Program-made: the position numbers and the translations under genes
Notes under the pieces: model-generated
The model's input: the letters and a program-made list of their open reading frames with translations, nothing else
Told to the model about the DNA's origin: nothing
Databases searched by the model: none
Origin: Oscillospiraceae bacterium
Lineage (GTDB): Bacteria; Bacillota; Clostridia; Oscillospirales; Acutalibacteraceae
Length of the DNA: 64,000 bases
NCBI GenBank assembly: GCA_015066015.1
Contig: SVPE01000003.1
Coordinates: 1-64,000, forward strand
Reading direction: 5' to 3'
Shown here: piece by piece, positions 1 through 64,000 of the stretch
Numbering within the stretch: position 1 is the stretch's first letter
How the letters are laid out: each line of letters begins with the position of its first letter

Positions 1-42
1 AGCGTGACAGGCTAGCGTTCTAACCAACTGAACTACCGGGCC
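1..42 (-). tRNA. tRNA-Asp (GTC), 3' part cut by window start
   Basis: Read on the minus strand, the sequence starts GGCCCGG at position 42 (acceptor 5' strand), continues with a D-arm containing AGTTCAGTTGGTTAGA, and reaches an anticodon loop CTGTCAC, giving anticodon GTC for aspartate. The T-arm and acceptor 3' strand lie outside the window. It is the second tRNA of a tandem transcript: tRNA-Val (46-121) lies immediately upstream, with only three bases between the Val CCA end and the Asp 5' end. Confidence 0.93.
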
Positions 43-45
43 ATT

Positions 46-121
46 TGGTGGGAACAACAGGGCTCGAACCTGTGACCCTCTGCTTGTAAGGCAGATGCTC
101 TCCCAGCTGAGCTATGCTCCC
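46..121 (-). tRNA. tRNA-Val (TAC)
   Basis: On the minus strand the acceptor strands GGGAGCA and TGTTCCC pair (one G-U), followed by A and an encoded CCA (46-48). The anticodon loop CTTACAA lies between TCTGC and GCAGA, giving anticodon TAC for valine. The T-loop GGTTCGAGCC is canonical. Total length is 76 nt with CCA. It is transcribed first from the promoter at 154-182 and followed directly by tRNA-Asp. Confidence 0.96.
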
Positions 122-153
122 ATCTTCGCCACCACTCTCGCAGCGACTTGTAT

Positions 154-182
154 ACTATACATCATAATCTATGTTTTGTCAA
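154..182 (-). promoter_or_regulatory. sigma-A promoter of the tRNA-Val/tRNA-Asp transcript
   Basis: On the minus strand there is a perfect -35 TTGACA (177-182), a 17-base spacer and -10 TATAGT (154-159). Transcription would start near 147, about 26 bases before the tRNA-Val 5' end, which fits a stable-RNA promoter with a short leader. Confidence 0.85.
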
Positions 183-222
183 TAGTTTTTTTGAATTTTT
201 TTAAAAAAACACAAGTATCGGG

Positions 223-366
223 TTACCAGTTGAATATCCAGAAAAGCTTAAGCCCCTCGCCGCCGCTTTCCTCTTCATGTATATTGTTGATAAGCAACTC
301 GCCTATACTCTTAAGGCGCTGAACAAGACCCTGAAAAATTAAAACCGTCTTCTGAATGATATCCAT
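223..366 (-). CDS. small 47-aa protein of unknown function
   Basis: I do not recognise this ORF. It starts at ATG 364-366, preceded on the minus strand by AAAGAGGTG six bases upstream, and ends at TAA 223-225. A textbook promoter (395-423) lies just upstream, with a start site about 20 bases before the ATG. The product begins MDIIQKTVLIFQ and ends LKLFWIFNW: an amphipathic N-terminal helix, a short acidic and glycine-rich middle (EEESGGEG, about residues 31-38) and an aromatic tail. There is no signal peptide. It is separated from the tRNA promoter by about 40 AT-rich bases without a clear terminator. The promoter, ribosome binding site and start codon line up well, so expression is likely; function is unknown. 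A leader peptide or a small membrane-associated regulator are both possible. Confidence 0.6.
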   Translation of the reverse strand: MDIIQKTVLIFQGLVQRLKSIGELLINNIHEEESGGEGLKLFWIFNW

Positions 367-394
367 ATACAGCACCTCTTTCTTTGTTTTTTTA

Positions 395-423
395 ATAATA
401 TATTATTATGCCTGTTTTGTCAA
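395..423 (-). promoter_or_regulatory. sigma-A promoter of the 47-aa ORF
   Basis: On the minus strand, -35 TTGACA (418-423), a 17-base spacer and -10 TATTAT (395-400). The predicted start site is near 388. The only downstream ORF with a ribosome binding site is the 47-aa ORF beginning at 366. Confidence 0.8.
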
Positions 424-633
424 GAAATATGCATTAAAAAATCGACATTCATCTGTTAATTAATTTATTCGTGACATATTGAACTAATATGTTGATTTTT
501 ATTAATACAATGTTCACTTTATAAGCAAAAATTCACTTAACATCTCCTGTCAGTTCACAAGCCGCGGCAGCCGCCGGACTCTGCGAGCCTGCAAACCGCT
601 TAATTGCTGATTTGCTATTCAATCCGCATCAAA

Positions 634-1824
634 TCATATAAGGTTGTATTCCTTTGCCAGCTTTTCGAAGGAAGGAAGTGACCTTTTAATCATTTCAGTT
701 GAAACACAGTATGAAAGGCGAACATAACCCGGGAATCCAAAGGAATCGCTGGGCACAAGAAGAAGGTCGTACTTTTTTGCTTTTTCACAGAAAGCCGATG
801 CTTCAGTCTCAGGTGATTTCATAAACAGATAAAATGCTCCGTCGGGCTTTGCAACCTTAAAACCGTATTTATTGAATGCATCAAGAAGAATATCGCGGTT
901 CATCTTATATACCGAAACATCAGATGTCTGTCCGACACATTTTGTGATTACTCTCTGCATAAGTGATGGTGCGCAAACATAACCAAGTGCTCTGCCTGCA
1001 CCGCAGACTGCCTTATAGACAAGCTCAAAATTGCTGACCTCATCGGGCACAAGAATATATCCGATTCTGTCACCGGGAAGTGAAAGGGATTTACTGTAGG
1101 AATAACACACAATTGTGTTTTTATAATACTTTGTGAGATAAGGCACTGTAACATCGCCGTAAACAAGCTCACGGTAAGGCTCATCGGAAACGAGGAAAAT
1201 GTCTCTTCCGTATTCCTTCTGCTTCTTTTCGAGGATAGCACAAAGGCCTTTTACGGTTTCTTCGTTTATAACAACGCCTGAAGGGTTATTGGGCGAGTTA
1301 ACGACTACTGCCTTTGTGTTTACGGTTATAGCTTTCTCAAATGCCTCAAGATCAATCTGAAGGTCATCAGCCTTACACTTAACCTCAACAGGCTTTGCCC
1401 CTGCCGAAGAGATAAAAACCTTATATTCAGGAAAATAAGGAGCAAAAATGATGATCTCGTCATCCTTTTCGGTAAGTGCTCTGAATGTAATGCAAAGAGA
1501 AGCAGCTGCACCGGCAGTCATATAGAAATTCTTCATAGAGAAGCTCGTGCCGAAACGCTCATTAAGATTATCTGCAATAGCCTGTCTTGTATCATTGTCA
1601 CCTACTGCTGACGTATAGCCGTGAAGGTCGCAGGAGTTCATTGAAAGCGTAAGCTCACGGATTGCCTCGTTAACACTTTCGGGTGCCGGTACGCTGGGGT
1701 TTCCGAGACTGTAATCAAAAACATTTTCTCTACCGATTTCAGCAGATCTTTTTTTGCCGTATTCAAATATTTCTCTTATAACAGAGCTCTTTGCTCCAAG
1801 ATCGAACATTTCGTTTGATACCAT
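634..1824 (-). CDS. PLP-dependent aminotransferase, class I/II
   Basis: A fold-type I aminotransferase of aspartate/aromatic type; it should move an amino group between an amino acid and a 2-oxo acid in the cytoplasm, but the substrate cannot be told from sequence. Visible motifs (numbered from the chosen start): SPNNPSG at about 177-183, DEPY at 214-217 (the Asp that binds the PLP ring nitrogen), the PLP lysine at about 245 in YSYSKSLSLPGDR, and the substrate-carboxylate Arg in VRLSYC near the C-terminus. Length (about 396 aa) is normal. I chose ATG at 1822-1824 because GGTGA lies five bases before it; a GTG at 1831-1833 would add three residues but has no good ribosome binding site. It stands alone behind a consensus promoter (1862-1890). 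Confidence 0.92.
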   Translation of the reverse strand: MVSNEMFDLGAKSSVIREIFEYGKKRSAEIGRENVFDYSLGNPSVPAPESVNEAIRELTLSMNSCDLHGYTSAVGDNDTRQAIADNLNERFGTSFSMKNFYMTAGAAASLCITFRALTEKDDEIIIFAPYFPEYKVFISSAGAKPVEVKCKADDLQIDLEAFEKAITVNTKAVVVNSPNNPSGVVINEETVKGLCAILEKKQKEYGRDIFLVSDEPYRELVYGDVTVPYLTKYYKNTIVCYSYSKSLSLPGDRIGYILVPDEVSNFELVYKAVCGAGRALGYVCAPSLMQRVITKCVGQTSDVSVYKMNRDILLDAFNKYGFKVAKPDGAFYLFMKSPETEASAFCEKAKKYDLLLVPSDSFGFPGYVRLSYCVSTEMIKRSLPSFEKLAKEYNLI

Positions 1825-1861
1825 ATTAGTCACCGTCTTATCTGATTAGAATTTGATATTC

Positions 1862-1890
1862 ATTATACACCTGCTCACAGATTCAGTCAA
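1862..1890 (-). promoter_or_regulatory. sigma-A promoter of the aminotransferase
   Basis: On the minus strand, -35 TTGACT (1885-1890), a 17-base spacer and a perfect -10 TATAAT (1862-1867). The start site would be near 1855, about 30 bases before the start codon. Confidence 0.8.
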
Positions 1891-1901
1891 TGCTTTACTG
1901 T

Positions 1902-1932
1902 AAAAAATAAGAGGCAGCCGTCAGCTGCCTCT
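1902..1932 (-). terminator. rho-independent terminator of the cysteine-rich protein gene
   Basis: AGAGGCAG (1910-1917) pairs perfectly with CTGCCTCT (1925-1932) around a seven-base loop. On the minus strand it is followed by a T-rich tract (TTATTTTTT). It lies 17 bases past the stop codon of the gene at 1949. Confidence 0.85.
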
Positions 1933-1948
1933 GTATAAGTGCGTTAAC

Positions 1949-2449
1949 TTATGATTCATAGGGATTGTTTTCGAGATCGTCGGGAAGCTTGTCGCCTTCA
2001 CTGCCGAGAACATCTTCAAGACCAAGGAATTCGAAGATCATATCAAAGAGATTATCGAAGAAATCGGAAACCTTCTTGAGAATTGCCTGGAAGCCGTCAA
2101 CAAAGCTCTGCTTATCCTGCTCTGAAACATAATCATCAAACTTGTTATCGTCGTCGCCGAGGTCCTCGTCACCGAGATCGCAACATGAACAACCGCAATC
2201 ACAACCTAAAATACCTGTGCACTCATAGCAACAAACTTCTTTTACATCAGAATTGAGTGATGCCTTTGCGCAAGCTGTTACATAGGTGGGATCAATGTTG
2301 GGGCAATAAATGCAGCAGTGACATAAGCCTGCAGGATTATGTGTTCCGTCACATTTGCAATCACCTTCAATTGTAACTGCAAAGGATACCACGCTGAAGC
2401 ATGATACAAGCATAATAGCTGCAAGTAAAACAGAAATAAATTTTTTCAT
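1949..2449 (-). CDS. small secreted cysteine-rich protein
   Basis: A 166-aa protein with an N-terminal signal peptide (MKKFISVLLAAIMLVS..., about 24 residues) then a domain with 15 cysteines in about 60 residues (CKC, CHCC, CC, CDCGCSCC), then an acidic linker rich in Asp and Glu, and an amphipathic C-terminal helix (about 115-145, rich in Phe, Leu and Ile). I do not recognise the family. The cysteine spacing suggests disulfides or a metal-binding knuckle outside the membrane; this is inference. An upstream start at 2566 would be possible in frame, but TAAGGAGG sits ten bases before the ATG at 2449 and the promoter (2501-2529) lies inside the longer ORF, so the short form is correct. Monocistronic: own promoter and own terminator. 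Confidence 0.85.
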   Translation of the reverse strand: MKKFISVLLAAIMLVSCFSVVSFAVTIEGDCKCDGTHNPAGLCHCCIYCPNIDPTYVTACAKASLNSDVKEVCCYECTGILGCDCGCSCCDLGDEDLGDDDNKFDDYVSEQDKQSFVDGFQAILKKVSDFFDNLFDMIFEFLGLEDVLGSEGDKLPDDLENNPYES

Positions 2450-2500
2450 AATATGTTTCCTCCTTAAGAAGTGATAGTAAAAACTACCTGTAGTATATTT

Positions 2501-2529
2501 ATTATAATAAACTTTTAATAAATTGTCAA
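2501..2529 (-). promoter_or_regulatory. consensus sigma-A promoter of the cysteine-rich protein gene
   Basis: On the minus strand, TTGACA (2524-2529), a 17-base spacer and TATAAT (2501-2506): a full match to consensus. The start site would be near 2494, leaving a leader of about 45 bases. Such a strong promoter suggests abundant expression. Confidence 0.88.
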
Positions 2530-2566
2530 CTGCAAAATAGAAATAATTAATTTGCAGTGAAAACAA

Positions 2567-3025
2567 CTATTTCTTTTTGAAAATAACGAGCTTTGAAAGC
2601 ACATAGTTTACTACAACTACAACAACGGCAAGAATAACCTTTGCGATAAGCTCGCCTCCGATTTCAAAGGAAAGAATTTTAATTGAAATCTCATTGAAGG
2701 AAAGAATATCCACAAAAAGGAAGAGTCCTGCTTCTTCAAGCACGAAGGAAAAAACTCTTGCAGCAAAAAATGAAGGAATTTCCTTCAGAAGCACCTTGCC
2801 CGACCAGCTTTTACTTTCAAACACCCAGATTTTGTTTGTAATATAAGCAAACACAACAGCAGCAAACCATGCAATCGCATTTGTAATCAGATATCTTTCG
2901 TCTCCGAGAAGCATACCGAAAAGTGTAAACACTACAAGGTTTACGACTGTGGTAAGTCCGCCGAAAATCACGTAAATAATAAGCTCTTTATATTTAATTA
3001 TCAGTTCTTTAATCTTTGTCATCAT
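2567..3025 (-). CDS. GtrA-family membrane protein, probable lipid-linked sugar flippase
   Basis: A 152-aa integral membrane protein with four predicted helices (about residues 14-36, 45-66, 90-110, 125-147) and the family signature FGGLTTVVN near residue 21 followed by TNKIWVF at about 63. GtrA proteins are thought to flip undecaprenyl-phosphate-linked sugars across the membrane. The start overlaps the end of the GT2 gene by 17 bases in another frame, implying translational coupling. With the GT2 and YfhO genes upstream it completes a three-component glycosylation set; the closest described counterparts are GtcA-type proteins needed for teichoic-acid glycosylation in Listeria and Bacillus. 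The sugar and the acceptor are unknown. Confidence 0.9.
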   Translation of the reverse strand: MMTKIKELIIKYKELIIYVIFGGLTTVVNLVVFTLFGMLLGDERYLITNAIAWFAAVVFAYITNKIWVFESKSWSGKVLLKEIPSFFAARVFSFVLEEAGLFLFVDILSFNEISIKILSFEIGGELIAKVILAVVVVVVNYVLSKLVIFKKK

Positions 3026-3956
3026 AAGTCAAAATCTCTTTTGCAATAAATATTGGTCTGTCTTTTACCTGAGTATGTATCTTGCCCAGATAATATCCGA
3101 TAATACCAAGGAAGACACAGATTATCGCGCCTGCAAAGAAAACAGAAGCCGCAATAAAGCCGTAAAGCATCAGAACAGGTGCAAGCAAAGCGCCTATGCA
3201 ACCTATGGAGAAGAATATAACCGAAAGTACTCCCATAGCAATACCGAAATACAAGGGCATTTTAAGCGGTGCGTCCGTATATGCGATAATTCCGTCAAGG
3301 GCATATTTGAGAAGCTTTGTGAAATTCCATTTGGTTTCTCCGCTTTCTCTTTCCTTTACCTCGTAGGGTATTGCCTTTGTATTATAGCCTACCCAGGAGA
3401 AAATACCCTTTGAGAAACGGTGATATTCGGGAAGCGAAAGAATAGTTTTCACTACGCTCTGTCTCATAGTGCGGAAGTCACTGGCATCACTGATGAAGTC
3501 AACCTCCGTAACCTTGTTGATTGTTTTATAGAACATAGTTTTACAGGCAGTGATAAACTTGCCCTCCTTACGCTTTTCCTGAAAAGCCGCAACCATATCA
3601 CAATCAGGGTCTTCGTCAAGGATTCTGCCCATCTCAACGGCATAGAGAGGATCCTGCTGAAGGTCAGCGTCAATTATTGTAACGTACTCCCCTACGGCCT
3701 CGGTGAAACCTGCATACATAGCAGCCTCCTTACCGAAATTTCTGGAAAAGTTTATAACCTTGATTCTGACATCCTTATTCTCATTGAAAATCTTTCTGAG
3801 CTTTTTCGGAGTCTCGTCACGGCTGCCGTCGTTAACGAAAATTATCTCATAATCATCTGTATATCCCGTCATCGCCTTTTTTGTAACCTCGAGGAATTTT
3901 TCGACGTTTCCCTCTTCGTTATAGCAAGGCACAATAAGAGAGTGCTTGATTTTCAT
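3009..3956 (-). CDS. GT2 glycosyltransferase, GtrB/CsbB-like polyprenyl-phosphate sugar transferase
   Basis: A 315-aa GT-A enzyme: N-terminal catalytic domain with SLIVPCYNEEGNVEKF (about 5-20), NDGSRDET (about 44-51) and the metal-binding DADLQQDP (about 94-101), a lipid-interface region with KWNFTKLLKYALDGI (about 210), and two C-terminal membrane helices (about 230-255 and 265-290). This layout is that of enzymes that load a sugar from a nucleotide sugar onto undecaprenyl phosphate at the inner face. I place the start at ATG 3956 because AAGGA lies eight bases upstream; the ATG at 3965 overlaps that ribosome binding site. It lies between YfhO (27 bases upstream) and GtrA (17-base overlap). 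Confidence 0.92.
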   Translation of the reverse strand: MKIKHSLIVPCYNEEGNVEKFLEVTKKAMTGYTDDYEIIFVNDGSRDETPKKLRKIFNENKDVRIKVINFSRNFGKEAAMYAGFTEAVGEYVTIIDADLQQDPLYAVEMGRILDEDPDCDMVAAFQEKRKEGKFITACKTMFYKTINKVTEVDFISDASDFRTMRQSVVKTILSLPEYHRFSKGIFSWVGYNTKAIPYEVKERESGETKWNFTKLLKYALDGIIAYTDAPLKMPLYFGIAMGVLSVIFFSIGCIGALLAPVLMLYGFIAASVFFAGAIICVFLGIIGYYLGKIHTQVKDRPIFIAKEILTYDDKD

Positions 3957-3983
3957 AGCAAACATCCTTTTCAGTCGATTTCT

Positions 3984-6818
3984 TTAAAAAGTAATGCGAT
4001 TTTTCTTTCTCATTATATGATACCACATATAGAATGCAAAAAGCAACAGAAGTCCGAAAATTGTAACGATTGCACCGATTTTTATTGTCGGCACGGTATA
4101 TCTCAACTCGATTTCGTGGTCTCCCTCAGGAATTTCAAGTGCCATATACATAACATTTGCCTTCATAAGCTCTGTTTCCTCACCGTCAACATAAGCTGTC
4201 CAACCATCAGAATAAGGAATTGAAAGACAGAGAAGCTTTGCCGAATCAACGCTGATATTGCCCGTTACCTTATCGGTTTCAATGTTTACATTACTAAGAG
4301 TCTCCTGTGAAAGCTCCTTTACACACTTATCGTAAAGTCCCATATCCTGAGCGTAAATGGAAATGTCACTGAAGGAATAAGTGCCGATATACGGGAATCT
4401 GAGTGCAACATACTCGCAGCCGTCTTCGCTGTAGCCGAGGTTTGCATCAAAAGAAGTCTTGTTGCAGTAGAATGTAAAGGTCGGTGTGAAATACTGTATC
4501 TGCTTGCCGGAAATGATTTTTTTATCTGAATTCATTGTACCCACAGCAAAGGGTATAATTGTCTGCTCTGTCCAGTAAAGATGATTCTGTCTGATTTTTT
4601 CCTGCCGGTCCTCGCTGAGCTTTTCAAAAGATTCCATATTGTAAATATTGTTCGGGTCAACGCTTGTATCGTCAGTGAAAAGATTGTATAAGCTTGTGCC
4701 CTTATAGGAAATATCCTTCAGGCTTATGTAAAGCTCACTGTTTTTCTGAGGTTCAATTTTAAAGTAAACCTTGGCGTCTTCCTTTGTAACAATAAAGGTA
4801 TTGTCCTTATAAACAACATTTTTGGTTTTTATAATAAGCTCCTTATCGAGCTCCTTGGTTACAAATTCAGGCTCAGCCTTTACGGAATATGTATCGCCCT
4901 CTTCGAGAACAACGCCCTGAAGAAGTGCCTGCTGTTTATCAAGAGAGGTTTCAAGTGCATCGTACTCTGCTCTGGTGATGTATCCGTCATAAGTATAGCC
5001 CAAAGGCAGAGCATTTTCGTTTCTGTATACATCTGCTGTTTCCGTCGGAACAAAACCGTAAGGCACATTTGTGTTTTTGTCCTTCGGGAAGTTGTAGAAA
5101 TACTTTACACCTGCAAGTGTATTCAGAGAGGTGATATCATCAAAGCCGTTATAAAACTGATAATAGGACTCGTTGATATTGATGCTTTCGTGGAAATCGG
5201 ATATGCTTTCGTCAGAAAGGCTCCAATAGTACTGAGTATTGCTCATACCGGTTCTTACGGTGTTATTGTTTGAAAGTGCATCACCAGAAAAACGGTAGAA
5301 TTCAGTCTGTCCGTCAGCTTCTGCAGCAGCCTTGACGCTCTGAGCGTCAAGGGCTGAATAATTATTGATGTATTCCTTTGAATAATACTTTTCATCAGCA
5401 TCAAAGAAAACAAAGTGTGCATTTGTTCCGATACAGAGAATACACAAAAATGCTACCGATGCCTTCAGAATCATCCTTGAGGTCTTGCTGTTTTTCATAA
5501 CAAAGCCACAGACAAGAAGTCCTGCACAGATGACAATAACACTCAGCGTGCTGACAATCATTCTTTCCTTTACTGTCTGATCGGTAAGAAAGCAAAGTCC
5601 CGTATAAACGACAGGAAGCACTGCAACCGCGATGAGCCGTTTTTTATTTACAATGCTGAAAAGCTCCTCCCATGTTGCTGCAACAACAAAAGAAATAATA
5701 AATGAGAATACAAAGCCCCAACGGTTACACGGATATGAGAAACCGTTTGCAAAGCCTGCGAATATCGGAGAAACAAAGCCGCCGAGACCGATAAGGAAGA
5801 AAACCTTCAGGAAGGTATGCTTCTTTCTTGCAGTAAAGAGTGCTGCTACCGAAAACAGAATGATAACACTGTAACCGAGAAGAGTCCAACCGCCCTTATA
5901 GTTATGTGAAATCATTGCGGCAGGGAATCTGAGATAATATTTAAGTGCATAGAAAAGAGGATAATCATAGTTGACGCCTACTCTGCTGTCAGCAAAGAGC
6001 TTAAGAACTACGGGAAGGAAAATCACCGCGCCGAGAAGTACGCCGATTACCGAGGACACTGCAACTCTGAAAAGCGGAGGTATCATAGCCTTGATGTCAG
6101 TTTTGTATATTTCAACAAGCCTGAGAAGAACATAAACCACCGTTGCAATAACAAGCACATAGAAGAAGTAGAAATTGCTTATCTCGGCAATACAAACGAT
6201 CAATGTGAGATATATGGGATTTCTGTTTTTGAAAATCTTCTCCACGCTTATAAGTATAAGAGGAAGATATATCATCGGATTTATGAAATAGGGATGCATT
6301 GTTCCTGCATAGAGTGCATAAGAGCAAAATGTGTAGGTAAAAGCAGAAATGAGTACACCTATTACATTGTTGTACTTTCTTTCAAAACAGTAAAGTGAGA
6401 AACACAGACCTATAAGATAATACCTGAAAAGACAAAGGAAGGTATAAAGGTAGGGAGTGTACTTTACGGGAACAAGAACGCTCAGAAGTGTAAGCGGATC
6501 ACCTATAACGTAATAATTGAAGGTTGTAATCACATCCGAGCCGAGTCCGATTGAGAAGTCCCAGTTGGGAATAACCAACTTATGCTCGGAAAACAGAGTA
6601 TATATTATTCTTCTGAGCCATTTGCCGAAATATTCCAGCGCAGTATAATGCTGATAATAGCCGTCACCGTTACGGACAAAGGTTATACCGTACTCAATAT
6701 AGTGATAAAAAACTACAAAAGCAACAACTGCAAATAAACAGCTGTAAAGTAGAAAAAAACTCTTTTTGCTCATATTTTCATCAGATGATGAAAGAAGTCT
6801 GCTTTTCGATTTTAACAT
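3984..6818 (-). CDS. YfhO-family membrane glycosyltransferase (GT-C type)
   Basis: A 944-aa polytopic protein. The N-terminal half has about a dozen membrane helices and an extracytoplasmic acidic loop (RNGDGYYQHY, about 50-60) typical of GT-C enzymes. The C-terminal part has a large extracytoplasmic domain with YfhO landmarks (LNTLAGVKYF, LPLGYTYDGYI, CLSIPYSDGWTAYVDGEE, EGDHEIELRY) and a last helix before a basic tail. YfhO proteins transfer sugars from undecaprenyl phosphate to outer polymers such as teichoic acid. Start: ATG 6818 has GAAGGGGA eight bases upstream; the longer TTG start (6836) has none. It is 28 bases downstream of der, and starts the YfhO-GT2-GtrA run. Confidence 0.92.
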   Translation of the reverse strand: MLKSKSRLLSSSDENMSKKSFFLLYSCLFAVVAFVVFYHYIEYGITFVRNGDGYYQHYTALEYFGKWLRRIIYTLFSEHKLVIPNWDFSIGLGSDVITTFNYYVIGDPLTLLSVLVPVKYTPYLYTFLCLFRYYLIGLCFSLYCFERKYNNVIGVLISAFTYTFCSYALYAGTMHPYFINPMIYLPLILISVEKIFKNRNPIYLTLIVCIAEISNFYFFYVLVIATVVYVLLRLVEIYKTDIKAMIPPLFRVAVSSVIGVLLGAVIFLPVVLKLFADSRVGVNYDYPLFYALKYYLRFPAAMISHNYKGGWTLLGYSVIILFSVAALFTARKKHTFLKVFFLIGLGGFVSPIFAGFANGFSYPCNRWGFVFSFIISFVVAATWEELFSIVNKKRLIAVAVLPVVYTGLCFLTDQTVKERMIVSTLSVIVICAGLLVCGFVMKNSKTSRMILKASVAFLCILCIGTNAHFVFFDADEKYYSKEYINNYSALDAQSVKAAAEADGQTEFYRFSGDALSNNNTVRTGMSNTQYYWSLSDESISDFHESININESYYQFYNGFDDITSLNTLAGVKYFYNFPKDKNTNVPYGFVPTETADVYRNENALPLGYTYDGYITRAEYDALETSLDKQQALLQGVVLEEGDTYSVKAEPEFVTKELDKELIIKTKNVVYKDNTFIVTKEDAKVYFKIEPQKNSELYISLKDISYKGTSLYNLFTDDTSVDPNNIYNMESFEKLSEDRQEKIRQNHLYWTEQTIIPFAVGTMNSDKKIISGKQIQYFTPTFTFYCNKTSFDANLGYSEDGCEYVALRFPYIGTYSFSDISIYAQDMGLYDKCVKELSQETLSNVNIETDKVTGNISVDSAKLLCLSIPYSDGWTAYVDGEETELMKANVMYMALEIPEGDHEIELRYTVPTIKIGAIVTIFGLLLLFAFYMWYHIMRKKNRITF

Positions 6819-6846
6819 AGAGAAAATCCCCTTCAATAAATTAAAT

Positions 6847-8169
6847 TTATTTCTTATCTCTTTCTCTTATAACAAAACGTGTGGGTGTGCCTTCAAGGCC
6901 GAAAATCTCCCTTATCTGATTGTCAAGATAACGCTGATAGCTATAGTGGAAAAGCTCCTTATCGTTGACAAAGCAGACGAATGTGGGCGGTCTTGTGGAT
7001 GCCTGGGTCATATAATAAATCTTGAGTCGCTTGCCCTTATCTGTTGGAGGCTGAACTCTTGCAGTGGCAGCGGCAAGAACATCGTTGAGCTTACCTGTTG
7101 AGATTCGCATGGAATTCTGCTCATCAACAAACCTTATAAGCTCGAAAAGTCTGTCAAGACGCTGACCTGTTTTTGCAGAAATGAAAATTATAGGAGCGTA
7201 TGACATAAACGAAAAGTCTATCATAAGCTTTTTTCTGTAGGCATCCATTGTTTTGCCGTCTTTTTCAAGTGCGTCCCACTTATTTACGGCAATTATACAA
7301 GCCTTACCCATTTCGTGCGCAATACCTGCAACCTTGGAATCCTGCTCTGTAAAGCCTTCAAGGGCATCTATCATTATAACACATACCGAGGATTTTTCAA
7401 CAGCCATTCTGGCTCTTATGACAGAATATTTTTCAATCTGATCCTCAACCTTGCTTTTCCTGCGAAGTCCTGCAGTATCGATGAACATAAAGTCACCGTA
7501 CTCGTTTGAAATATATGTGTCGGTAGCATCTCTTGTAGTACCTGCAATATCGGAAACAATGGCTCTTTCTTCACCTGAAATTGCATTTATCAGTGAGGAT
7601 TTACCTACATTGGGCTTACCGATTACGGCAACCTTGATAAGCGTACTCTCCTCTTCCTGCTCTTCCTGCTCGGGAAGATACCCGAGCACGGCATCAAGAA
7701 GATCACCCGTACCGTGACCGTGCACTGAAGATACTGCAATAGGGTCACCTAAGCCGAGATTGTAAAACTCATAAAACTCAAGAGGAGTTTCACCGACGGT
7801 GTCACACTTATTTACACAAAGCACAATAGGCTTTCCGCTTTTCTGGAGCATCGCGGCAACATCAGCGTCCGTCGCAACAACACCTGTACGAAGGTCTGTA
7901 ACAAAAATAATAACCTCTGCGCTGTCAATAGCAAGCTGAGCCTGACGGCGCATCTGCTTTAAGATAATATCGTCACTTTTAGGCTCAATGCCGCCTGTGT
8001 CAATAAGAAGAAAATGACGGTTGAGCCACTCGCAGTCACCGTAGATTCTGTCTCTGGTAACGCCTGGAGTGTCATCTACAATGGAAAGGCGCTCACCTAT
8101 AAGCTTATTAAAAAGGGTGGATTTACCGACATTGGGTCTGCCGACAATGGCAACTACCGGTCTTGCCAT
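6847..8169 (-). CDS. der: ribosome biogenesis GTPase Der (EngA)
   Basis: A 440-aa tandem GTPase needed for maturation of the 50S subunit. Two Ras-like G domains are seen: the first with GRPNVGKS (10-17), DTGG and NKCD; the second with GKPNVGKS (near 185), DTAGL and NKWD. A C-terminal KH-like domain ends in TPTRFVIRERDKK. Length is normal. AAGGAGG lies eight bases before the ATG. Der follows the DUF512 radical SAM gene by 41 bases, a neighbour pair often seen in Clostridia and relatives. Confidence 0.98.
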   Translation of the reverse strand: MARPVVAIVGRPNVGKSTLFNKLIGERLSIVDDTPGVTRDRIYGDCEWLNRHFLLIDTGGIEPKSDDIILKQMRRQAQLAIDSAEVIIFVTDLRTGVVATDADVAAMLQKSGKPIVLCVNKCDTVGETPLEFYEFYNLGLGDPIAVSSVHGHGTGDLLDAVLGYLPEQEEQEEESTLIKVAVIGKPNVGKSSLINAISGEERAIVSDIAGTTRDATDTYISNEYGDFMFIDTAGLRRKSKVEDQIEKYSVIRARMAVEKSSVCVIMIDALEGFTEQDSKVAGIAHEMGKACIIAVNKWDALEKDGKTMDAYRKKLMIDFSFMSYAPIIFISAKTGQRLDRLFELIRFVDEQNSMRISTGKLNDVLAAATARVQPPTDKGKRLKIYYMTQASTRPPTFVCFVNDKELFHYSYQRYLDNQIREIFGLEGTPTRFVIRERDKK

Positions 8170-8210
8170 ATTATCGCCTCCTTAATGAAAAATTACTTAA
8201 AAAACAATTG

Positions 8211-9512
8211 TTAACTGAAAATATCTTTGATTAACTGCGCCGATGAGCTTGTGTAAACAGGAGTTATTTTTATTCCAAGCTCTTCTTCGGCATCTTCAAG
8301 GGAAATGCTGTCGAGGAAAAGGTCACCCTCGCTTCTGAGCATAACATCAGGAATAAGCAGCTTTTCGCCGAGTTCTTTCCCTTTAAGCTGATTTATAAGG
8401 TCACCGCCCGTCACAAGCCCTGCGACGGTTACGCTGTGACCGAAAAAGTCGTTTTTAATTTCATAAACATTTATTCTGACCTTCGGATAAAGCTCTGTCA
8501 ATCTGTCTGCAAGCTGCTTTATAAGCGGATATGCCGCCGTACCCGTTGCAAGACTGACAGTTTTTTCTGTATCTGTATTTTTTACAATGCTTTTTGTTTC
8601 AGCTTCCGCCTGACAAAGGAAGTCACGCCACATTCCGACACCGTTTTCAATCTGCGGATAGGTTTCGTAATAATCAGCCTCAGGAATCTCTCTTTCAGCC
8701 TTGAGGTAAAACTCGTCAGCCGCATATACAAGCCGTGTGCCGTATTGTCCGATAAAGGCTTCACCGAAGGAATCAATGATATCAATTACATCTCCTGCAG
8801 TTTCCCTTGTGTATGAAGGCATATCAAAAAGTCCTTCACGGTGCTTTGTGACACCTACGGGTACTGCCGCTATGCTCTGCACTGCAGGGTACAGCTTTCC
8901 GAGCTCTGTTATACTGTAACGAAGCTCCTTTCCGTCATTTATGCCGGGACAAAGCACAAGCTGAGTGTTGATTTCAATCCCCGCCTCTGCAAGGCGGTAA
9001 ATGTAGCTGAGGCACTCGCCTGCATTTTTGTTATTCATCATCCTGACACGAAGCTCCGGATTCATGGTGTGAACAGAAATATTTACGGGACTTATGTGCA
9101 TTTTTATTATGCGCTCAACGTCTGCATCCGTGAGGTTTGTAAGGGTGATATAGTTTCCGAAAAGAAAGGAAAGACGGGAGTCATCATCCTTAAAGTAGAT
9201 GCTTTCCCTCATGCCCTCGGGATTCTGATCGATAAAGCAGAAAATGCACTTGTTACGGCAACGCTTCTGCTTATCCATAAGATAGCTTTCAAACTCGAGT
9301 CCGAAATCGCTTTTTTTGCCGAAGGTTACCGTACGGCTTTTACCGTCACGCTCAAAAAGGAAACTAAGTTTTTCACCGTCGGAAACATAAAAATCATAAT
9401 CGAGAAAATCGTTGATTTCATTTCCGTTTACCGACACAAGTCTGTCTCCTGCCCTGACGCCCTTCAGAAAGGCAACAGACCATTTTTTTACGCTTTTTAT
9501 TTCAACAGACAT
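8211..9512 (-). CDS. DUF512 radical SAM protein with N-terminal PDZ-like domain
   Basis: A 433-aa protein: a PDZ-like segment (about 1-60, VSVNGNEINDFLDYDFYV), then a radical SAM motif CX3CX2C (CRNKCIFC, about 83-90) that should hold a 4Fe-4S cluster, a central barrel (NYITLTNLTDADVERI, VHTMNPELR) and a C-terminal DUF512 domain ending VMLRSEGDLFLDSISLED. The reaction is unknown; the family is conserved beside der. The start at ATG 9512 is preceded by GGGAGG five bases upstream; the longer form beginning at 9557 has no ribosome binding site and would overlap the rpmF terminator region. Confidence 0.9.
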   Translation of the reverse strand: MSVEIKSVKKWSVAFLKGVRAGDRLVSVNGNEINDFLDYDFYVSDGEKLSFLFERDGKSRTVTFGKKSDFGLEFESYLMDKQKRCRNKCIFCFIDQNPEGMRESIYFKDDDSRLSFLFGNYITLTNLTDADVERIIKMHISPVNISVHTMNPELRVRMMNNKNAGECLSYIYRLAEAGIEINTQLVLCPGINDGKELRYSITELGKLYPAVQSIAAVPVGVTKHREGLFDMPSYTRETAGDVIDIIDSFGEAFIGQYGTRLVYAADEFYLKAEREIPEADYYETYPQIENGVGMWRDFLCQAEAETKSIVKNTDTEKTVSLATGTAAYPLIKQLADRLTELYPKVRINVYEIKNDFFGHSVTVAGLVTGGDLINQLKGKELGEKLLIPDVMLRSEGDLFLDSISLEDAEEELGIKITPVYTSSSAQLIKDIFS

Positions 9513-9559
9513 ATTACCCTCCCGGAAATCAGATACTGTTAATTTACTCTTACACAAGT

Positions 9560-9591
9560 AAAAAAGGCAGAGAAGGTTTTGCTTCTCTACC
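9560..9591 (-). terminator. rho-independent terminator of the DUF177-rpmF operon
   Basis: On the minus strand a 10-base-pair stem (9582-9591 with 9566-9575, one G-T pair) with a six-base loop is followed by six T residues. It begins 19 bases after the rpmF stop codon. Confidence 0.9.
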
Positions 9592-9609
9592 TCTCAAAGT
9601 TCCAAAGGC

Positions 9610-9795
9610 TTAGTCTTCGTCCTTAACAACAACCTGCTTGCCCTTGTAATAACCACATTCAGCACAAACCTTGTGGGGAACTGTGTATGCACCGCACTGC
9701 TTGCATCTTACGAGTGTGGGAGCGTCAAGCTTCCATACGTTTGAACGTCTCTTATCTCTTCTTGCCTTTGATACTCTTCTCTTTGGTACTGCCAT
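9610..9795 (-). CDS. rpmF: 50S ribosomal protein bL32
   Basis: A 61-aa protein starting MAVPKRRVSKARRDKRRS, the bL32 signature, with a zinc ribbon CKQC (32-35) and CAEC (45-48), i.e. the C+ zinc-binding form. Located 53 bases downstream of the DUF177 gene, the classical rpmF partner. A strong ribosome binding site (AAGGAGGTG) precedes the ATG. Confidence 0.98.
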   Translation of the reverse strand: MAVPKRRVSKARRDKRRSNVWKLDAPTLVRCKQCGAYTVPHKVCAECGYYKGKQVVVKDED

Positions 9796-9848
9796 CGTCC
9801 AGCACCTCCTTATAATAATAATTAAAAATAACCAAGCTAACGGTCGCC

Positions 9849-10331
9849 TCAGTCAAAAAGGCCTTCCCATCTCGGGTCGATATCCTTTTTACAACCGCAG
9901 GGACCTTCATTTAAATCTGCTCCGCACTTTGCACAGACACCCTTGCAATCTTCCTTGCAGAGAATCTTGGCCGGCAAAGCAAGATAAATGTCTTCTGATG
10001 TGAGCTGCTCGATATCGAGTTTCATATCCTCAACGAGAATGTAATCATCGTTATCCTCATCGTTGAGCGTGTGGACAAGACCGTGATCCATATCCACCTC
10101 GAAGGGTAATTTAACCTCAGCGGCACAACGGTCACAACACATTTCAAGAATAAAAGAAATCTTACCCTTTACAGTGACAATCCCTGCAGAGTTTGTGATT
10201 TCACCCCTGAGTTTAACAGGCGTTGTGAATGGAAACACACCGTTAAAACTGCTTTCGGAAAAATCAAACTCATAATCAAGAGGAATTGACTTTATGCCCG
10301 CGTTGAATAAATTTTCAAGTGCAATAAACAT
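9849..10331 (-). CDS. DUF177 (YceD/YlbN) family protein
   Basis: A 160-aa member of the family found directly upstream of rpmF across bacteria and plastids, where it is linked to 23S rRNA accumulation. N-terminal beta-rich domain, a CCDRC knuckle (about 69-73), the conserved block LPAKILCKEDCKGVCAKCG (about 118-136) and the C-terminal DPRWEGL. The eight cysteines in the C-terminal region suggest zinc binding. The ATG at 10331 follows GAGGTGAG closely. First gene of the DUF177-rpmF operon. Confidence 0.94.
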   Translation of the reverse strand: MFIALENLFNAGIKSIPLDYEFDFSESSFNGVFPFTTPVKLRGEITNSAGIVTVKGKISFILEMCCDRCAAEVKLPFEVDMDHGLVHTLNDEDNDDYILVEDMKLDIEQLTSEDIYLALPAKILCKEDCKGVCAKCGADLNEGPCGCKKDIDPRWEGLFD

Positions 10332-10356
10332 AACTCACCTCATATTAACGAATAAC

Positions 10357-10385
10357 ATTATATAGATATACCTTCAATTTGTCAA
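10357..10385 (-). promoter_or_regulatory. consensus sigma-A promoter of DUF177-rpmF
   Basis: On the minus strand, TTGACA (10380-10385), a 17-base spacer and TATAAT (10357-10362): a full consensus match. The start site is near 10350, about 19 bases before the ATG. Confidence 0.88.
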
Positions 10386-10437
10386 GAATAAAAACGAAAA
10401 TAAGTGATATTTTTATATTTTATTTTTGAAAAAACGA

Positions 10438-13400
10438 TTATTTCGTTGCCGCACGTAGGGTTGACGAATAATAACCGACAACTACCGAGGAATATGACTC
10501 CTTGACGGCATTGACTCTGAAGTAATATTCAGCGCCTGAGGGAAGTCCCGTAAAGGTTGCCTGAGTGCCGTGTGCGGTACCAAGCAGCTTAAAGCTTTCG
10601 GCTTTTGCGTCATAGACATAAACCCTGTAGCCCGTTGCACCCTCAACACTGTCCCAGTTGATTCTGATTGCACTTTCCGTTGCGGCAGTCTGTCTGAGAT
10701 TTTCAGTTTTTGAAAGATAGGTGCCGCAATCATAGTAATAGGTGAAGGCTGATGAAACAATCGCCTTTCCGTCCTTGACAACAGATGCAATTACGGCGTA
10801 GCGCTGAGTTGTACCCGGCTTGATATTTTTAATATTGCAGGTGGTTTTTGAAGTCGAGCCGAGAAGCTCATACTTCTTTGCCGATGTATTGTAGCGGTAA
10901 ACGTAATATCTGTTTACAGGTGCTGACGATGCACTCCAGGTAAGTGTATAAGACGTATCCGTACGGTTGGACTGAACGATTTTTTCAACGCTCAGAGGCC
11001 GCGTATAGAATTTCTGAGTTACGTGCTTACCCGTAAGTACACCCGTGGTGTTTTTGAAATAGGCTCTTACGGCAACATAGTTTGTCGTACAGTCCTTAAG
11101 ACCCGTAAGCGTGCAGGTGTTTTCCTCAAGAGTCTTCTTCAGCACAAATTTTCCGTTTTCATAAAGATATACTCTGTAGCAATAGGCATCGTTGACCTCA
11201 CTCCAGGTAAGCTTCACACTGTTGCTTGTTGCAACTGCGGAAACTGAGCTTACCGCTGCCGGCAAGGTTGATGCGGTGAACTTAGCCGAGCCCTTGCTTT
11301 CGAGCACCTCGCTGCCCTTTTTGTAAAGCGCGGTTACGCAGAATTTACCTACAGTTGAAGCAGGCATAAAGTCAACATCACAGTAGTTTGTTGTGACGGT
11401 TTTTACCTTTTTCATAGAGCCTGACTGCTCAAGATAAAGATTATAGCCTGCCGCATTTGGAATTTTGGTCCAGGAAAGGCGGAAGGTTTTCTCTGTTACG
11501 CCGGTTGATTTTATGCCCTCAGGCACAGGCAGTACAGTTGAAGCTACAAAGGGGGCGGAGTTTTCCGAGCCGATATATTTACCGTCAACAAGCTTATATC
11601 CGCGGATAATAAATTTATACTTAGATGCGACCTCAAGAGGACCGAGGGTAAGCGTATTACTGTATGCAGCCTTGCTGCCGATAAGCTTATCCGATGAATC
11701 AAGCACGTACACCTTGTATGCATCAAGGCTGCTGTCATCATACCACTGAAGTCTGACAAAGTTATAGCCTGCAGAAACAAGTGAAATATTCACAGGCACT
11801 GACGGCATCGTCTTCGCTGACTGTGTGGCAGAGCGTACACCGGTAACGGTTGTGTCTTCACGTGTGATAAAAGCGGAAACTGCAAAATAATAAAGTGAGT
11901 AGCTGTCAAGATTTTTCAGCTCGCAGTTATTGGAGCTGACGTTTATACTCTTAAGCTCGCCGCCCGACTTTCTGTAATAGACAGTATAACCTGAAGCTCC
12001 TGCTACTGTCTGCCAGGAAAGCATTGCCCTACCGCTTCCCGGAGTAACCCTGAGAGAAGAAACTGCCACAGGAAGAGTAATACCGGTCACCGGCTTTGTT
12101 GCAACAGAGTAAAGTCTGACGCCGTCTGTGACTTTATATGCACGTATGCGGTAGCTTCTTACATCACCGTGAGAAAGACCCGTAATAGTCACAGAGGTAT
12201 CTGTAACATCCTTTATAAGGGTGTAGCTGCTTTGTCCCTCAATGCAGCTGAAGACCTCGTAGCCGTCGCTTTTTTCATCACCTGTCCACGAAATTGTGTA
12301 GCCGTCTGCCTTTACGGATGTAATTTTTATTCCGTCAGGCATTGAAGGCTTATCGGAAAGCGATACAAGATTTGACTCAGCACCGTAGGACACAAGAGTA
12401 CCGTATTTACAGTACGCACGTACAACAAAGTTTTCAGCTGCCGCCTGAGACGCTGAAAGCGTACATCTGTCATTACCGAAGGACACAAGAGTAACACGTG
12501 TAAAGCTGCCCGTCTTATCATTGAAGGAAAGCACCTCATAGCCCGTAGCATTTTCAACAGGTGTCCAGAAAAGCTCTGCAGTGCCTGAAGCGGATTTCAC
12601 ATATTTGAGATTACTTACTGTCTGCGGCTTTGTGATAAAGCTCTGACTGACAGTTTTGGAATAGGCATATTTACTGTACTGATTCTGCGCGAAAACTGTA
12701 TAGGCAGTACCGCTTTTAAGTCCCGACAGGATAGCTGTATTATCGGCACCGAAGGTCGCCTTTCTGAATTTTCCGTCAGAAGAGGAAATTGAAAATCCGT
12801 AAGCAATTGCCTTATTATGGGCATTCACAGATGCAGTAACTGTGTTTTCATTTACCGAAAGAGTAAGATTTGCAGGGTAATATGAGCCGTAATCACCTAC
12901 AACAAAAAGGATTTCCTCAAAATTACCGCAGGAATCATAAAAGTAAAGTGTAACCTTACCTTTTTTCAGGAAATTGACTGTATCACCGTCAATAATTTTT
13001 ACCATCGTCGGATCGGATGATATGATATTGTTTTTTATCTTGTCTGTTCTGACAAGTGAGATGTCGGTAACACCTGTTTTAACATAAACACCCGAGGCAA
13101 CATTTAATCTTACCGCAGGAACATAGCCCGTAAGAGTCTTACCCGATGAAGAAAATGAAATCTGATACCAGAAAGGCTCTTCGAGAATTTCGGGATAATA
13201 ATAGGCGTCGGTAACATATTTGGCAAGGATTTTCACCTCAGTGCCCTTTGCAACAAAAACCGTCCTGCCGCTGCTGTCCAGAAGCTCGCTGTGGTCAACA
13301 GAGGGACCCGTATAGACAGTGCAGCCTTGTGTGACTGTGGCGTACTGCTCAGTGTTTTCGGCACCGATAAGTCTGCCGTCAGCGTCAACATCGCTCATAT

Positions 13401-14442
13401 TGTTATAAACGGGAATAGAGAAAATGATTTCTCTGTTGAGCATACCCATATTTCTGTAGGAAAGATAGGTTGAGTGTCCCTGAGACAATGCGCCTGAAAG
13501 GTTTGACATATACTCATGGGTATAAAGCTTATAGTCTGCATCAGGGTTTACATTGAAGCGCTGAAGATAACCCGTAAACTGTCCTGCAGCGATATACTCC
13601 TCAGCAAGAAACAGTGCCCCGCCCATAATTGATTTATAAGGTGTGTTCCAGGGACGGTGGTATGTTGTTGAGCCTATACCGTTGCCGCTTGCCCACAAAA
13701 GTCCTCTTTCTACTGCACCTGCGCCGTCAGAAGCGCCGATGTTATAAAAGTTATATATACCCGGATACCGTGAATTTGTGCCGGAAACGCTTTCGCTTCC
13801 GTTGCTTCCGACCTCATTGAGAATTTTCGATGCAAGGAAGCAGGGATTGATATTATAGGTTTTACCCGCATTGAAAATAGCCTGGGCATAGGTCATCTCA
13901 TCGGTGTGAATATTTCCCGATGCATCCTTATAGGTCATTTTAGAATTGCCCATAAAAGAATTTGACAGTACTGCTTCAACGGCATTTACAGTATAAAGCG
14001 AGGAAAAATTAAGAAGCTCAAACTGAAAAATACCGCTTTTGTTAAAGAAGTTACGCGGGTCCATAAAGTACTCTACCGCAAGTCGGCTACCTGCAACAAA
14101 GTCTCCGTCCTTATAGTAGAAGTAATCCCCTGCCGCATTGTAGTCGTCTGCCTCGAGGCTCTTGAAAATTCTTGCAGTCACCTCATCTTCAACGAGTGCA
14201 TAATCGTCATGCTCATTATCTATAACCGTGTTCCAGTCAAGTCCCGTAAAAAAAGGCTGAAATTTCCATTCCGGATACTCCTTGTGGAGTTCACGCAGCC
14301 CTGCCTTATAGCTTTCGGGGAAGGAAGCTATCTGTGCTTCGAAGTCATCAGCGGCAAAAGAAAAAAAAGCAGTGACTGAGAAAAGAAAAAGCACAGTCAT
14401 AAATGTAAGGACAAATCTTATAGGTTTTCTGTAGCTTTTCAT
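10438..14442 (-). CDS. secreted glucosaminidase with about nine fibronectin type III repeats
   Basis: A 1334-aa exported protein. Signal peptide (1-30, ending AFFSFAADD). Residues about 35-345 form a peptidoglycan N-acetylglucosaminidase domain (LytG/LytD-like) with a candidate catalytic Glu in SKILNEVGSNG (about 198) and the typical YPGIYNFYNIGA and RPWNTPYKSIMGGA blocks. Residues about 360-450 look like an SH3-type wall-binding domain and are followed by a Big-like segment. From about 525 to the end come nine FN3-like units of about 90 residues, each with a tryptophan in the first strand (LFWTPV, ISWTGD, LSWQTV, LQWYDD, LSWTKI, LTWSEV, LTWSAS, INWDSV). No LPXTG or membrane anchor is seen. 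It follows the DivIVA-like gene by 33 bases, probably as one transcript. Likely cell-separation or wall-remodelling enzyme. Confidence 0.88.
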   Translation of the reverse strand: MKSYRKPIRFVLTFMTVLFLFSVTAFFSFAADDFEAQIASFPESYKAGLRELHKEYPEWKFQPFFTGLDWNTVIDNEHDDYALVEDEVTARIFKSLEADDYNAAGDYFYYKDGDFVAGSRLAVEYFMDPRNFFNKSGIFQFELLNFSSLYTVNAVEAVLSNSFMGNSKMTYKDASGNIHTDEMTYAQAIFNAGKTYNINPCFLASKILNEVGSNGSESVSGTNSRYPGIYNFYNIGASDGAGAVERGLLWASGNGIGSTTYHRPWNTPYKSIMGGALFLAEEYIAAGQFTGYLQRFNVNPDADYKLYTHEYMSNLSGALSQGHSTYLSYRNMGMLNREIIFSIPVYNNMSDVDADGRLIGAENTEQYATVTQGCTVYTGPSVDHSELLDSSGRTVFVAKGTEVKILAKYVTDAYYYPEILEEPFWYQISFSSSGKTLTGYVPAVRLNVASGVYVKTGVTDISLVRTDKIKNNIISSDPTMVKIIDGDTVNFLKKGKVTLYFYDSCGNFEEILFVVGDYGSYYPANLTLSVNENTVTASVNAHNKAIAYGFSISSSDGKFRKATFGADNTAILSGLKSGTAYTVFAQNQYSKYAYSKTVSQSFITKPQTVSNLKYVKSASGTAELFWTPVENATGYEVLSFNDKTGSFTRVTLVSFGNDRCTLSASQAAAENFVVRAYCKYGTLVSYGAESNLVSLSDKPSMPDGIKITSVKADGYTISWTGDEKSDGYEVFSCIEGQSSYTLIKDVTDTSVTITGLSHGDVRSYRIRAYKVTDGVRLYSVATKPVTGITLPVAVSSLRVTPGSGRAMLSWQTVAGASGYTVYYRKSGGELKSINVSSNNCELKNLDSYSLYYFAVSAFITREDTTVTGVRSATQSAKTMPSVPVNISLVSAGYNFVRLQWYDDSSLDAYKVYVLDSSDKLIGSKAAYSNTLTLGPLEVASKYKFIIRGYKLVDGKYIGSENSAPFVASTVLPVPEGIKSTGVTEKTFRLSWTKIPNAAGYNLYLEQSGSMKKVKTVTTNYCDVDFMPASTVGKFCVTALYKKGSEVLESKGSAKFTASTLPAAVSSVSAVATSNSVKLTWSEVNDAYCYRVYLYENGKFVLKKTLEENTCTLTGLKDCTTNYVAVRAYFKNTTGVLTGKHVTQKFYTRPLSVEKIVQSNRTDTSYTLTWSASSAPVNRYYVYRYNTSAKKYELLGSTSKTTCNIKNIKPGTTQRYAVIASVVKDGKAIVSSAFTYYYDCGTYLSKTENLRQTAATESAIRINWDSVEGATGYRVYVYDAKAESFKLLGTAHGTQATFTGLPSGAEYYFRVNAVKESYSSVVVGYYSSTLRAATK

Positions 14443-14475
14443 AAACGATCACCGCTTTCGTAAAATTTGATTATA

Positions 14476-15009
14476 TCAGTAGAGAAATGAAAGTGCCGAA
14501 AGAATACCGTCTACGTCGGAAGGCTGAGCCTTGTTTTCTGTTTCTTCAGCAGTCTTTACCTTTTTTTCTCCGAGGAAGGCAATACTTGTAAGAATGCTTT
14601 CTACATCCGAAAGAGGCTCTTTCTCCGCTTCGGGAAGAATTGCTTCCTTACTGCAGCTATCCTCGCAAAGCCCCCTCTGTGACAGCTTTTCAATAAACTC
14701 ACCAAGACTGCTGCAAAGCTCATCGGCAACACTTTTAAGATGCTCTGTAGCGTCCTTGATGTCTGTGTAGGATTCGCCTGATGCAAACACCTTGCCGGAT
14801 TCGTATACTGCGGGTGAAGATGACGGCTCTGCACCTGCAAGTGCCCCTTCAAGCTCCGTTATTTTTTCATTAAGCTTTCTGATTGTATCTTCAACCTGGC
14901 ATCTGTATTCAAAGGTTTCATTCTTGATTCTTTCAACATAGCTTATTACATCTTTTCTGTTGAAACCTCCGAAAGTGGCTTTTCTGAAAGTTCCGAAATT
15001 CTTTTCCAT
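14476..15009 (-). CDS. DivIVA-like coiled-coil protein
   Basis: A 177-aa protein whose N-terminus (FRKATFGGFNRKDVISYVERI, shown here in parts: GGFNRKDVISYV at about 14-25) matches the membrane-binding module of DivIVA/GpsB proteins, followed by a coiled coil (about 35-60) and a long low-complexity acidic tail with two similar copies of DVESILTS / DVDGILSA. DivIVA proteins bind curved membrane and place division or wall enzymes. GAGGCAG precedes the ATG. The downstream wall hydrolase supports an envelope role. Confidence 0.75.
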   Translation of the reverse strand: MEKNFGTFRKATFGGFNRKDVISYVERIKNETFEYRCQVEDTIRKLNEKITELEGALAGAEPSSSPAVYESGKVFASGESYTDIKDATEHLKSVADELCSSLGEFIEKLSQRGLCEDSCSKEAILPEAEKEPLSDVESILTSIAFLGEKKVKTAEETENKAQPSDVDGILSALSFLY

Positions 15010-15030
15010 TTTTCACTGCCTCTTGATTTC

Positions 15031-15058
15031 ATTATAATACAACATAATTCTAACACAA
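15031..15058 (-). promoter_or_regulatory. putative promoter of the DivIVA-like gene
   Basis: On the minus strand, a perfect -10 TATAAT (15031-15036) with a poor -35 TTGTGT (15053-15058) at 16 bases. It lies in the divergent region shared with cca, 22 bases before the start codon. Confidence 0.5.
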
Positions 15059-15080
15059 AACACTTTATAATTCAACCTTA

Positions 15081-15109
15081 TTGAAAAAATTTCACAATAT
15101 GTGTATAAT
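15081..15109 (+). promoter_or_regulatory. sigma-A promoter of cca
   Basis: TTGAAA (15081-15086), a 17-base spacer and TATAAT (15104-15109) on the plus strand. The start site would be near 15116, about 37 bases before the cca start codon. Confidence 0.8.
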
Positions 15110-15152
15110 ACAGTAAAAAGCTGAAGATATCTGCAATAAAGGCGGTGAGAAT

Positions 15153-16472
15153 TTGGTTTACCTTTCAGAAAAAGCATTATATATAATCGACACACTGAAT
15201 AAAAACGGCTTTGAGGCCTTCGCCGTCGGAGGATGCATCAGAGATATGCTTATGGGTATTCCTGCTCACGACTGCGATATTACAACAAATGCCAAAACCG
15301 AAGATATCTTCCGCATATTCAAAGACCATAAAACCCTGGACACGGGAGCAAAGCACGGCACGGTAACAGTTATACTTGAAAACGAAGCCCTTGAGGTAAC
15401 AACCTACCGACTCGAAAGCACCTACAGTGACAACCGACATCCCGACACGGTTAGATTCACAAAAAATCTCACCGATGATCTTGCAAGAAGAGACTTTACC
15501 GTAAACAGTATTGCATACAGCCCCTCTATCGGAATAATTGACCCCTTTGACGGCATAAAAGACATCGAAAAAAGACTCATACGCTGTGTAGGCAATCCAT
15601 CAGAAAGATTTAACGAGGATTCACTCAGAATCTTAAGGGGACTTCGTTTTTCATCGGTGCTCGGATTTGAAATAGAGCAGGAAACAAGCGACGCTATGCA
15701 CAAATGCCGACACCTTATAAAGAATCTTTCAAAGGAAAGGGTTTTCAGCGAATTATCAAAACTGCTTTGCGGTAAAAACGTCAGATGCATCCTCGTCTCT
15801 TACCCTGACATTTTCGGTGAAATCATACCTGAAATCAGTGTCATGGAAGGCTTTGACCAGCATAATTTTCACCACATACACGATGTGCTGACACATACTG
15901 CCGTTGTAACTGAAAGCACTCCCCCTCTTGTGCACCTGCGCCTTGCCGCCCTTTTTCACGATTCGGCAAAGCCCTTCTGCTTTGAAACGGATAAAGACGG
16001 CATCGGACACTTTTACGGTCACGCAGGAAAAAGTGCAGAAATTGCAGAAAAAAGGCTTACCGACCTTCGTTGCGACAATAAAACAAAAGAAGCCGTTGTA
16101 AGGCTGATAAAGGCTCACGACGCCCCCATAGAAGAAAGCGAAAAAATAATAAAGCGTCGCCTCGCTTCAATGGGAAAGGACCTCTTTTTCGACCTGATAA
16201 AGCTGAAAAGGGCAGACACTGCAGGACTTGCGCCTGAATTCTCCTCAAGAAGCAAGCACTTTGACCGACTTGAAGAAATGGCAAGAGAGATTATCAGCCA
16301 GGATGACTGCTTCTCGCTGAAAAAGCTTGACATCAACGGAAACGACCTTATGGCGCTCGGCTTCAAAGGGAAGGAAATCGGTGAAAAGCTTCAGATGCTG
16401 CTTGAGGCGGTAATCGACGGAAAAGCAGAAAACAAAAAGGATGCTCTGATAAAATACATTTATCAGGTGTAA
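15153..16472 (+). CDS. cca: CCA tRNA nucleotidyltransferase with HD domain
   Basis: A 439-aa class II nucleotidyltransferase that adds or repairs the CCA end of tRNA. Seen: the head motif GGCIRDMLMG (about 22-31), DCDITTNA (38-45), the neck motif RRDFTVNSIAYS (about 112-123), ERFNEDSLRILRGLRF (about 151-166), then an HD-type domain with LRLAALFHDSAKP (about 261-273) and GHAGKSAEIAE. The start codon is TTG, chosen because GGCGGTGAG lies just before it and no ATG fits. The upstream tRNA genes encode their own CCA, so this enzyme may act mainly in repair. Confidence 0.95.
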   Translation: MVYLSEKALYIIDTLNKNGFEAFAVGGCIRDMLMGIPAHDCDITTNAKTEDIFRIFKDHKTLDTGAKHGTVTVILENEALEVTTYRLESTYSDNRHPDTVRFTKNLTDDLARRDFTVNSIAYSPSIGIIDPFDGIKDIEKRLIRCVGNPSERFNEDSLRILRGLRFSSVLGFEIEQETSDAMHKCRHLIKNLSKERVFSELSKLLCGKNVRCILVSYPDIFGEIIPEISVMEGFDQHNFHHIHDVLTHTAVVTESTPPLVHLRLAALFHDSAKPFCFETDKDGIGHFYGHAGKSAEIAEKRLTDLRCDNKTKEAVVRLIKAHDAPIEESEKIIKRRLASMGKDLFFDLIKLKRADTAGLAPEFSSRSKHFDRLEEMAREIISQDDCFSLKKLDINGNDLMALGFKGKEIGEKLQMLLEAVIDGKAENKKDALIKYIYQV

Positions 16473-16518
16473 AAATCTTAAACGGTTGTCCGATTAACAA
16501 GTATAAAAAGACAAAAGA

Positions 16519-16565
16519 AAAAGCAGATATTTTCAGTTTACCTACTGAAAGCATCTGCTTTTATT
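16519..16565. terminator. bidirectional terminator between cca and the GH27 gene
   Basis: A long hairpin: outer stem 16519-16528 with 16553-16562 (ten pairs), a 2x2 internal loop, inner stem 16531-16537 with 16544-16550 (seven pairs), six-base loop. Runs of T follow on both strands, so it can end cca on the plus strand and the AEC-GH27 transcript on the minus strand. Confidence 0.9.
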
Positions 16566-16592
16566 TAATCTGAAGTGTGACTTTCTGCGTTT

Positions 16593-18323
16593 TTATTCAA
16601 TAATATAAACCTTCGAGCCGTGACAGGGTGTTGCAGCGCGGATTACGGTAGCATTCTCCGAAACACTGTTTTCCCAGACATCAAGCACCTTATAACCGTC
16701 CTTTTTGGGAAGGTTAAGGTAACCGATGTTAAGAAGGTCTGAAATTTTATAATTTGTAAAGGCATTATTCTTACCCTTATTGAACACACAAAGTGCAACC
16801 CTTGAGCCCTCAAGAGGCTTTACAAGAATATCTACAACACCTGTTCTGATTCGTCTGCACTGCACACCGAGCACATCCTGATTGATGCCTATCATTGTTT
16901 TGTTAGTGAGAATCTGATAAATTTTGCTCTCTGTATCAACGGTGCCGTCTTCCTTTATGAATTTTCTTACATCGTTACCGAGAATAAGAGGAGCGTTCAT
17001 CATACACCAGAGACTGAAGTGTGATATGTTTTCGTCAATTGTAAGATTTCCGTTGCCCACCTCAAGCATATCAGGGTCATTCCATGCGCCCGGACCTGCA
17101 TACTTTGCAAGGCGTACGTTATGCTCATAAATACCAAGGAAGGATATCCACGAAGCACCGATATCGGGTGTTGTTCTCCAAAGGTTACCTGCCTCCTGAC
17201 CCCACTTCCAGGGACGGTTGCGTCCCCACTCGCAAATTGAGAAAACAATTGGCTTTTCCTCTGTGCCGTTTTCTTCGGCATACTTCTTAGTGGCACGCTT
17301 GAGCTCTCTGCCCATAAGCTTATACTGAATTGCAGCTGAGTCAGCCTTTGAGCCTACAGGATTTTTAAACTCAATCACATTGACGCCCTTTTCAAGGTGA
17401 ATTGTCTCCATAAGCTTTCCTTCGGGAGTCCAGTTGTGTCTGCTTACACAGTAAATGTGAATTTCCTCACGGCCGTTCACCTTTGCCATAATGAATTTGT
17501 TTTTTCTGGAATCCTTTCTGATATCAATATGAAGAAGGTAGTCACCCTCTTCCTTTGCATCAAACTCAACCGTAAAGCTGCCGTTACCTGCATCAAGGCC
17601 GTCAATATAGTTCTTTGTTTCCACCTTTTCGTCGGGCACGATTCTCGCCATACCCCTGAGCTTCATTTCTGCCGAAGTATAGCGCGCATAAACCTCACCT
17701 GTGTCCTTGTCTGCAACAGAAACAGCGCAGATTCTCGGAGCAATGCCGGGTATGGGCACATTGTGGCAGAAGTCATATTTGAAGTATTCAACGCCCCACT
17801 CTGCAAAGGTTTCCGCATCAATTCTTTCGTGGCGGAGACTTGCAGGATAATCCTCGCAGGTAAATGTACCGTTTGACGAATAGATACCAAGCTTTATACC
17901 CTTACTGTTGACATACTCAGCGAGTGCCTTGATTCCGCTCGGGAAATTGACTTTGTCGCACTGAAGCTTACCGTCAGCATCTCTTGTTGATGCCTGCCAG
18001 CAGTCGTCAATATTAACATATCTGTAGCCACAGTCTGCAAGGCCGCTTGCTGCCATAGCATCGGCAATCTCCTTGATGAGGTCTTCACTGATTCTGTGTC
18101 TGAAAAGATTCCAGCTTGACCAGCCCATAGGCGGAGTAAGCGCAGTTCCGTTATCGTAGCCTCTTTCCGTGCACTGACTGATTTTTGTACTGTTGATAAG
18201 CTTCTTTGCAGTACAGATGGGACAGAAGGTTTTTTCCTTGATTTTCTTGGCTGCAACCGCAGCAGACGCAACTGTAGCCGATGCAGCAACTGCAGCTGCC
18301 GTTTTTCTGATATCGAGTTTCAT
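16593..18323 (-). CDS. glycoside hydrolase family 27 (alpha-galactosidase-like) with inserted beta domain
   Basis: A 576-aa retaining glycosidase of clan GH-D. The barrel starts at LTPPMGWSSWNLF (62-74); NIDDCW is at 104-109; the nucleophile Asp is residue 184 in FKYDFCHN; the acid/base Asp is in WNDPDML (414-420). Between about 203 and 342 an extra beta-rich segment interrupts the barrel and looks like a carbohydrate-binding module (FTVEFDAKEEGDYLLHI). The N-terminus is odd: an alanine-rich hydrophobic stretch (8-25) without a clear cleavage site, then FCPICTAKK, a two-cysteine knuckle. AAGGAGG precedes the ATG. It is 18 bases downstream of the AEC transporter gene and probably cotranscribed. 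Substrate (alpha-galactoside, or beta-L-arabinopyranoside as in some members) is not decided. Confidence 0.9.
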   Translation of the reverse strand: MKLDIRKTAAAVAASATVASAAVAAKKIKEKTFCPICTAKKLINSTKISQCTERGYDNGTALTPPMGWSSWNLFRHRISEDLIKEIADAMAASGLADCGYRYVNIDDCWQASTRDADGKLQCDKVNFPSGIKALAEYVNSKGIKLGIYSSNGTFTCEDYPASLRHERIDAETFAEWGVEYFKYDFCHNVPIPGIAPRICAVSVADKDTGEVYARYTSAEMKLRGMARIVPDEKVETKNYIDGLDAGNGSFTVEFDAKEEGDYLLHIDIRKDSRKNKFIMAKVNGREEIHIYCVSRHNWTPEGKLMETIHLEKGVNVIEFKNPVGSKADSAAIQYKLMGRELKRATKKYAEENGTEEKPIVFSICEWGRNRPWKWGQEAGNLWRTTPDIGASWISFLGIYEHNVRLAKYAGPGAWNDPDMLEVGNGNLTIDENISHFSLWCMMNAPLILGNDVRKFIKEDGTVDTESKIYQILTNKTMIGINQDVLGVQCRRIRTGVVDILVKPLEGSRVALCVFNKGKNNAFTNYKISDLLNIGYLNLPKKDGYKVLDVWENSVSENATVIRAATPCHGSKVYIIE

Positions 18324-18341
18324 ATTTATCCTCCTTAAGCT

Positions 18342-19358
18342 TTATATAATCGCAAAATATTTCATTGCAAATACTATCAGGTAAATTGTAAACATTGAGA
18401 TGACGCTTGTCCACACAACAAGCTGACCTGCCAGCTGCTCATCACCGCCGATTTCACCGACCATTACGGCACTTGAAACCGCAGTAGGTGTGGCAAAAAG
18501 TGATATCAGTGCAGGATACTCAATTTCCGAGAAGCTGAACAAATCTGTAAATTCACTTAAAATAATCGCGCCTCCGAGACCGATAAACGGAGCCATAACC
18601 ACCCTCATAACCGTGCCTGAGATGATTTCCTTTTTAAGCGAGCTGACTGCCTTGAAGTCAAATCTTGCACCAAGGACAACAAGGGCAAGAGGTGAAGCGA
18701 CTGCTGATAAATTCTTCAGCGCCTTATAGAAAAACGGGATGTTGTTTTCGATTGTAAACACAGGCATTCCCGACTCACCTACAGGGATAAACGAACGGAC
18801 AACAAGTGCCGCAATACCGACAAACACGCCGATAATCAGCGGATTCTTCACAGTCTTTCTGAGAGTGTCCGTAATTGTGTTCTTATTACTGTTCTCCTGT
18901 GCATAATGTGAAAGAAGGATAACCGCCAGGCAATTGAACATGGGCACTGCTACAGCCGAAAGCACAGAAGCAAAGGCAACCGCCTCTTCACCGCCCAGAG
19001 AAAGTGCAAGCGGAATTCCGATTATAGCATAATTTGAACGGAATGAACACTGAGCAAGGACACCGAGCTGACTACGCTTTTTTGTAATAACGTGTGCAAG
19101 AGCATAACCGCAAAGAAAAATAACAAGTATTGCCGCGACGCAATAAAGCACCGCTTTGAAATTAAGGCTTTTAAGCGAGTCAATTTCATAGATATTTATA
19201 AAAAGCAGCACCGGGAGGAAAAGCTTGAACACCATTGTGTTTGCTTTTTTAAAGAAGGCATCATCTGCAAATCTGATTACCCTGAGAAAATATCCCAGAA
19301 AAACAAGAAGGAGAATAGGCATAACTGCATTAAATGAAAACATAAATATTTCGCCCAT
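18342..19358 (-). CDS. AEC-family transporter (auxin efflux carrier type)
   Basis: A 338-aa membrane protein with about ten helices, two inverted halves and the family feature of a GxP-like break (FATPTAVSSAVMVGEIGGD near the C-terminus, LGYFLRVIRFADDAFFKKANTMVF near the N-terminus split across residues 17-40). AEC carriers in bacteria export or import small organic acids such as malate. The start at ATG 19358 is preceded by AGGGGGG seven bases upstream; a start at 19382 has none. It heads a transcript with GH27 and has its own promoter at 19392. The substrate is unknown; a sugar-acid or fermentation acid is plausible. Confidence 0.85.
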   Translation of the reverse strand: MGEIFMFSFNAVMPILLLVFLGYFLRVIRFADDAFFKKANTMVFKLFLPVLLFINIYEIDSLKSLNFKAVLYCVAAILVIFLCGYALAHVITKKRSQLGVLAQCSFRSNYAIIGIPLALSLGGEEAVAFASVLSAVAVPMFNCLAVILLSHYAQENSNKNTITDTLRKTVKNPLIIGVFVGIAALVVRSFIPVGESGMPVFTIENNIPFFYKALKNLSAVASPLALVVLGARFDFKAVSSLKKEIISGTVMRVVMAPFIGLGGAIILSEFTDLFSFSEIEYPALISLFATPTAVSSAVMVGEIGGDEQLAGQLVVWTSVISMFTIYLIVFAMKYFAII

Positions 19359-19391
19359 TGACTTGCCCCCCTTCTTTTGCATATTTTTATA

Positions 19392-19400
19392 ATTATAGCA
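19392..19400 (-). promoter_or_regulatory. extended -10 promoter of AEC-GH27
   Basis: On the minus strand, TGCTATAAT (19392-19400) is a perfect extended -10 element, with no clear -35 at 17 bases. The start site is near 19385, 27 bases before the start codon. Two direct copies of ATTTCGAAAAAA (19405-19416 and 19435-19446, plus strand), exactly 30 bases apart, lie at and above the -35 position and may be regulator sites. Confidence 0.6.
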
Positions 19401-19404
19401 CAGT

Positions 19405-19446
19405 ATTTCGAAAAAATCTATTTATATGCTAATAATTTCGAAAAAA
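19405..19446. promoter_or_regulatory. two direct repeats ATTTCGAAAAAA, 30 bases apart
   Basis: Twelve-base identical copies at 19405-19416 and 19435-19446 (plus strand reading). The centre-to-centre distance of 30 bases puts both on the same DNA face. The first copy covers the -35 region of the AEC promoter. I infer a regulator binding site; no regulator gene is adjacent. Confidence 0.4.
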
Positions 19447-19498
19447 CATTTAATTTTTATATGATATACGGGATTCAATTGCAGGTGTGTGGTGACGG

Positions 19499-19733
19499 CT
19501 GATGCGGGAAGGCACTTTGTCCGAAGGGGTGACGACTAAGGTCTGCCCGACCGGAAATGTCGCCCGCGTTCTTGCAGAAATACGCAGCAAAAAGGTACAG
19601 CGGTCGTCACCCCTTGGGCAAAGCCGCGGCAGCGCATCAGGCAGCGGGACGGTTTTCTTTGCGGTGGCAGGCGGTCGGCGCCTGATGCACTGTCGCGGGC
19701 ACCGTGAAACGGTGCTGCCTTCCCGTACATCGG
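19499..19733. other. GC-rich four-helix palindromic element (candidate structured RNA or cruciform repeat)
   Basis: No real ORF. Almost every base pairs in one nested scheme. P1: 19499-19504 with 19728-19733 (one G-T) and 19505-19514 with 19716-19725 (ten perfect pairs). Inside it sit three hairpins with no more than two bases between them. P2: 19516-19519 with 19619-19622, 19521-19522 with 19617-19618, and 19524-19536 with 19603-19615 (13 perfect pairs). P3: 19624-19632 with 19690-19698 and 19634-19642 with 19680-19688 (18 pairs, one G-T, one 1x1 mismatch). P4: 19699-19705 with 19709-19715. The P2 loop contains CCGACCG (19547-19553) complementary to CGGTCGG in the P3 loop (19672-19678). No promoter is seen on either strand. 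It lies between the putP terminator and the AEC promoter, and its GC content is well above its AT-rich surroundings. It may be a structured RNA or a mobile palindromic repeat. Confidence 0.7.
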
Positions 19734-19744
19734 ATAAGCATCAA

Positions 19745-19796
19745 CAAAAAAACAGATGCATTCCGCAGTGTAATACACCTTGAAATACATCTGTTT
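19745..19796 (-). terminator. rho-independent terminator of putP
   Basis: A 15-base-pair stem (19750-19764 with 19782-19796, two G-T pairs) followed on the minus strand by a run of T. The apical part can pair further (GTGTA with TACAC). It lies about 57 bases after the putP stop codon. Confidence 0.85.
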
Positions 19797-19852
19797 AAAA
19801 TCTGTGGTCAGGTTACGCTTAACGGAAAGCACCGCTAAGACTGTATAATCTG

Positions 19853-21352
19853 TTATTCTTCGTAAGAAGCAGAGGTTGCTGTTTCAAACAGCTTAATTAC
19901 TTCCTTCGAAGGAGCTTTGTCAATCAGGCTGACAACTACACAGGCAATAAGGCCTGCAATAAAGCCGGGAAGGATTTCGTAAATTCCGGTTGAAGCTGTA
20001 AGGAACATCAGCCAGAGAACATCAACTACCGCACCGCATACAACACCTGCTATAGCTCCCTTATAGGTTGTTCTCTTCCAGAAGAGCGAAAGAATAATAA
20101 CCGGACCGAAGGAGGCACCGAAACCGCCCCATGCATTTTCAACCATATTCATAATTGCCTGGGCGCCGCTACCCTCACTGTTAGCAATAAAGAAAGCTAC
20201 TACTGCAACAACTACTACTACCAATCTGCCTATCCAGAGTGTCTCTTTATCGGATGCGTTCTTTCTGAAAACTGCCTTATAAATATCACTTGTGAAGGAT
20301 GAAGAAGCAACAAGAAGCTGTGAATCGGCTGTACTCATAGCAGCCGCAACAATAGCCGAAAGAAGAAGACCTGCAATAAATCCGGGGAAAAGCTCTGTTA
20401 CAAGCTCAATAAAGATGCTTGCCTGCTTACCTTCGGCAACAAGCTCTGCGCCCATCATCATTCTGCCTAAAATGGCGATTACAATAGCTGCACCGAGTGA
20501 AAGAACAACCCATACAATCGCTACGATCGAAGATGTCTTGATCATTGATGCCTTCTTGATTGACATAAATCTTACAAGGATATGAGGCATACCGAAGTAA
20601 CCGAGTCCCCATGCAAGACCCGAGATGATATCCTGAGGCTTTGCATCAAAAGGATTAGCGCCGAATGTATTCATTACACCGTCTGTGCCGATAAAGTTAA
20701 GAGCTGCTGTATCAAGCTCCTTGGTAAGAAGGATGACCACCGGAACTGCAAGAAGAGCTACAAGCATCATAAGACCCTGGAAAAAGTCTGTCCAGCAAAC
20801 AGCCTTGAATCCACCGGAGAAGGTGTACGCAATAATAATAACCGCAAAGATAAGCAGTGCTACGCTCTCCTTACCCTGAAGCTGGGGAACAACAGATGTA
20901 AGAACCGTTGCACCTGCAACAAAGCTCGAAGCAACATAAACCGTAAAGAAAACAAGAAATACGATTGCACAAATAATCTGAAGTGCGGGGCTTGTTGCAA
21001 GGAAGCGGTTTGTCATATACTGAGGCAATGTGATCGAATCATTTGCTGCCTTTGAGAATTTACGAAGTCGCTTTGCAACAAAAATCCAGTTTGCAATTGT
21101 ACCGAGTGCGAGTCCGATACCTATCCAGACCTGACCCATACCGAAGGCAAGTATACTTCCGGGGAAGCCCATAAGAAGCCATCCGCTCATATCAGAGGCC
21201 TGAGCGCTCATTGCTGTTACCCAAGGACCCATTGAACGTCCGCCCAGGAAGTAATCCTTATCACCGCCGTCTTTGCTGCGTAACATAAAGAATACTCCTA
21301 TGCCGAGCACAAGTACAAAATAAAGAACAAATGCTAAAAGTTGTGAAGTCAT
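19853..21352 (-). CDS. putP: sodium/proline symporter PutP
   Basis: A 499-aa sodium:solute symporter (SSS family) with about 13 helices. PutP landmarks: DYFLGGRSMGPWVTAMSAQASDMSGWLLMGFPG in the first two helices (read in parts: LGGRSMGP at 36-43, SDMSGWL at 52-58), YTFSGGFKAVCWTDFFQG (about 189-206), ISGLAWGLGYFGMPHILVRFM (about 243-263) and AAAMSTADSQLLVASS (about 335-350), which contains the Na2-site serine and threonine. Takes up proline with sodium. AAAGGAG precedes the ATG. Monocistronic with own promoter and terminator. Confidence 0.96.
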   Translation of the reverse strand: MTSQLLAFVLYFVLVLGIGVFFMLRSKDGGDKDYFLGGRSMGPWVTAMSAQASDMSGWLLMGFPGSILAFGMGQVWIGIGLALGTIANWIFVAKRLRKFSKAANDSITLPQYMTNRFLATSPALQIICAIVFLVFFTVYVASSFVAGATVLTSVVPQLQGKESVALLIFAVIIIAYTFSGGFKAVCWTDFFQGLMMLVALLAVPVVILLTKELDTAALNFIGTDGVMNTFGANPFDAKPQDIISGLAWGLGYFGMPHILVRFMSIKKASMIKTSSIVAIVWVVLSLGAAIVIAILGRMMMGAELVAEGKQASIFIELVTELFPGFIAGLLLSAIVAAAMSTADSQLLVASSSFTSDIYKAVFRKNASDKETLWIGRLVVVVVAVVAFFIANSEGSGAQAIMNMVENAWGGFGASFGPVIILSLFWKRTTYKGAIAGVVCGAVVDVLWLMFLTASTGIYEILPGFIAGLIACVVVSLIDKAPSKEVIKLFETATSASYEE

Positions 21353-21366
21353 TTTTTTACTCTCCT

Positions 21367-21381
21367 TTAGTGCGCTTTCAC
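21367..21381 (-). promoter_or_regulatory. possible CcpA (cre) site in the putP leader
   Basis: The minus-strand sequence GTGAAAGCGCACTAA matches the catabolite-response consensus WTGNAANCGNWNNCW at all but two fixed positions. It lies between the putP start site and its ribosome binding site, where CcpA could act as a roadblock. The same core GTGAAAGCGC occurs at 46840-46850 between two other promoters. Confidence 0.3.
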
Positions 21382-21405
21382 TTTAATGTGATAAAGTTGT
21401 CTTTT

Positions 21406-21434
21406 ATATTAACATAATACGAAAAATTTGTCAA
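21406..21434 (-). promoter_or_regulatory. sigma-A promoter of putP
   Basis: On the minus strand, TTGACA (21429-21434), a 17-base spacer and TAATAT (21406-21411). The start site is near 21399, about 47 bases before the putP ATG. Confidence 0.75.
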
Positions 21435-21457
21435 CCTTTTGATGAATATTAAACAAT

Positions 21458-21490
21458 AAAAACTTCAGCACCCCCTAAGGAGTGCTGAAA
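21458..21490 (-). terminator. rho-independent terminator of the CREST protein gene
   Basis: On the minus strand TTCAGCAC pairs with GTGCTGAA across a C/G-rich top and is followed by GTTTTT. It begins 15 bases after the stop codon of the gene at 21505. Confidence 0.85.
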
Positions 21491-21504
21491 ATAATGACCT
21501 GTAT

Positions 21505-22332
21505 TTAAATTTCCTTCAGACCTGCTTCACGAAGCATCTGATTGACAGTTCTCTGGTCAACCCAGAACACAACCTCAAGCATTGCAAGAGCAGTAAGAAT
21601 ATGCCAGATTGAATGTCCGTGAATGTTACCGAGAAGGAAGGTGTTGATTTCATTGTCGCCCCAGATAGAAGTGATAATGAACGCAACAAGGAATGTGAGA
21701 ATAATAAGAACAAAGAGAATCTTTTCGGATTTGACCATTCTTTTGAAGTTTGCACCGAGAAGATAAAGAATGGGAAGAGCCGTAAGGAAGCAACCGAATT
21801 CCGCAAGGGAAAGTCCGCCGGTTTTACCGTCCATAGGAGCTCCGCCGCCGCCGATGTACAGCGGTCTGTCATGAAGCACAAATACCTCGTATGTAAGCAC
21901 CGTAAGAACAATCGCCATTATCACCGTAACGGATATCAAGAAAATGTTGCGTTTTTTTCGTTCACTTGCGCTCTGATAAAATTCAAAGGCAAAGCAACAG
22001 ACACCTGACCAGGCCACAAGCTCGGTAAAGGACATATCAATGTAGCTTGCAAGAAGCTTTGTGGTAAGGACTCCCGGCTGGAATTCACCGTAGTTTGCGG
22101 TGTGCATACCTACCGAGGTTACTGACATGAACATGTAAAGAAGAATGAACACGTACCAGTACCACTTCTTATTCTTTTTGATGAGCATAATTGCAATACA
22201 GATAAATGCCGCCAGGGTGTATACCCAGTTTGTCTGAACTGCCGCATACTGTGCACAGTACTCGGCAAGAGTCGTGCCGCCTTCAAGAACTATGTCTTTA
22301 AATGACGGCCAATCAATAAAATTTAATTCCAT
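21505..22332 (-). CDS. seven-helix membrane protein of the CREST superfamily (ceramidase/PAQR-like)
   Basis: A 275-aa protein with about seven membrane helices. It carries the metal-hydrolase pattern of alkaline ceramidases and relatives: Ser73-x3-His77 (SVGMH) at the end of helix 2, Asp99 in helix 3 (YIDMSF) and His240-x3-His244 (HSIWH) in the last helix. In human ACER3 the corresponding residues, from memory, are S77, H81, D92, H217 and H221. The pattern suggests a zinc-dependent intramembrane hydrolase acting on a lipid amide, which is inference. TAAAGGAGG lies before ATG 22332; an upstream start at 22353 overlaps that site. Own promoter (22354-22382) and terminator, so it is a stand-alone transcript. 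Confidence 0.72.
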   Translation of the reverse strand: MELNFIDWPSFKDIVLEGGTTLAEYCAQYAAVQTNWVYTLAAFICIAIMLIKKNKKWYWYVFILLYMFMSVTSVGMHTANYGEFQPGVLTTKLLASYIDMSFTELVAWSGVCCFAFEFYQSASERKKRNIFLISVTVIMAIVLTVLTYEVFVLHDRPLYIGGGGAPMDGKTGGLSLAEFGCFLTALPILYLLGANFKRMVKSEKILFVLIILTFLVAFIITSIWGDNEINTFLLGNIHGHSIWHILTALAMLEVVFWVDQRTVNQMLREAGLKEI

Positions 22333-22353
22333 TTTTATTCCTCCTTTAACCAA

Positions 22354-22382
22354 ATACTAACACAAATTTAAACGTATTGCAA
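22354..22382 (-). promoter_or_regulatory. promoter of the CREST protein gene
   Basis: On the minus strand, TTGCAA (22377-22382), a 17-base spacer and TAGTAT (22354-22359). The short leader ends in the strong ribosome binding site. Confidence 0.65.
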
Positions 22383-22421
22383 TAAAATACAAATATTTAA
22401 TAACTATTTAATTATTTTGTC

Positions 22422-22470
22422 AAAAAAAAGCACCATCAAGGGTAGAAAGAAACCCTGATGATGCTTTTTC
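22422..22470 (-). terminator. rho-independent terminator of the pyrH-polC operon
   Basis: A 13-14 base-pair stem with one bulge (22429-22442 with about 22452-22464) and, on the minus strand, a following run of eight T residues. It begins about 30 bases after the polC stop codon and closes the long operon that starts at pyrH. Confidence 0.85.
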
Positions 22471-22498
22471 TTCATTATTAACAGTGATTAAGTTAAGA

Positions 22499-25400
22499 CT
22501 AAAAATCAAACAGGCTCATCTGTCTTGTTTCGGGAAGACTGCCGAAAGCACCTACCTGACGAAGAACTTCAATTGTTGATGACGATGCGCCGGCCTTCTG
22601 TGCAAAGTCGTCGATAGATACAAATTCACTCACACCCTCACGGGCTTTGGCAAGAGCAATTGCCGCGTTGTCCCCGACACCGCTGAGTGCACCGAAAGGC
22701 ATACGGATTTTTCCGTCCTCAATCATATATGCGGTCGCGTGGGATTTGTAAATATCAATAGGCAAAAATTCCACTCCGCGTGCCATCATTTCGTTTACTA
22801 CCTGCAAGGTGGGATACATATTCAGCTCCTTGGGCTGAGCATCATTGCCCTTCATTTTGATTTCTGCCATCCTGCGTTTTACAGCGTCTCTTCCTTTAAG
22901 CACAGTAACAGCTTCAAGGTCTCCGCCTCGTACGGTCATAAATGCCGCATAGTACTCAAGGGGGTAATAAATCTTATACCATCCGAGTCTGAGCGCCGCA
23001 CTTACGTATGCAGCAGCGTGTGCTTTCGGGAACATATACTTGATTTTCATACACGAATCAATATACCACTGCTCAACGCCGTTATCCTTCATTGTCTGTA
23101 TATGCTCCTGTGTAAGAAGCTTTGTAGCCTTACCCTTACGGACAATTTCCATAATTTTGAAGGCAACGCTCGGCTCAACACCCTTATGCATAAGATAAAC
23201 CATAATATTGTCTCGGGTGCCGATAACCTCAGAAATGGTACATGTGCCGTTTTTGATAAGCTCCTGAGCATTGCCGAGCCATACGTCTGTACCGTGAGAA
23301 AGACCCGAAACCTGCAAAAGGTCAGAGAAATTCTTCGGCTGGGCATCAAGAAGCATCTGTATAACAAAGGGTGTACCCATTTCCGGTATTGAAAGTGTAC
23401 CTGTCGGGCAATCGATATCCTCAGCAGTAACTCCGAGAGGCTCGGGGCTGAGAATCAGCTCATAAATCTTCGGGTCACAGATATCCGTATCCATTGCAGG
23501 AATACCTGTCAGGTCCTCAAGGTACTTGTAAAGTGTGGGAACATCATGGCCGAGATTATCAAGCTTGAGAATAGTATCGTGGAGTGCGTGGAAGTCAAAG
23601 TGTGTCGTTCTCGTATCGCTTTTCGCATCGTCTGCGGGATGCTGGATAGGTGTGAAATCGGAGAAAACAAATTCATTGGGGACAACAACCATACCGCCGG
23701 GATGCTGACCCGTAGTCCTTTTGACACCGGTGCAGCCCCTTGTGAGTCTGTCCTCTTCAGCACGGCTGACAACTATATCCCTTTCAGCAAGATACTTTTT
23801 AACATAACCGTAGGCCGTTTTATCGGCAACAGAAGCAATCGTACCCGCCTTGAAAACGTGACCGTCACCAAAGAGTGTCTCGGTGTACCTGTGAGCTCTC
23901 GACTGATATTCACCCGAGAAATTAAGGTCGATATCAGGGCTCTTGTCACCCTTGAAGCCGAGGAAGGTTTCAAAGGGTATATCGTGGCCGTCACGGATAA
24001 GCGCCGTACCGCACTCGGGACAATCCTTAGGCGGAAGGTCATAGCCTGAGCCTACCTCACCGTTGAGGAAAAATTCACTGTAACGGCACTTCGGACAGCG
24101 GTAATGAGGAGCAAGAGGGTTAACCTCTGAAATACCCGATGCATTTGCAACATATGACGATCCGACGGAGCCTCGTGAGCCTACAAGGTAACCGTTCTCG
24201 TTTGAGTTTTTAACAAGCTTCTGTGCAATCATATACAGAACACCGAAGCCGTGCTTGATAATTGAGGTAAGCTCCTTATCAAGTCTTTTTGCTACATATT
24301 CGGGAACGGGATCGCCGTAATGCTCCTTTACCCTCTCCCAACAAAGCCTTGTGAGCTCTTCGTCAGCACCTTCAAGCGAGGGCGGATAGTTGCCGCTGGG
24401 TATGGGAATGATTTTTTCAACCATATCGGCAATTTTGTTTGTATTGGTGATAACGATCTCGCGTGCGGTTTCCTCACCGAGATAGTCAAACTCAGCAAGC
24501 ATTTCCTCTGTTGTACGGAAATAAAGCGGAGCCTGATTGTCAGCATCACTGAAGCCCTGACCTGCCATAAGAATAGCACGGTACTTTGCATCGCCCGGAT
24601 CAATGAAATGTACGTCACAGGTAGCAACGACCATTTTACCCAGAGCGTCTGCAACATGTATAACCTTTCGGTTGAAGTTGCGGATGTCCTCAACTGTATT
24701 TACGTGAGGATATTTTTCACTTCTTATCATATACTCGTTATTTCCGCAGGGCTGAATCTCAAGATAATCATAAAATGATGCAATTCTGAGAATCTCCTCA
24801 TCACTCCTGCCCTCGGCAATGGCCCTGTAAACCTCACCTGCTTCGCAGGCGCTGCCGACGATAAGTCCCTCTCTGTGCTTAATCAGTTCACTTTTGGGAA
24901 TTATCGGTCTTCTGTGGAAATACTGAAGGTTAGAAAGAGTTATAAGCTTATAAAGATTCTTAAGTCCCGTAAGATTACGGACAATGAGAATCTGATGAAA
25001 ATATTTATTCTTTGCCTTTTTCCAGGTTTCAAAATCCGTTTCGGTATCGTCTATGAAATAACCCTCCATACCGTAAAGTATCTTGATTTTACCGCCTGCC
25101 GCACTTACGGCCTCGGGATATGCCTGTACTACACCGTGGTCAGTGATGGCAATCGCCTTGTGTCCCCAGTCAATAGCTCTCTTTACAAGCACTGAGGCAT
25201 CGGTCATACCGTCCATCATCGACATTTTTGTATGAAGATGAAGCTCTACTCTTTTTTCTTCAGCATCGTCTGTCTTCTTGATTTTCTCAACAAGGCTGAT
25301 GGCCCTCGGAGAAATCACATTCTCACCGGAAAACTTATCAAAAGCAAGGTCTCCGCGGATAAGCAGTGTGACACCGTTTTTGATTTTTTCTGCAAGGGTT

Positions 25401-26233
25401 TCGCAGTTTTCCTTACGGTCAAAAATCTTACAGCTGTAGGAATATGTGTCATCGGTAATGTTGAACGTAATAATAAGACTTCTTCCGTCACGGGTTTCTC
25501 TTGTTTCAAAGGAGAAAACATCACCCCAGACAACACAGGAGCCGTCTTCGGGAGAAATATCCTTGAGAGGCTTTGGATTCTTCGTGATTTTGTTGCCGAA
25601 AATAGGCTTTGCAGTTTCAAGGTAAAGAGGTATGCCCTCAACAATTTTATGCTCCTTCGGCTTTGAAAGCGTGGCAAATGCAGGGTCAATCCCCTTCTTT
25701 ATGAGGTTTTCCTCTTCAGCCTTTTTGTGGAATGCTTCAATTTCCTCGTTGCTGATTTCAAGCTCGGTCTGTCCGCAGAATTCAATCTCAACATCTCTTT
25801 CAAAGCGGCTTTTTATAAGTCTTTTCATAAACGCATCTGCGCCTACACCCTTAAGGATGTCTCCGCCGCCGTGTGAAAGCTCAATGAAAAGCGTGTATCC
25901 GTCAAAGCGTGACTTCGCGTGGGTGAAAAAGCCGTTTGTCGCCGCTATAGCTCTGTTTGCCTCAAAAACCAGAGACGGAAAATACTCCTCGGTAAAGCTT
26001 TCGGCAGGCATTTTCGGAAAAATCGTGACCGAATTAACAAGAAGCTTTTCCCTTAAGCCGTTTTCAGCATTTTCGATTATTTTATAATTTACCGGAAGCG
26101 GAAAAAAAGCATCTATTTCGATGCTCTTTTTTTCCATAGCTATTCGTACATTTTCTATATTGCAGCCCTTAAAGGCTTCATGAAGTGCCTCATCCGTAAA
26201 GACACCGAAAAGTTGCTCAAAACTGTTATTCAT
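22499..26233 (-). CDS. polC: DNA polymerase III alpha subunit, PolC type, lacking the 3'-5' exonuclease domain
   Basis: The main replicative DNA polymerase, 1244 aa. Order: N-terminal region (1-220), OB domain (about 225-315), PHP domain beginning VELHLHTKMS (329-338) with AITDHG (362-367), then polymerase palm with GSRGSVGSS, a zinc site (CPKC ... CPEC), the catalytic DIDLNFS, and a C-terminal helix-hairpin-helix and tail ending QMSLFDF (a beta-clamp binding motif). Usual PolC proteins are about 1430-1460 aa because a DnaQ-like exonuclease is inserted in the PHP domain. Here LYGMEGYFIDD (387-396) runs straight into KNKYFHQILIVRNLTGLKNL (shown in parts; 409-428), the sequence normally found after the exonuclease, so the insert is absent cleanly. 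Last gene of the pyrH operon. Confidence 0.96.
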   Translation of the reverse strand: MNNSFEQLFGVFTDEALHEAFKGCNIENVRIAMEKKSIEIDAFFPLPVNYKIIENAENGLREKLLVNSVTIFPKMPAESFTEEYFPSLVFEANRAIAATNGFFTHAKSRFDGYTLFIELSHGGGDILKGVGADAFMKRLIKSRFERDVEIEFCGQTELEISNEEIEAFHKKAEEENLIKKGIDPAFATLSKPKEHKIVEGIPLYLETAKPIFGNKITKNPKPLKDISPEDGSCVVWGDVFSFETRETRDGRSLIITFNITDDTYSYSCKIFDRKENCETLAEKIKNGVTLLIRGDLAFDKFSGENVISPRAISLVEKIKKTDDAEEKRVELHLHTKMSMMDGMTDASVLVKRAIDWGHKAIAITDHGVVQAYPEAVSAAGGKIKILYGMEGYFIDDTETDFETWKKAKNKYFHQILIVRNLTGLKNLYKLITLSNLQYFHRRPIIPKSELIKHREGLIVGSACEAGEVYRAIAEGRSDEEILRIASFYDYLEIQPCGNNEYMIRSEKYPHVNTVEDIRNFNRKVIHVADALGKMVVATCDVHFIDPGDAKYRAILMAGQGFSDADNQAPLYFRTTEEMLAEFDYLGEETAREIVITNTNKIADMVEKIIPIPSGNYPPSLEGADEELTRLCWERVKEHYGDPVPEYVAKRLDKELTSIIKHGFGVLYMIAQKLVKNSNENGYLVGSRGSVGSSYVANASGISEVNPLAPHYRCPKCRYSEFFLNGEVGSGYDLPPKDCPECGTALIRDGHDIPFETFLGFKGDKSPDIDLNFSGEYQSRAHRYTETLFGDGHVFKAGTIASVADKTAYGYVKKYLAERDIVVSRAEEDRLTRGCTGVKRTTGQHPGGMVVVPNEFVFSDFTPIQHPADDAKSDTRTTHFDFHALHDTILKLDNLGHDVPTLYKYLEDLTGIPAMDTDICDPKIYELILSPEPLGVTAEDIDCPTGTLSIPEMGTPFVIQMLLDAQPKNFSDLLQVSGLSHGTDVWLGNAQELIKNGTCTISEVIGTRDNIMVYLMHKGVEPSVAFKIMEIVRKGKATKLLTQEHIQTMKDNGVEQWYIDSCMKIKYMFPKAHAAAYVSAALRLGWYKIYYPLEYYAAFMTVRGGDLEAVTVLKGRDAVKRRMAEIKMKGNDAQPKELNMYPTLQVVNEMMARGVEFLPIDIYKSHATAYMIEDGKIRMPFGALSGVGDNAAIALAKAREGVSEFVSIDDFAQKAGASSSTIEVLRQVGAFGSLPETRQMSLFDF

Positions 26234-26259
26234 TTCTGTATTCCTTAAATATTATATTA

Positions 26260-27309
26260 TTATAGCTTCTCTATTTCCTTCATAAGCTCGGTAAGTATAT
26301 CCTCTTCGGGTACCTTACGGAGCACCTCGCCCTTTTTGAAAATTACGGCGCAACCGTCACCGCCGGCAATTCCTATATCGGCTTCCTTTGCTTCACCGGG
26401 CCCGTTTACAACACAGCCCATAACTGCAACGGTTATACTCTTTTTAACGCTGCGAAGCTCATTTTCGACCTTATTTGCAAGGCCTATAAGATCAATCTTT
26501 GTTCTTCCGCAGGTGGGACAGGAAACGAGCTTCGGCGAGGTGTTATCAAGATCAACTGCCTTGAGTATATCAAAGCCTGCATAAACCTCCTTGACGGGAC
26601 TGTCCGTAAGCGATACACGGATTGTATCACCTATTCCGTCACAAAGAAGCGAGCCTATCCCCACAGAGGATTTGATAAGTCCCATTCTCTCTGTGCCCGA
26701 TTCCGTAACACCGAGGTGCAATGGATAATCGCAGATTGACGCAACCTTGCGGTAGGCGGCAATCATATTGCGTACATTCGAGGATTTTATTGAAATTACT
26801 ATATCGTCAAAATCATATTTCTGTAAAAGTCGGACGTGATACATTGCACTTTCAGCCATAGCATCAGGTGTAGGTGCACCGTATTTTGCAAGAATCTCCT
26901 TTTCAACAGAGCCGGAATTAACACCGATACGGATAGGCACACCCTTTAATGCACAGGCATTTGCAACCGCCTTTACGTTTTCGTCTGCACCGATATTTCC
27001 GGGATTGATACGTATCTTGTCAACACCTGCCTCAAGGCTTTCAAGGGCAAGTTTATGGTTGAAGTGTATGTCTGCAACAAGAGGTATGCTGATGCTTTCC
27101 TTAAGCGCGGCAACTGTTTTCACAGTCTCCATATCAGGTACGGCAACGCGGACAATTTCACAACCCGCCTGCTGCAGCTCCAGTGCCTGTCTGACATTTC
27201 CTTCGATATCGTGGGCAGGTACATTGAGCATTGACTGTACTGTTACCTTACTGTCGCCGCCGATAAAAATATTGCCGAGTCTGATTTTTTTACTGGTTCT
27301 TGACATCAT
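26260..27309 (-). CDS. ispG: 4-hydroxy-3-methylbut-2-enyl diphosphate synthase (IspG/GcpE)
   Basis: A 349-aa iron-sulfur enzyme of the MEP isoprenoid pathway that reductively opens methylerythritol cyclodiphosphate to HMBPP. TIM-barrel part begins VTVQSMLNVPAHD (23-35, SMLN); the 4Fe-4S ligands are in SCPTCGRTKID (about 266-276) and MGCVVNGPGEA (about 297-307). AGGAGG lies six bases before the first ATG; a second ATG follows at once and could also serve. Sits between rseP and polC. Confidence 0.97.
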   Translation of the reverse strand: MMSRTSKKIRLGNIFIGGDSKVTVQSMLNVPAHDIEGNVRQALELQQAGCEIVRVAVPDMETVKTVAALKESISIPLVADIHFNHKLALESLEAGVDKIRINPGNIGADENVKAVANACALKGVPIRIGVNSGSVEKEILAKYGAPTPDAMAESAMYHVRLLQKYDFDDIVISIKSSNVRNMIAAYRKVASICDYPLHLGVTESGTERMGLIKSSVGIGSLLCDGIGDTIRVSLTDSPVKEVYAGFDILKAVDLDNTSPKLVSCPTCGRTKIDLIGLANKVENELRSVKKSITVAVMGCVVNGPGEAKEADIGIAGGDGCAVIFKKGEVLRKVPEEDILTELMKEIEKL

Positions 27310-27351
27310 ATTTTACCTCCTGATTATTTTAACGCAAAAAGAGCTACGGTC

Positions 27352-28653
27352 TTACATAAAGCCTATGCCCGAAATCCACTTCCATAAATCGTTAGCCGAA
27401 ATTATTGCCATAAAAATAAGCAGCAGCACAAGACCTGCGGCACTTACCCAGGAAACATATTTCTGCGGGATTTTACGGCGTATTACAAGCTCAACAAACA
27501 TAAAGAACAGGTGTCCTCCGTCAAGTGCGGGCACGGGAAGAAGATTGAAAAGACCGATATTGATTGTTATCATCGCAAAAAGCATAAAGAGAGTTGAGTA
27601 ATCCGTTGTGGCAACGCTCTCCTCGGCAATTTCTGTGATGATTGACATTGTTCCTATAGGACCTGAAAGGTCGTTTATGCCGTACTGACCTCTTATAAGG
27701 TCAAAAAGGCTGAGGTAAACCATTCTGCCAAGGGAAAAGGCGTAGCCGAATGCCTCCTTTGTAACAGAGATAAAGGTTTTTTCCTCCGGGTAAACGGTGA
27801 AATCAAAAATAGTCACCGTCATAAACTCGATTCCGTCAAAGCTGAGGCTCTCGCCTTCTCTTTCAACGGTAAGTGAATATACAAAGTCCGTATCCTTACG
27901 TATAGCAGCAATCAGCTCGTCGTCGGTAGTTACCTTTTCACCGTTGACAAAGGTGATAAGGTCGCCGTCTCTGAGTCCTGCCCTTTTAAGATTTGCGCTG
28001 ACAGAGGAAATCACTCTGTCCTTATAGTTGAAGTTGCCGCTTGTGACCTTCTGAAAGGGTACCCCCTCAAGCTCAACCTTTTCACCGTCACGTCTTACGG
28101 TAAAATCAAATTTGCCCGTAGCGTTACGCTGCATAAGGAAGGTTATATCATAGCTTGAAAAAACGTGCTTACCGTCAATTTCAAGTATCTCATCGTCAAG
28201 CTGAAGCTGTACATTACTTGCAGCGCCCTCATAAAATGAAGATATCTTCTTTGAAGTAATTGCATCCTCGCCGCAGACAAGCACAACACAAAGTATAAAG
28301 CCTAAAATAAGGTTGAAAACCGCACCTGCGGAAATGATTATCATTTTCTTCCAGGTTTTCTGGTTACAGTAAGCCCTTTCGTCGTCACTCTCTTCGCCCT
28401 CGCCTTCCATAGACACAAAGCCGCCTATAGGAAAAAGTCGGAGTGCATACTTGGTTTCCTTGCACTGCTTTTTGAGAATAGTGGGACCCATACCTATTGC
28501 AAATTCGTTTACCTTTACCTTGAAAAGCTTGGCAAAAATGAAATGACCGAATTCGTGAATTGCAATTATGAGTCCGAAAAAGAGTATACCGATAAGAATC
28601 GGCACTGCCTTTGCCTTAAAATCGGCAAAAGTAAAAAGTAAGTTAAAATCCAT
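27352..28653 (-). CDS. rseP: site-2 protease RseP/RasP
   Basis: A 433-aa intramembrane zinc metalloprotease. HEFGH (33-37) in the first helix gives the zinc ligands and catalytic Glu; the third ligand is in LLPVPALDGGH near residue 380. Two PDZ domains lie between (about 125-195 and 200-280, the second with LRDGDLITFVNGEKV). Such enzymes cut membrane-bound anti-sigma factors and signal peptide remnants. Located between dxr (40 bases) and ispG (42 bases), the usual Firmicutes order. Confidence 0.97.
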   Translation of the reverse strand: MDFNLLFTFADFKAKAVPILIGILFFGLIIAIHEFGHFIFAKLFKVKVNEFAIGMGPTILKKQCKETKYALRLFPIGGFVSMEGEGEESDDERAYCNQKTWKKMIIISAGAVFNLILGFILCVVLVCGEDAITSKKISSFYEGAASNVQLQLDDEILEIDGKHVFSSYDITFLMQRNATGKFDFTVRRDGEKVELEGVPFQKVTSGNFNYKDRVISSVSANLKRAGLRDGDLITFVNGEKVTTDDELIAAIRKDTDFVYSLTVEREGESLSFDGIEFMTVTIFDFTVYPEEKTFISVTKEAFGYAFSLGRMVYLSLFDLIRGQYGINDLSGPIGTMSIITEIAEESVATTDYSTLFMLFAMITINIGLFNLLPVPALDGGHLFFMFVELVIRRKIPQKYVSWVSAAGLVLLLIFMAIISANDLWKWISGIGFM

Positions 28654-28693
28654 TGGATACGCCTCTTTGATTTATATATTACATAAATAATTA

Positions 28694-29845
28694 TTATACT
28701 TCAACCTTGCTTTTAACAAGTCTTCGTGCATTTCTGTCTGCCTCAAGAATTGCCTCAAGGCTTCCTCCGACAGTGTTTTCAGCATTTTCCATAGCGTAGG
28801 AAACAAGGTCGGCAATCTGAAGAAAGCCTATTTTGCCCTCGCGGAAAAGCTCATTTGCCATCTCGTTTGCACCGTTTGCGATGCAGGGATAAAGTCCCCC
28901 CCTTGTGATAGCCTCGCGGCAGAGATCAATGCACCTGAAGGTTTCATAATCGGGTCTGAAGAATGTAAGATTCGGATAATCCCACAGATTGAGCTTTTTA
29001 ACCGGGGACTCAAAACGCTCGGGATATGTGAGCGCATACTGTATGGGAATTCTCATATCGGGGACACCCAGCTGAGCAATTACCGAGTTATCATTATATT
29101 CAATAAGTGAATGAATAATGCTTTCACGGTGCACAACAATGTCGATTTTTGAAGGCTCAACGTCAAAAAGCCATACTGCCTCGATAAGTTCGAGACCCTT
29201 GTTCATCATGGTTGCACTGTCAACGGTAATTTTTGCACCCATACTCCAGTTAGGATGCTTAAGTGCCTGAGCAACTGTGACATCCCTGAGCTCATCTTTT
29301 GTTTTTCCGAAGAAAGGACCGCCTGATGCTGTCAATATGATTGACTTGAGCTCATCTTTTTTATTCATACCCTGAAGACATTGAAAAATCGCACTGTGCT
29401 CACTGTCAACGGGAAGAATGGCAACGCCCTTTTCCTTTGCCCTACCCATAACAAGCTCACCGCCTGCAACCAAGGTCTCCTTATTGGCAAGAGCGATATT
29501 TTTACCCTGCTCAATTGCGCAAAGCGTAGGTTTCAGACCTGCAATGCCGACAACCGAATTAAGCACGGTGTCGTTTTCCTGAAGGGATGCACATTCGCAG
29601 ACACCATCCATACCGGAAAGCACCTTTGTATCGGTATCAGCCACCAGCGTTTTCAGCTCTGCAGCAGCCTTTTCATCAGCCATTGCAGCATAACGCGGCT
29701 TGTACTGACGTATCTGTTTTTCAATTTCGGCAACGTTTTTTGATGCAGTAAGTGCAACAACCTCGTAGCCTCTTTTAGTTACAACATCAAGTGCCTGGGT
29801 GCCTATTGAACCCGTAGAGCCTAAAATTGTAAGCTTCTGTGACAA
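28694..29845 (-). CDS. dxr: 1-deoxy-D-xylulose 5-phosphate reductoisomerase
   Basis: A 383-aa NADPH enzyme that makes 2-C-methyl-D-erythritol 4-phosphate, the first committed MEP step. NADPH-binding LGSTGSIGTQALDVV (8-22), the metal-binding PVDSEHSAIFQCLQG (about 145-159), SGGPFF, and the catalytic-loop HPNWSMGAKITVDSATMMNKGLE (in parts, about 192-214). The start codon is TTG (29843-29845) with GGGGGAG upstream. Lies 37 bases after cdsA. Confidence 0.97.
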   Translation of the reverse strand: MSQKLTILGSTGSIGTQALDVVTKRGYEVVALTASKNVAEIEKQIRQYKPRYAAMADEKAAAELKTLVADTDTKVLSGMDGVCECASLQENDTVLNSVVGIAGLKPTLCAIEQGKNIALANKETLVAGGELVMGRAKEKGVAILPVDSEHSAIFQCLQGMNKKDELKSIILTASGGPFFGKTKDELRDVTVAQALKHPNWSMGAKITVDSATMMNKGLELIEAVWLFDVEPSKIDIVVHRESIIHSLIEYNDNSVIAQLGVPDMRIPIQYALTYPERFESPVKKLNLWDYPNLTFFRPDYETFRCIDLCREAITRGGLYPCIANGANEMANELFREGKIGFLQIADLVSYAMENAENTVGGSLEAILEADRNARRLVKSKVEV

Positions 29846-29882
29846 AGGATTCTCCCCCTTTTATATAAAAATCAAGTAATTA

Positions 29883-30791
29883 TCAGCCTTTAAAAAAGGT
29901 GACAAGAGCAAGAATACAGTAGAGTGTGGGAGCAACAAAAATACAGCTGTCAAAACGGTCCATTATTCCGCCGTGGCCGGGAATAAGCTTACCGTAGTCC
30001 TTGATGCCGTAATTGCGCTTGATAACCGAGGCTGAAAGGTCACCGAGCATACTTACAAGAGAAAGCACAACGGAAATGGGAATAATGTAAAGATACTTCA
30101 TGGCACTTTCGCCGAAGATTGTGTAGTCATAAAGATTCTTACAGCCGATTGTGAAAAGATAAACAAGCAGAACATTGAGTGCAGCAGTAATAACAACACC
30201 GCCGATTGCACCCTCTATTGACTTTTTGGGGCTTATAACGGGAGCCATTTTGTGCTTGCCGAATTTCACACCGACAATATATGCGAAGGTGTCGGTAAAC
30301 CATGAGCAGGAAAAAGCAAGACCTACAAAAAATACACCCTCGTTGTGTGTATAGCCTGAAAACCAGTCAGCAACATTGTTAAGTCTGAGGAAGCAAAGAA
30401 ATGCAAAGGGAAGCGCAAGCGATGCCACAAAGGCTGCCGATGTGTGAGTGAAGGTGACTTCCTTATTGAAAAACACCATAAGACTCATAAGAATCAGCAC
30501 ATAAACGCCGTAAAGCACACCTGCCGGCGGTAACGCAACACCAAAGCCTGTAAGCAATACTGTAAGAAAGCTCACTGCACAGGAAACTGCAAAAAGCACC
30601 TTGTTTTTATTGCCTACTGCCCTTACGATTTCAAAGTTTGCCATTGCGGCAAGAACTGACAGTATAACCGTCATAACCGCCTTAAGGTCAAAGGCAACCG
30701 CAACAAGGAAGCCCGCAAGACCTGCAACTACAAGAAAAAAGGATGTTGTTCTGTCCTTTTGTAATACTTTCTTTTTTTCGTTATTTTCCAT
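29883..30791 (-). CDS. cdsA: phosphatidate cytidylyltransferase
   Basis: A 302-aa membrane enzyme with about eight helices that makes CDP-diacylglycerol for phospholipid synthesis. The family signature SPKKSIEGAIGG (about 182-193) and the C-terminal KDYGKLIPGHGGIMDRFDS (in parts, about 262-280) are intact. A charged N-terminal segment (about 1-15) is a minor extension. Between uppS (49 bases upstream) and dxr. Confidence 0.96.
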   Translation of the reverse strand: MENNEKKKVLQKDRTTSFFLVVAGLAGFLVAVAFDLKAVMTVILSVLAAMANFEIVRAVGNKNKVLFAVSCAVSFLTVLLTGFGVALPPAGVLYGVYVLILMSLMVFFNKEVTFTHTSAAFVASLALPFAFLCFLRLNNVADWFSGYTHNEGVFFVGLAFSCSWFTDTFAYIVGVKFGKHKMAPVISPKKSIEGAIGGVVITAALNVLLVYLFTIGCKNLYDYTIFGESAMKYLYIIPISVVLSLVSMLGDLSASVIKRNYGIKDYGKLIPGHGGIMDRFDSCIFVAPTLYCILALVTFFKG

Positions 30792-30840
30792 TTTATTTTA
30801 CCTTTCTTATTCTGTTTTTACAGAATTGTTCTCCCTTTAA

Positions 30841-31563
30841 TCATACACCGCCGAAGCGTCTGTTACGTCTGCCGTACTCCTCGATAGCTCTGTCAAGGTC
30901 TTCGGGAGTATAGTCCGGCCAGAGTACATCGTCAACATAAATTTCAGAATATGCTGACTGCCAGAGCAGATAGTTTGAAAGTCTGAATTCACCGCTGGGA
31001 CGGATAATAAGATCCGGGTCAGGCTGACCTGCCGTATAAAGTCCGTCGGAAATCATCTGCTCGGTGATGTCCTTCGGGTCGAGCTTACCCTCTTTTACCT
31101 TTTGGGCTATATCTCTGACAGAGTGAACGATTTCATCTCTGCCTCCGTAATTGACGGCAATATTGATATAGGTATTGTGCTTATCGTCGGATTTTTCCTC
31201 AACGGCATCCATAAGCTTTACAATATCCTTGGGCATACCCTCACGGGAACCTATGAAACGGATATGGTAGCCCGCTTCCTCATTTTCAAGATATCTTTCC
31301 TGCATTTCGTCAAGGTATCTGCGAAGAAGATTCATTATAGCCGTAACCTCCATTTTGGAGCGTTTCCAGTTTTCCGTTGAAAAAGCATAGAAGGTAACAT
31401 ATTTAACGCCGATGTCAGAGCAATACTGACAGATATTACGGAATACCTCGGCGCCTACCTTGTGCCCCTCTGTACGCTTGAGACCTCTCTGCTTTGCCCA
31501 ACGTCCGTTGCCGTCCATAATAATGGCTATATGCTCAGGTAAGTTTTCAAACTTCTTTTCCAT
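30841..31563 (-). CDS. uppS: isoprenyl (undecaprenyl) diphosphate synthase
   Basis: A 240-aa cis-prenyltransferase that builds the C55 carrier for wall and teichoic-acid synthesis. MDGNGRWA (16-23) holds the catalytic Asp17; FYAFSTENWKR (about 66-76) and the C-terminal DLIIRPSGEFRLSNYLLWQ (in parts, about 187-206) are canonical. GGAG precedes the ATG. Between frr and uppS are two hairpins (31603-31653) that may cut expression from the upstream promoter. Confidence 0.97.
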   Translation of the reverse strand: MEKKFENLPEHIAIIMDGNGRWAKQRGLKRTEGHKVGAEVFRNICQYCSDIGVKYVTFYAFSTENWKRSKMEVTAIMNLLRRYLDEMQERYLENEEAGYHIRFIGSREGMPKDIVKLMDAVEEKSDDKHNTYINIAVNYGGRDEIVHSVRDIAQKVKEGKLDPKDITEQMISDGLYTAGQPDPDLIIRPSGEFRLSNYLLWQSAYSEIYVDDVLWPDYTPEDLDRAIEEYGRRNRRFGGV

Positions 31564-31602
31564 TATCTGTTCTCCTGTTTAAAACTACTTAAAGGTTTCA
31601 GG

Positions 31603-31660
31603 TTTTATCCGTTAACCCAATACGGATAAAAGGGGCTGTACTTAAACAGCCCCGGATAAG
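31603..31660 (-). terminator. tandem hairpins between frr and uppS, possible attenuator
   Basis: On the minus strand GGGGCTGT and ACAGCCCC (31646-31653 with 31632-31639) form an eight-base-pair stem followed by TTTTATCC. The T-tract is itself the 5' arm of a second perfect ten-base-pair hairpin (31622-31631 with 31603-31612). A third copy, TTATCCG, lies just upstream of the first stem (31654-31660), so the last arm could pair with either copy. This looks like a partial terminator or attenuator inside the operon. Confidence 0.65.
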
Positions 31661-31667
31661 CTTCACT

Positions 31668-32222
31668 TTAGATGGACATTACTTCCTTCTGTTTTGCATC
31701 ACAGATTGCTTCAATTTCCTTGATGAAGCTGTCTGTAATCTTCTGGATTTCCTTTTCTGCATCCTTAAGATCGTCCTCTGTGATTTCGCTGTTCTTCTTC
31801 ATAGCCTTAAGCTTTTCAAGGCAGTCACGACGGATTGAACGTACTGCAACCTTTGAGTTTTCAGCTATTTTCTGAATATCCTTTACAAGCTCCTTACGTC
31901 TGTCCTCGGTAAGAGGAGGGAATGTAAGGCGGATAACTGAGCCGTCATTCTGAGGATTGATACCGATATCTGAGGTCTGTATAGCCTTTTCAATTGCCTT
32001 GAGAACACTCTTGTCCCAGGGCTGGATTGTAAGTACTCTTGCCTCGGAAACTGCAACGGAAGCAAGCTGGTTAATAGGTGTAGGTGAGCCGTAATAATCG
32101 GCTGTAACCCTATCGAGAATCTGGGGATTTGCACGACCTGCACGGATTGCACCGTACTCTGACTGGAGTGCGGATACTGTTTTGCCCATCTTGGTTTTAG
32201 CGGTTTCGTATACTGTCTTCAT
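31668..32222 (-). CDS. frr: ribosome recycling factor
   Basis: A 184-aa protein that with EF-G splits the post-termination ribosome. Family landmarks: SEYGAIRAGRANPQILDRV in parts (AGRANP at about 28-33), YYGSPTPINQLA (about 43-54), QPWDKS, LTFPPLTEDRRKELVK (about 104-119) and the C-terminal helix ending with DAKQKEVMSI. AGAGGAC precedes the ATG. Between pyrH and uppS, the standard order. Confidence 0.98.
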   Translation of the reverse strand: MKTVYETAKTKMGKTVSALQSEYGAIRAGRANPQILDRVTADYYGSPTPINQLASVAVSEARVLTIQPWDKSVLKAIEKAIQTSDIGINPQNDGSVIRLTFPPLTEDRRKELVKDIQKIAENSKVAVRSIRRDCLEKLKAMKKNSEITEDDLKDAEKEIQKITDSFIKEIEAICDAKQKEVMSI

Positions 32223-32263
32223 GATTTTGTCCTCTTTCTGTTAGTTTATTTTTATGTTGATAT

Positions 32264-32977
32264 TTATTCTTTAACAACGGTACCGATGTTTTCACCCTGA
32301 AGTGCCCTTACAATATTCTGCGGGTCATCAAGATTGAAAACAAGGATTGATATACCGTTATCTCTGCAAAGTGAAGCTGCTGTGCTGTCCATTACCTTAA
32401 GTCCCTTTGAAAGCACCTCTGAATGTGTGAGTTCATCATACTTTACTGCATCGGCAAATTTGTTGGGATCCTTGTCGTAAACACCGTCAACGTTTGTTGC
32501 CTTGAAGATGATTTCTGCATCGATTTCAGCTGCGCGTAAGGCTGCTGCAGTATCTGTTGAAAAGAAGGGGTTACCTGTACCGCAGCCGAAAATTACAACG
32601 CTGCCGTTTTCAAGATATTCCACAGCCTTTCTCTTTGTGAAAATCTCGGCAACCTGCGGCATCACAAGACCTGTCAGCACCTGAGCCTTAACTCCGAGCT
32701 GCTCAAGTGTATCCTGAAGAGCAAGAGAGTTGATTGTTGTTGCAAGCATACCCATCTGGTCAGCTCTGGGTCTGTCCATTTCGCCGCTTGACCTGCCGCG
32801 CCAGAAATTACCTCCACCTACAACAATGCCGATCTGTGCACCCATGCCGGCACATTCCTTTATAACCTTACAGACTGTGGTAACGGTATCAAAATCAAGG
32901 CCCTTACCCTCCTTGCCTGCAAGTACCTCTCCGCTTAATTTAAGGAGAATTCTTTTATATTTGCACTGCATTTCCAT
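32264..32977 (-). CDS. pyrH: UMP kinase
   Basis: A 237-aa amino-acid-kinase-fold enzyme that makes UDP from [14 protein letters not shown] (11-21), [10 protein letters not shown] (about 53-62), [12 protein letters not shown] (about 68-79), [17 protein letters not shown] (about 130-146). The reported ATG has GGAGGTGC directly before it, rather close; the in-frame ATG two codons later (32971) gives better spacing. First gene of the operon, behind a promoter at 33001-33029. Confidence 0.97.
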
Positions 32978-33000
32978 GCACCTCCGAATACTTTTTTTAT

Positions 33001-33029
33001 ATTTTACTAAATATACGCTTAACTGTAAA
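33001..33029 (-). promoter_or_regulatory. promoter of the pyrH-frr-uppS-cdsA-dxr-rseP-ispG-polC operon
   Basis: On the minus strand, TTTACA (33024-33029), a 17-base spacer and TAAAAT (33001-33006). The start site is near 32994, 17 bases before the pyrH ATG. It separates the operon from the GH28 gene just upstream. Confidence 0.7.
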
Positions 33030-33044
33030 GCCTTTTTTTAAATT

Positions 33045-34433
33045 TTACTCAACAATTTTTATTTCTTCGTCGCACCCGTGAGCCGATGAAGCCGAAAAAC
33101 GTACAGTTTCGAGATTTTCAACATTTTCACAGTAGAGTCCGTGAGCATAAGCGTCACACACTGTACCGAAGTCTGCACGGCTTTTTTCTATAAGCACGTC
33201 CTTGGCGTTTTTTATGTAAATGCAGGAGTTTCTGCTTTTTGTAATGTCAACATCAATTCCGGGGCGAAGGTCATATATTCCGCAATCCCACTTTGATGTT
33301 TTGGTAAGGGTTACCCTTACATTTTCGAGCGTAACATCCTCAATCGGGTTATCCTCTGTACCGTGAATGAGTATGCCGTTTTCACCCTTGCAGGTAATGT
33401 TACGGAAACGGATATTCTTTATATGTCCGCACTTTGTGCTTGTGTCACGTCTGAATGCGGTTACGGCAATCGGCTCTGCGCTGCCCCACCAGTCAGGACA
33501 GAAGCGTCTCGTTTCAATGATAATGTCTGAGAAGGTTACATTTTCAACGTTGCCTCCGTCTCTTATCTGAATCGAAAGTCCTCGGTTTGATTTCGAAATT
33601 GTACAGTCTGAGACAATGACGTTTCTGAAATCACCCACGCCCTCAGTTCCGATTTTTATTGCGGCAGAGGTCGAAGTAAGCGTACAGCCGCTGATAATGA
33701 CATTCTCCGTAGGTCCGTATTCGCTGTTGCCCTTTGATGCCTTAAGGCATATACAGTCATCGGCACAGGTAACATGACAACCGAGAATTCTTACGTTTGA
33801 GCAGTGGTCCGGGTCAATTCCGTCACTGTTTGCAACATCGAGAGGATTGAGAATGCGGATATTCTGAATAAGAACATCGTCACAGCCTGCAGGGTGAAGT
33901 GTCCAGAAGGGCGCATCCTTGACAGTCACATCCTTTACGGTTATGTGATTGCTGTTTTCTATATAGATTGTTGTAGGACGGGGGTAGAAATTTCCCGTTA
34001 CGTAATATTGGTCTTTTCTTTCAACAAAGGCATAGCAGTTGCCGTCTATGACACCCTCGCCGCTGATTACCGCACCGTGCGCCTTATAGCCGTAGATAAA
34101 GGCAAAGGAGGGCTTGCCCGTAACGGGGTTGCCCACAAGAGCGGTTTTCGGGTCGTTGATTGTTTCACAGGGACGGATGTAGGAGTTTATATCCGAGGAT
34201 GCCTTTAAAACTGCGCCCTTCTGAATATAGAGCTCAACGTTCTCCCTTATCTGTATCGAGTGGCTGTAATAAACCGCCGTCTTACAATTATCGCTGTAAT
34301 AATCGCCGGCTTCGAGCACAACGGTACCGCCGCCGACTTCGGCACAGACGTCAATCGCCTTCTGTATGGCATCTCCGTCATCGGTCACGCCGTCACCCTT
34401 TGCACCGAAAATTTTTACGTTGTAATATACCAT
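33045..34433 (-). CDS. glycoside hydrolase family 28 (polygalacturonase-like)
   Basis: A 462-aa right-handed beta-helix enzyme. It begins FGAKGDGVTDDGDAIQKAID in parts (GAKGDGVTDD at 9-18), with the catalytic NSDGIDPD (about 198-205), DDCICLK (about 221-227) and GTEGVGDFRNVIVSDC (Gly-rich strand, about 258-273), the three GH28 aspartates being present. It should cut galacturonan or a related pectic chain. No signal peptide, so it would act on imported oligosaccharides in the cytoplasm. It starts only 11 bases after pcrA and may be cotranscribed with it; a functional link is not evident. Confidence 0.92.
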   Translation of the reverse strand: MVYYNVKIFGAKGDGVTDDGDAIQKAIDVCAEVGGGTVVLEAGDYYSDNCKTAVYYSHSIQIRENVELYIQKGAVLKASSDINSYIRPCETINDPKTALVGNPVTGKPSFAFIYGYKAHGAVISGEGVIDGNCYAFVERKDQYYVTGNFYPRPTTIYIENSNHITVKDVTVKDAPFWTLHPAGCDDVLIQNIRILNPLDVANSDGIDPDHCSNVRILGCHVTCADDCICLKASKGNSEYGPTENVIISGCTLTSTSAAIKIGTEGVGDFRNVIVSDCTISKSNRGLSIQIRDGGNVENVTFSDIIIETRRFCPDWWGSAEPIAVTAFRRDTSTKCGHIKNIRFRNITCKGENGILIHGTEDNPIEDVTLENVRVTLTKTSKWDCGIYDLRPGIDVDITKSRNSCIYIKNAKDVLIEKSRADFGTVCDAYAHGLYCENVENLETVRFSASSAHGCDEEIKIVE

Positions 34434-34444
34434 AGCCTTACTCC

Positions 34445-36832
34445 TTATTTCTTTTCAAGTTTGGCATAATTAGCCATAAGCTTCTTTGTGCCGGCGTTTG
34501 TAAAGGCAATCTCAAGCATAAAGTCACTGCCCATAGGCTTGACAGAGGTGACAACACCCTCACCGAATACTCTGTGAGTAACGGTATCACCGGTCTGATA
34601 AGACACAGCTGCTGCAGGGGCTTTTTTGCTTTGCTCAACGGCAGTTTTCTGCTTTGCGAGGTAGCCTCTGCCGTGGGAGCCGACATTTCTCTCATATTCA
34701 CCTCTGACCATCTGCTCAAAGGACATCTGTGAGCTTTGTCGTCTGCCTGTTCTTTCTATGAAAATTTCAGGAATTTCCACCATAAACCTTGATACGGGAT
34801 TTCTTGAGGTTGATCCGAAGAGCATTCTCATATTAGAATGCGACAGGAAAAGATTCTTCTTTGCACGTGTGATACCTACGTAGGCAAGACGTCTTTCCTC
34901 CTCGATATCCTCCTCACTGTACATACTCTGATGTCCCGGGAAGATACCCTCCTCCATACCCGGAATGAAAACTACGGGGAATTCAAGTCCCTTTGCCGAA
35001 TGAATTGTCATAAGCACGACAGAATTTGCTTCGGTATCGTAATTGTCAAGGTCAGTCATAAGCGCGACCTCTTCAAGGAAGCCTGAAAGGGTTGCCTCCT
35101 CGTTTTCGCTTTCGTAATTTTTAAGGTTCGAGATAAGCTCGGAGATGTTTTCGATTCTCTCCTCCCCTTTTTCTTTATCAAGACGAAGGTAGGGAATGTA
35201 TTCGGTTTTTTCAAGAACCTTTTCAAAAAGCTCGGGAAGAGGCACAGTATCAACAAGCTCCTTGAGAGAGTTTATCATATCAGTAAACTCCATAAGCTTT
35301 TTACTTGAACGTGAAAGCACCTCGTATTCATCAGCGTGGGAAAGGACCTCAAAAAGGCTTATTCCGAGTCCCGTGGCAATTTCTGCCGCCTTATTGACGG
35401 TAGCATCGCCTATACCTCTTTTGGGGACATTGATAATTCTTCTCAGGCGTATATTGTCCGAAGAATTATTCACAACCGTAAGATAAGCAATAGCATCGCG
35501 TATTTCGAGTCTGTCGAAGAAACGGTGTCCGCCGATGACTCTGTAAGGAATACCCGAGCGGGCAAGAAGCTGTTCGATTATATTTGACTGTGCATTGACT
35601 CTGTAAAGGATGGCGTGGTCGGAAAAGTCAAACTTTTTGCTTCCGACGTTATCCTCGATGGTGTCAACAATAAACTTTGCCTCATCTCTTTCGTCATAGG
35701 CAGTGTTTACAACAACCTTGTCGCCGCCGCCGTTTGCCGTCCATAGGTTTTTACCCTTACGTTTTTTGTTGTTTGATATAACCTCGTTTGCAACGTCAAG
35801 AATTGTCTGGGTTGAACGGTAATTCTGCTCAAGACGGATAATCGTTGTATCGCTGTAACGGCTTTCAAAGTTCAAGATGTTTTCAATGGTAGCTCCGCGG
35901 AAACGGTAAATACTCTGGTCATCGTCACCGACTACACATATGTTTCTGTGACCTGCGGCAAGAAGCTCCGTAAGTCTGTACTGAGCGTGGTTTGTATCCT
36001 GATACTCATCGACCATAATATAACGGAATTTTTTCTGATAGTATTCCCTTACTTCAGGGTAGTTTTCAAGAAGCTTTACGGTATTTACGATAATATCGTC
36101 AAAGTCCATGGCATCAGCCTTTTTAAGCTCACTCTGATAAAGGGAGTAAACTCTGCCGACCATAATTTTTCTTGCATCCTTACCGGCAGTTTCACTGTAA
36201 AGGTCAGGAGAAATAAGGCTGTCCTTGGCTTTGCTGATTTCGTTTATGATTGTTTTGTAGGAAAGGTTTCCTTCACTTATGCCGAGCTGACGCTGGCACT
36301 CCTTGATGAGACGCTTTGTGTCATCGGTATCGTAAATGGTAAAGCTCTTTGAGTAGCCCAGCACCTCACCGTCACGGCGCAGTATTCTTACGCAGCTTGA
36401 GTGGAAGGTTGATGCCCAGATATCCTTTGCATCCTGGGGACCCAGCATTTTTTCGAGTCTTTCCTTAAGCTCTGCCGCCGCCTTATTTGTAAAGGTGATG
36501 GCGAGAATCTGCCAGGGTCTTGCCGCGTCTACACAAAGCAGATCCTCGATATCAAAGAATCTGTCCTCGTCGCCTTCAAGGTATGCCTTCATATCCTCAA
36601 TATCCCTTTCCGACGGCTCAAAGGAGACCTGACGGCTTTCATAGGCGTTGCCGAAGCGTACTATATTGGCAATACGGTTAACTATAACCGTGGTCTTTCC
36701 GCTGCCTGCACCTGCAAGAATCAGCACGGGACCCTTGACCTGAAAGATTGCCTTTTTCTGCATATCGTTCATCTTCGAAAATTCTTTTTCGATTATTCTT
36801 TTTCTCAGTTCAAAAAATTCATTAGTCGCCAT
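34445..36832 (-). CDS. pcrA: ATP-dependent DNA helicase PcrA (UvrD/Rep family)
   Basis: A 795-aa superfamily 1A 3'-5' helicase of repair and replication. Walker A GAGSGKT (about 41-47), AITFTNKAAAELKERL (motif Ia, about 110-125), VDEYQDTN (motif II, about 274-281), GDDDQSIYRFRGA (motif III), LEQNYRS (motif IV), TIHSAKGLEFPVVF (motif V) and AYVGITRAKKNL (motif VI). The C-terminus carries a Tudor-like fold (TVTHRVFGEGVVTSV) that binds RNA polymerase in related PcrA. An acidic insert follows motif Ia-region residues 60-90. AGAGG precedes the ATG. Confidence 0.97.
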   Translation of the reverse strand: MATNEFFELRKRIIEKEFSKMNDMQKKAIFQVKGPVLILAGAGSGKTTVIVNRIANIVRFGNAYESRQVSFEPSERDIEDMKAYLEGDEDRFFDIEDLLCVDAARPWQILAITFTNKAAAELKERLEKMLGPQDAKDIWASTFHSSCVRILRRDGEVLGYSKSFTIYDTDDTKRLIKECQRQLGISEGNLSYKTIINEISKAKDSLISPDLYSETAGKDARKIMVGRVYSLYQSELKKADAMDFDDIIVNTVKLLENYPEVREYYQKKFRYIMVDEYQDTNHAQYRLTELLAAGHRNICVVGDDDQSIYRFRGATIENILNFESRYSDTTIIRLEQNYRSTQTILDVANEVISNNKKRKGKNLWTANGGGDKVVVNTAYDERDEAKFIVDTIEDNVGSKKFDFSDHAILYRVNAQSNIIEQLLARSGIPYRVIGGHRFFDRLEIRDAIAYLTVVNNSSDNIRLRRIINVPKRGIGDATVNKAAEIATGLGISLFEVLSHADEYEVLSRSSKKLMEFTDMINSLKELVDTVPLPELFEKVLEKTEYIPYLRLDKEKGEERIENISELISNLKNYESENEEATLSGFLEEVALMTDLDNYDTEANSVVLMTIHSAKGLEFPVVFIPGMEEGIFPGHQSMYSEEDIEEERRLAYVGITRAKKNLFLSHSNMRMLFGSTSRNPVSRFMVEIPEIFIERTGRRQSSQMSFEQMVRGEYERNVGSHGRGYLAKQKTAVEQSKKAPAAAVSYQTGDTVTHRVFGEGVVTSVKPMGSDFMLEIAFTNAGTKKLMANYAKLEKK

Positions 36833-36857
36833 TTTTTACCTCTGTGACTTAAACATA

Positions 36858-36863
36858 ATTATA
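36858..36863 (-). promoter_or_regulatory. putative -10 element of pcrA
   Basis: TATAAT on the minus strand, 26 bases before the pcrA start codon. The -35 region is poor, so the assignment is tentative. It lies in the divergent region shared with the YbaK-type gene. Confidence 0.45.
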
Positions 36864-36932
36864 CATTTTAATTCTACATTAAAAGACAGAAAAATACAAC
36901 CTTTAATTCAAAAATATATATTTAATTTTTCC

Positions 36933-36961
36933 TTGACTAAAAGCATAAACAGAGTTACAAT
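36933..36961 (+). promoter_or_regulatory. sigma-A promoter of the YbaK-type gene
   Basis: TTGACT (36933-36938), a 17-base spacer and TACAAT (36956-36961). The start site is near 36968, about 23 bases before the ATG. Confidence 0.8.
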
Positions 36962-36990
36962 TATAAAAAATGTGAGACGAGGAAAGTATT

Positions 36991-37464
36991 ATGTCCATTG
37001 AAAGAGTAAGAGAGTATTTCAAAACCTTAGGTATTGAAGATAAAATTCTTGAATTTGATGTTTCAAGTGCAACAGTCCCCCTTGCAGCCCTTGCTCTCGG
37101 CACAGAAGAAGCAAGAATTGCCAAGTCACTGTCATTTATTGTTGAGGATAAAGCCATAATCATTGTAACTGCCGGCACTGCAAGAATCAACAACAAGCGT
37201 TACAAAGAAATTTTTCACAAGAAAGCGAAAATGCTCTCACCTGAGCAGGTAACAGAGCTTATCGGTCACAGAATCGGCGGTGTCTGCCCCTTTGCGACAA
37301 ATGAGGGTGTAGACGTTTATCTGGACGAATCGCTCAAGGCTTTCGAAACGGTCTTCCCTGCCTGCGGAAGCAGTAACAGTGCAATTGAGCTGACAATTCC
37401 CGAGCTTGAAAAGTACTCGGGCTTCAAGGCATGGATTGATGTGACAACGCCGAACGAGCAGTAA
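36991..37464 (+). CDS. YbaK/EbsC-family aminoacyl-tRNA deacylase
   Basis: A 157-aa single-domain editing protein, normal in length. Conserved points: the loop after the first helix (FDVSSATVPLAALALG, about 24-39), KSLSFIVEDKAIIIVTAGTARINNKRYKE with the catalytic-type Lys (in parts, about 46-74) and GHRIGGVCPF (about 92-101). Family members hydrolyse mischarged tRNA, such as Cys-tRNA(Pro). GAGGAAAG lies before the ATG. Monocistronic. Confidence 0.9.
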   Translation: MSIERVREYFKTLGIEDKILEFDVSSATVPLAALALGTEEARIAKSLSFIVEDKAIIIVTAGTARINNKRYKEIFHKKAKMLSPEQVTELIGHRIGGVCPFATNEGVDVYLDESLKAFETVFPACGSSNSAIELTIPELEKYSGFKAWIDVTTPNEQ

Positions 37465-37505
37465 TGCTCTGAGAAAAAAACACAGAAACAAAAACGCAAT
37501 ATAAG

Positions 37506-37547
37506 AAGGACTGCCTCTACCGATAAAGGTAAGGGACAGTCCTTTTT
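37506..37547 (+). terminator. rho-independent terminator of the YbaK-type gene
   Basis: AAGGACTG (37506-37513) pairs with CAGTCCTT (37537-37544), with further pairing inside (CTACC region with GGTA), followed by TTTTT. It lies 40 bases after the stop codon and 40 bases before the end of the convergent gene. Confidence 0.85.
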
Positions 37548-37582
37548 GTTTTCTTACGTGCCCTTGAAGGCGGATTGCGGAT

Positions 37583-40435
37583 TTATTCTCCGAGATATCC
37601 CTCGATGAGTCTGACGATTCTCTGTGTTGATTTGCCGTCGCAGGCGCCCATCTGCTTTTCACGGAATGCTATAACCTTTTCCTTTGACTCATCGCTTTCT
37701 GCCCTTCTGAGTGCATCAAGAAGCAACGCCGGATCTGTCACAATTTCACCGGGAAGATCCTTGTCATAATCGAGATAAAAATCTCTTTCATAGCTGCCGT
37801 AATCGGGACAGTAGAACACCATAGCCTTATCCATCAGCGAGGCATCAAATATTACAGAGGAATAGTCAGTGATTATCACATCGGCAATTGCAAGTAATTC
37901 AGGCGTCGGATCGACGGTATAGTCCTTGATTCTCGAGTAGAAATCCCTGAAGAATTCCTTTTTCATTACCGGGTGTCTGCCGATTACAAAAACCTCATCG
38001 TCGGCAAGATCACTGTTGAGCTTTGCCCAGTCTATCATCGGGTCAAAATCAGTAAGAGCACCGGCGTTTTCTCTGAAGGTAGGAAGATAAACATAAACCT
38101 TTTTATCCCTTAAGAGAGGATGCTTCTGACAAATAACCTCGCGGCTGTTTTTAACCTTTTCACTGTCGAGAATCGCGTCTGTTCTCGGCGAGCCGAGAGC
38201 TTTGATGACATCCATATCAACACCGAAGGCGTGAGCATAAAACTGACGTACATTCTCACTTGTTACACATACATCGGTATACTGAGAGTGTGTACGGTAT
38301 TCCTCAAGCCTTGTAAGGCGCGAGGGAGCATCAAGACCGAAGCGCTTGAATGCGCCGCCCGCATGCCAAAGCTGCACAACCTTCTGTCCCGGACGAAGCT
38401 TCACTGCACGGAAATATTTCATATAGTCATCAGTAACGATAACCTTGCTGGTGAGCATATATCTGCGCACCTTTATAATATGCGCAAGTGAATGTGGCAG
38501 CATTTTTGCAAAGACAACCTTTTTACAGTCGAGCGCTTCATAAATGCAGTTGATATTTTCCTTGAGCGCTCCGTCTGCACGGATTGTATAGAAGAAAACT
38601 CTGTCCTGAAGCTTCTGCTTTGTAAAAAAGACGGTGATAAACTTCAGAAGATAATTCACTGCAACATTTTTCACCCTTTTTAAAAGTGAAATGCACTTAC
38701 CCTTATACTTTGCAACCGTAACCTTTTTGAAGTAGACACTCTTATAATTCTTATAGATTCTTCTGCAAGGAATCGGCATTGTCTTTTCCTCGCCTCTTAA
38801 ATATCCGAGTGCCTCCTCCTCAGTATAAGGCAGATACGCACCTCTGTGTGCCAGCTTTCTGAAACGCGAATGCTCATAAAGCTTGTACATATCAAGTATA
38901 TTGTTATCTGTAAAGGAGAAGCGGATTCCCCTGAGATGCTCGACCCTGAAAAGCTTATTGCAGAAGAAAAGGTCAAGTGCAAAGGTGGTGTCCCCTTCCT
39001 TCGTACGGGTCTGGGACATGTTGTGGTTAAAGCAAAGGTCAGAGAAGGAATACTCTGTTGTTTTTTTGCCGTCAAACCTTGTAAGCGGCGAGGTCGTAAA
39101 GCCGTACTTTTCGGCACAGGAGGTAAGCGCCTCGTAATGTCTCATAAGAATTTTCGGATTCAGTCTTGCAAAGCCGTCCTGGAACATGATGTAATCTGTA
39201 CGGCTTTCTGCAAGAGCAAGGTCCTTGAAGTCACCAAGAGACGTTGCATCAATAAAACGGATATTTTCGGAATTCTTCCACTTTTCGGGAAATTCGTCCT
39301 TAAGGCGCGAATCGACAAGAAGCTCAAAGGACGGCATTGTCTGACGGAAAACCGACTCAACCTGAATATTAAGTCTGTCACCGTAGTGTCTGCCTCTTAC
39401 GTCGTTTTTACCGATGCAGACTGTAACCTTCGGGTTTTCTGCCATTTCCTTACGGTTGTCAATCAGTATGCCGCCAAAGAAAATGTCACGGTTTTTCTTT
39501 ATAAGCTCTGACCTGCCCGACTTTGAAAGCTTTGCAAGAAGCTCGCTTATTATATCGGCATACTTTTTGATTTTAGCATCGTCAAGGCTCCAGAAATGTC
39601 TGTAATAACTGTAAAGCAGGACTGTGATTTCCTTGTGGTAAACCTGGTCCTCATAAAAGATTTCTATTTTACCGAGCTCTTTTTTGCCGAATTCGGTTTT
39701 CTCAGACTCGGCTGCTTTGCCGAAAGCCTTTTTTGCCTCTGAAATGATATACTTGTAGGCATCAAGATAATGCTCAATCTCAAAAGCCGAAACGCCCTCA
39801 TTGATTACGGGATTGACATAGCTCACGCCGCCTCTGTTTGTGGAAACGATGGTATCGCTGTTCATTGCAAAGGGAATAGTGAATGCCGCCTCCCTTGCCT
39901 TGCCGTAGGCTGAAAAAAGGATTCCCGTTTCTTCTATTTTGCTTTTGAGAAAAAGCTTATTTGTAACAGAGGGATTCCAGATAAGATTAGTGTCAAACTT
40001 GGTGGTTTTTCTGCTTTTTCTCAGAAGCCCCGAGGATGTGAATTCGTGCTTGCCGTAAACGTCTGTTGATGCCATAGGTGCAAGACAAAGCTCTGCATTA
40101 TCCTTTTTGGCGCAGTTATAAAGCTCCTCAAGAACATTTTCCGTAAAAACAACACCCACATCACCGAAGGCTATATATTCACCCTCAGCTTCTATGATTC
40201 CGCGGTTTCTAGCCTGGGAAATACTGTCACTTTCACAGTAAATATACCTGAAACGGCTGTCAGAGAGATAGCTCTTCATTGTATCTCCCGTACCGTCGTC
40301 GGATGCGGCGTCTGCCAGAATTATTTCAATATCGTCAAGAGTCTGCGCCCTGATAGAATCAAGAGAAGCGGCGAGCATATTACCGCCGTTATGCACAGCA
40401 ACAACTACTGTTACTTTTTTACTCAAGAAGAACAT
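37583..40435 (-). CDS. bifunctional GT2 glycosyltransferase / CDP-glycerol glycerophosphotransferase (TagF-like)
   Basis: A 950-aa protein. The N-terminus is a GT-A domain (VTVVVAVHNGG at 8-18, a DDG-type loop SDDGTGD near 45, GDVG near 96). A second, weaker GT-A-like segment starts near 335 (VTVCIGKNDVRGRHYGDRL). Residues about 625-950 match the TagF/TagB polymerase domain: LWHAGGAFKRFG (about 723-734, catalytic-type His), YLPTFREN (about 805), GRHPVMKK and ITDYSSVIFDASL (about 864-876). It should build or extend a polyol-phosphate wall polymer from CDP-glycerol or a similar donor. Start: ATG 40435 overlaps the ribosome binding site AAAGGA; a TTG three codons later (40426) is better spaced. 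The YfhO-GT2-GtrA set elsewhere in the window could decorate such a polymer. Confidence 0.88.
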   Translation of the reverse strand: MFFLSKKVTVVVAVHNGGNMLAASLDSIRAQTLDDIEIILADAASDDGTGDTMKSYLSDSRFRYIYCESDSISQARNRGIIEAEGEYIAFGDVGVVFTENVLEELYNCAKKDNAELCLAPMASTDVYGKHEFTSSGLLRKSRKTTKFDTNLIWNPSVTNKLFLKSKIEETGILFSAYGKAREAAFTIPFAMNSDTIVSTNRGGVSYVNPVINEGVSAFEIEHYLDAYKYIISEAKKAFGKAAESEKTEFGKKELGKIEIFYEDQVYHKEITVLLYSYYRHFWSLDDAKIKKYADIISELLAKLSKSGRSELIKKNRDIFFGGILIDNRKEMAENPKVTVCIGKNDVRGRHYGDRLNIQVESVFRQTMPSFELLVDSRLKDEFPEKWKNSENIRFIDATSLGDFKDLALAESRTDYIMFQDGFARLNPKILMRHYEALTSCAEKYGFTTSPLTRFDGKKTTEYSFSDLCFNHNMSQTRTKEGDTTFALDLFFCNKLFRVEHLRGIRFSFTDNNILDMYKLYEHSRFRKLAHRGAYLPYTEEEALGYLRGEEKTMPIPCRRIYKNYKSVYFKKVTVAKYKGKCISLLKRVKNVAVNYLLKFITVFFTKQKLQDRVFFYTIRADGALKENINCIYEALDCKKVVFAKMLPHSLAHIIKVRRYMLTSKVIVTDDYMKYFRAVKLRPGQKVVQLWHAGGAFKRFGLDAPSRLTRLEEYRTHSQYTDVCVTSENVRQFYAHAFGVDMDVIKALGSPRTDAILDSEKVKNSREVICQKHPLLRDKKVYVYLPTFRENAGALTDFDPMIDWAKLNSDLADDEVFVIGRHPVMKKEFFRDFYSRIKDYTVDPTPELLAIADVIITDYSSVIFDASLMDKAMVFYCPDYGSYERDFYLDYDKDLPGEIVTDPALLLDALRRAESDESKEKVIAFREKQMGACDGKSTQRIVRLIEGYLGE

Positions 40436-40471
40436 CCTTTCTCAAATTTGATAGGCTGATAAAGTCAAATC

Positions 40472-40495
40472 AGAGGGGCGTAAATCCGCCCCTCT
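40472..40495 (-). terminator. terminator-like hairpin after the ftsEX-M23 operon
   Basis: AGAGGGGCG (40472-40480) pairs perfectly with CGCCCCTCT (40487-40495) around a six-base loop. The downstream T-tract on the minus strand is weak (GATTTGACTTT), so read-through into the TagF-like gene is possible. Confidence 0.6.
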
Positions 40496-40506
40496 TAAAG
40501 GTTTTA

Positions 40507-41874
40507 TTATACGTAACCGGGATGATAAGGTGCCGGGTCAATCTTCTCACCGTTGTAGCGGATTTCATAGTGAAGATGAGGTCCGGTTGAATAGCCTGAG
40601 CTGCCGGCATAAGAGATAAGCTGACCCTTTGAAACATAGTCACCTGTTGATACAACATTGACTGAGTTGTGTGCATAAACGGTAATAAAGCCGTCGCCGT
40701 GGTCGATAATTACCTTGTTGCCGTAGCCGTCACCGGCATCACCTGAAGAAATAACCGTACCTGCTCTTGCGGCGTAGATATTTGTGCCGTAGAAGCCGCT
40801 GCCTGAAATATCAAGACCGTAGTGATTACTGCCGATTTCAGCAAGGTATGAAGAGTCGAGGTAGTAAGCGGTAATATAGTAGCTGCCGTTACCTATAGGC
40901 CAAGCCCATGTGTCGCTTGACTCATAATAGCTGCTGCCGCCTGAGCTGTAGTTGTTATCGTATGAACCGTCAGAGTCGTTGTCAACAGGGACAGTTGTCT
41001 GACTTGCATAGTAGTTCTTGATGAATTCATCAAGGGCTGCGTCAGCCGCAATCTTCTCCTGCTCGAGCTGATTGATATAGTTCTGGTAAACTGCGCCGTT
41101 CTTATCAAGAGATGCGATGTAGGTTTCTATGCCTGCATACTTTGTCTCGATTTCAGCGATAGTTGCCTGATATTTGGCCTGACTTGCCTGAAGAACCTGC
41201 TTACGCTGATTGTACTTATTTACAGTTTCGGCAATCTGCTTCTGCTTGACAACAATCGCCTTCTTATCCTCTTCAAGCTGAACCTTGGCTTTTCTGAGGT
41301 AGGTTACCTTTTCCTTAAAGGCTTCAATTGTCTTTTTGTCGTTTTCAGAGGTTCTCTTCATAAGCTCGAGTCTTGTAAGAAAGCTTGCAAGACTGTCTGC
41401 ACCCATAAGAATTTTAAGGGTGGAATCGTTACCGTTCATATAGGCGGAACGAAGCTTTGCCGAAAGAAGATCCTTATTATCCGAAATATGCTGTTCAGCC
41501 TGAGCAATAAGAACTGTTGCCTTGTTGATATCCTTATTCTTCTGCTGAACCTCAAGCTTGAGCTGATTGTAATTAGCCGTAAGGTCGGCAATTTCAGCAT
41601 TTATTTCTGAAATCTGATTCTGAAGTTCGTTTGCCTTGCTTTCAACGGCATCAATCTGAGCTTCAAGAGTATCAAGGTACTCCTTCTGCTTTTCAGCATC
41701 GGCGGCAAGCTCAGCAAGTTTCTGCTCATAAGCGCTGATCTGAGAATCGATTTCTTCAATTCTTTCCTCATATTCGCTCTGACTTTCTGCCGAAACATCA
41801 ATACCTGAGCTGTTGAATGCCGCAATAAGCACGCACGTGCAAAGCACAAGGCAAATCAGCTTTTTAAATTTCAT
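40507..41874 (-). CDS. secreted coiled-coil M23 endopeptidase, FtsEX-dependent wall hydrolase type
   Basis: A 455-aa exported protein: signal peptide (MKFKKLICLVLCTCVLIAAF...), a long coiled coil (about 30-260; ISAYEQKLAELAADAEKQ, VESKANELQNQISEINAE), a Ser/Tyr-rich linker (about 300-325) and a C-terminal LytM (M23) domain with zinc-site motifs NHYGLDIS (about 351-358) and HLHYEIR (about 435-441). This is the layout of EnvC, PcsB and CwlO partners, whose coiled coil is controlled by FtsX. It lies directly after ftsX. Start ATG 41874 has AAGGAG seven bases upstream; the ORF extends further but without a ribosome binding site. Catalytic residues are intact, so it should cut peptide cross-links itself. 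Confidence 0.93.
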   Translation of the reverse strand: MKFKKLICLVLCTCVLIAAFNSSGIDVSAESQSEYEERIEEIDSQISAYEQKLAELAADAEKQKEYLDTLEAQIDAVESKANELQNQISEINAEIADLTANYNQLKLEVQQKNKDINKATVLIAQAEQHISDNKDLLSAKLRSAYMNGNDSTLKILMGADSLASFLTRLELMKRTSENDKKTIEAFKEKVTYLRKAKVQLEEDKKAIVVKQKQIAETVNKYNQRKQVLQASQAKYQATIAEIETKYAGIETYIASLDKNGAVYQNYINQLEQEKIAADAALDEFIKNYYASQTTVPVDNDSDGSYDNNYSSGGSSYYESSDTWAWPIGNGSYYITAYYLDSSYLAEIGSNHYGLDISGSGFYGTNIYAARAGTVISSGDAGDGYGNKVIIDHGDGFITVYAHNSVNVVSTGDYVSKGQLISYAGSSGYSTGPHLHYEIRYNGEKIDPAPYHPGYV

Positions 41875-41902
41875 TTTCATACTCCTTATAAAACGCTCAG
41901 CA

Positions 41903-42874
41903 TTAAAGCTCGCTGGCTTCGCTGCCTTCCTTTTTAAGATACTTTCTGATAGATGCAAGACTGCCTACAGAAGAAATAAGAACACCGAAAACAAGATATG
42001 CTGCAGCAAGTACGGGAAGATACTGATCCATACCTACAGACTGGCTTCCGAACATTTCAAGAAGGGACATAATTGCGCCGCCCTCAACACGTTCAAAAAT
42101 CACCGTCAGTACAAGCGATATAACGCCTGAAATAAGTCCGATGATGACACCTTCAATCATAAAGGGCCAACAGATAAACAGACTTGTCGCACCAACACTC
42201 TTCATAACCTGAATGTCAATATTTCTTGAAACCATTGCAATCTTTATGGTGTTTGAAACAATGAACATTGATACAATACCAAGCACTACAACAAGTATCA
42301 CGCATATGGCGGTGATTGACTTCTGCATTGTGGTTATCTGATTTACCACTTCCTGGCTTTCACGTACCGCGCTGATATTCTGAATGGATTTTATCCGTTG
42401 CAGTGTAATATTGAACTGTTCAAGATTTCCTACCGAGATTCTGAAGGAGTCGGGCAAGGGGTTTTCTATAACACCGGAAAAAAGATCCTTTTCCACGCCG
42501 AATTCCTTAAGCTGTTCCTCGTAGGCAGCCTCCTTTGAAACAAAGTCAACCTTTATAACATCAGGAACGGACTGAAGCTGTGCCTGAATCTGATTGACTG
42601 TCATTTCATCTGCACCGTCAGCGACAAATGCAATGATAACATTCTGCTTTTCAACGTCCTTGACAAGATTCTGGATATTCATGATGATCATCATAGAAAT
42701 ACCGATAAGAAGAAGACAAGCGGAAAGAACACTTATTGACGAAAAGGACATACTGCGGTTTGCAATAAGGTTGTGCGCACCCATCTTGGTAAGGTATGAT
42801 GTGTTGAGACCGCCGCCTCTTCTCTTGTTGGCTTTTTTCTGATTTCTTGCCTCGCGATTTTCATTCTTAGCCAT
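41903..42874 (-). CDS. ftsX: cell division protein FtsX
   Basis: A 323-aa membrane protein with one N-terminal helix (about 40-65), an extracytoplasmic domain (about 66-190, VIIAFVADGADEMTVNQIQ in parts) and three C-terminal helices (about 200-222, 247-270, 290-315). Very basic N-terminus (NQKKANKRRGGG). With FtsE it forms an ATP-driven device that opens wall hydrolases. The ATG at 42874 follows the ftsE stop codon after one base, and the ribosome binding site GGAGGG lies inside ftsE, so the two are coupled. Confidence 0.95.
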   Translation of the reverse strand: MAKNENREARNQKKANKRRGGGLNTSYLTKMGAHNLIANRSMSFSSISVLSACLLLIGISMMIIMNIQNLVKDVEKQNVIIAFVADGADEMTVNQIQAQLQSVPDVIKVDFVSKEAAYEEQLKEFGVEKDLFSGVIENPLPDSFRISVGNLEQFNITLQRIKSIQNISAVRESQEVVNQITTMQKSITAICVILVVVLGIVSMFIVSNTIKIAMVSRNIDIQVMKSVGATSLFICWPFMIEGVIIGLISGVISLVLTVIFERVEGGAIMSLLEMFGSQSVGMDQYLPVLAAAYLVFGVLISSVGSLASIRKYLKKEGSEASEL

Positions 42875-42875
42875 C

Positions 42876-43688
42876 TCAAACACCCTCCTGTCCCTGTTCT
42901 TCATCTGTTACACCGGCTGATGCTTCGTCGATCTCAACGTCCTCCTCCTGCACCTGTGCAAGAGAAACGTCCTGCTGAACCTGAACGGGCTCTTCCTTTG
43001 AAACAAACTCACCTGCTGTTTTTGCAGGAATGTCAGAAAGAATTTTGCCGTTTTCGATTGTTACGATACGATGATCAAACTGATGAACAAGCTCAAGGTC
43101 ATGAGTAACAACGACAACCGTTGCGCCAAGAGCGTTGATTTTGTCAAAAAGACTCATAATTTCGCCTGAAAGCACCGGGTCAAGGTTACCCGTAGGCTCG
43201 TCGGCAATAATAACACCCGGGTTGTTGATAAGCGCTCTTGCAATAGCTACACGCTGTCTTTCACCCTGTGAAAGCTGGTTGGGATAGGATGTTGCCTTTT
43301 CCGAAAGGTCAACAAGCTTGAGTACGTAACGGACTCTTTTTGTGATTTTCTTTTCACTCATACCGATAACACGGAGTGCGAATGCAATATTATCGTAAAC
43401 CGTCATTTTGGGAATGAGTCTGAAATCCTGGAAAACGATACCGAGCATACGGCGAAGGTAGGGAAGCTGTCTTCTTTTGATTGTATTAAGGGTATAGGGA
43501 CCGACACGGACAATACCGGAATCGACCTTTTCCTGACCCATAATTACGTTAAGAAATGAACTTTTACCTGCACCGGAGGCACCTACTATGAAGACGAATT
43601 CGCCGTCGTCAATTCTGACGCTTACATCATCAAGTGCTACCGCATCATTGGTTTTGTAGCGCATTTTAACATTTTTAAATTCTATCAT
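42876..43688 (-). CDS. ftsE: cell division ATP-binding protein FtsE
   Basis: A 270-aa ABC ATPase. Walker [10 protein letters not shown] (36-44), Q-loop [15 protein letters not shown] (about 86-100), signature [15 protein letters not shown] (about 138-152), Walker [14 protein letters not shown] (about 158-170) and the H-loop VTHD. Usual FtsE is about 220-230 aa; here a C-terminal acidic and Gln-rich extension of about 40 residues ([21 protein letters not shown] in parts) is added. Partner of FtsX, directly coupled. Confidence 0.96.
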
Positions 43689-43748
43689 AATTAGTCACTT
43701 CCTGATATATAAGCAAAACTATAAATCTGTGGCCTTAATATTGCTGTA

Positions 43749-44834
43749 TTAATACTTGATGGGCTTTGCATCAAGATACTTCTTGACCATAAGAGCTACC
43801 TTGAATTCAATAGCGTCGTCAAACTCACGAAGGTCAAGTCCTGTAAGCTTCTTGATTTTTTCAAGTCTGTAAACAAGAGTATTTCTGTGAACAAAGAGCT
43901 TTCTTGAGGTTTCGGAAACATTGAGGTTGTTCTCAAAGAACTTCTGGATCGTAAAGAGTGTTTCCTGATCAAGACCCGAAATTGTACCCTTCTTGAAGAT
44001 TTCCTTAAGGAAAATCTCACAAAGAGTTGTGGGAAGCTGATAAATAAGTCTTGCAATACCGAGATTCTCGTAGGTTACGATTGTCTTTTCTGTATCAAAT
44101 ACCTTACCTACCTCAAGAGCAATCTGGCTTTCCTTGAAGGAACGGGGAAGCTCCTTGATACCGGTAACGATGGAGCCGATACCGATAATGGCATTGATAT
44201 AATATTCGGTATGAAGGGAATCAACAATACTTCTTGCAAGCTTTTCGAGATCCTTGATTTCGTTGCCTGCACGTACTTCCTTGACAAGAACGATATCTGT
44301 TTCGTTGATGTTGATAACAAAATCCTTATTCTTGTCCGGGAAAAGAGTCTGTACGGTTTCACTGACAGAGATTTCCGATCTTTCAGATGTTCTGATGAGA
44401 AGTACACAGCGTGATACCTCGTTGTTGAAGCCGAGCTCACGGGTCTTGAGATAAATGTCGCCCTGAAGAATATTGTCAAGAATAACGTTCTTGATGAAAT
44501 TGCTTCTGTCGAACTTTACATCGTAATACTGCTTGATGCTGCCGAGTGAAATTGCAATAAGCTTTGCAAAGTTTGCGGCATTTTCGTCATTACCGTCAAC
44601 GAAAACTGCACTGTCAGGATGATTCTGTGTGCTGATTGCAAGAAAGGTCTTTCCGCCGATTACCTTGATATCGTTGCCGTTGAACACTTCCTTGATGTCG
44701 ACAAAATTGCTCTGGCCGATCTGACTGAGGTCGCTGCAACAGATAATTGTACCTACTGCGTCAACAACACCGATTGTACGGTCAATAGCGTCCTTCATCT
44801 GATGGATAATTCCCTGAAATAATCTGTTAGACAT
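43749..44834 (-). CDS. CdaR/PucR-family transcriptional regulator
   Basis: A 361-aa regulator. The N-terminal part (about 1-130) is a CdaR-type sugar-diacid-recognition-like sensor (MSNRLFQGIIHQMKDAI; GVVDAVGTIICCSDLSQIGQ in parts), the middle is a GGDEF-like fold, and the C-terminus is a PucR helix-turn-helix (NLNVSETSRKLFVHRNTLVYRLEKI in parts, about 300-325). Relatives respond to glycerate, purines or sugar acids; the effector here is unknown. The ATG at 44834 is preceded by GGGGGGA; the longer ORF has no such site. Upstream of ftsE by 60 bases on the same strand, so ftsEX could be read from its promoter. Confidence 0.85.
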   Translation of the reverse strand: MSNRLFQGIIHQMKDAIDRTIGVVDAVGTIICCSDLSQIGQSNFVDIKEVFNGNDIKVIGGKTFLAISTQNHPDSAVFVDGNDENAANFAKLIAISLGSIKQYYDVKFDRSNFIKNVILDNILQGDIYLKTRELGFNNEVSRCVLLIRTSERSEISVSETVQTLFPDKNKDFVININETDIVLVKEVRAGNEIKDLEKLARSIVDSLHTEYYINAIIGIGSIVTGIKELPRSFKESQIALEVGKVFDTEKTIVTYENLGIARLIYQLPTTLCEIFLKEIFKKGTISGLDQETLFTIQKFFENNLNVSETSRKLFVHRNTLVYRLEKIKKLTGLDLREFDDAIEFKVALMVKKYLDAKPIKY

Positions 44835-44900
44835 TTTAAATGTCCCCCCAACTTTAGATTTATGTGAGTATTGGATATTTTGACTATCGTCATTTTTACC

Positions 44901-44929
44901 ATTGTACACAATTTATCGGCATTTTGCAA
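44901..44929 (-). promoter_or_regulatory. sigma-A promoter of the CdaR-type regulator
   Basis: On the minus strand, TTGCAA (44924-44929), a 17-base spacer and TACAAT (44901-44906). The start site is near 44894, giving a leader of about 60 bases. Confidence 0.7.
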
Positions 44930-45257
44930 TATAAAAGTGTAATTTTTTTAGATAATTTTTTATTTATTTACTTTTTAGGGACATTTTTTTGTAATTTTTG
45001 GCATTTACTCTTTGGTTTTCGCGGTTTTTTTCGTCAAAATACCATTGTTAAAAATAACCAAGATAAAAACTTTTAATTTGCCAAAATTTAAAAATTCAAG
45101 AAAAACGACAATTGTCTATGCAACATACACATAAAAAAGGACAATTTTTAGCCTCTCATTTCTTCACTCAGGGGGCGCATGAAGAAAGAGAGGCGTCAGC
45201 GTATATTAAAACCTCATTCAAATTACGCAATGTTATAATAACAGGCATACTTTAAAG
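44930..45257. other. AT-rich intergenic region with one long hairpin
   Basis: No ORF with a ribosome binding site is seen. Content: poly-T stretches, the palindrome GACAATTGTC (45107-45116), and a hairpin at 45151-45194 in which GCCTCTC-TTTCTTC pairs with GAAGAAA-GAGAGGC (14 pairs, one bulged A, 15-base loop). The hairpin has no adjacent T-run on either strand, so it is not an obvious terminator; a small structured RNA or a protein site is possible. Confidence 0.5.
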
Positions 45258-45304
45258 GAAGCTAAAAATAACTTGCAGGTATCTTTTACCACAAAGATAC
45301 CTGC
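45258..45304 (-). terminator. terminator of the LRR/FN3 protein gene
   Basis: A perfect 12-base-pair stem (45275-45286 with 45293-45304), six-base loop, followed on the minus strand by AAGTTATTTTTAG. It begins 13 bases after the stop codon. Confidence 0.75.
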
Positions 45305-45316
45305 GAGTGAATAGTT

Positions 45317-46750
45317 TTATTTGACCGTTACGGGCACTTCCTTATATCCGCTCCAGACGATTCCGCCGCTTGTTTTGATGCCGGCGCGGACTGCAAAGGT
45401 GTATTTTGAACCTGACTTAAGATTTGTGAAGGTGAGATTCTGAGGTGTTGCAAAGTTTTTGTAAATCTTGTATGCGCCGTTACCGAGCTTGTAGTAAACT
45501 CTGTAGCCGTCGATGTCACCGCTTACACCGTTCCAGGTGAGGGTGATTTTACCCTTTGAGGGTGAGGTTGCCTTTGCTGTTACGGTGGCGGGAGTGGTGG
45601 CTGCTGTAACTATTGTATAATCACCTAAAACTGTACCGTAAATATCTTCATGATAAGGACGGACTGCATAGGTATGCTTTGTGCCGGGAGCAATCCTCGA
45701 GAAGATGTGATAGTTCTCGTCTGTTTTCACAAGTAATTCCCATGAGCCGTTATCCTGCTGTTCATATAATGCATATTCACAGTTGTCATTGTTATCCCGC
45801 CAGGAAATTGCTATACTATCCGATCTTGCAGTTCCTGCAGCTACCACAGGAGCTTCAGGCTTTGCGAAAACCGTAACGCTCGCTTCTTCACCATAGACGA
45901 TTTTTCCGTTTTGCGTTAAATAGGGAGTAACCTTGAAAGTATAATACTTCGACGGAGTATCTACTTTGATTGTATAGGATGTATCTTTCGTAGTCACAGT
46001 TTTTCCGTTGTATTTGACCGTGTAGCCTTCGGCGGTTGCACTTTTGTCCCACGAGAGCGTTACTGCAAGTTTTTTCTCCATTGCAGTAAGATTTTTCACG
46101 GGAGCCAAATTTCCGTCTTCAACTGTTGCTGAGTCAGGAATTCTGATAACCTCTTTATCACAGCCGTAAAATGCATCCTTACCTACAGCTTTCAAAGTGT
46201 CAGCCATATAAATATTCTTGAGATTTACACAATCATAGAAGGCTGATTCACCTATTGATGTGATTGAATTTGAAAGAACAACTGTATTGAGCTTAGATAA
46301 GAGATAAAAAGCTCCTGCAGAAATTTCAGTTAAGCTCTGCGGAAGTATTGCAACCTCAAGATTTGAAAAAATATAAAAGGCTGAAGTTGCAAGAGAAGTT
46401 GTACCCTCCTGAACTATCAGTGTTTTGGTTCTCACCGCAGCACGATAAGCTTCAAGACGCTCAGGATATTCATCATAAATGTAATCTTCCTTAAACGGGC
46501 CTATTCTATCCGGTTCGCAATTACAGCCCCAAAAATCACCTTTATAATGATCCGGACAATCAATCCCGAAAAATGCTGATGAAATTTCACCCTCACCCTT
46601 TATAACCATTACACCTGTTTCATTGTCGAAGGTATACTGATGACTTTCGCCTAAATCCAACCACTCAGCCGCACTTGCATTCATACAGAATGCTACTGTG
46701 AGGATAAGCATTGCTGCAATAAGCAACATTAATGATTTAAATTTTTTCAT
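45317..46750 (-). CDS. secreted leucine-rich-repeat (BspA-like) protein with FN3 repeats
   Basis: A 477-aa exported protein: signal peptide (MKKFKSLMLLIAAMLILTVAF..., about 27 residues), an N-terminal region (GESHQYTFDNETGVMVIKGEGE in parts), a LRR_5/BspA-type stretch (about 110-205; SNLEVAILPQSLTEISAGAF, LNTVVLSNSITSIGESAFYD in parts) and three FN3-type units (about 215-300, 300-385, 387-477), ending in SGYKEVPVTVK. No sortase motif or anchor. Likely surface or adhesion protein. AAGGAGG lies before the ATG. Its FN3 units resemble those of the glucosaminidase at 10438-14442 (same TWNGVSG-type strand). Confidence 0.85.
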   Translation of the reverse strand: MKKFKSLMLLIAAMLILTVAFCMNASAAEWLDLGESHQYTFDNETGVMVIKGEGEISSAFFGIDCPDHYKGDFWGCNCEPDRIGPFKEDYIYDEYPERLEAYRAAVRTKTLIVQEGTTSLATSAFYIFSNLEVAILPQSLTEISAGAFYLLSKLNTVVLSNSITSIGESAFYDCVNLKNIYMADTLKAVGKDAFYGCDKEVIRIPDSATVEDGNLAPVKNLTAMEKKLAVTLSWDKSATAEGYTVKYNGKTVTTKDTSYTIKVDTPSKYYTFKVTPYLTQNGKIVYGEEASVTVFAKPEAPVVAAGTARSDSIAISWRDNNDNCEYALYEQQDNGSWELLVKTDENYHIFSRIAPGTKHTYAVRPYHEDIYGTVLGDYTIVTAATTPATVTAKATSPSKGKITLTWNGVSGDIDGYRVYYKLGNGAYKIYKNFATPQNLTFTNLKSGSKYTFAVRAGIKTSGGIVWSGYKEVPVTVK

Positions 46751-46839
46751 AGTGTTTTCCTCCTTGGTATAATTAATTTATTGTGTATAAAAATAATAAC
46801 TCCCTTAACTTAATAATACCATAATGTATTTGATTTTTG

Positions 46840-46850
46840 TGAAAGCGCTG
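46840..46850. promoter_or_regulatory. GTGAAAGCGC motif, possible cre site
   Basis: The plus-strand sequence around GTGAAAGCGCTGTGA is partly palindromic and close to the CcpA consensus with two mismatches. It sits in the divergent region between the LRR/FN3 gene and the XRE regulator. The same ten-base core occurs in the putP leader (21367-21381, minus strand). Confidence 0.3.
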
Positions 46851-46927
46851 TGAATATTTGCCTGCTACAGCAAATTTTTCCTCCTTTTATATATTAAATC
46901 TCAAAAAAGGAAAAAGTAACATAATTT

Positions 46928-46955
46928 TTGTTTTATTTATTTGCTTCATTATAAC
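46928..46955 (+). promoter_or_regulatory. putative promoter of the XRE regulator
   Basis: TTGTTT (46928-46933), a 16-base spacer and TATAAC (46950-46955) on the plus strand. The start site would be near 46962, just before the inverted repeat at 46970-46983. Confidence 0.45.
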
Positions 46956-46969
46956 ACACAACTTCTTAT

Positions 46970-46983
46970 TACGCAAGTGCGTA
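46970..46983. promoter_or_regulatory. inverted repeat TACGCA-AG-TGCGTA, candidate operator
   Basis: A perfect six-base inverted repeat with a two-base centre, followed by a weaker related repeat (TACG at 46984-46987 with CGTA at 46994-46997). It lies in the leader of the XRE gene just after its probable start site, a common position for an autoregulated operator. Confidence 0.5.
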
Positions 46984-47029
46984 TACGCAAAAACGTAAAA
47001 TTATTTACAATATTTTTGAGGTGATAAAA

Positions 47030-47272
47030 ATGAGCGTCAAGGATGTTGTTGCCAAAAGATTTGAAGAGCTTTGCAAAGAGCGTAATATAAAAATCAATGA
47101 GCTTGCCAATTTATCGGGTGTTACCCCTTCGACCGCATACAGTATGATGGACAGCAAACGCCGTGATATTTCAATCATCACAATAAAAAAGTTCTGCGAC
47201 GGACTTGATATTACTTTAGGAGAATTTTTTTCAACATCTGAATTTGATAATCTGGAACAGGAATTGAAATAA
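47030..47272 (+). CDS. small XRE-family (Cro/CI-type) DNA-binding protein
   Basis: An 80-aa single-domain helix-turn-helix protein: helices 2-3 are about residues 23-42 (INELANLSGVTPSTAYSMMD, key ones), with ITIKKFCDGLDITLGEFF following, the usual Cro/CI core. No effector domain. GAGGTG lies six bases before ATG 47030; a GTG at 47021 is part of the ribosome binding site. It probably acts on its own operator (46970-46983) and perhaps on the divergent LRR/FN3 gene. Confidence 0.88.
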   Translation: MSVKDVVAKRFEELCKERNIKINELANLSGVTPSTAYSMMDSKRRDISIITIKKFCDGLDITLGEFFSTSEFDNLEQELK

Positions 47273-47288
47273 CTCCTGTTTCTTTTTT
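47254..47288 (+). terminator. rho-independent terminator of the XRE regulator
   Basis: A stem of about nine pairs (47254-47262 with 47274-47282, one G-T) that overlaps the last codons and stop of the gene, followed by six T residues (47283-47288). Confidence 0.8.
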
Positions 47289-47348
47289 TACCTGCCGCTT
47301 CCTCACTGCTTGCCGCTAAAAAATAAACGTATGCAACGCTTTTCACTG

Positions 47349-47378
47349 TTGCATATTCACCCTCTCTTATGATACAAT
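47349..47378 (+). promoter_or_regulatory. promoter of ymfF-ymfH-topB
   Basis: TTGCAT (47349-47354), an 18-base spacer and TACAAT (47373-47378). The start site is near 47385, 22 bases before the ymfF ATG. Confidence 0.7.
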
Positions 47379-47406
47379 AATAAAGATATATTTTCGGAGG
47401 TGCTTT

Positions 47407-48681
47407 ATGAAAAGTAAAATCATTGCACCGGGTGTAAAACTCTGCACACATAAAACTGAGCAGTTCAAAACCTCGGTGGTATCTTTTAACATAATTACAA
47501 ATCTCGGGGAAAACGCGGGTAAAAAGGCTCTTCTTTTAAATCTGCTTGCAAGGACAAGCAAGACCTACCCAACAGTTACGGCTATGAACCGCAGGCTTGC
47601 CGAGCTTTACGGAGCAATTATCTCACCTTCCGTAAGGAAAATCGGTGAATCTCAGGTGCTATCCCTTGTGCTTATCTGCCTTGACGACAGATTCTCGCTC
47701 TACGGGGAAAAGGTGCTTGAGGAAAGCATCCGTCTTCTTTCAGGATGTCTGTTTATGCCCGACATAACGCCCGACGGCTTCAGAGAAGAAAACATCAGAA
47801 GAGAAAAGAGACTTCTCTCAGAAAAAATTGACAGTGAAAAGGACGACAAGCGTATCTATGCACTTAACACTATGCTTGAAGAAATGTGCCGCGATGAGGT
47901 TTACGGCACACACCGTCTCGGCACTAAAGAAGAAATCGAAAGTGCAACCGGAAAGGAGCTTCTTTCCATATGGAAGGATCTGCTTTTCAACTCCCCTATT
48001 CAGATAAATATTACAGGCTCCTTTGATGAAAACGCCATCGAAGAAACCGTTACCGGGCTCTTTGCACCCCTTGAGAGAAAAAAGGAGAATATCTCCCCGG
48101 TGTATACAGAGTTTCTCACTGAGGCATACGAAAGCCGCATCTTCCGTCAGAAGCAGCCCGTAAAGCAGGGTAAGCTTGTTATCGGTATGCGCGCAGGTAT
48201 GACCTACAAAGACGACAACTTCCCCGCAATAAAGCTTATGAATGCGATTTTCGGCAGCGGCACCTTCTCGAAGCTCTTTATGAATGTGCGAGAAAAAATG
48301 AGCCTTTGCTATTACTGTGCCGCAAGACTTGACAGTAACAAGGGCATAATAACCGTTGAAAGCGGCGTTGAAACAGAAAACGCCGAAAAAGCTCTTGAGG
48401 CAATCCGCAATGAGCTTGACGAGGTAAGACGCGGCAACTTCACCGACGAAACAGTCGAAAATGCAAAAAAGAGTCTTTCTGACCTTTATAACAGTGTTTA
48501 CGACAGCGTTATGGGTATCAACGACTGGATGACCTCCCTGTGCACATCAAATGAGCTCACAGAGCCATCGGTATACGGTGATATGATTAACGCCGTATGC
48601 CGTGAGGAAATCATCATTGCAGCATCAATGGTCACAGAGGACACGGTATTCATACTTGAAAGCGAAAAGGAGGATGCCTGA
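47407..48681 (+). CDS. ymfF: M16-family protein YmfF (YfmF), non-catalytic partner
   Basis: A 424-aa pitrilysin-fold protein without the HxxEH zinc motif, so it should be the non-catalytic half of an M16 heterodimer. Landmarks: LLNLLARTSKTYPTVTAMNRRLAELYGA (in parts, residues about 40-65) and the R/Y-type C-terminal face (RQKQPVKQGKLVIGMRAG; MNAIFGSGTFSKLFMNVREKMSLCYY in parts). Homologues in Bacillus are linked to the aminopentanol modification of elongation factor P. Strong GGAGGTG site. Its stop codon overlaps the ymfH start (TGATG). Confidence 0.92.
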   Translation: MKSKIIAPGVKLCTHKTEQFKTSVVSFNIITNLGENAGKKALLLNLLARTSKTYPTVTAMNRRLAELYGAIISPSVRKIGESQVLSLVLICLDDRFSLYGEKVLEESIRLLSGCLFMPDITPDGFREENIRREKRLLSEKIDSEKDDKRIYALNTMLEEMCRDEVYGTHRLGTKEEIESATGKELLSIWKDLLFNSPIQINITGSFDENAIEETVTGLFAPLERKKENISPVYTEFLTEAYESRIFRQKQPVKQGKLVIGMRAGMTYKDDNFPAIKLMNAIFGSGTFSKLFMNVREKMSLCYYCAARLDSNKGIITVESGVETENAEKALEAIRNELDEVRRGNFTDETVENAKKSLSDLYNSVYDSVMGINDWMTSLCTSNELTEPSVYGDMINAVCREEIIIAASMVTEDTVFILESEKEDA

Positions 48682-49943
48682 TGAAAAAAATAAGAAACGA
48701 ACTTCTCAACGAAGAATATTACGAAATCGACCACAAAAGCGGTCTGAAAATATTTGTAATGGAAAAGCCTGACTATTCGGGTGCCTTTGCCATGTTCGGC
48801 ACACGCTACGGCAGTGTTGACACCTGCTTCAGACTCAAGGGTGAGGAAAGCTACACCTCTGTGCCCGAAGGCATTGCTCATTTTCTCGAGCATAAGCTTT
48901 TTGAAAGTGAAGAGCTTGACGCTTTCGAGCGCTTTGCAAAAACAGGTGCAAACGCCAACGCCTTCACATCCTTTGACCGTACCTGCTATATTTTCCGGTG
49001 TGCCGACAACTGGCAGGAAAATCTGGAAATTCTCCTTGACTTTGTAAAGGCGCCGTATTTCACCGAGGAAACGGTGCAAAAGGAGCAAGGCATCATCGGT
49101 CAGGAAATCAGAATGTATCAGGATGACCCCGACTGGCAGGTGCTTTTCAATCTTCTCAGGGGTCTTTACAGTAAAAACCCCGTAAGAATTGACATCGCAG
49201 GTACTGTGGAATCAATCGCTGAAATTAACGCGGAGCTTCTCTACTCCTGCTACAGAACATTCTACAACAACTCAAATATGTGTCTTGCCGTTGCGGGCAA
49301 CGTTTCGGCAGAAGAGGTTGTTGCAATAGCCGACAAGGTGCTCAAGAAGGAGGAAGCCGTAGAATTCGAGCAGATTATCCCCGAAGAGCCCGAAGGCGTT
49401 GAAATGTCCTACACAGAAGAAAAGCTCGGTGTAGAATCCCCTAAATTTGCCCTCGGCTTCAAGGAAAATCTCAGCTCAGTCGTGCCCACACCTAAGGAAA
49501 CTCTGCTTTACAGCATCGCCCTTGAGATAATCTGCGGCAAGTTTTCGCCACTTTACACAAGGCTTCTCGACGAGGGTCTCATCAACACAAGCTTCGGCAA
49601 GGAATACTTCTCGGGACGCGGATTTGCTTCGGCAATCTTCACAGGTGAAAGCAAGGAGCCCGAAAAGGTAAGAGATGCTCTTTTTGCTGAAATTGAGCGC
49701 ATCAGAAAGGAAGGTATTTCCGAAGAGGATTTCGGTGTGTGCCTGAAGAAAAAGTACGGCGCAGAAATATATTCCTACAACGACGTAAACGACCTTGCAA
49801 ATAATCTTTGTGACGCATATCTCAACTACTACGGTATTTTTGATTTCATCGACCTTTACAAGCAAATCAAAAAGCAGGACGTCGAAAAGCTTATAAACGA
49901 AGGCTTCAGAAAAGAGCTTTCCTGCCTTTCGGTTATACGCTAA
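48681..49943 (+). CDS. ymfH: M16-family metallopeptidase YmfH (YfmH)
   Basis: A 420-aa pitrilysin-fold peptidase with the inverted zinc motif HFLEH (about residues 65-69, in EGIAHFLEHKLFE) and the distal Glu about 75 residues on (VQKEQGIIGQEIRMY). Zn-dependent partner of YmfF. Start overlaps the ymfF stop by one base, so the pair is translated together. The upstream AGGAGGAT site lies inside ymfF. Followed after 33 bases by topB. Confidence 0.93.
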   Translation: MKKIRNELLNEEYYEIDHKSGLKIFVMEKPDYSGAFAMFGTRYGSVDTCFRLKGEESYTSVPEGIAHFLEHKLFESEELDAFERFAKTGANANAFTSFDRTCYIFRCADNWQENLEILLDFVKAPYFTEETVQKEQGIIGQEIRMYQDDPDWQVLFNLLRGLYSKNPVRIDIAGTVESIAEINAELLYSCYRTFYNNSNMCLAVAGNVSAEEVVAIADKVLKKEEAVEFEQIIPEEPEGVEMSYTEEKLGVESPKFALGFKENLSSVVPTPKETLLYSIALEIICGKFSPLYTRLLDEGLINTSFGKEYFSGRGFASAIFTGESKEPEKVRDALFAEIERIRKEGISEEDFGVCLKKKYGAEIYSYNDVNDLANNLCDAYLNYYGIFDFIDLYKQIKKQDVEKLINEGFRKELSCLSVIR

Positions 49944-49976
49944 AGGCATCTGCATTAACACATCGGAGGTAAAAAT

Positions 49977-52145
49977 ATGGCAAAAACACTGGTACTGGCT
50001 GAAAAGCCCTCAGTTGCAAGAGATATCGCCAGAGTACTTGGCTGCAAAGGAAAGGGAGACGGATGCATCAACGGTGACAAATATGTTGTTACCTGGGCAC
50101 TCGGTCACCTGGTAACCCTTGCAGACCCTGATGCTTATGACGATAAATACAAGGCATGGAGGCTCGAAGACCTGCCCATGCTCCCCGACAAAATGAAGCT
50201 CGTTACAATCAAGCAGACCTCTAAGCAGTACAGAATCGTTTCTGCGCTTATGAAAAGGCCCGACATTGACAAACTTGTAATCGCAACCGACGCAGGCCGC
50301 GAGGGTGAGCTTGTTGCGCGCTGGATTATGATGAAGGCTCACTGCAAGCTCCCCGCCTACCGTCTGTGGATTTCGTCACAGACTGACAAGGCAATAAGGG
50401 AAGGCTTTCAGAATCTCAGAAGCGCAAAGGAATACGACAACCTCTACTACTCTGCACAGGCAAGAGCTGAGGCTGACTGGCTCGTAGGTCTCAACACCAC
50501 AAGAGCCCTCACCTGTAAATATAACGCTTCGCTTTCTGCAGGACGTGTGCAGACACCTACCCTTGCCATGATTGTACAAAGAGAAGAAGAAATTCAGTCC
50601 TTTGTGCCCAAAACATACTACACCCTCAAGGGCGACTTCGGTGCCTTCAAGGCAACCTACCGCGACGGCAAAGGCAACACAAGATTTTCCGACAAGGATT
50701 TTGCCGAAAGCCTTTATAAATCCCTTCAGGGCAGAAATTACTCTGTTACAAAGCTGGAGAAGGCAACAAAAAGACAGAATCCTCCCGCAGCCTACGACCT
50801 CACAGAGCTTCAGCGCGATGCCAACAAAAAATACGGCTATTCGGCAAAGCAGACCCTTTCACTTATGCAGAGTCTTTACGAATACCACAAGGTACTCACC
50901 TACCCCCGTACAGATTCGCGCTACATAACGGATGACATCGTTGCAACTCTCCCCGAAAGGCTTCGTGCTATGGCAGTCGGCCCCTATCAGGCAAGTGCGA
51001 TGAGAATAGCAAGAGGTAAAATCGAAACCAAATATATCGTAAACAACGCCAAGGTTTCCGACCATCACGCTATCATCCCCACTGAGCAGAGTCCTAATCT
51101 TTCGAAGCTCTCCTACGAGGAAAGAAACATCTACGACCTTGTTGTAAGACGCTTTATGGCAGTGCTCAGCGAGCCTTTCGAATATGACGAGGTAAAGGTC
51201 GAAATTGCCGCAGACAAGGGAAGCTTCTTTGCCAAGGGCAAGACTCCCTTAAAGCAGGGCTGGAAGGAATTCTACGGCAACCTTGATGACGACGAAGACG
51301 ATGACAGCGATGACAAGGCACAGAGTCTGCCTCCCCTTAAGCAGGGTCAGGCGCTGACTCTCAAGGGCATAAAAATAACCGAAGGTAAGACAAAGCCTCC
51401 TGCAAGATATACAGAGGCAACTCTCCTTTCAGCTATGGAGAATCCCTCGAAGCAGATTACCGATAAAACCCTCAAGGCAGTAATCGAAACTACAAGCGGT
51501 CTCGGTACACCTGCAACAAGAGCCGACATAATCGAAAAGCTCTTCGACAACTTCTCAATTGAGCGTGTCGGCAAGGAAATTCATCCTACCGCAAAGGGCA
51601 AGCAGCTTGTAAAAATTGTCCCCGAAGATCTTAAATCGGCAACTCTTACGGCAAAGTGGGAGCAGCAGCTCCAGAATATCAGCAAGGGCAAGCAGAGCAT
51701 GAAGACCTTTATCGGTGAAATGCGAGAATACTCCACCTCCCTGGTTTCAAAGGTAATTGTTTCAGATGCTCAATACAATCACGAAAACGCCACCAAGGAC
51801 AAGTGTCCCGTATGCGGAAAGTATCTCCTCGAGGTCAACGGCAAAAAAGGCAAGATGCTTATCTGTCAGGACAGGGAGTGCGGCTACCGCAAGGGGCTGA
51901 CTCAGGTGACAAATGCACGTTGCCCCGAATGTCACAAGAAGCTTGAGCTTCGTGGTGAAGGTGATAAAAAGCTCTTTGTGTGCAAGTGCGGATACCGTGA
52001 AAGGCTTTCCGACTTCAACAAGCGTAAGCAGGACAGCGGAGCGAATAAGTTTGATGTGATGAATTATATGAAAAAACAGCAGAAAGAAGAAAAAGGCAAG
52101 CCTGATAATAATCCGATGGCGGATTTGCTCAAGGATTTCTTCTAA
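49977..52145 (+). CDS. topB: DNA topoisomerase III
   Basis: A 722-aa type IA topoisomerase. TOPRIM domain at the N-terminus (LVLAEKPSVARDIARVLG in 4-21; ATDAGREGELVARW about 101-114), catalytic Tyr in LTYPRTDSRY (about 303-312), and C-terminal zinc ribbons (CPVCGKYLLEVNGKKGKMLIC in parts; CPECHKKLELRGEGDKKLFVCKC in parts). An acidic insert (DDDEDDDSDD, about 440-449) and a basic tail are seen. Decatenates replicating DNA. TCGGAGG precedes the ATG. Unlike plasmid TopB genes there is no mobile context here. Confidence 0.96.
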   Translation: MAKTLVLAEKPSVARDIARVLGCKGKGDGCINGDKYVVTWALGHLVTLADPDAYDDKYKAWRLEDLPMLPDKMKLVTIKQTSKQYRIVSALMKRPDIDKLVIATDAGREGELVARWIMMKAHCKLPAYRLWISSQTDKAIREGFQNLRSAKEYDNLYYSAQARAEADWLVGLNTTRALTCKYNASLSAGRVQTPTLAMIVQREEEIQSFVPKTYYTLKGDFGAFKATYRDGKGNTRFSDKDFAESLYKSLQGRNYSVTKLEKATKRQNPPAAYDLTELQRDANKKYGYSAKQTLSLMQSLYEYHKVLTYPRTDSRYITDDIVATLPERLRAMAVGPYQASAMRIARGKIETKYIVNNAKVSDHHAIIPTEQSPNLSKLSYEERNIYDLVVRRFMAVLSEPFEYDEVKVEIAADKGSFFAKGKTPLKQGWKEFYGNLDDDEDDDSDDKAQSLPPLKQGQALTLKGIKITEGKTKPPARYTEATLLSAMENPSKQITDKTLKAVIETTSGLGTPATRADIIEKLFDNFSIERVGKEIHPTAKGKQLVKIVPEDLKSATLTAKWEQQLQNISKGKQSMKTFIGEMREYSTSLVSKVIVSDAQYNHENATKDKCPVCGKYLLEVNGKKGKMLICQDRECGYRKGLTQVTNARCPECHKKLELRGEGDKKLFVCKCGYRERLSDFNKRKQDSGANKFDVMNYMKKQQKEEKGKPDNNPMADLLKDFF

Positions 52146-52154
52146 ATTATATTC

Positions 52155-52185
52155 ACAGCTGTGCTTCAGGGCACGGCTGTTTTTT
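52155..52185 (+). terminator. rho-independent terminator of topB
   Basis: Ten base pairs (52155-52164 with 52171-52180, one G-T), six-base loop, and a run of T (52180-52185). It starts ten bases after the topB stop codon. Confidence 0.9.
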
Positions 52186-52215
52186 GTCGGAATGTATGCG
52201 TCCGGGCATAAAAAG

Positions 52216-52233
52216 GACACGGCAAGCCGTGTC
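52216..52233. repeat. short palindrome GACACGGC-aa-GCCGTGTC
   Basis: A perfect eight-base inverted repeat with a two-base centre, at the left edge of the repeat-rich island between topB and the DUF896 gene. No T-run follows. Likely part of a dispersed palindromic repeat. Confidence 0.6.
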
Positions 52234-52287
52234 GCTACAGTAATGCTTCAAGTGGCGGAATATCTTTACCCTTTACGCAAAGCATTT

Positions 52288-52303
52288 CCCGCGATTGCGA
52301 ATT
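52288..52303 (+). repeat. direct repeat CCCGCGATTGCGAATT, copy 1
   Basis: Sixteen bases identical to 53419-53434, with similar sequence (AAGCRTTY) before both. The two copies bracket the orphan membrane protein gene and its palindromes. Confidence 0.7.
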
Positions 52304-52315
52304 GTGAATTGTTTC

Positions 52316-52429
52316 ACTCCCTCCGTCGGCAGAGCCGCCACCTCCCTCATACCGCAACGGTGTTGCTGAGGGAGGCTCATAGGCTCCCTGGTAAGGGAGC
52401 CGGCAAGATGAGCTCTTGACTGAGGGAGT
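52316..52429. repeat. multi-hairpin palindromic repeat element
   Basis: ACTCCCTC (52316-52323) pairs with GAGGGAGT (52422-52429) and encloses four hairpins: 52327-52330 with 52334-52337; 52341-52349 with 52367-52375 (nine pairs, then GCAAC/GTTGC inside); 52382-52389 with 52394-52401 (eight pairs, four-base loop); 52404-52408 with 52414-52418. No ORF. The CTCCCTC/GAGGGAG-rich design looks like dispersed non-coding repeats I associate with gut Clostridia; that link is from memory. Confidence 0.7.
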
Positions 52430-52451
52430 ATTATCCGTCCAATTCACCGTG

Positions 52452-53183
52452 TCATTTATTTTCAGTTAACACAGAGAACGTCCCTCTGTGTTTTTCTCTG
52501 TGTTTTTTCAACCAATTTACGAACATTGCTCCAGTTACGGCTATTACTAATCCGCCAAAAATGGCTTTCCCAAAACTAAACTCTGTTCCACTCGTCTGTA
52601 ATAATATCTGATATTGATTACCATTGCTTCGTGAAAGCTCTGTAAAATTGCCATAAGTTTTTTTACAACTGTATAACCACTCACCGCTGACAAATTCATT
52701 TTCTCTTAATCTTTCATAGAGACCAATGTTTGTGGCTGAACCATCAGGTATTGAATAGTTTCGTAATTCCTGCGTTTCCAAATTATAAACAAGAACAGAT
52801 TTATAAAAATATATGTTGACAGTTTCTTGAGTAAGCTCCACTGCTAAATCAAAGGGTGTTGTGAAAGACAACTCTTCAACAAATTTTCCATCAGCATCGT
52901 ATAAATCTATGTATACCTTTTCAAAATCCGTGCCATTACGTTGGTCCATATCTATATGCCTAGCATAAATAGCAAAGCAACCATCTTCCCGTGCCGTTGC
53001 TTGCATAAAATAATCATATCTTGAACAAACCTTGCTAACAGAAAACTCCAAGTTTTCAGGTATATCAATTTCATCTATTACCGTTATATTGGCAAACTCC
53101 AACGAAGAAGCATTAATTAAACAGAACGAACAAAACATTAAAACTAAAATAGTTTGCATAATTGTTCTTTTAATTTTATTCAT
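52452..53183 (-). CDS. orphan membrane-anchored protein of unknown function
   Basis: I do not recognise this 243-aa protein. It has an N-terminal signal or anchor segment (IMQTILVLMFCSFCLINA, about 8-25), a beta-rich outer domain (about 30-200, with YIDLYDADGKFVEELSF and NIYFYKSVLVYNLETQEL, which recall beta-propeller-like repeats), a second helix (AIFGGLVIAVTGAMFVNWL, about 210-228) and a basic tail KKHREKHRG. The tail is encoded by a palindromic repeat (52468-52504), so the repeat has become coding. The start at 53183 has GGAGG eight bases upstream; longer starts run into the palindrome at 53206. Base composition is more AT-rich than the flanking topB and DUF896 genes. Flanked by repeats on both sides; acquisition by transfer is likely. 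Confidence 0.75.
   Translation of the reverse strand: MNKIKRTIMQTILVLMFCSFCLINASSLEFANITVIDEIDIPENLEFSVSKVCSRYDYFMQATAREDGCFAIYARHIDMDQRNGTDFEKVYIDLYDADGKFVEELSFTTPFDLAVELTQETVNIYFYKSVLVYNLETQELRNYSIPDGSATNIGLYERLRENEFVSGEWLYSCKKTYGNFTELSRSNGNQYQILLQTSGTEFSFGKAIFGGLVIAVTGAMFVNWLKKHREKHRGTFSVLTENK
52468..52504. repeat. palindrome overlapping the 3' end of the orphan gene
   Basis: AACACAGAG (52468-52476) pairs with CTCTGTGTT (52484-52492), or AACACAGAGAA (52468-52478) with TTCTCTGTGTT (52494-52504). It lies in the coding end of the orphan gene. The ACAGAG/GGGACG vocabulary is shared with the palindrome at 53206-53251. Confidence 0.65.
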
Positions 53184-53205
53184 CTCGTACATCCTCCAAT
53201 GCAAC

Positions 53206-53251
53206 ACAGGGGACGGTTAGCGGCTGGTTTTTCACGCTAACCGTCCCCTGT
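53206..53251. repeat. 17-bp perfect inverted repeat (ACAGGGGACGGTTAGCG)
   Basis: Positions 53206-53222 pair perfectly with 53235-53251 around a 12-base loop. It lies 23 bases upstream of the orphan gene. GGGGACGGTT/AACCGTCCCC palindromes are known to me as a widespread REP-type repeat in Firmicutes (from memory). On the minus strand the stem is not followed by T, so it is not a plain terminator. Confidence 0.8.
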
Positions 53252-53302
53252 CTTATGTTGGCTTCCTCAGCAAGCCGTTCCATATGTTTCTCTGAATTGT
53301 CA

Positions 53303-53372
53303 TAGCCCTCTACGTCACTTCGTGCCGCCTCACCCGAAGGGAGAGGCAAGAAAAGCCCCCTGATGAGAGGCT
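53303..53372. repeat. third palindromic repeat element
   Basis: An outer pairing AGCC-TCT (about 53303-53310) with AGAGGCT (about 53366-53372) encloses CAC-TTC-GTG (53316-53324) and the hairpin 53327-53347 (GCCTC/GAGGC plus CCC/GGG around GAA). No ORF. It resembles the 52316-52429 element in design and in its CCTC/GAGG content. Confidence 0.55.
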
Positions 53373-53418
53373 GAAAATTCCCGTGGCGGGTACCGTTTTT
53401 CACTTACCCGAAGCGTTC

Positions 53419-53434
53419 CCCGCGATTGCGAATT
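53419..53434 (+). repeat. direct repeat CCCGCGATTGCGAATT, copy 2
   Basis: Identical to 52288-52303. It is followed by a further ATTGCGAATT copy (53439-53448) that touches the end of the DUF896 gene (stop at 53447), so the repeat island abuts this gene. Confidence 0.7.
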
Positions 53435-53446
53435 CCGCATTGCGAA

Positions 53447-53662
53447 TTACTTCTTCCCCTTGCGCTCGACCTTGCGCTTGTTGCCCTTTTCGTCAACAAT
53501 GTAAGTGTTTTCAAGCTGACCGACAAGGCTTTCCTTGAAGGAATCGATGTAAAGTCTTCTGAGCTTCTGCTGTTCAGCCTTTTCCTCCTCGGTGAGTCCC
53601 TCGGGGGTTTTTGACTTTCTCGCAAGAGCGTTGATTCTGTCAATCTGTTCCTGTGTTACCAT
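53447..53662 (-). CDS. DUF896 (YnzC-type) small protein
   Basis: A 71-aa protein with the family core TQEQIDRINALARKSK and LTEEEKAEQQKLRRLYI, two helices forming a hairpin, and a basic tail ending in KRKVERKGKK. Bacillus YnzC is of similar size; function is poorly known, with SOS-linked relatives reported. The ATG at 53662 shares its A with the TAA stop of the upstream ArsC/Spx gene, and GGAGG is inside that gene; a longer start at 53701 is not supported. Coupled translation with the ArsC/Spx gene. Confidence 0.88.
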   Translation of the reverse strand: MVTQEQIDRINALARKSKTPEGLTEEEKAEQQKLRRLYIDSFKESLVGQLENTYIVDEKGNKRKVERKGKK

Positions 53663-54015
53663 TACTTTTCCTCCTCCCATTTTTTCCATTCGTCGGGACA
53701 ATAGCCCAAGGTTGCCTTCTTGCCGTTGCGGACAATGGGCGTTTTAAACATCTCCTGATTGTCAAGAAGCTTTTCAAGCTTTGCATCCTCGGAAGCGAGA
53801 TATTTTATAAATGACTTTTCGTAAGCCTTGCTTTTTTCGTTGACAAGGTCTTCAAGCTTACAGCCGAGACTGCGCTTTATGCTTTCGTACTCACCCTTGC
53901 TCATACCGAATTTTGCAAGGTCTACAAACTGAAACTTTATACCGCGCTCCTTGAAATAGCGTTGTGCTTTTTTTGTGTCGAAGCACTTGTTTGTGCCGTA
54001 AATCTGTATATTCAT
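53662..54015 (-). CDS. ArsC/Spx-family thioredoxin-fold protein
   Basis: A 117-aa protein of the arsenate reductase/Spx fold: CFDTKKAQRYF (11-21) has a single N-terminal Cys (CxxT rather than CxxC), and FKTPIVRNGKKATLGYCPDEWKKW in parts (about 89-112) is the TP-loop and C-terminal end. It could be a glutathione/thioredoxin-linked reductase or a redox sensor; it lacks the CxxC switch of Spx. AGGAGAG precedes the ATG. Own promoter (54044-54072); followed by the coupled DUF896 gene. Confidence 0.88.
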   Translation of the reverse strand: MNIQIYGTNKCFDTKKAQRYFKERGIKFQFVDLAKFGMSKGEYESIKRSLGCKLEDLVNEKSKAYEKSFIKYLASEDAKLEKLLDNQEMFKTPIVRNGKKATLGYCPDEWKKWEEEK

Positions 54016-54043
54016 AGGCTCTCCTTTGTTTTTTACTTACTAT

Positions 54044-54072
54044 ATTTTAATGTATAAAGACGTTTTTGTAAA
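54044..54072 (-). promoter_or_regulatory. promoter of the ArsC/Spx-DUF896 operon
   Basis: On the minus strand, TTTACA (54067-54072), a 17-base spacer and TAAAAT (54044-54049). It is back-to-back with the thiN promoter, only eight bases apart. Confidence 0.7.
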
Positions 54073-54080
54073 GAGGTTTA

Positions 54081-54109
54081 TTGAATTTAGCTTTTGTCTG
54101 TGATATACT
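54081..54109 (+). promoter_or_regulatory. promoter of thiN
   Basis: TTGAAT (54081-54086), a 17-base spacer and TATACT (54104-54109). The start site is near 54116, 30 bases before the ATG. No TPP riboswitch is seen in the short leader. Confidence 0.7.
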
Positions 54110-54145
54110 TGATATCAGCCAGCAAAAACAGTGAGGATTTGAATT

Positions 54146-54772
54146 ATGAGCGCTTACGGTAAAAATATTTGTTATATAATCGGTGCAGGCGACGTGCCCG
54201 ACTCAACAGACATAAAAGCAACCGACGGAGATTTCATTATCTGTGCCGACGGAGGCTTCAGGTATAATATGCTCCTTGGCAGAATGTGCGACCTGGTTGT
54301 GGGCGACTTCGACTCTCTCGGAGTGACTCCCGAATTTGAAAACAAGGTTGTCCTCCCCTGCGAAAAGGATTTCACCGATATGAAAACCGCCGTTGACGAG
54401 GGGCTTAAACGCGGCTACGGTGAGTTTGTCATTTTCGGTGCACTCGGAGGCGAAAGGGCTGACCACTCCGTTGCAAACATTGCTCTTTTGTCCTACATCT
54501 GCAGTAAAGGTGCAAGAGGAAGACTCATTCACGAAAACAGAGTTTTCCTCGGTTTCGCAGACAGTAAAGTTAATCTGCCCGTAAGAGATAGCGGTTATAT
54601 TTCGGTTTTCTCCCTTTGTGATGAAAGCCGCGAGGTTACAATCAAGGGGCTTAAGTACTGTGTGGAAAAAGTGAATCTGCGCGCCGATACACCCTACGGA
54701 GTTAGCAACGAATTCATCGGAGAAGAAGCTGAAATTAGCGTCGGGAACGGCAGATTGCTTGTTATATATTAA
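54146..54772 (+). CDS. thiN: thiamine pyrophosphokinase
   Basis: A 208-aa enzyme that makes thiamine diphosphate from thiamine and ATP. CADGGFRYN (about 32-40), GDFDSLG (about 53-59), the DFTDMKTAV motif (about 76-84) and GALGGERADHSVANI (about 98-112) are all present; the C-terminal beta domain binds thiamine (TPYGVSNEF). GAGGATT precedes the ATG. Stand-alone gene, which fits an organism that salvages thiamine. Confidence 0.95.
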   Translation: MSAYGKNICYIIGAGDVPDSTDIKATDGDFIICADGGFRYNMLLGRMCDLVVGDFDSLGVTPEFENKVVLPCEKDFTDMKTAVDEGLKRGYGEFVIFGALGGERADHSVANIALLSYICSKGARGRLIHENRVFLGFADSKVNLPVRDSGYISVFSLCDESREVTIKGLKYCVEKVNLRADTPYGVSNEFIGEEAEISVGNGRLLVIY

Positions 54773-54842
54773 GAAAAAATAATTACTGCGAAAATCATCG
54801 GTCAAAAATTTAACATTAAATGTAAAATAAGTTATGAGATAT

Positions 54843-54886
54843 AAAAATGCGGTCACGGAGAATTCACTCTGTGACCGCTTGTTTTA
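54843..54886. terminator. bidirectional terminator between thiN and the 747-aa protein gene
   Basis: GCGGTCAC (54849-54856) pairs with GTGACCGC (54871-54878), plus four inner pairs. T-rich tracts follow on both strands (TTGTTTT on plus, ATTTTTAT on minus). Confidence 0.88.
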
Positions 54887-54894
54887 ATTTCTGT

Positions 54895-57138
54895 TTATGC
54901 TGCTGCGCTTCCTACAACGCCGCCAATGGTATCAACAACAGTATCGACTGTACTCATAGCCTCAGCTGCTGCATCTGTCTCAACTCCGAGTGTACCTGTG
55001 AGCACATTTGCAATTGCGGAAAGGTTACCCTCCTGCTTTGCAATTTCAAGGATGAGTGAAGAGATTGACATAAACACTGCTTCCCTATCGCCTACGATTT
55101 CGAAACGCTCACCGCCGATATCACCACTGGCAGCAACTCTTGCAGTACCGAGCTTTTCAAGTGCTGTGAAGTCATATTCAGGAAGTGTGATGCCGAAGTC
55201 AGCAACAACCATATTGAGAAGCTCATTTATGGGAAGAAGCTGCATACCTGCCTTATTGATAATGTCGGGGTCTCTCTGAGCAACTGCTGCTGCCTTGTTG
55301 TAGCTTGCAACAAAGTCGGGAAGGAATTCGCAAAGGTAAGTAATGGGTGAAGCCATAAGAGGATCCATGATTTTAAGAACCTGCTCAACTACAAATTCCA
55401 TACGCTTTGCAGCGTCAAGACCTGAGTAAAGGATGAAGTCCTTGATATTGGGCATAGGACCTGTATGAAGTGCCTCAAATATGGGAACAAGTGCCTCTTC
55501 ATAAGATGTGGGACAAGCAAGAAGGCACATTGCAAGAGCATCACCGAAATGCTCTGAGCCTGCGGCACAGGCCTTAACAAAGGTTGCTCTGTCGCCCGGT
55601 GTGATACCGAAGGGAATTACGCCGATATCTGCCCAGGTCTTACCTGCCTGCTGTGCTTCCATCATATAAGCATATGCGCCGGGGAAATCCTTTTTAAGTG
55701 CGGCAAAGACAAGGTCGGAGATTTCCTTGGAGCACATCTTTGCAGTAAGCTTTGCTACGGTTGTTGCAAAGGAGTCTGTAAAGATCATGCCCTCAACGCT
55801 GAAGTCGGAAAGTGAGCCGACGATAATTGCATCAATTGTATTGATAGCTGCTGAAACAGTGCTTTCAGTTGCAGGGAACTTGAACATTGCACTGAAGTCC
55901 TTGCTTTCAGCATTGTAGGCATCAACCTCTGCCTGAACATCAGGAGCAGTTCTGCCCTGAATCTTGGAAAGAAGGTCAACGAAGTCTGCAAGGAATACTC
56001 TGAGAATGTCGCTGTTGAGGATTTCACCTGCAACGCCCTGCTGAAGTGCTTCACTCTTGAAATCCTTTGTAAGGAGCTTGTCAACAAAGTCGAAGTTATT
56101 CTCATAAACAAGAGTATCAAGGATAAAGCCTGCAAAGTAGCTGAACACTGCTTCTCTGTCGCCGTTGATTCTTACTCTTTCGCCGCCGTTGGCGCCGCTT
56201 TCGTCAACCATTGCAGTACCTAAGGTTGTAACGTGAGCAATATCAAGAGCAGGAACCTTGAGGCCTGCACCTGCAAGCACCTCGTTGAGAAGTCCGTCAA
56301 TTGTGGGCATTACAAGGTTTGCTCTCTTTTCAACGCCCTTCTTACTGTTGAGGAATTCTGCCGCTGCAGTATAATTCTTAAAGAAGTCGGGTGCAATCTC
56401 ACAAAGGTAGGAAAGAGGTGCTGCCTTAAGAGGCTCGATAATCATAAGAATCTTGCCGATAAGAAGCTCCATTCTCTTGCTGCCTGAAAGACCTGTTGAT
56501 GTAACAAACTTACCAAAGGTAGGCATAGGTCCTGTATGTGTGGATTCAAGTGCGGGAACAAGTGCATCGTTATAGGATGAGGGTGCATTAAGGATAACTG
56601 AAAGAAGGTTGTCACCGAATGCTTCACTGCCTGCGGCGCTTGCCTTGATGAAGGTTTCCTTATCACCGGGAGTGATGCCGAAGGGAATTACACCGACATC
56701 TGCCCAGGTTTTGCCTGCTTCCTTCTGTGTTTTGATAAATTCATATGCATCGGGGAAGCTCTTTTTTACGTCCTTGAATTTGATGTTTGCAAATTCTTCG
56801 CCGATAAGCTCAGCAGTAAAACGCGAAATAAGAGTTGCAACCTCATCGGTATAAAGAAGCTCATCAATGTTTACCATTGAAATAATGCTGATAAGCTGAG
56901 AGTCTATTCTGTCAAGACGCTTACTGAGCTCATCCTCACTCATGCTCTTATAATATGAGCTCGTGTCGGGCGCGGAGCTGTTGTAGAGGTCTACCTCCTC
57001 CTGACAGTCGATTTTTTCACCGCCGATAATATTCACCGAGCCGCCGATGATTGCAGTAAGTGCTATAACAACGGCAAGGACTATGCTGACCGTTTTAAGC
57101 ATCTTCGGATTATTCATAAGATTATTGATGAAATTCAT
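54895..57138 (-). CDS. 747-aa membrane-anchored protein with an internal tandem duplication, function unknown
   Basis: I do not recognise this protein. One N-terminal membrane helix (about 15-38, LKTVSIVLAVVIALTAIIGG) anchors a large outer region made of two related halves, about 44-395 and 401-715. The motif AGKTWADVGVIPFGITPGD (141-159) recurs as AGKTWADIGVIPFGITPGD (498-516), 357 residues on; HTGPMP (201-206 and 558-563), SYLCE/TYLCE (243-247 and 600-604) and GGERVRINGDREAVF / GGERFEIVGDREAVF (318-332 and 675-689) keep the same order. Each half starts with CQEEVDLYN / VQAEVDAYN. Mostly helical, few cysteines. A C-terminal tail rich in Ala, Val and Thr follows. Own promoter; monocistronic. 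Confidence 0.8.
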   Translation of the reverse strand: MNFINNLMNNPKMLKTVSIVLAVVIALTAIIGGSVNIIGGEKIDCQEEVDLYNSSAPDTSSYYKSMSEDELSKRLDRIDSQLISIISMVNIDELLYTDEVATLISRFTAELIGEEFANIKFKDVKKSFPDAYEFIKTQKEAGKTWADVGVIPFGITPGDKETFIKASAAGSEAFGDNLLSVILNAPSSYNDALVPALESTHTGPMPTFGKFVTSTGLSGSKRMELLIGKILMIIEPLKAAPLSYLCEIAPDFFKNYTAAAEFLNSKKGVEKRANLVMPTIDGLLNEVLAGAGLKVPALDIAHVTTLGTAMVDESGANGGERVRINGDREAVFSYFAGFILDTLVYENNFDFVDKLLTKDFKSEALQQGVAGEILNSDILRVFLADFVDLLSKIQGRTAPDVQAEVDAYNAESKDFSAMFKFPATESTVSAAINTIDAIIVGSLSDFSVEGMIFTDSFATTVAKLTAKMCSKEISDLVFAALKKDFPGAYAYMMEAQQAGKTWADIGVIPFGITPGDRATFVKACAAGSEHFGDALAMCLLACPTSYEEALVPIFEALHTGPMPNIKDFILYSGLDAAKRMEFVVEQVLKIMDPLMASPITYLCEFLPDFVASYNKAAAVAQRDPDIINKAGMQLLPINELLNMVVADFGITLPEYDFTALEKLGTARVAASGDIGGERFEIVGDREAVFMSISSLILEIAKQEGNLSAIANVLTGTLGVETDAAAEAMSTVDTVVDTIGGVVGSAAA

Positions 57139-57194
57139 TTATATCATGCTCCTTTTTTAATCGCAATAATACATTTTATAAAATACCTAGTATA

Positions 57195-57223
57195 TTTATA
57201 TCAAAAAACAAGCATAAAGTCAA
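57195..57223 (-). promoter_or_regulatory. promoter of the 747-aa protein gene
   Basis: On the minus strand, TTGACT (57218-57223), a 17-base spacer and TATAAA (57195-57200). The leader of about 50 bases ends in AAAGGAG. Confidence 0.7.
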
Positions 57224-57239
57224 GAAAAAAATGAAAAGA

Positions 57240-58160
57240 TTAGGGTAATTTGTATCCTGCGGCACAGTAAATCTCATACCAGTCCTCTCTTGAAAGAGTT
57301 ACATCGGAAGCCTCAGCAACTGCGCGGATTCTGTCGGGATTAGTGCTTCCTACTACAGGCTGCATTTTCTCGGGAAGTCTGAGAAGCCAGCTGATTGCTA
57401 CACCTGTGTCTGTGATGCCGTATTTTTCTGCAATTTTGTCAATGACCTTGTGCAAATCCTTGTACTTTCTGTTTGTAAGGAATGAGCCCTCAATAAAGCC
57501 GAACTGCAAGGGTGACCAGGGCTGAACGGTAATGCCGTTAAGACGGCAGTAATCCCTGAGGTAACCGTCATAATTCACACCGTCACTGTTTGCAAGGTTG
57601 ACGTTAGCGCCGCTTGAAATCATATTGGCATTAGTGATACTCAGCTGCATCTGATTAAAGAGAAGCGGCTGCTTCACGGCAGTTTTCAAAAGCTCAATCT
57701 GCATAGGACTGTGATTGGACACACCGAAGTGCTTTACCTTGCCGCTTTTTTCAAGCTCGTCAAAGGCTTCTGCAACCTCCTCAGGCTCCATAAGCAAATC
57801 AGGGCGGTGAAGAAGAAGAGTCTCTACACCGTCAACTCCGAGTCTTTCAAGTGAGCCTTCAACAGCTGAAATAATATGCTCCTTCGAAAAGTCGTACATC
57901 TTTCCCGGTACAATTGAGCATTTTGTCTGAATGAAGATTTTGTCCCTGAGTTCGGGATTCCTCTTCAGCGCTCTGCCGAAAACCTCCTCGCACCTTCCCC
58001 TGCCGTAAATGTCGGCGTGGTCGAAATAGTTAAAGCCGAGCTCCACGGCTTCGTTTAAATAAAAATCCATTTCCTTGTCGGTTTTATCGGCAATTCTCAT
58101 ACATCCGAGGGCAACCTGTGAAACTTCAGTTCCGTTACCGAAGGGCTTAATGTACTTCAT
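57240..58160 (-). CDS. aldo/keto reductase (YdhF-like)
   Basis: A 306-aa NADP-dependent oxidoreductase with the AKR barrel. Catalytic tetrad: Asp48 and Tyr53 in FDHADIYGRG (about 46-55), Lys84 in IQTKCS and His118 in LLHRPD; NADP-binding end in VVGSTNPDRIR (about 273-283). Substrate unknown. TAAAGGAG precedes the ATG. Its upstream neighbour is the YdcF-like gene, with a hairpin between them. Confidence 0.93.
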   Translation of the reverse strand: MKYIKPFGNGTEVSQVALGCMRIADKTDKEMDFYLNEAVELGFNYFDHADIYGRGRCEEVFGRALKRNPELRDKIFIQTKCSIVPGKMYDFSKEHIISAVEGSLERLGVDGVETLLLHRPDLLMEPEEVAEAFDELEKSGKVKHFGVSNHSPMQIELLKTAVKQPLLFNQMQLSITNANMISSGANVNLANSDGVNYDGYLRDYCRLNGITVQPWSPLQFGFIEGSFLTNRKYKDLHKVIDKIAEKYGITDTGVAISWLLRLPEKMQPVVGSTNPDRIRAVAEASDVTLSREDWYEIYCAAGYKLP

Positions 58161-58205
58161 AATAATTCTCCTTTAATTATAATTCTTTTCTATAATAACA
58201 TAAAC

Positions 58206-58231
58206 CCTCCGACATCACAAGGTGTCGGAGG
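58206..58231 (-). terminator. terminator-like hairpin after the YdcF-like gene
   Basis: CCTCCGACA (58206-58214) pairs perfectly with TGTCGGAGG (58223-58231) around an eight-base loop TCACAAGG. On the minus strand only GTTTATGTT follows, so the T-tract is modest. The loop and arms are similar to the hairpin at 59043-59068. Confidence 0.7.
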
Positions 58232-58250
58232 AAATATATAATAAATGTAC

Positions 58251-58982
58251 TTAATCAAACACCCACATTTTAGCTACGGCAAGAATCTCTCTTAAGTAGC
58301 TTGACACAAATCCGCTAAGACGTATATCCGCACCCAGATGCGTAGCCTTTAAGCCTTCCGCCTTTGCATAAGATACCGCACGGTAAAGATGATATGAATT
58401 TGAAACAACTACAACGGAATCGTCGGGAAGATTTTTCTCCTTCATTATTTCGTGCGAGAAAGCAAGATTGGTTATCGTTGAGGTTGACTTGTCCTCCATA
58501 ATGATTCTGCTTTCGTCAATCCCCTTTTCAAGAAGGTAGTTTTTCATTGCAAAGGCTTCGGAAACCTCTTCCTGTGGTCCTTGTCCGCCTGAAACTATAA
58601 TTACGGCATCAGGATTTTTTTCCTGATAGTAAACTGCTTCATCAAGCCTTTTTGCAAGGGTGTTGCTGACCTTGTCACCGCTTAATCCGCAGCCTAAAAC
58701 AATAACCGTTTTTTCGGTGTAGTCGACATTGTCAATATTTCCGTAAGCGTAAAGAAAAGTGCAGAAACCCGTTATCACTGCAAGTACGGTGCAAAATACT
58801 GCGTGTATTATTTTTTTACCTTTTAATTTATCGAGGAATATACCGTAGCATAGAATAACCGCTCCGAGACCGGCTTCAACTAAAATCCCGAGGTTGAAAT
58901 TCGTTGCTATGAACAGAATAGCGGCATTCATCAGAAGAAGTGCCCCAAACAGAACAAGTATAATTTTAATCACTTTGCGCAT
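58251..58982 (-). CDS. YdcF/SanA/ElyC-like DUF218 membrane protein
   Basis: A 243-aa protein: three N-terminal helices (about 5-25, 30-50, 58-78) and a DUF218 domain beginning VIVLGCGLSGDKVSN (about 93-107), with VSGGQG (about 129-134), EDKSTSTITN (about 162-171) and VSNSYHLYRA (about 194-203) holding the conserved Gly, Glu, Thr and His. Relatives act in envelope barrier or undecaprenyl-phosphate recycling. AAAAGGAC precedes the ATG. Flanked by two look-alike hairpins. Confidence 0.88.
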   Translation of the reverse strand: MRKVIKIILVLFGALLLMNAAILFIATNFNLGILVEAGLGAVILCYGIFLDKLKGKKIIHAVFCTVLAVITGFCTFLYAYGNIDNVDYTEKTVIVLGCGLSGDKVSNTLAKRLDEAVYYQEKNPDAVIIVSGGQGPQEEVSEAFAMKNYLLEKGIDESRIIMEDKSTSTITNLAFSHEIMKEKNLPDDSVVVVSNSYHLYRAVSYAKAEGLKATHLGADIRLSGFVSSYLREILAVAKMWVFD

Positions 58983-59031
58983 TTTTACACGTCCTTTTTA
59001 TATAAACAACATATAAATTCCTGAGGATATA

Positions 59032-59068
59032 ATAACAAAAAACCTCCGGCATCACAAGACACCGGAGA
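59032..59068 (-). terminator. rho-independent terminator of the fumarate operon
   Basis: CTCCGG (59044-59049) pairs with CCGGAG (59062-59067) around a loop with ATCACAAG; on the minus strand GTTTTTT follows. It lies about 45 bases after the last gene of the fumarate cluster and closes that transcript. Its arms and loop resemble 58206-58231. Confidence 0.85.
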
Positions 59069-59110
59069 TAATTTTAACTGATTTGTTACTTTTATGAAAG
59101 AGTTTCTTTC

Positions 59111-59668
59111 TTATTTCTTTGAAGCGAGATACTCTTCTCTGCCAAGCTCATAGAGGTTGTTGCCTTCTGAGTCGATGATAACCATAAGAGGCATATCCTC
59201 AACATAAAGCTCACGGAGTGCTTCTGCGCCGAGGTCCTCATATGCGATAAGCTTTGCTGACTTGATGCACTTTGCAAGAAGTGCACCTGCACCGCCGATT
59301 GCACCGAAGTAAACGCCGCCGAACTTTTTCATAGCATCAACAACCTCAGGAAGTCTTGCGCCCTTACCGATCATACCTCTTGCACCGACGGACATCATTG
59401 TGGGAGCGTAAGCGTCCATTCTGCCGCTGGTTGTGGGGCCTGCTGAGCCGATAACCGTACCGGGCTTTGCGGGTGTGGGGCCGACATAGTAGATTGTTGC
59501 ATTCATAGGATCAATGGGAAGCTTTTCGCCTGCTGCGAGTGCTTCGCACATTCTCTTGTGGCCTGCGTCTCTTGAAGTGTAGATAATACCTGTAAGGTAT
59601 ACTCTGTCGCCTGCCTTAAGGCTTCTTGCGATTTCTTCTGTAAGGGGTAATGTAATTTTCTTTTCCAT
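59111..59668 (-). CDS. fumarate hydratase class I, beta subunit (Fe-S hydro-lyase C-terminal part)
   Basis: A 185-aa protein equal to the C-terminal swivel domain of class I fumarase/L-tartrate dehydratase: LKAGDRVYLTGIIYTSRDAGHKR in parts (about 18-40), GPTPAKPGTVIGSAGPTTSGRMD in parts (about 63-86), GARGMIGKG and GGVYFGAIGGAGAL (about 116-129). It works with the alpha subunit at 59670, which ends one base before its ATG (stop TGA, then T, then ATG), so they are coupled. Converts fumarate and malate. The substrate could also be tartrate; the fumarate reductase genes upstream favour fumarate. Confidence 0.93.
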   Translation of the reverse strand: MEKKITLPLTEEIARSLKAGDRVYLTGIIYTSRDAGHKRMCEALAAGEKLPIDPMNATIYYVGPTPAKPGTVIGSAGPTTSGRMDAYAPTMMSVGARGMIGKGARLPEVVDAMKKFGGVYFGAIGGAGALLAKCIKSAKLIAYEDLGAEALRELYVEDMPLMVIIDSEGNNLYELGREEYLASKK

Positions 59669-59669
59669 A

Positions 59670-60512
59670 TCAGATTACCTCCGACTTATGACGTGTTACG
59701 TGGCAGTTGATGTTGATTGCACAAGGCATACCTGCAATGTGAGTGGGAAGAGTTTCGATGTTGAGACCGATAGCTGTGGTCATACCGCCGAAGCCCTGAG
59801 GTCCGATGCCGAGAGCGTTGATTTTTTCAAGCATTTCCTTTTCAAGGTCAGCATAGAAGGGATCGGGATTTTCGGAATCGATGGGTCTCATAAGAGCCTT
59901 CTTTGCAAGAAGAGCAGCCTTGTCGAAGGTGCCGCCGATGCCTACACCTACAACGATGGGAGGACATGGATTGGGACCTGCAGTTTCAACTGCCTCAATG
60001 ATGAAATCCTTGATTCCCTGAAGACCTGCGGAAGGCTTGAACATACGGATCTGGCTCATATTCTCACTGCCAAAGCCCTTGGGACCTACAGTAATTTTAA
60101 GCTTATCTCCGGGAACGATTTCAGTATAAATCATAGCGGGTGTGTTGTCGCCTGTGTTACCGCGTCTTACCGGGTCACCTACAACACTCTTACGAAGATA
60201 GCCGTTTGTGTAGCCTCTTCTTACGCCCTCATTTACTGCATCTGTGAGGTCGCCGCCGACAATGTGTACATCCTGACCGATTTCAAGGAATACACAAGCC
60301 ATACCTGTATCCTGACAGATAGGCACATTTTCGTTGTCTGCGATTTCAAAGTTTTCGATAATATCGTCAAGAATGCCCTTTGCGATTGAGCCGTCTTCGC
60401 AAGCACGGCAGTTTCTGATTGCACACTTTACGTCACCGGGAAGGTGGCAGTTTGCATCAATGCAAAGTCTTTCAATAACGTCTGTGATTACTTCTGTTTT
60501 AATCTCACGCAT
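59670..60512 (-). CDS. fumarate hydratase class I, alpha subunit
   Basis: A 280-aa N-terminal catalytic part of class I fumarase, carrying the 4Fe-4S cluster cysteines in ICQDTGMACVF (about 63-73), and further Cys in GPNPCPPIVVGVGIGG (about 194-209) and the C-terminal AMPC-like region. RRGNTGDNTPAMIYTEIVPGD in parts (about 115-135) is typical. It forms a heterodimer with the next gene. AAGGAG precedes the ATG. It begins 13 bases after the fumarate reductase flavoprotein gene. Confidence 0.94.
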   Translation of the reverse strand: MREIKTEVITDVIERLCIDANCHLPGDVKCAIRNCRACEDGSIAKGILDDIIENFEIADNENVPICQDTGMACVFLEIGQDVHIVGGDLTDAVNEGVRRGYTNGYLRKSVVGDPVRRGNTGDNTPAMIYTEIVPGDKLKITVGPKGFGSENMSQIRMFKPSAGLQGIKDFIIEAVETAGPNPCPPIVVGVGIGGTFDKAALLAKKALMRPIDSENPDPFYADLEKEMLEKINALGIGPQGFGGMTTAIGLNIETLPTHIAGMPCAININCHVTRHKSEVI

Positions 60513-60525
60513 TGTACTTTACTCC

Positions 60526-62124
60526 TTATCTTTCGTGTCTTGCATACTTGGGAAGAAGAAGGGGTGAAACCTTACCGGTTTCAAGACCTGCAGCTTCAAG
60601 TTCCTTGGCGTATGCGTCGATGTGGTCAAGATTCATTGCACCGAGTTCAACAGTCTTTGCCTTCTTGGCTGCAGCCTTACCTGCATTTCTGCCGAACACG
60701 ATAATGTCAAGAAGTGAGTTACCCATAAGACGGTTTCTGCCGTGGATACCGCCGACTGCTTCACCTGCAACAAGAAGATTGTCGATAGCCTTAGTGAAGC
60801 CTTCGCCGCCGATTTCAAGACCGCCGTTCTGATAATGAAGTGTGGGGTAAACAAGGATAGGATCTTTTCTCATATCGATACCGTAGTTGAGGTACATACG
60901 GAACATTGCGGGAATTCTCTTTTCAATTGTTCCCTCACCGCCGATAATTTCAATCATCGGGGTGTCGAGCCATACGCCCTTGCCCTGAGGAGTATCTACA
61001 CCCTTGCCGTTTGCACATTCACGGATAATTGCAGATGCACTTACGTCTCTTGTTTCAAGAGGATGAGCATATGCTTCACCGTCCTTGTTAACAAGCATTG
61101 CACCGAGTGAACGTACCTTTTCAGTTACAAGAGCACCGAAAAGCTGTGAAGGATAAGCAACACCTGTGGGATGATACTGGATTGTATCCTGATAAAGAAG
61201 AGGTGCGCCTGCTCTGTAGCCGAGGATAAGACCGTCGGCAGTTGCGCCGTAATGGTTTGATGTGGGGAAGTTCTGATAATGGAGTCTGCCTGCACCGCCG
61301 GTTGCAATAACAACTGTCTTTGCCCTTGCAACGAGGTAGTCGCCGGTTTCCATATTGAGAAGAACAGCACCTGCAACCTGACCCTTATCATCCTTGATAA
61401 GCTCTACTGCTGAGGTGAATTCAATAACGGGAATCTTTCTGTTAAGAACCTCGTCACGGAGGTTTCTCATAATTTCAGCACCTGAATAGTCCTTACAGGC
61501 GTGCATTCTCTTTCTTGAGGTACCGCCACCGTGTGTTGTAACCATTCTGCCGTCTTCGTCCTTATCGAACATAACACCGAGCTCGTTGAGCCACTTGATA
61601 GCATCGGGAGCTTCCATAACAAGTCTTCTGAGAAGCTCAGGTCTTGCAGCAAAGTGTCCGCCGCCGAAAGCGTCAAGGTAGTGCTGCACGGGAGAGTCGT
61701 TCTCCTTGTCAGCTGCCTGGATGCCGCCTTCTGCCATCATTGTGTTAGCGTCGCCGATACGAAGCTTTGTGACGATCATTACGTCAGCGCCTGCTTCGTT
61801 TGCCTCAATAGCTGCCGAAGAGCCTGCTCCGCCGCCGCCGATTACAAGCACGTCTGTTTCATAGTCAACCTTTGAAAGGTCTACCTTATCCTTAAGGAGT
61901 CTTGAATTTGAATGAAGAAGCTCTGTAAGCTCCCTTGGAGCCTTCTGTCCCTTATTGGGACCGACCTTGATTTCTGCAAAGCCGTCAGCTCTGTAGTCGG
62001 GATGGTAAGCCTTGAGAAGGGTATCCTTTTCTTCTGCTGTCATTCTTCTGGGCTCTGTTGCCATTCTTTCTTTTCTTGTGGCTTCCACCTTTTTGATGGA
62101 TTCGCGCATTTCTGCAGTAAACAT
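60526..62124 (-). CDS. fumarate reductase/succinate dehydrogenase flavoprotein subunit
   Basis: A 532-aa FAD protein. Its N-terminal extension of about 85 residues precedes the Rossmann motif VLVIGGGGAGSSAAIEA (about 91-107). THGGGTSRKRMHACKDYSG in parts (about 199-217) holds the flavin-site residues, HYGATADGL and QYHPTGVAYPS (about 316-326) the substrate His, and the C-terminal EIGGEGFTKAIDNLLVAGE in parts binds FAD. The catalytic Arg region is in RDVSASAI. It is soluble, of the TfrA/thiol:fumarate-reductase-like kind. It lies 12 bases after the iron-sulfur subunit gene. No cytochrome b or membrane anchor gene is near. Confidence 0.92.
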   Translation of the reverse strand: MFTAEMRESIKKVEATRKERMATEPRRMTAEEKDTLLKAYHPDYRADGFAEIKVGPNKGQKAPRELTELLHSNSRLLKDKVDLSKVDYETDVLVIGGGGAGSSAAIEANEAGADVMIVTKLRIGDANTMMAEGGIQAADKENDSPVQHYLDAFGGGHFAARPELLRRLVMEAPDAIKWLNELGVMFDKDEDGRMVTTHGGGTSRKRMHACKDYSGAEIMRNLRDEVLNRKIPVIEFTSAVELIKDDKGQVAGAVLLNMETGDYLVARAKTVVIATGGAGRLHYQNFPTSNHYGATADGLILGYRAGAPLLYQDTIQYHPTGVAYPSQLFGALVTEKVRSLGAMLVNKDGEAYAHPLETRDVSASAIIRECANGKGVDTPQGKGVWLDTPMIEIIGGEGTIEKRIPAMFRMYLNYGIDMRKDPILVYPTLHYQNGGLEIGGEGFTKAIDNLLVAGEAVGGIHGRNRLMGNSLLDIIVFGRNAGKAAAKKAKTVELGAMNLDHIDAYAKELEAAGLETGKVSPLLLPKYARHER

Positions 62125-62136
62125 CTTATACCCTCC

Positions 62137-62811
62137 TTATTTCTCAATTTCTCTTGTGTTGTAAAGCTCTTTCATCTCGGTGATGGGCTTTGCCATAATC
62201 TGCTCAATAAGCTCGTCATAGTTGCCGTGGTTGATTTCGTCAACTCTCACCTTAAGATGCTCTGTTTCAGGAGCGATATACTTGCCGACAAGTCTTCTTG
62301 CAAGAAGACCTACCATAGGATGTGATATTTCAGCAGGACATCTTACGCTGCAGCAGCCGCAGGCAACACAGTCGAAGGATTCCTCAGCGCACTTTTCAAG
62401 CTCGCCTCTTTGTGCATAAGCGATGTACTGCATAACATTGAGATCCTGAGTACAGGCCTTTGTACATGCATTACAGCCGATGCAAGAATAGATTTCGGGA
62501 TAAAGCTCCATCATAATCTGCTGATTGGGCTTGATTTCGTTGATGTCGTAGCTTCTCTTATCTGTGGGGAAAAAGGGAATTGATGCGATATACATTCCGT
62601 CCTCAACCTGCTTCTGACAAGCAAGGCAGGTCTTGAGGGTGTTGTCTCCCTTGATTCTGTAAATTGTTGCACAGGCTCCGCAGAAGCCGTGACGGCATCC
62701 GCAACCTCTTGAAAGAGTATAGCCTGCATATTCCATAGCGGTCATAACTGTCATATCTCCGGGTACTTCGTACTTTTTACCGAAGAAAAACACATTTACC
62801 ATGTTACTCAT
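62137..62811 (-). CDS. fumarate reductase iron-sulfur subunit (TfrB/SdhB-like)
   Basis: A 224-aa electron-transfer subunit: an N-terminal 2Fe-2S domain (CGCRHGFCGAC about 37-47, and CLAC about 62-65), and two C-terminal 4Fe-4S motifs CIGCNACTKACT (about 111-122) and CVACGCCSVRCPAE (about 148-161). The CCG (cysteine-rich) domain seen in full TfrB and in HdrB is absent. It should pass electrons from the AsrB-like module to the flavoprotein. Between the AsrB-like gene (23 bases upstream) and the flavoprotein gene. Confidence 0.92.
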   Translation of the reverse strand: MSNMVNVFFFGKKYEVPGDMTVMTAMEYAGYTLSRGCGCRHGFCGACATIYRIKGDNTLKTCLACQKQVEDGMYIASIPFFPTDKRSYDINEIKPNQQIMMELYPEIYSCIGCNACTKACTQDLNVMQYIAYAQRGELEKCAEESFDCVACGCCSVRCPAEISHPMVGLLARRLVGKYIAPETEHLKVRVDEINHGNYDELIEQIMAKPITEMKELYNTREIEK

Positions 62812-62834
62812 AATTCAGTCAATCCTTTCTTTCA

Positions 62835-63689
62835 TCAATACTCATCGGGCAGCTCGTCTACCTCATCACAGCGGAAAACGGGGCCGTCCTTGCACACATA
62901 CTTTGAACCGATGTTGCATCTGCCGCATTTGCCGACACCGCATTTCATACGCAGCTCAAGAGTTGTATATGCCTGAGTCTTTGAAAAGCCCATCTCGGTG
63001 AGTGCTGCAAGAACAAACTTGATCATAATCGGAGGGCCGCAGACAAGGACTGTTTTATCCGTTGTGAGTTCAAGCTCCTTGAGGTAAGCAGGTACAAAGC
63101 CTACGTGACCGTCCCAACCGTCCTGAGGTCTGTCGATGGTAAGGTATACGTTTGTGTCCTTTGCTTTCATCCATACTTCCTGGATTTCCTTGAGCTGAAC
63201 AAGGTCGTCGGCTGAACGTGAGCCGTAAAGAATGTCAACTGTGCCGTAATCGTCACGGTTGTCAAGTACATAATTGATAACACTGCGAAGAGGAGCAAGT
63301 CCGATACCGCCGGCAACAAAAAGAAGATTCTTGCCCTTGAGCTCGGTATCTACGGGGAAATTGTTGCCGTAGGGACCTCTTACGGTGATTTCGTCTCCTA
63401 CCTGAAGGTCGTGGAGATAGTCAGTGAGAACACCGCACTTTTTGATTGAGAACTCCTGATACTCCTTGTTTGTGGGTGAAGAGGTAATGGAGAACATTGC
63501 CTCACCTACGCCGGGGCAACAGAGCATTGCACACTGACCGGGCTTATGCTCAAAGAGCTTGCCGCCTTCGGGTGCATTAACACGGAAGGTCTTAACATCG
63601 GGAGTTTCCTGACGGATATCCGTTACAACACCGACCATAGGTACAAGTGTATCAAGTGTATAATTCTTATGACAGGTACATTCTGACAT
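62835..63689 (-). CDS. AsrB-like FAD/NAD(P)-binding oxidoreductase
   Basis: A 284-aa ferredoxin-reductase-type protein: FAD-binding barrel (about 15-110, with EAMFSITSSP), NAD(P)-binding domain starting LLFVAGGIGLAPLRSVI (about 122-138), and a C-terminal 2Fe-2S loop CGVGKCGRCNIG...C (about 253-272), as in AsrB, HydG-type hydrogenase subunits and dihydroorotate dehydrogenase electron-transfer subunits. It should take electrons from NAD(P)H, or give them to NAD(P)+. Its start overlaps the AsrA-like gene stop by one base. No sulfite reductase genes are seen in the window. Confidence 0.9.
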   Translation of the reverse strand: MSECTCHKNYTLDTLVPMVGVVTDIRQETPDVKTFRVNAPEGGKLFEHKPGQCAMLCCPGVGEAMFSITSSPTNKEYQEFSIKKCGVLTDYLHDLQVGDEITVRGPYGNNFPVDTELKGKNLLFVAGGIGLAPLRSVINYVLDNRDDYGTVDILYGSRSADDLVQLKEIQEVWMKAKDTNVYLTIDRPQDGWDGHVGFVPAYLKELELTTDKTVLVCGPPIMIKFVLAALTEMGFSKTQAYTTLELRMKCGVGKCGRCNIGSKYVCKDGPVFRCDEVDELPDEY

Positions 63690-64000
63690 TATTTACCCTC
63701 CTTCTCTGAAAAGGCCTTGATAACCTTGACAATATTTGTTGATGCGGGGCACTTGTCTACACATCTGCCGCAGCCTACGCAGGAGTACATTCCGTTGTTG
63801 TTTGCGGGGAAGTATACAAGCTTGTGCATAAATCTCTGACGGTAACGCTGCATCTGGCTTGTTCTGTTGTTACCGTGTGCCATCATTGTGAAATCGGAAT
63901 ACATACATGAGTCCCAGCAGCGGTACTTCTGTATGCCGTTTCCGGTATCGTAATCCTTAAGGTCATAGCACTGACAGGTAGGACACACAAAGGTACATGT
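63689..64000 (-). CDS. AsrA/hydrogenase-type 4Fe-4S protein, C-terminal part only
   Basis: Open to the window end; the N-terminus lies beyond position 64000. The visible 104 residues contain CTFVCPTCQC, YRCWDSCMYSDFTMMAHG (about 20-40 of the visible part) and CVGCGRCVDKCP near the end, the double 4Fe-4S pattern of AsrA and of hydrogenase beta-like subunits. It overlaps the AsrB-like gene by one base. A GTG at 63988 is not a real start, since the frame runs on upstream and conserved cysteines precede it. Confidence 0.88.
   Translation of the reverse strand, partial: TCTFVCPTCQCYDLKDYDTGNGIQKYRCWDSCMYSDFTMMAHGNNRTSQMQRYRQRFMHKLVYFPANNNGMYSCVGCGRCVDKCPASTNIVKVIKAFSEKEGK

Follow-up and report, generated by a model that had tools for sequence, protein, structure and literature searches.

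A GC-rich intergenic element in an Oscillospiraceae genome is probably a diverged copy of an interspersed DNA repeat with the geometry of a closed four-way junction

The described systems closest to the locus reported here are families of short repeats that lie between bacterial genes. REPs and REPINs are palindromes scattered outside genes, and their movement is attributed to RAYT (TnpA-REP) transposases acting in trans; as portrayed in PMC3733652, the REPs are palindromes of 20-40 bp, most of them with a GTAG or CGTC tag. Bacterial MITEs are short and non-autonomous; they lie between genes, carry terminal inverted repeats and fold into stable secondary structures, and PMC10969869 characterizes them by direct repeats at their ends and a typically AT-rich composition. 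The intergenic repeat families bcr1-bcr18 are restricted to the Bacillus cereus group; in the account of PMC3446304 some are MITE-like, some have a conserved secondary structure and some are interpreted as RNA elements.

The cloverleaf repeats described below resemble each of these in part. They differ from REPs and REPINs in that every copy comprises three hairpins and a closing stem, sealed into a four-way junction, in that no tag is shared, and in that no intact RAYT-type Y1 transposase was found in their genome (91% complete). Unlike MITEs, they are GC-rich and without clear direct repeats, and across species it is their geometry rather than their sequence that is kept; nor did we find a closed four-way junction described for bcr1-bcr18 in PMC3446304. 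The fully paired four-way junction is common to the cloverleaves and to Holliday junctions, but here the predicted junction is encoded in one strand by palindromes instead of being formed by recombination, and enzyme binding is an analogy. The open-licence literature yielded no description of four-way-junction or cloverleaf repeats, and the words “cloverleaf”, “branched” and “cruciform” are absent from the main text of a stem-loop survey of 40 bacterial genomes (PMC2267715). We file these sequences as a kind of interspersed extragenic palindromic repeat with an unusual conservation rule.

The element from which the analysis starts lies at 19499-19733 of the window, by which we mean the whole 64,000-nucleotide stretch of contig SVPE01000003.1 that was analysed. 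The original prediction had drawn here four helices, P1 to P4, in a segment richer in GC than its flanks. Its coordinates, helices and GC content are all confirmed. The minimum free energy (MFE) of the + strand is -133 kcal/mol, compared with -93.5 +/- 4.5 for 200 dinucleotide shuffles (z -8.7), and that of the - strand is -120.6 kcal/mol (z -8.4); none of the 200 shuffles reaches the value of either strand. In a sliding fold of the window, the element is the largest outlier for its own GC content, and in the minimum-energy fold its junction joins three branches with 0 unpaired bases. The features of the locus are as follows, R1 being the covariance model of the repeat family introduced below.

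19499..19514, + strand: P1, the closing stem, 5' strand (MFE fold; R1 positions 1-11 align at 19504-19514)
19515..19623, + strand: P2 hairpin, 109 nt (MFE fold, R1 alignment)
19624..19698, + strand: P3 hairpin, 75 nt, opposite P1 (MFE fold, R1 alignment)
19699..19715, + strand: P4 hairpin, a stem of 7 pairs with a 3-nt loop (MFE fold, R1 alignment)
19716..19733, + strand: P1, 3' strand, with a two-base bulge at 19726-19727 (MFE fold)
19438..19465, + strand: weak sigma-70-like site TCGAAA-16-TATGAT pointing into the element, possibly a chance occurrence
18342..19382, - strand: flanking gene, Mem_trans membrane transporter (PF03547, E 3.2e-23)
19853..21352, - strand: flanking gene, sodium:solute symporter (PF00474, E 5.4e-88)
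19744..19797, - strand: terminator-like hairpin and T-run after the symporter gene (by eye)

P1 comprises 16 pairs, with 19499-19504 and 19505-19514 pairing to 19716-19725 and 19728-19733. The base of P2 is CTTTG/CAAAG, common to many copies of the family, followed by GGGGTGACGAC/GTCGTCACCCC, and an apical stretch of ~65 nt enlarges this hairpin. The aligned arms of P3 are separated by 37 nt, compared with 12 model positions in R1, and P3 is, by eye, without the A-tract and T-tract of most copies, tracts that do not define the family as a whole. A loop-loop contact had been proposed between the heptamers CCGACCG and CGGTCGG in the distal loops of P2 and P3. The two are exact complements, but shuffled loop sequences reach a complementarity of at least 7 in 267 of 1000 trials, so the match is at chance level, and the fold engages part of each heptamer in other pairings. 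The element can still be called non-coding, since its two overlapping ORFs (93 and 98 aa) are without a Pfam match at E <= 0.001. The accompanying statement that neither strand has a promoter fails for the + strand, where the weak site at 19438-19465 is present; promoter-like sites in 19200-20000 number 4, against 1.2 +/- 1.1 in shuffles.

A terminator scan around the element, restricted to loops of 3-8, reported none. In the relative G031 (locus L033), a hairpin similar to that at 19744..19797 precedes the transporter gene, and this terminator-like hairpin and the TATAAT region of the transporter are kept, while by eye the next gene differs. Neither G031 nor G014, the two nearest relatives by transporter protein, has an element upstream of the same gene. 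Since the upstream gene differs in both of these loci (by eye), loss of the element or rearrangement is possible. We folded the transporter upstream regions of 25 other genus members, the transporter protein having no match at E <= 1e-40 in 8 of 34 genus genomes. Five of the regions (L032, L033, L034, L048 and L051) were examined as letters and contain no homologous element; the remainder were assessed by fold score only. We note that in G004 the region upstream of this transporter gene includes, at L034:780-1000, an inverted repeat that is long and AT-rich (CCAAACAAATCTTAATAACAAAG ... CTTTTGTGATTAAGATTTGTTTGG).

By sequence, the element stands alone. A blastn search of its own genome returns only the element itself, 147 genomes of relatives return nothing beyond matches of 16-32 bp, and plasmids and phages return no match; the short matches, folded with their surroundings, form no cloverleaf. 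The motif AAGGGGTGACGAC, allowed 2 mismatches, was rejected as a marker, with 48 sites against 43 for the reversed control, and eight of its sites that were examined show no cloverleaf besides the window element. Rfam 15 at curated thresholds reports tRNAs and nothing else, both for the window and for six copy-bearing stretches, so that the Rfam search gives no match for the element. Because blastn showed one copy, another 400 kb of the same genome was folded. Most of the strongest peaks there belong to one kind of cloverleaf, a unit with a closing stem and exactly three abutting hairpins, and mostly with 0 or two unpaired bases at the junction. Homologues with compensatory changes and further copies in the host, which the original prediction had named as its check, are thus found, but only when they are sought by structure.

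The usual unit in this genome is ~120 bp long. Its P1 is typically GCGGGGAGGC/GCCTCCCCGC; P2 has ~12 pairs and frequently begins CTTTGGCTTTCC; P3 has ~20 pairs and a loop of ~8; and P4 has 8 pairs and a 3-nt loop. R1 was built from an alignment of 22 copies, the window element being left out. It matches the window element at 19504-19726 (+) over all model positions 1-119, with 47.2 bits (E 7.3e-8 in 64 kb; 5.3e-7 over 464 kb), and this is the only match in the 64 kb window at E <= 10. When a 601-base stretch is searched with filters off, the full-length match is absent and only partial ones of <=19.2 bits appear, presumably because the enlarged P2 runs into a length limit of this search mode. 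Over the whole genome, R1 gives 113 listed matches at E <= 1, both strands counted, from 150 scored candidates of 1143, and the window element is absent among the matches listed. Matches on the reverse strand of one site being counted once, these yield at least 64 separate sites (weakest E 1.7e-4), 22 of them seeds. Two candidates found by fold only (L076:10717-10867 and L060:96-202) and R1 matches with E >= 0.06 are left out of this count.

The 64 copies are all distinct in sequence and occur in both orientations. All 64 fold with exactly three branches, a count that leans upward because R1 selects for shape, and the unpaired junction bases number 0 in 34 copies, 2 in 23 and another value in 7. 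In every copy P1 forms a terminal inverted repeat of 8-11 bp, and only 4 copies are spanned by a called ORF. The hairpins of one copy are inherited together (Mantel r 0.48-0.56, reached by none of 500 permutations; n 59, five copies with a hairpin of >=75 nt being left out). The window element is an outlier in this family, with 47 bits where most copies score 80-132 and with both P2 and P3 enlarged. Sequence is the usual basis on which repeat families are defined, and a class of this kind is easily missed in that way: single-copy by blastn, the window element has at least 63 relatives by structure in the same genome.

Two observations concern the surroundings of the copies. About ten lie within a longer shared repeat, with ~130 nt on one side and AATTCACAATTCACAATTG-like sequence on the other (loci including L075:8200-8500, L060:7900-8300 and L073:15300-15700), and at L072:14160-14420 the flank of this longer repeat occurs without a cloverleaf. 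On contig C2 of G000 (200,858 bases), no cloverleaf match is listed where ~five would be expected at the genome average of one per ~37 kb; the copies may be unevenly spread, or the contig may be foreign to the assembly.

Beyond this genome, sequence and geometry part ways. Strong R1 matches (E <= 1e-5) occur in 1 of 200 family genomes, namely this species, in a search whose filters were stricter and which scored 18 candidates in each genome (by the rows shown), so that weak relatives would be lost. Within the genus of 34, three other genomes have one weak match each (36.6-40.1 bits). That in G028 is paired throughout; that in G018 closes by letters into P1 and three hairpins, though the alignment marks some non-standard pairs; and that in G019 has more mismatches. 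We also used a shape detector that employs no family sequence and accepts any branch number >=2. At its loose setting, the 464 kb of our own genome give 28 three-branch, 3 two-branch and 2 four-branch elements, and their shuffles 2 two-branch ones; 40 further genus stretches (634,866 bases) give 12 three-branch, 17 two-branch and 1 four-branch, and their shuffles 3, 7 and 1, respectively. The strict setting (<=2 unpaired bases at the junction, >=78% paired, <=-0.55 kcal per base), which was fixed after the loose output had been seen, returns 23 elements in 400 kb of our own genome and 10 in 1,285,422 bases of other genus members, with none in 330,537 bases of other genera of the family and none in shuffles. 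All 33 strict elements have exactly three branches.

The ten strict elements outside our own genome lie in G028 (3), G003 (2), G024 (2), G004, G018 and G019, six of the 33 other genus members, from which samples of ~4-156 kb apiece were covered. One of the G003 elements is similar to those of G028, and no likeness is apparent by eye between the other species. The same geometry, in different sequence, is therefore present in other species of the genus. The G018 match of R1 is unlisted by the shape detector, and the window element itself passes the loose setting and fails the strict one (fraction paired 0.75). In 50 kb of E. coli, no element is found even at the loose setting. A simple sequence marker proved unsuitable: the pattern GGCGGGA...TCCCGCC matches 87 of 250 family genomes, its reversed control hits many as well, and no strict element lies in the 91,275 bases of loci retrieved. 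A pattern scan of genome contigs gave two matches, in Peribacillus and Thermus, neither of which matches R1 at E <= 1.

We conclude, with a probability of roughly 0.65, that the window segment belongs, as a copy that has diverged and grown, to an interspersed and non-autonomous DNA repeat shaped as a closed four-way-junction cloverleaf. The best reading of the family as a whole is an undescribed class of non-autonomous repeats whose closed four-way junction is maintained at the DNA level.

A different emphasis would make these units host-useful two-way terminators, or gene-end insulators, that multiplied, the cross shape being secondary. Here P3 carries the evidence. By its letters it resembles an intrinsic terminator in either direction in 49 of the 64 copies, which have the A4...T4 polarity; the reversed polarity is found in none, and A4...T4 in P2 or P4 in none of the 64, while P2 shows the reverse, non-terminator polarity T4...A4 in 16. 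Because copies share ancestry, fewer than 49 of these cases are independent. Hairpins with an A-tract and T-tract also occur in the elements of G028, G003 and G024, but the tracts are absent in the window, G018 and G019 elements and reversed in that of G004 (by eye). In rough ORF calls, the gaps that hold copies are 21 convergent, 35 tandem and 5 divergent, with 3 copies dropped as having no classifiable neighbour, whereas background gaps over 80 bp are 42 convergent, 86 tandem and 35 divergent. Divergent gaps thus hold 5 of 61 classified copies against 35 of 163 in the background, as terminators would, but rarity near promoters is expected for any tolerated insertion. One hairpin, moreover, suffices for a terminator, and a closed four-way junction is unneeded. 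We regard termination as the primary identity of these units as unlikely; the A4...T4 polarity of P3 rather suggests a two-way intrinsic terminator as a second role of the repeat.

The units might also be ordinary MITEs, shrunken remnants of a DDE-type insertion sequence with short terminal inverted repeats. They are indeed short, high in copy number and mostly intergenic, they have a terminal inverted repeat of ~10 bp, and strong R1 matches are confined to one species among those searched. The flanks and ends tell against this. No clear excess of target-site duplication is seen in the 64 copies, where the commonest flanking match, of 4 bases with the element's own end bases counted, occurs in 6, compared with up to 4 in the printed shuffles. 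In 464 kb, blastn at E <= 1e-3 finds no cut-down copy of the cloverleaf, and no longer or autonomous element with the same ends is in evidence; in fact, 44 of the 49 GGGGAGGC sites lie inside cloverleaves. The internal sequence, finally, consists of three hairpins, and a MITE of the ordinary kind is accordingly a decidedly improbable description.

The RAYT transposase class is not known to produce target duplications, of which the cloverleaves show no clear sign either. In this genome, however, Y1 transposase is represented by one 98-aa remnant, with no cloverleaf in its 3.2 kb locus, and IS110 is found neither here (91% complete) nor in G028 (87% complete), in which Y1 was not found either. 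Y1 and IS110 are thus unsupported as movers in these two genomes. Since G003 has both Y1 and IS110, and G004, G018, G019 and G024 have Y1, these enzymes may still have a part in some other element-bearing species. A G-rich left-hand tag was likewise rejected as a shared mark, as it is clear only in a recent subfamily, and neither base counts of the flanks nor their listing revealed a tag common to all copies.

The changes between copies bear on whether the structure belongs to DNA or to RNA. Among the 22 seeds of R1, 35 of 51 pairs have changed on both sides, and 93.7% of cells are paired, compared with 39-54% when partners are slid; the rows are related, and the cells are therefore not independent. 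Between copies 88-93% identical (44 pairs, not independent), the 124 stem pairs that changed comprise 82 full Watson-Crick double changes, 19 single changes to G-U, 22 to a mismatch and 1 other; between copies >=93% identical (15 pairs), 11 of 23 are full double changes. Copies of >=130 nt were left out of these counts. If mutations arose singly and independently, most changes between copies this close would be expected on one side of a pair only. Template switching in replication, in which one arm is copied onto the other, is a route to double changes proposed in PMC8794818. Given such rapid compensation and such a route, covariation alone is here no proof of RNA. A functional fold in a transcript would tolerate G-U on the sense strand, which the complementary strand would show as A-C mismatches; G-U pairs are as rare on one strand as on the other (78 of 3224 against 69 of 3227), with an excess on the first strand in 26 copies, on the second in 20 and on neither in 18, which argues for a structure in DNA rather than an RNA gene. 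The stability of the fold is also about equal on either strand, the lower energy falling on the orientation-A strand in 27 of 64 copies.

One structured non-coding RNA, or several related ones, acting as a transcribed cloverleaf would fit the very stable fold, the strong covariation and the weak promoter-like site upstream on the + strand, but we consider it very unlikely given the strand symmetry of G-U pairs and stability, the occurrence of both orientations, the missing Rfam match at curated thresholds and the position of the element as one of at least 64 interspersed copies. The original prediction had left the choice between a structured RNA and a DNA cruciform or mobile repeat; the RNA half is not supported, and the support for the other half extends to a repeat with structure at the DNA level and stops short of movement: target duplication is not clear, and repeated flanks within this genome yield no convincing clean empty site.

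For the closed DNA four-way junction, then, the copy number, geometry, compensatory changes, absence of strand bias and mostly intergenic placement of the copies are direct observations. How such a unit might persist can be sketched. It would act and spread as folded DNA, either single-stranded at the replication fork or as an extruded cruciform, and a candidate enzyme supplied in trans would read the junction rather than the sequence. The arms would be kept complementary largely by concerted change, as template switching in replication would give, and many resident copies may serve as two-way transcription terminators through P3. The absence of cut-down copies and of clear target duplication, together with the joint inheritance of the hairpins, suggests that each unit is copied, or lost, in one piece, which would fit a substrate made up of the entire cross. 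Junction-resolving enzymes recognize fully paired four-way junctions. Recognition of this shape would account for a junction and an arm number that stay fixed next to a sequence and apical lengths that drift; how long the arms can become is seen in the window element, whose P2 measures 109 nt and whose P3 measures 75 nt.

In its fullest form, the proposal is of a shape-defined mobile DNA: a sealed Holliday-type junction within a single strand, moved by a putative junction-reading enzyme, its sequence nearly free provided that the closing stem and the three perfect hairpins are retained, with species-specific versions in one genus. We offer this as a tentative possibility, doubtful as it stands. 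If the geometry is selected, enzymes that bind four-way junctions are the obvious candidates, and the elements are natural test substrates. The cloverleaves are also a natural experiment on how palindromes stay perfect: about two thirds of the changed stem pairs at 88-93% identity being double changes, they bear on whether covariation always means a selected RNA structure, a question to which the template-switching account of PMC8794818 speaks.

Other hairpin repeats were seen in the course of this work. The same genome holds a second structured family, with a GCTTGTCGAAAAG...CTTTTCGACAAGC hairpin and a long terminal hairpin, at L063:13561-13860, L077:4261-4560 and L069:3036-3393; a part of 115-145 bp occurs at 7 listed places with 89-99% identity. 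Arrays of short hairpins with ATGAAATA- or ATGAAGT-like linkers, a style of hairpin repeat that differs from the cloverleaves, lie at L226:212-333 and 3405-3526 (G006), at L145:1122-1244 (G031) and, in our own genome, at L074:8860-8950. In G047, an 85-bp palindromic repeat, GGCGGGAT...GGTCTCC..GGAGACC...ATCCCGCC, is found for example at C55:23924-24008, and its pattern has 11 matches in that genome, compared with 1 for the reversed control.
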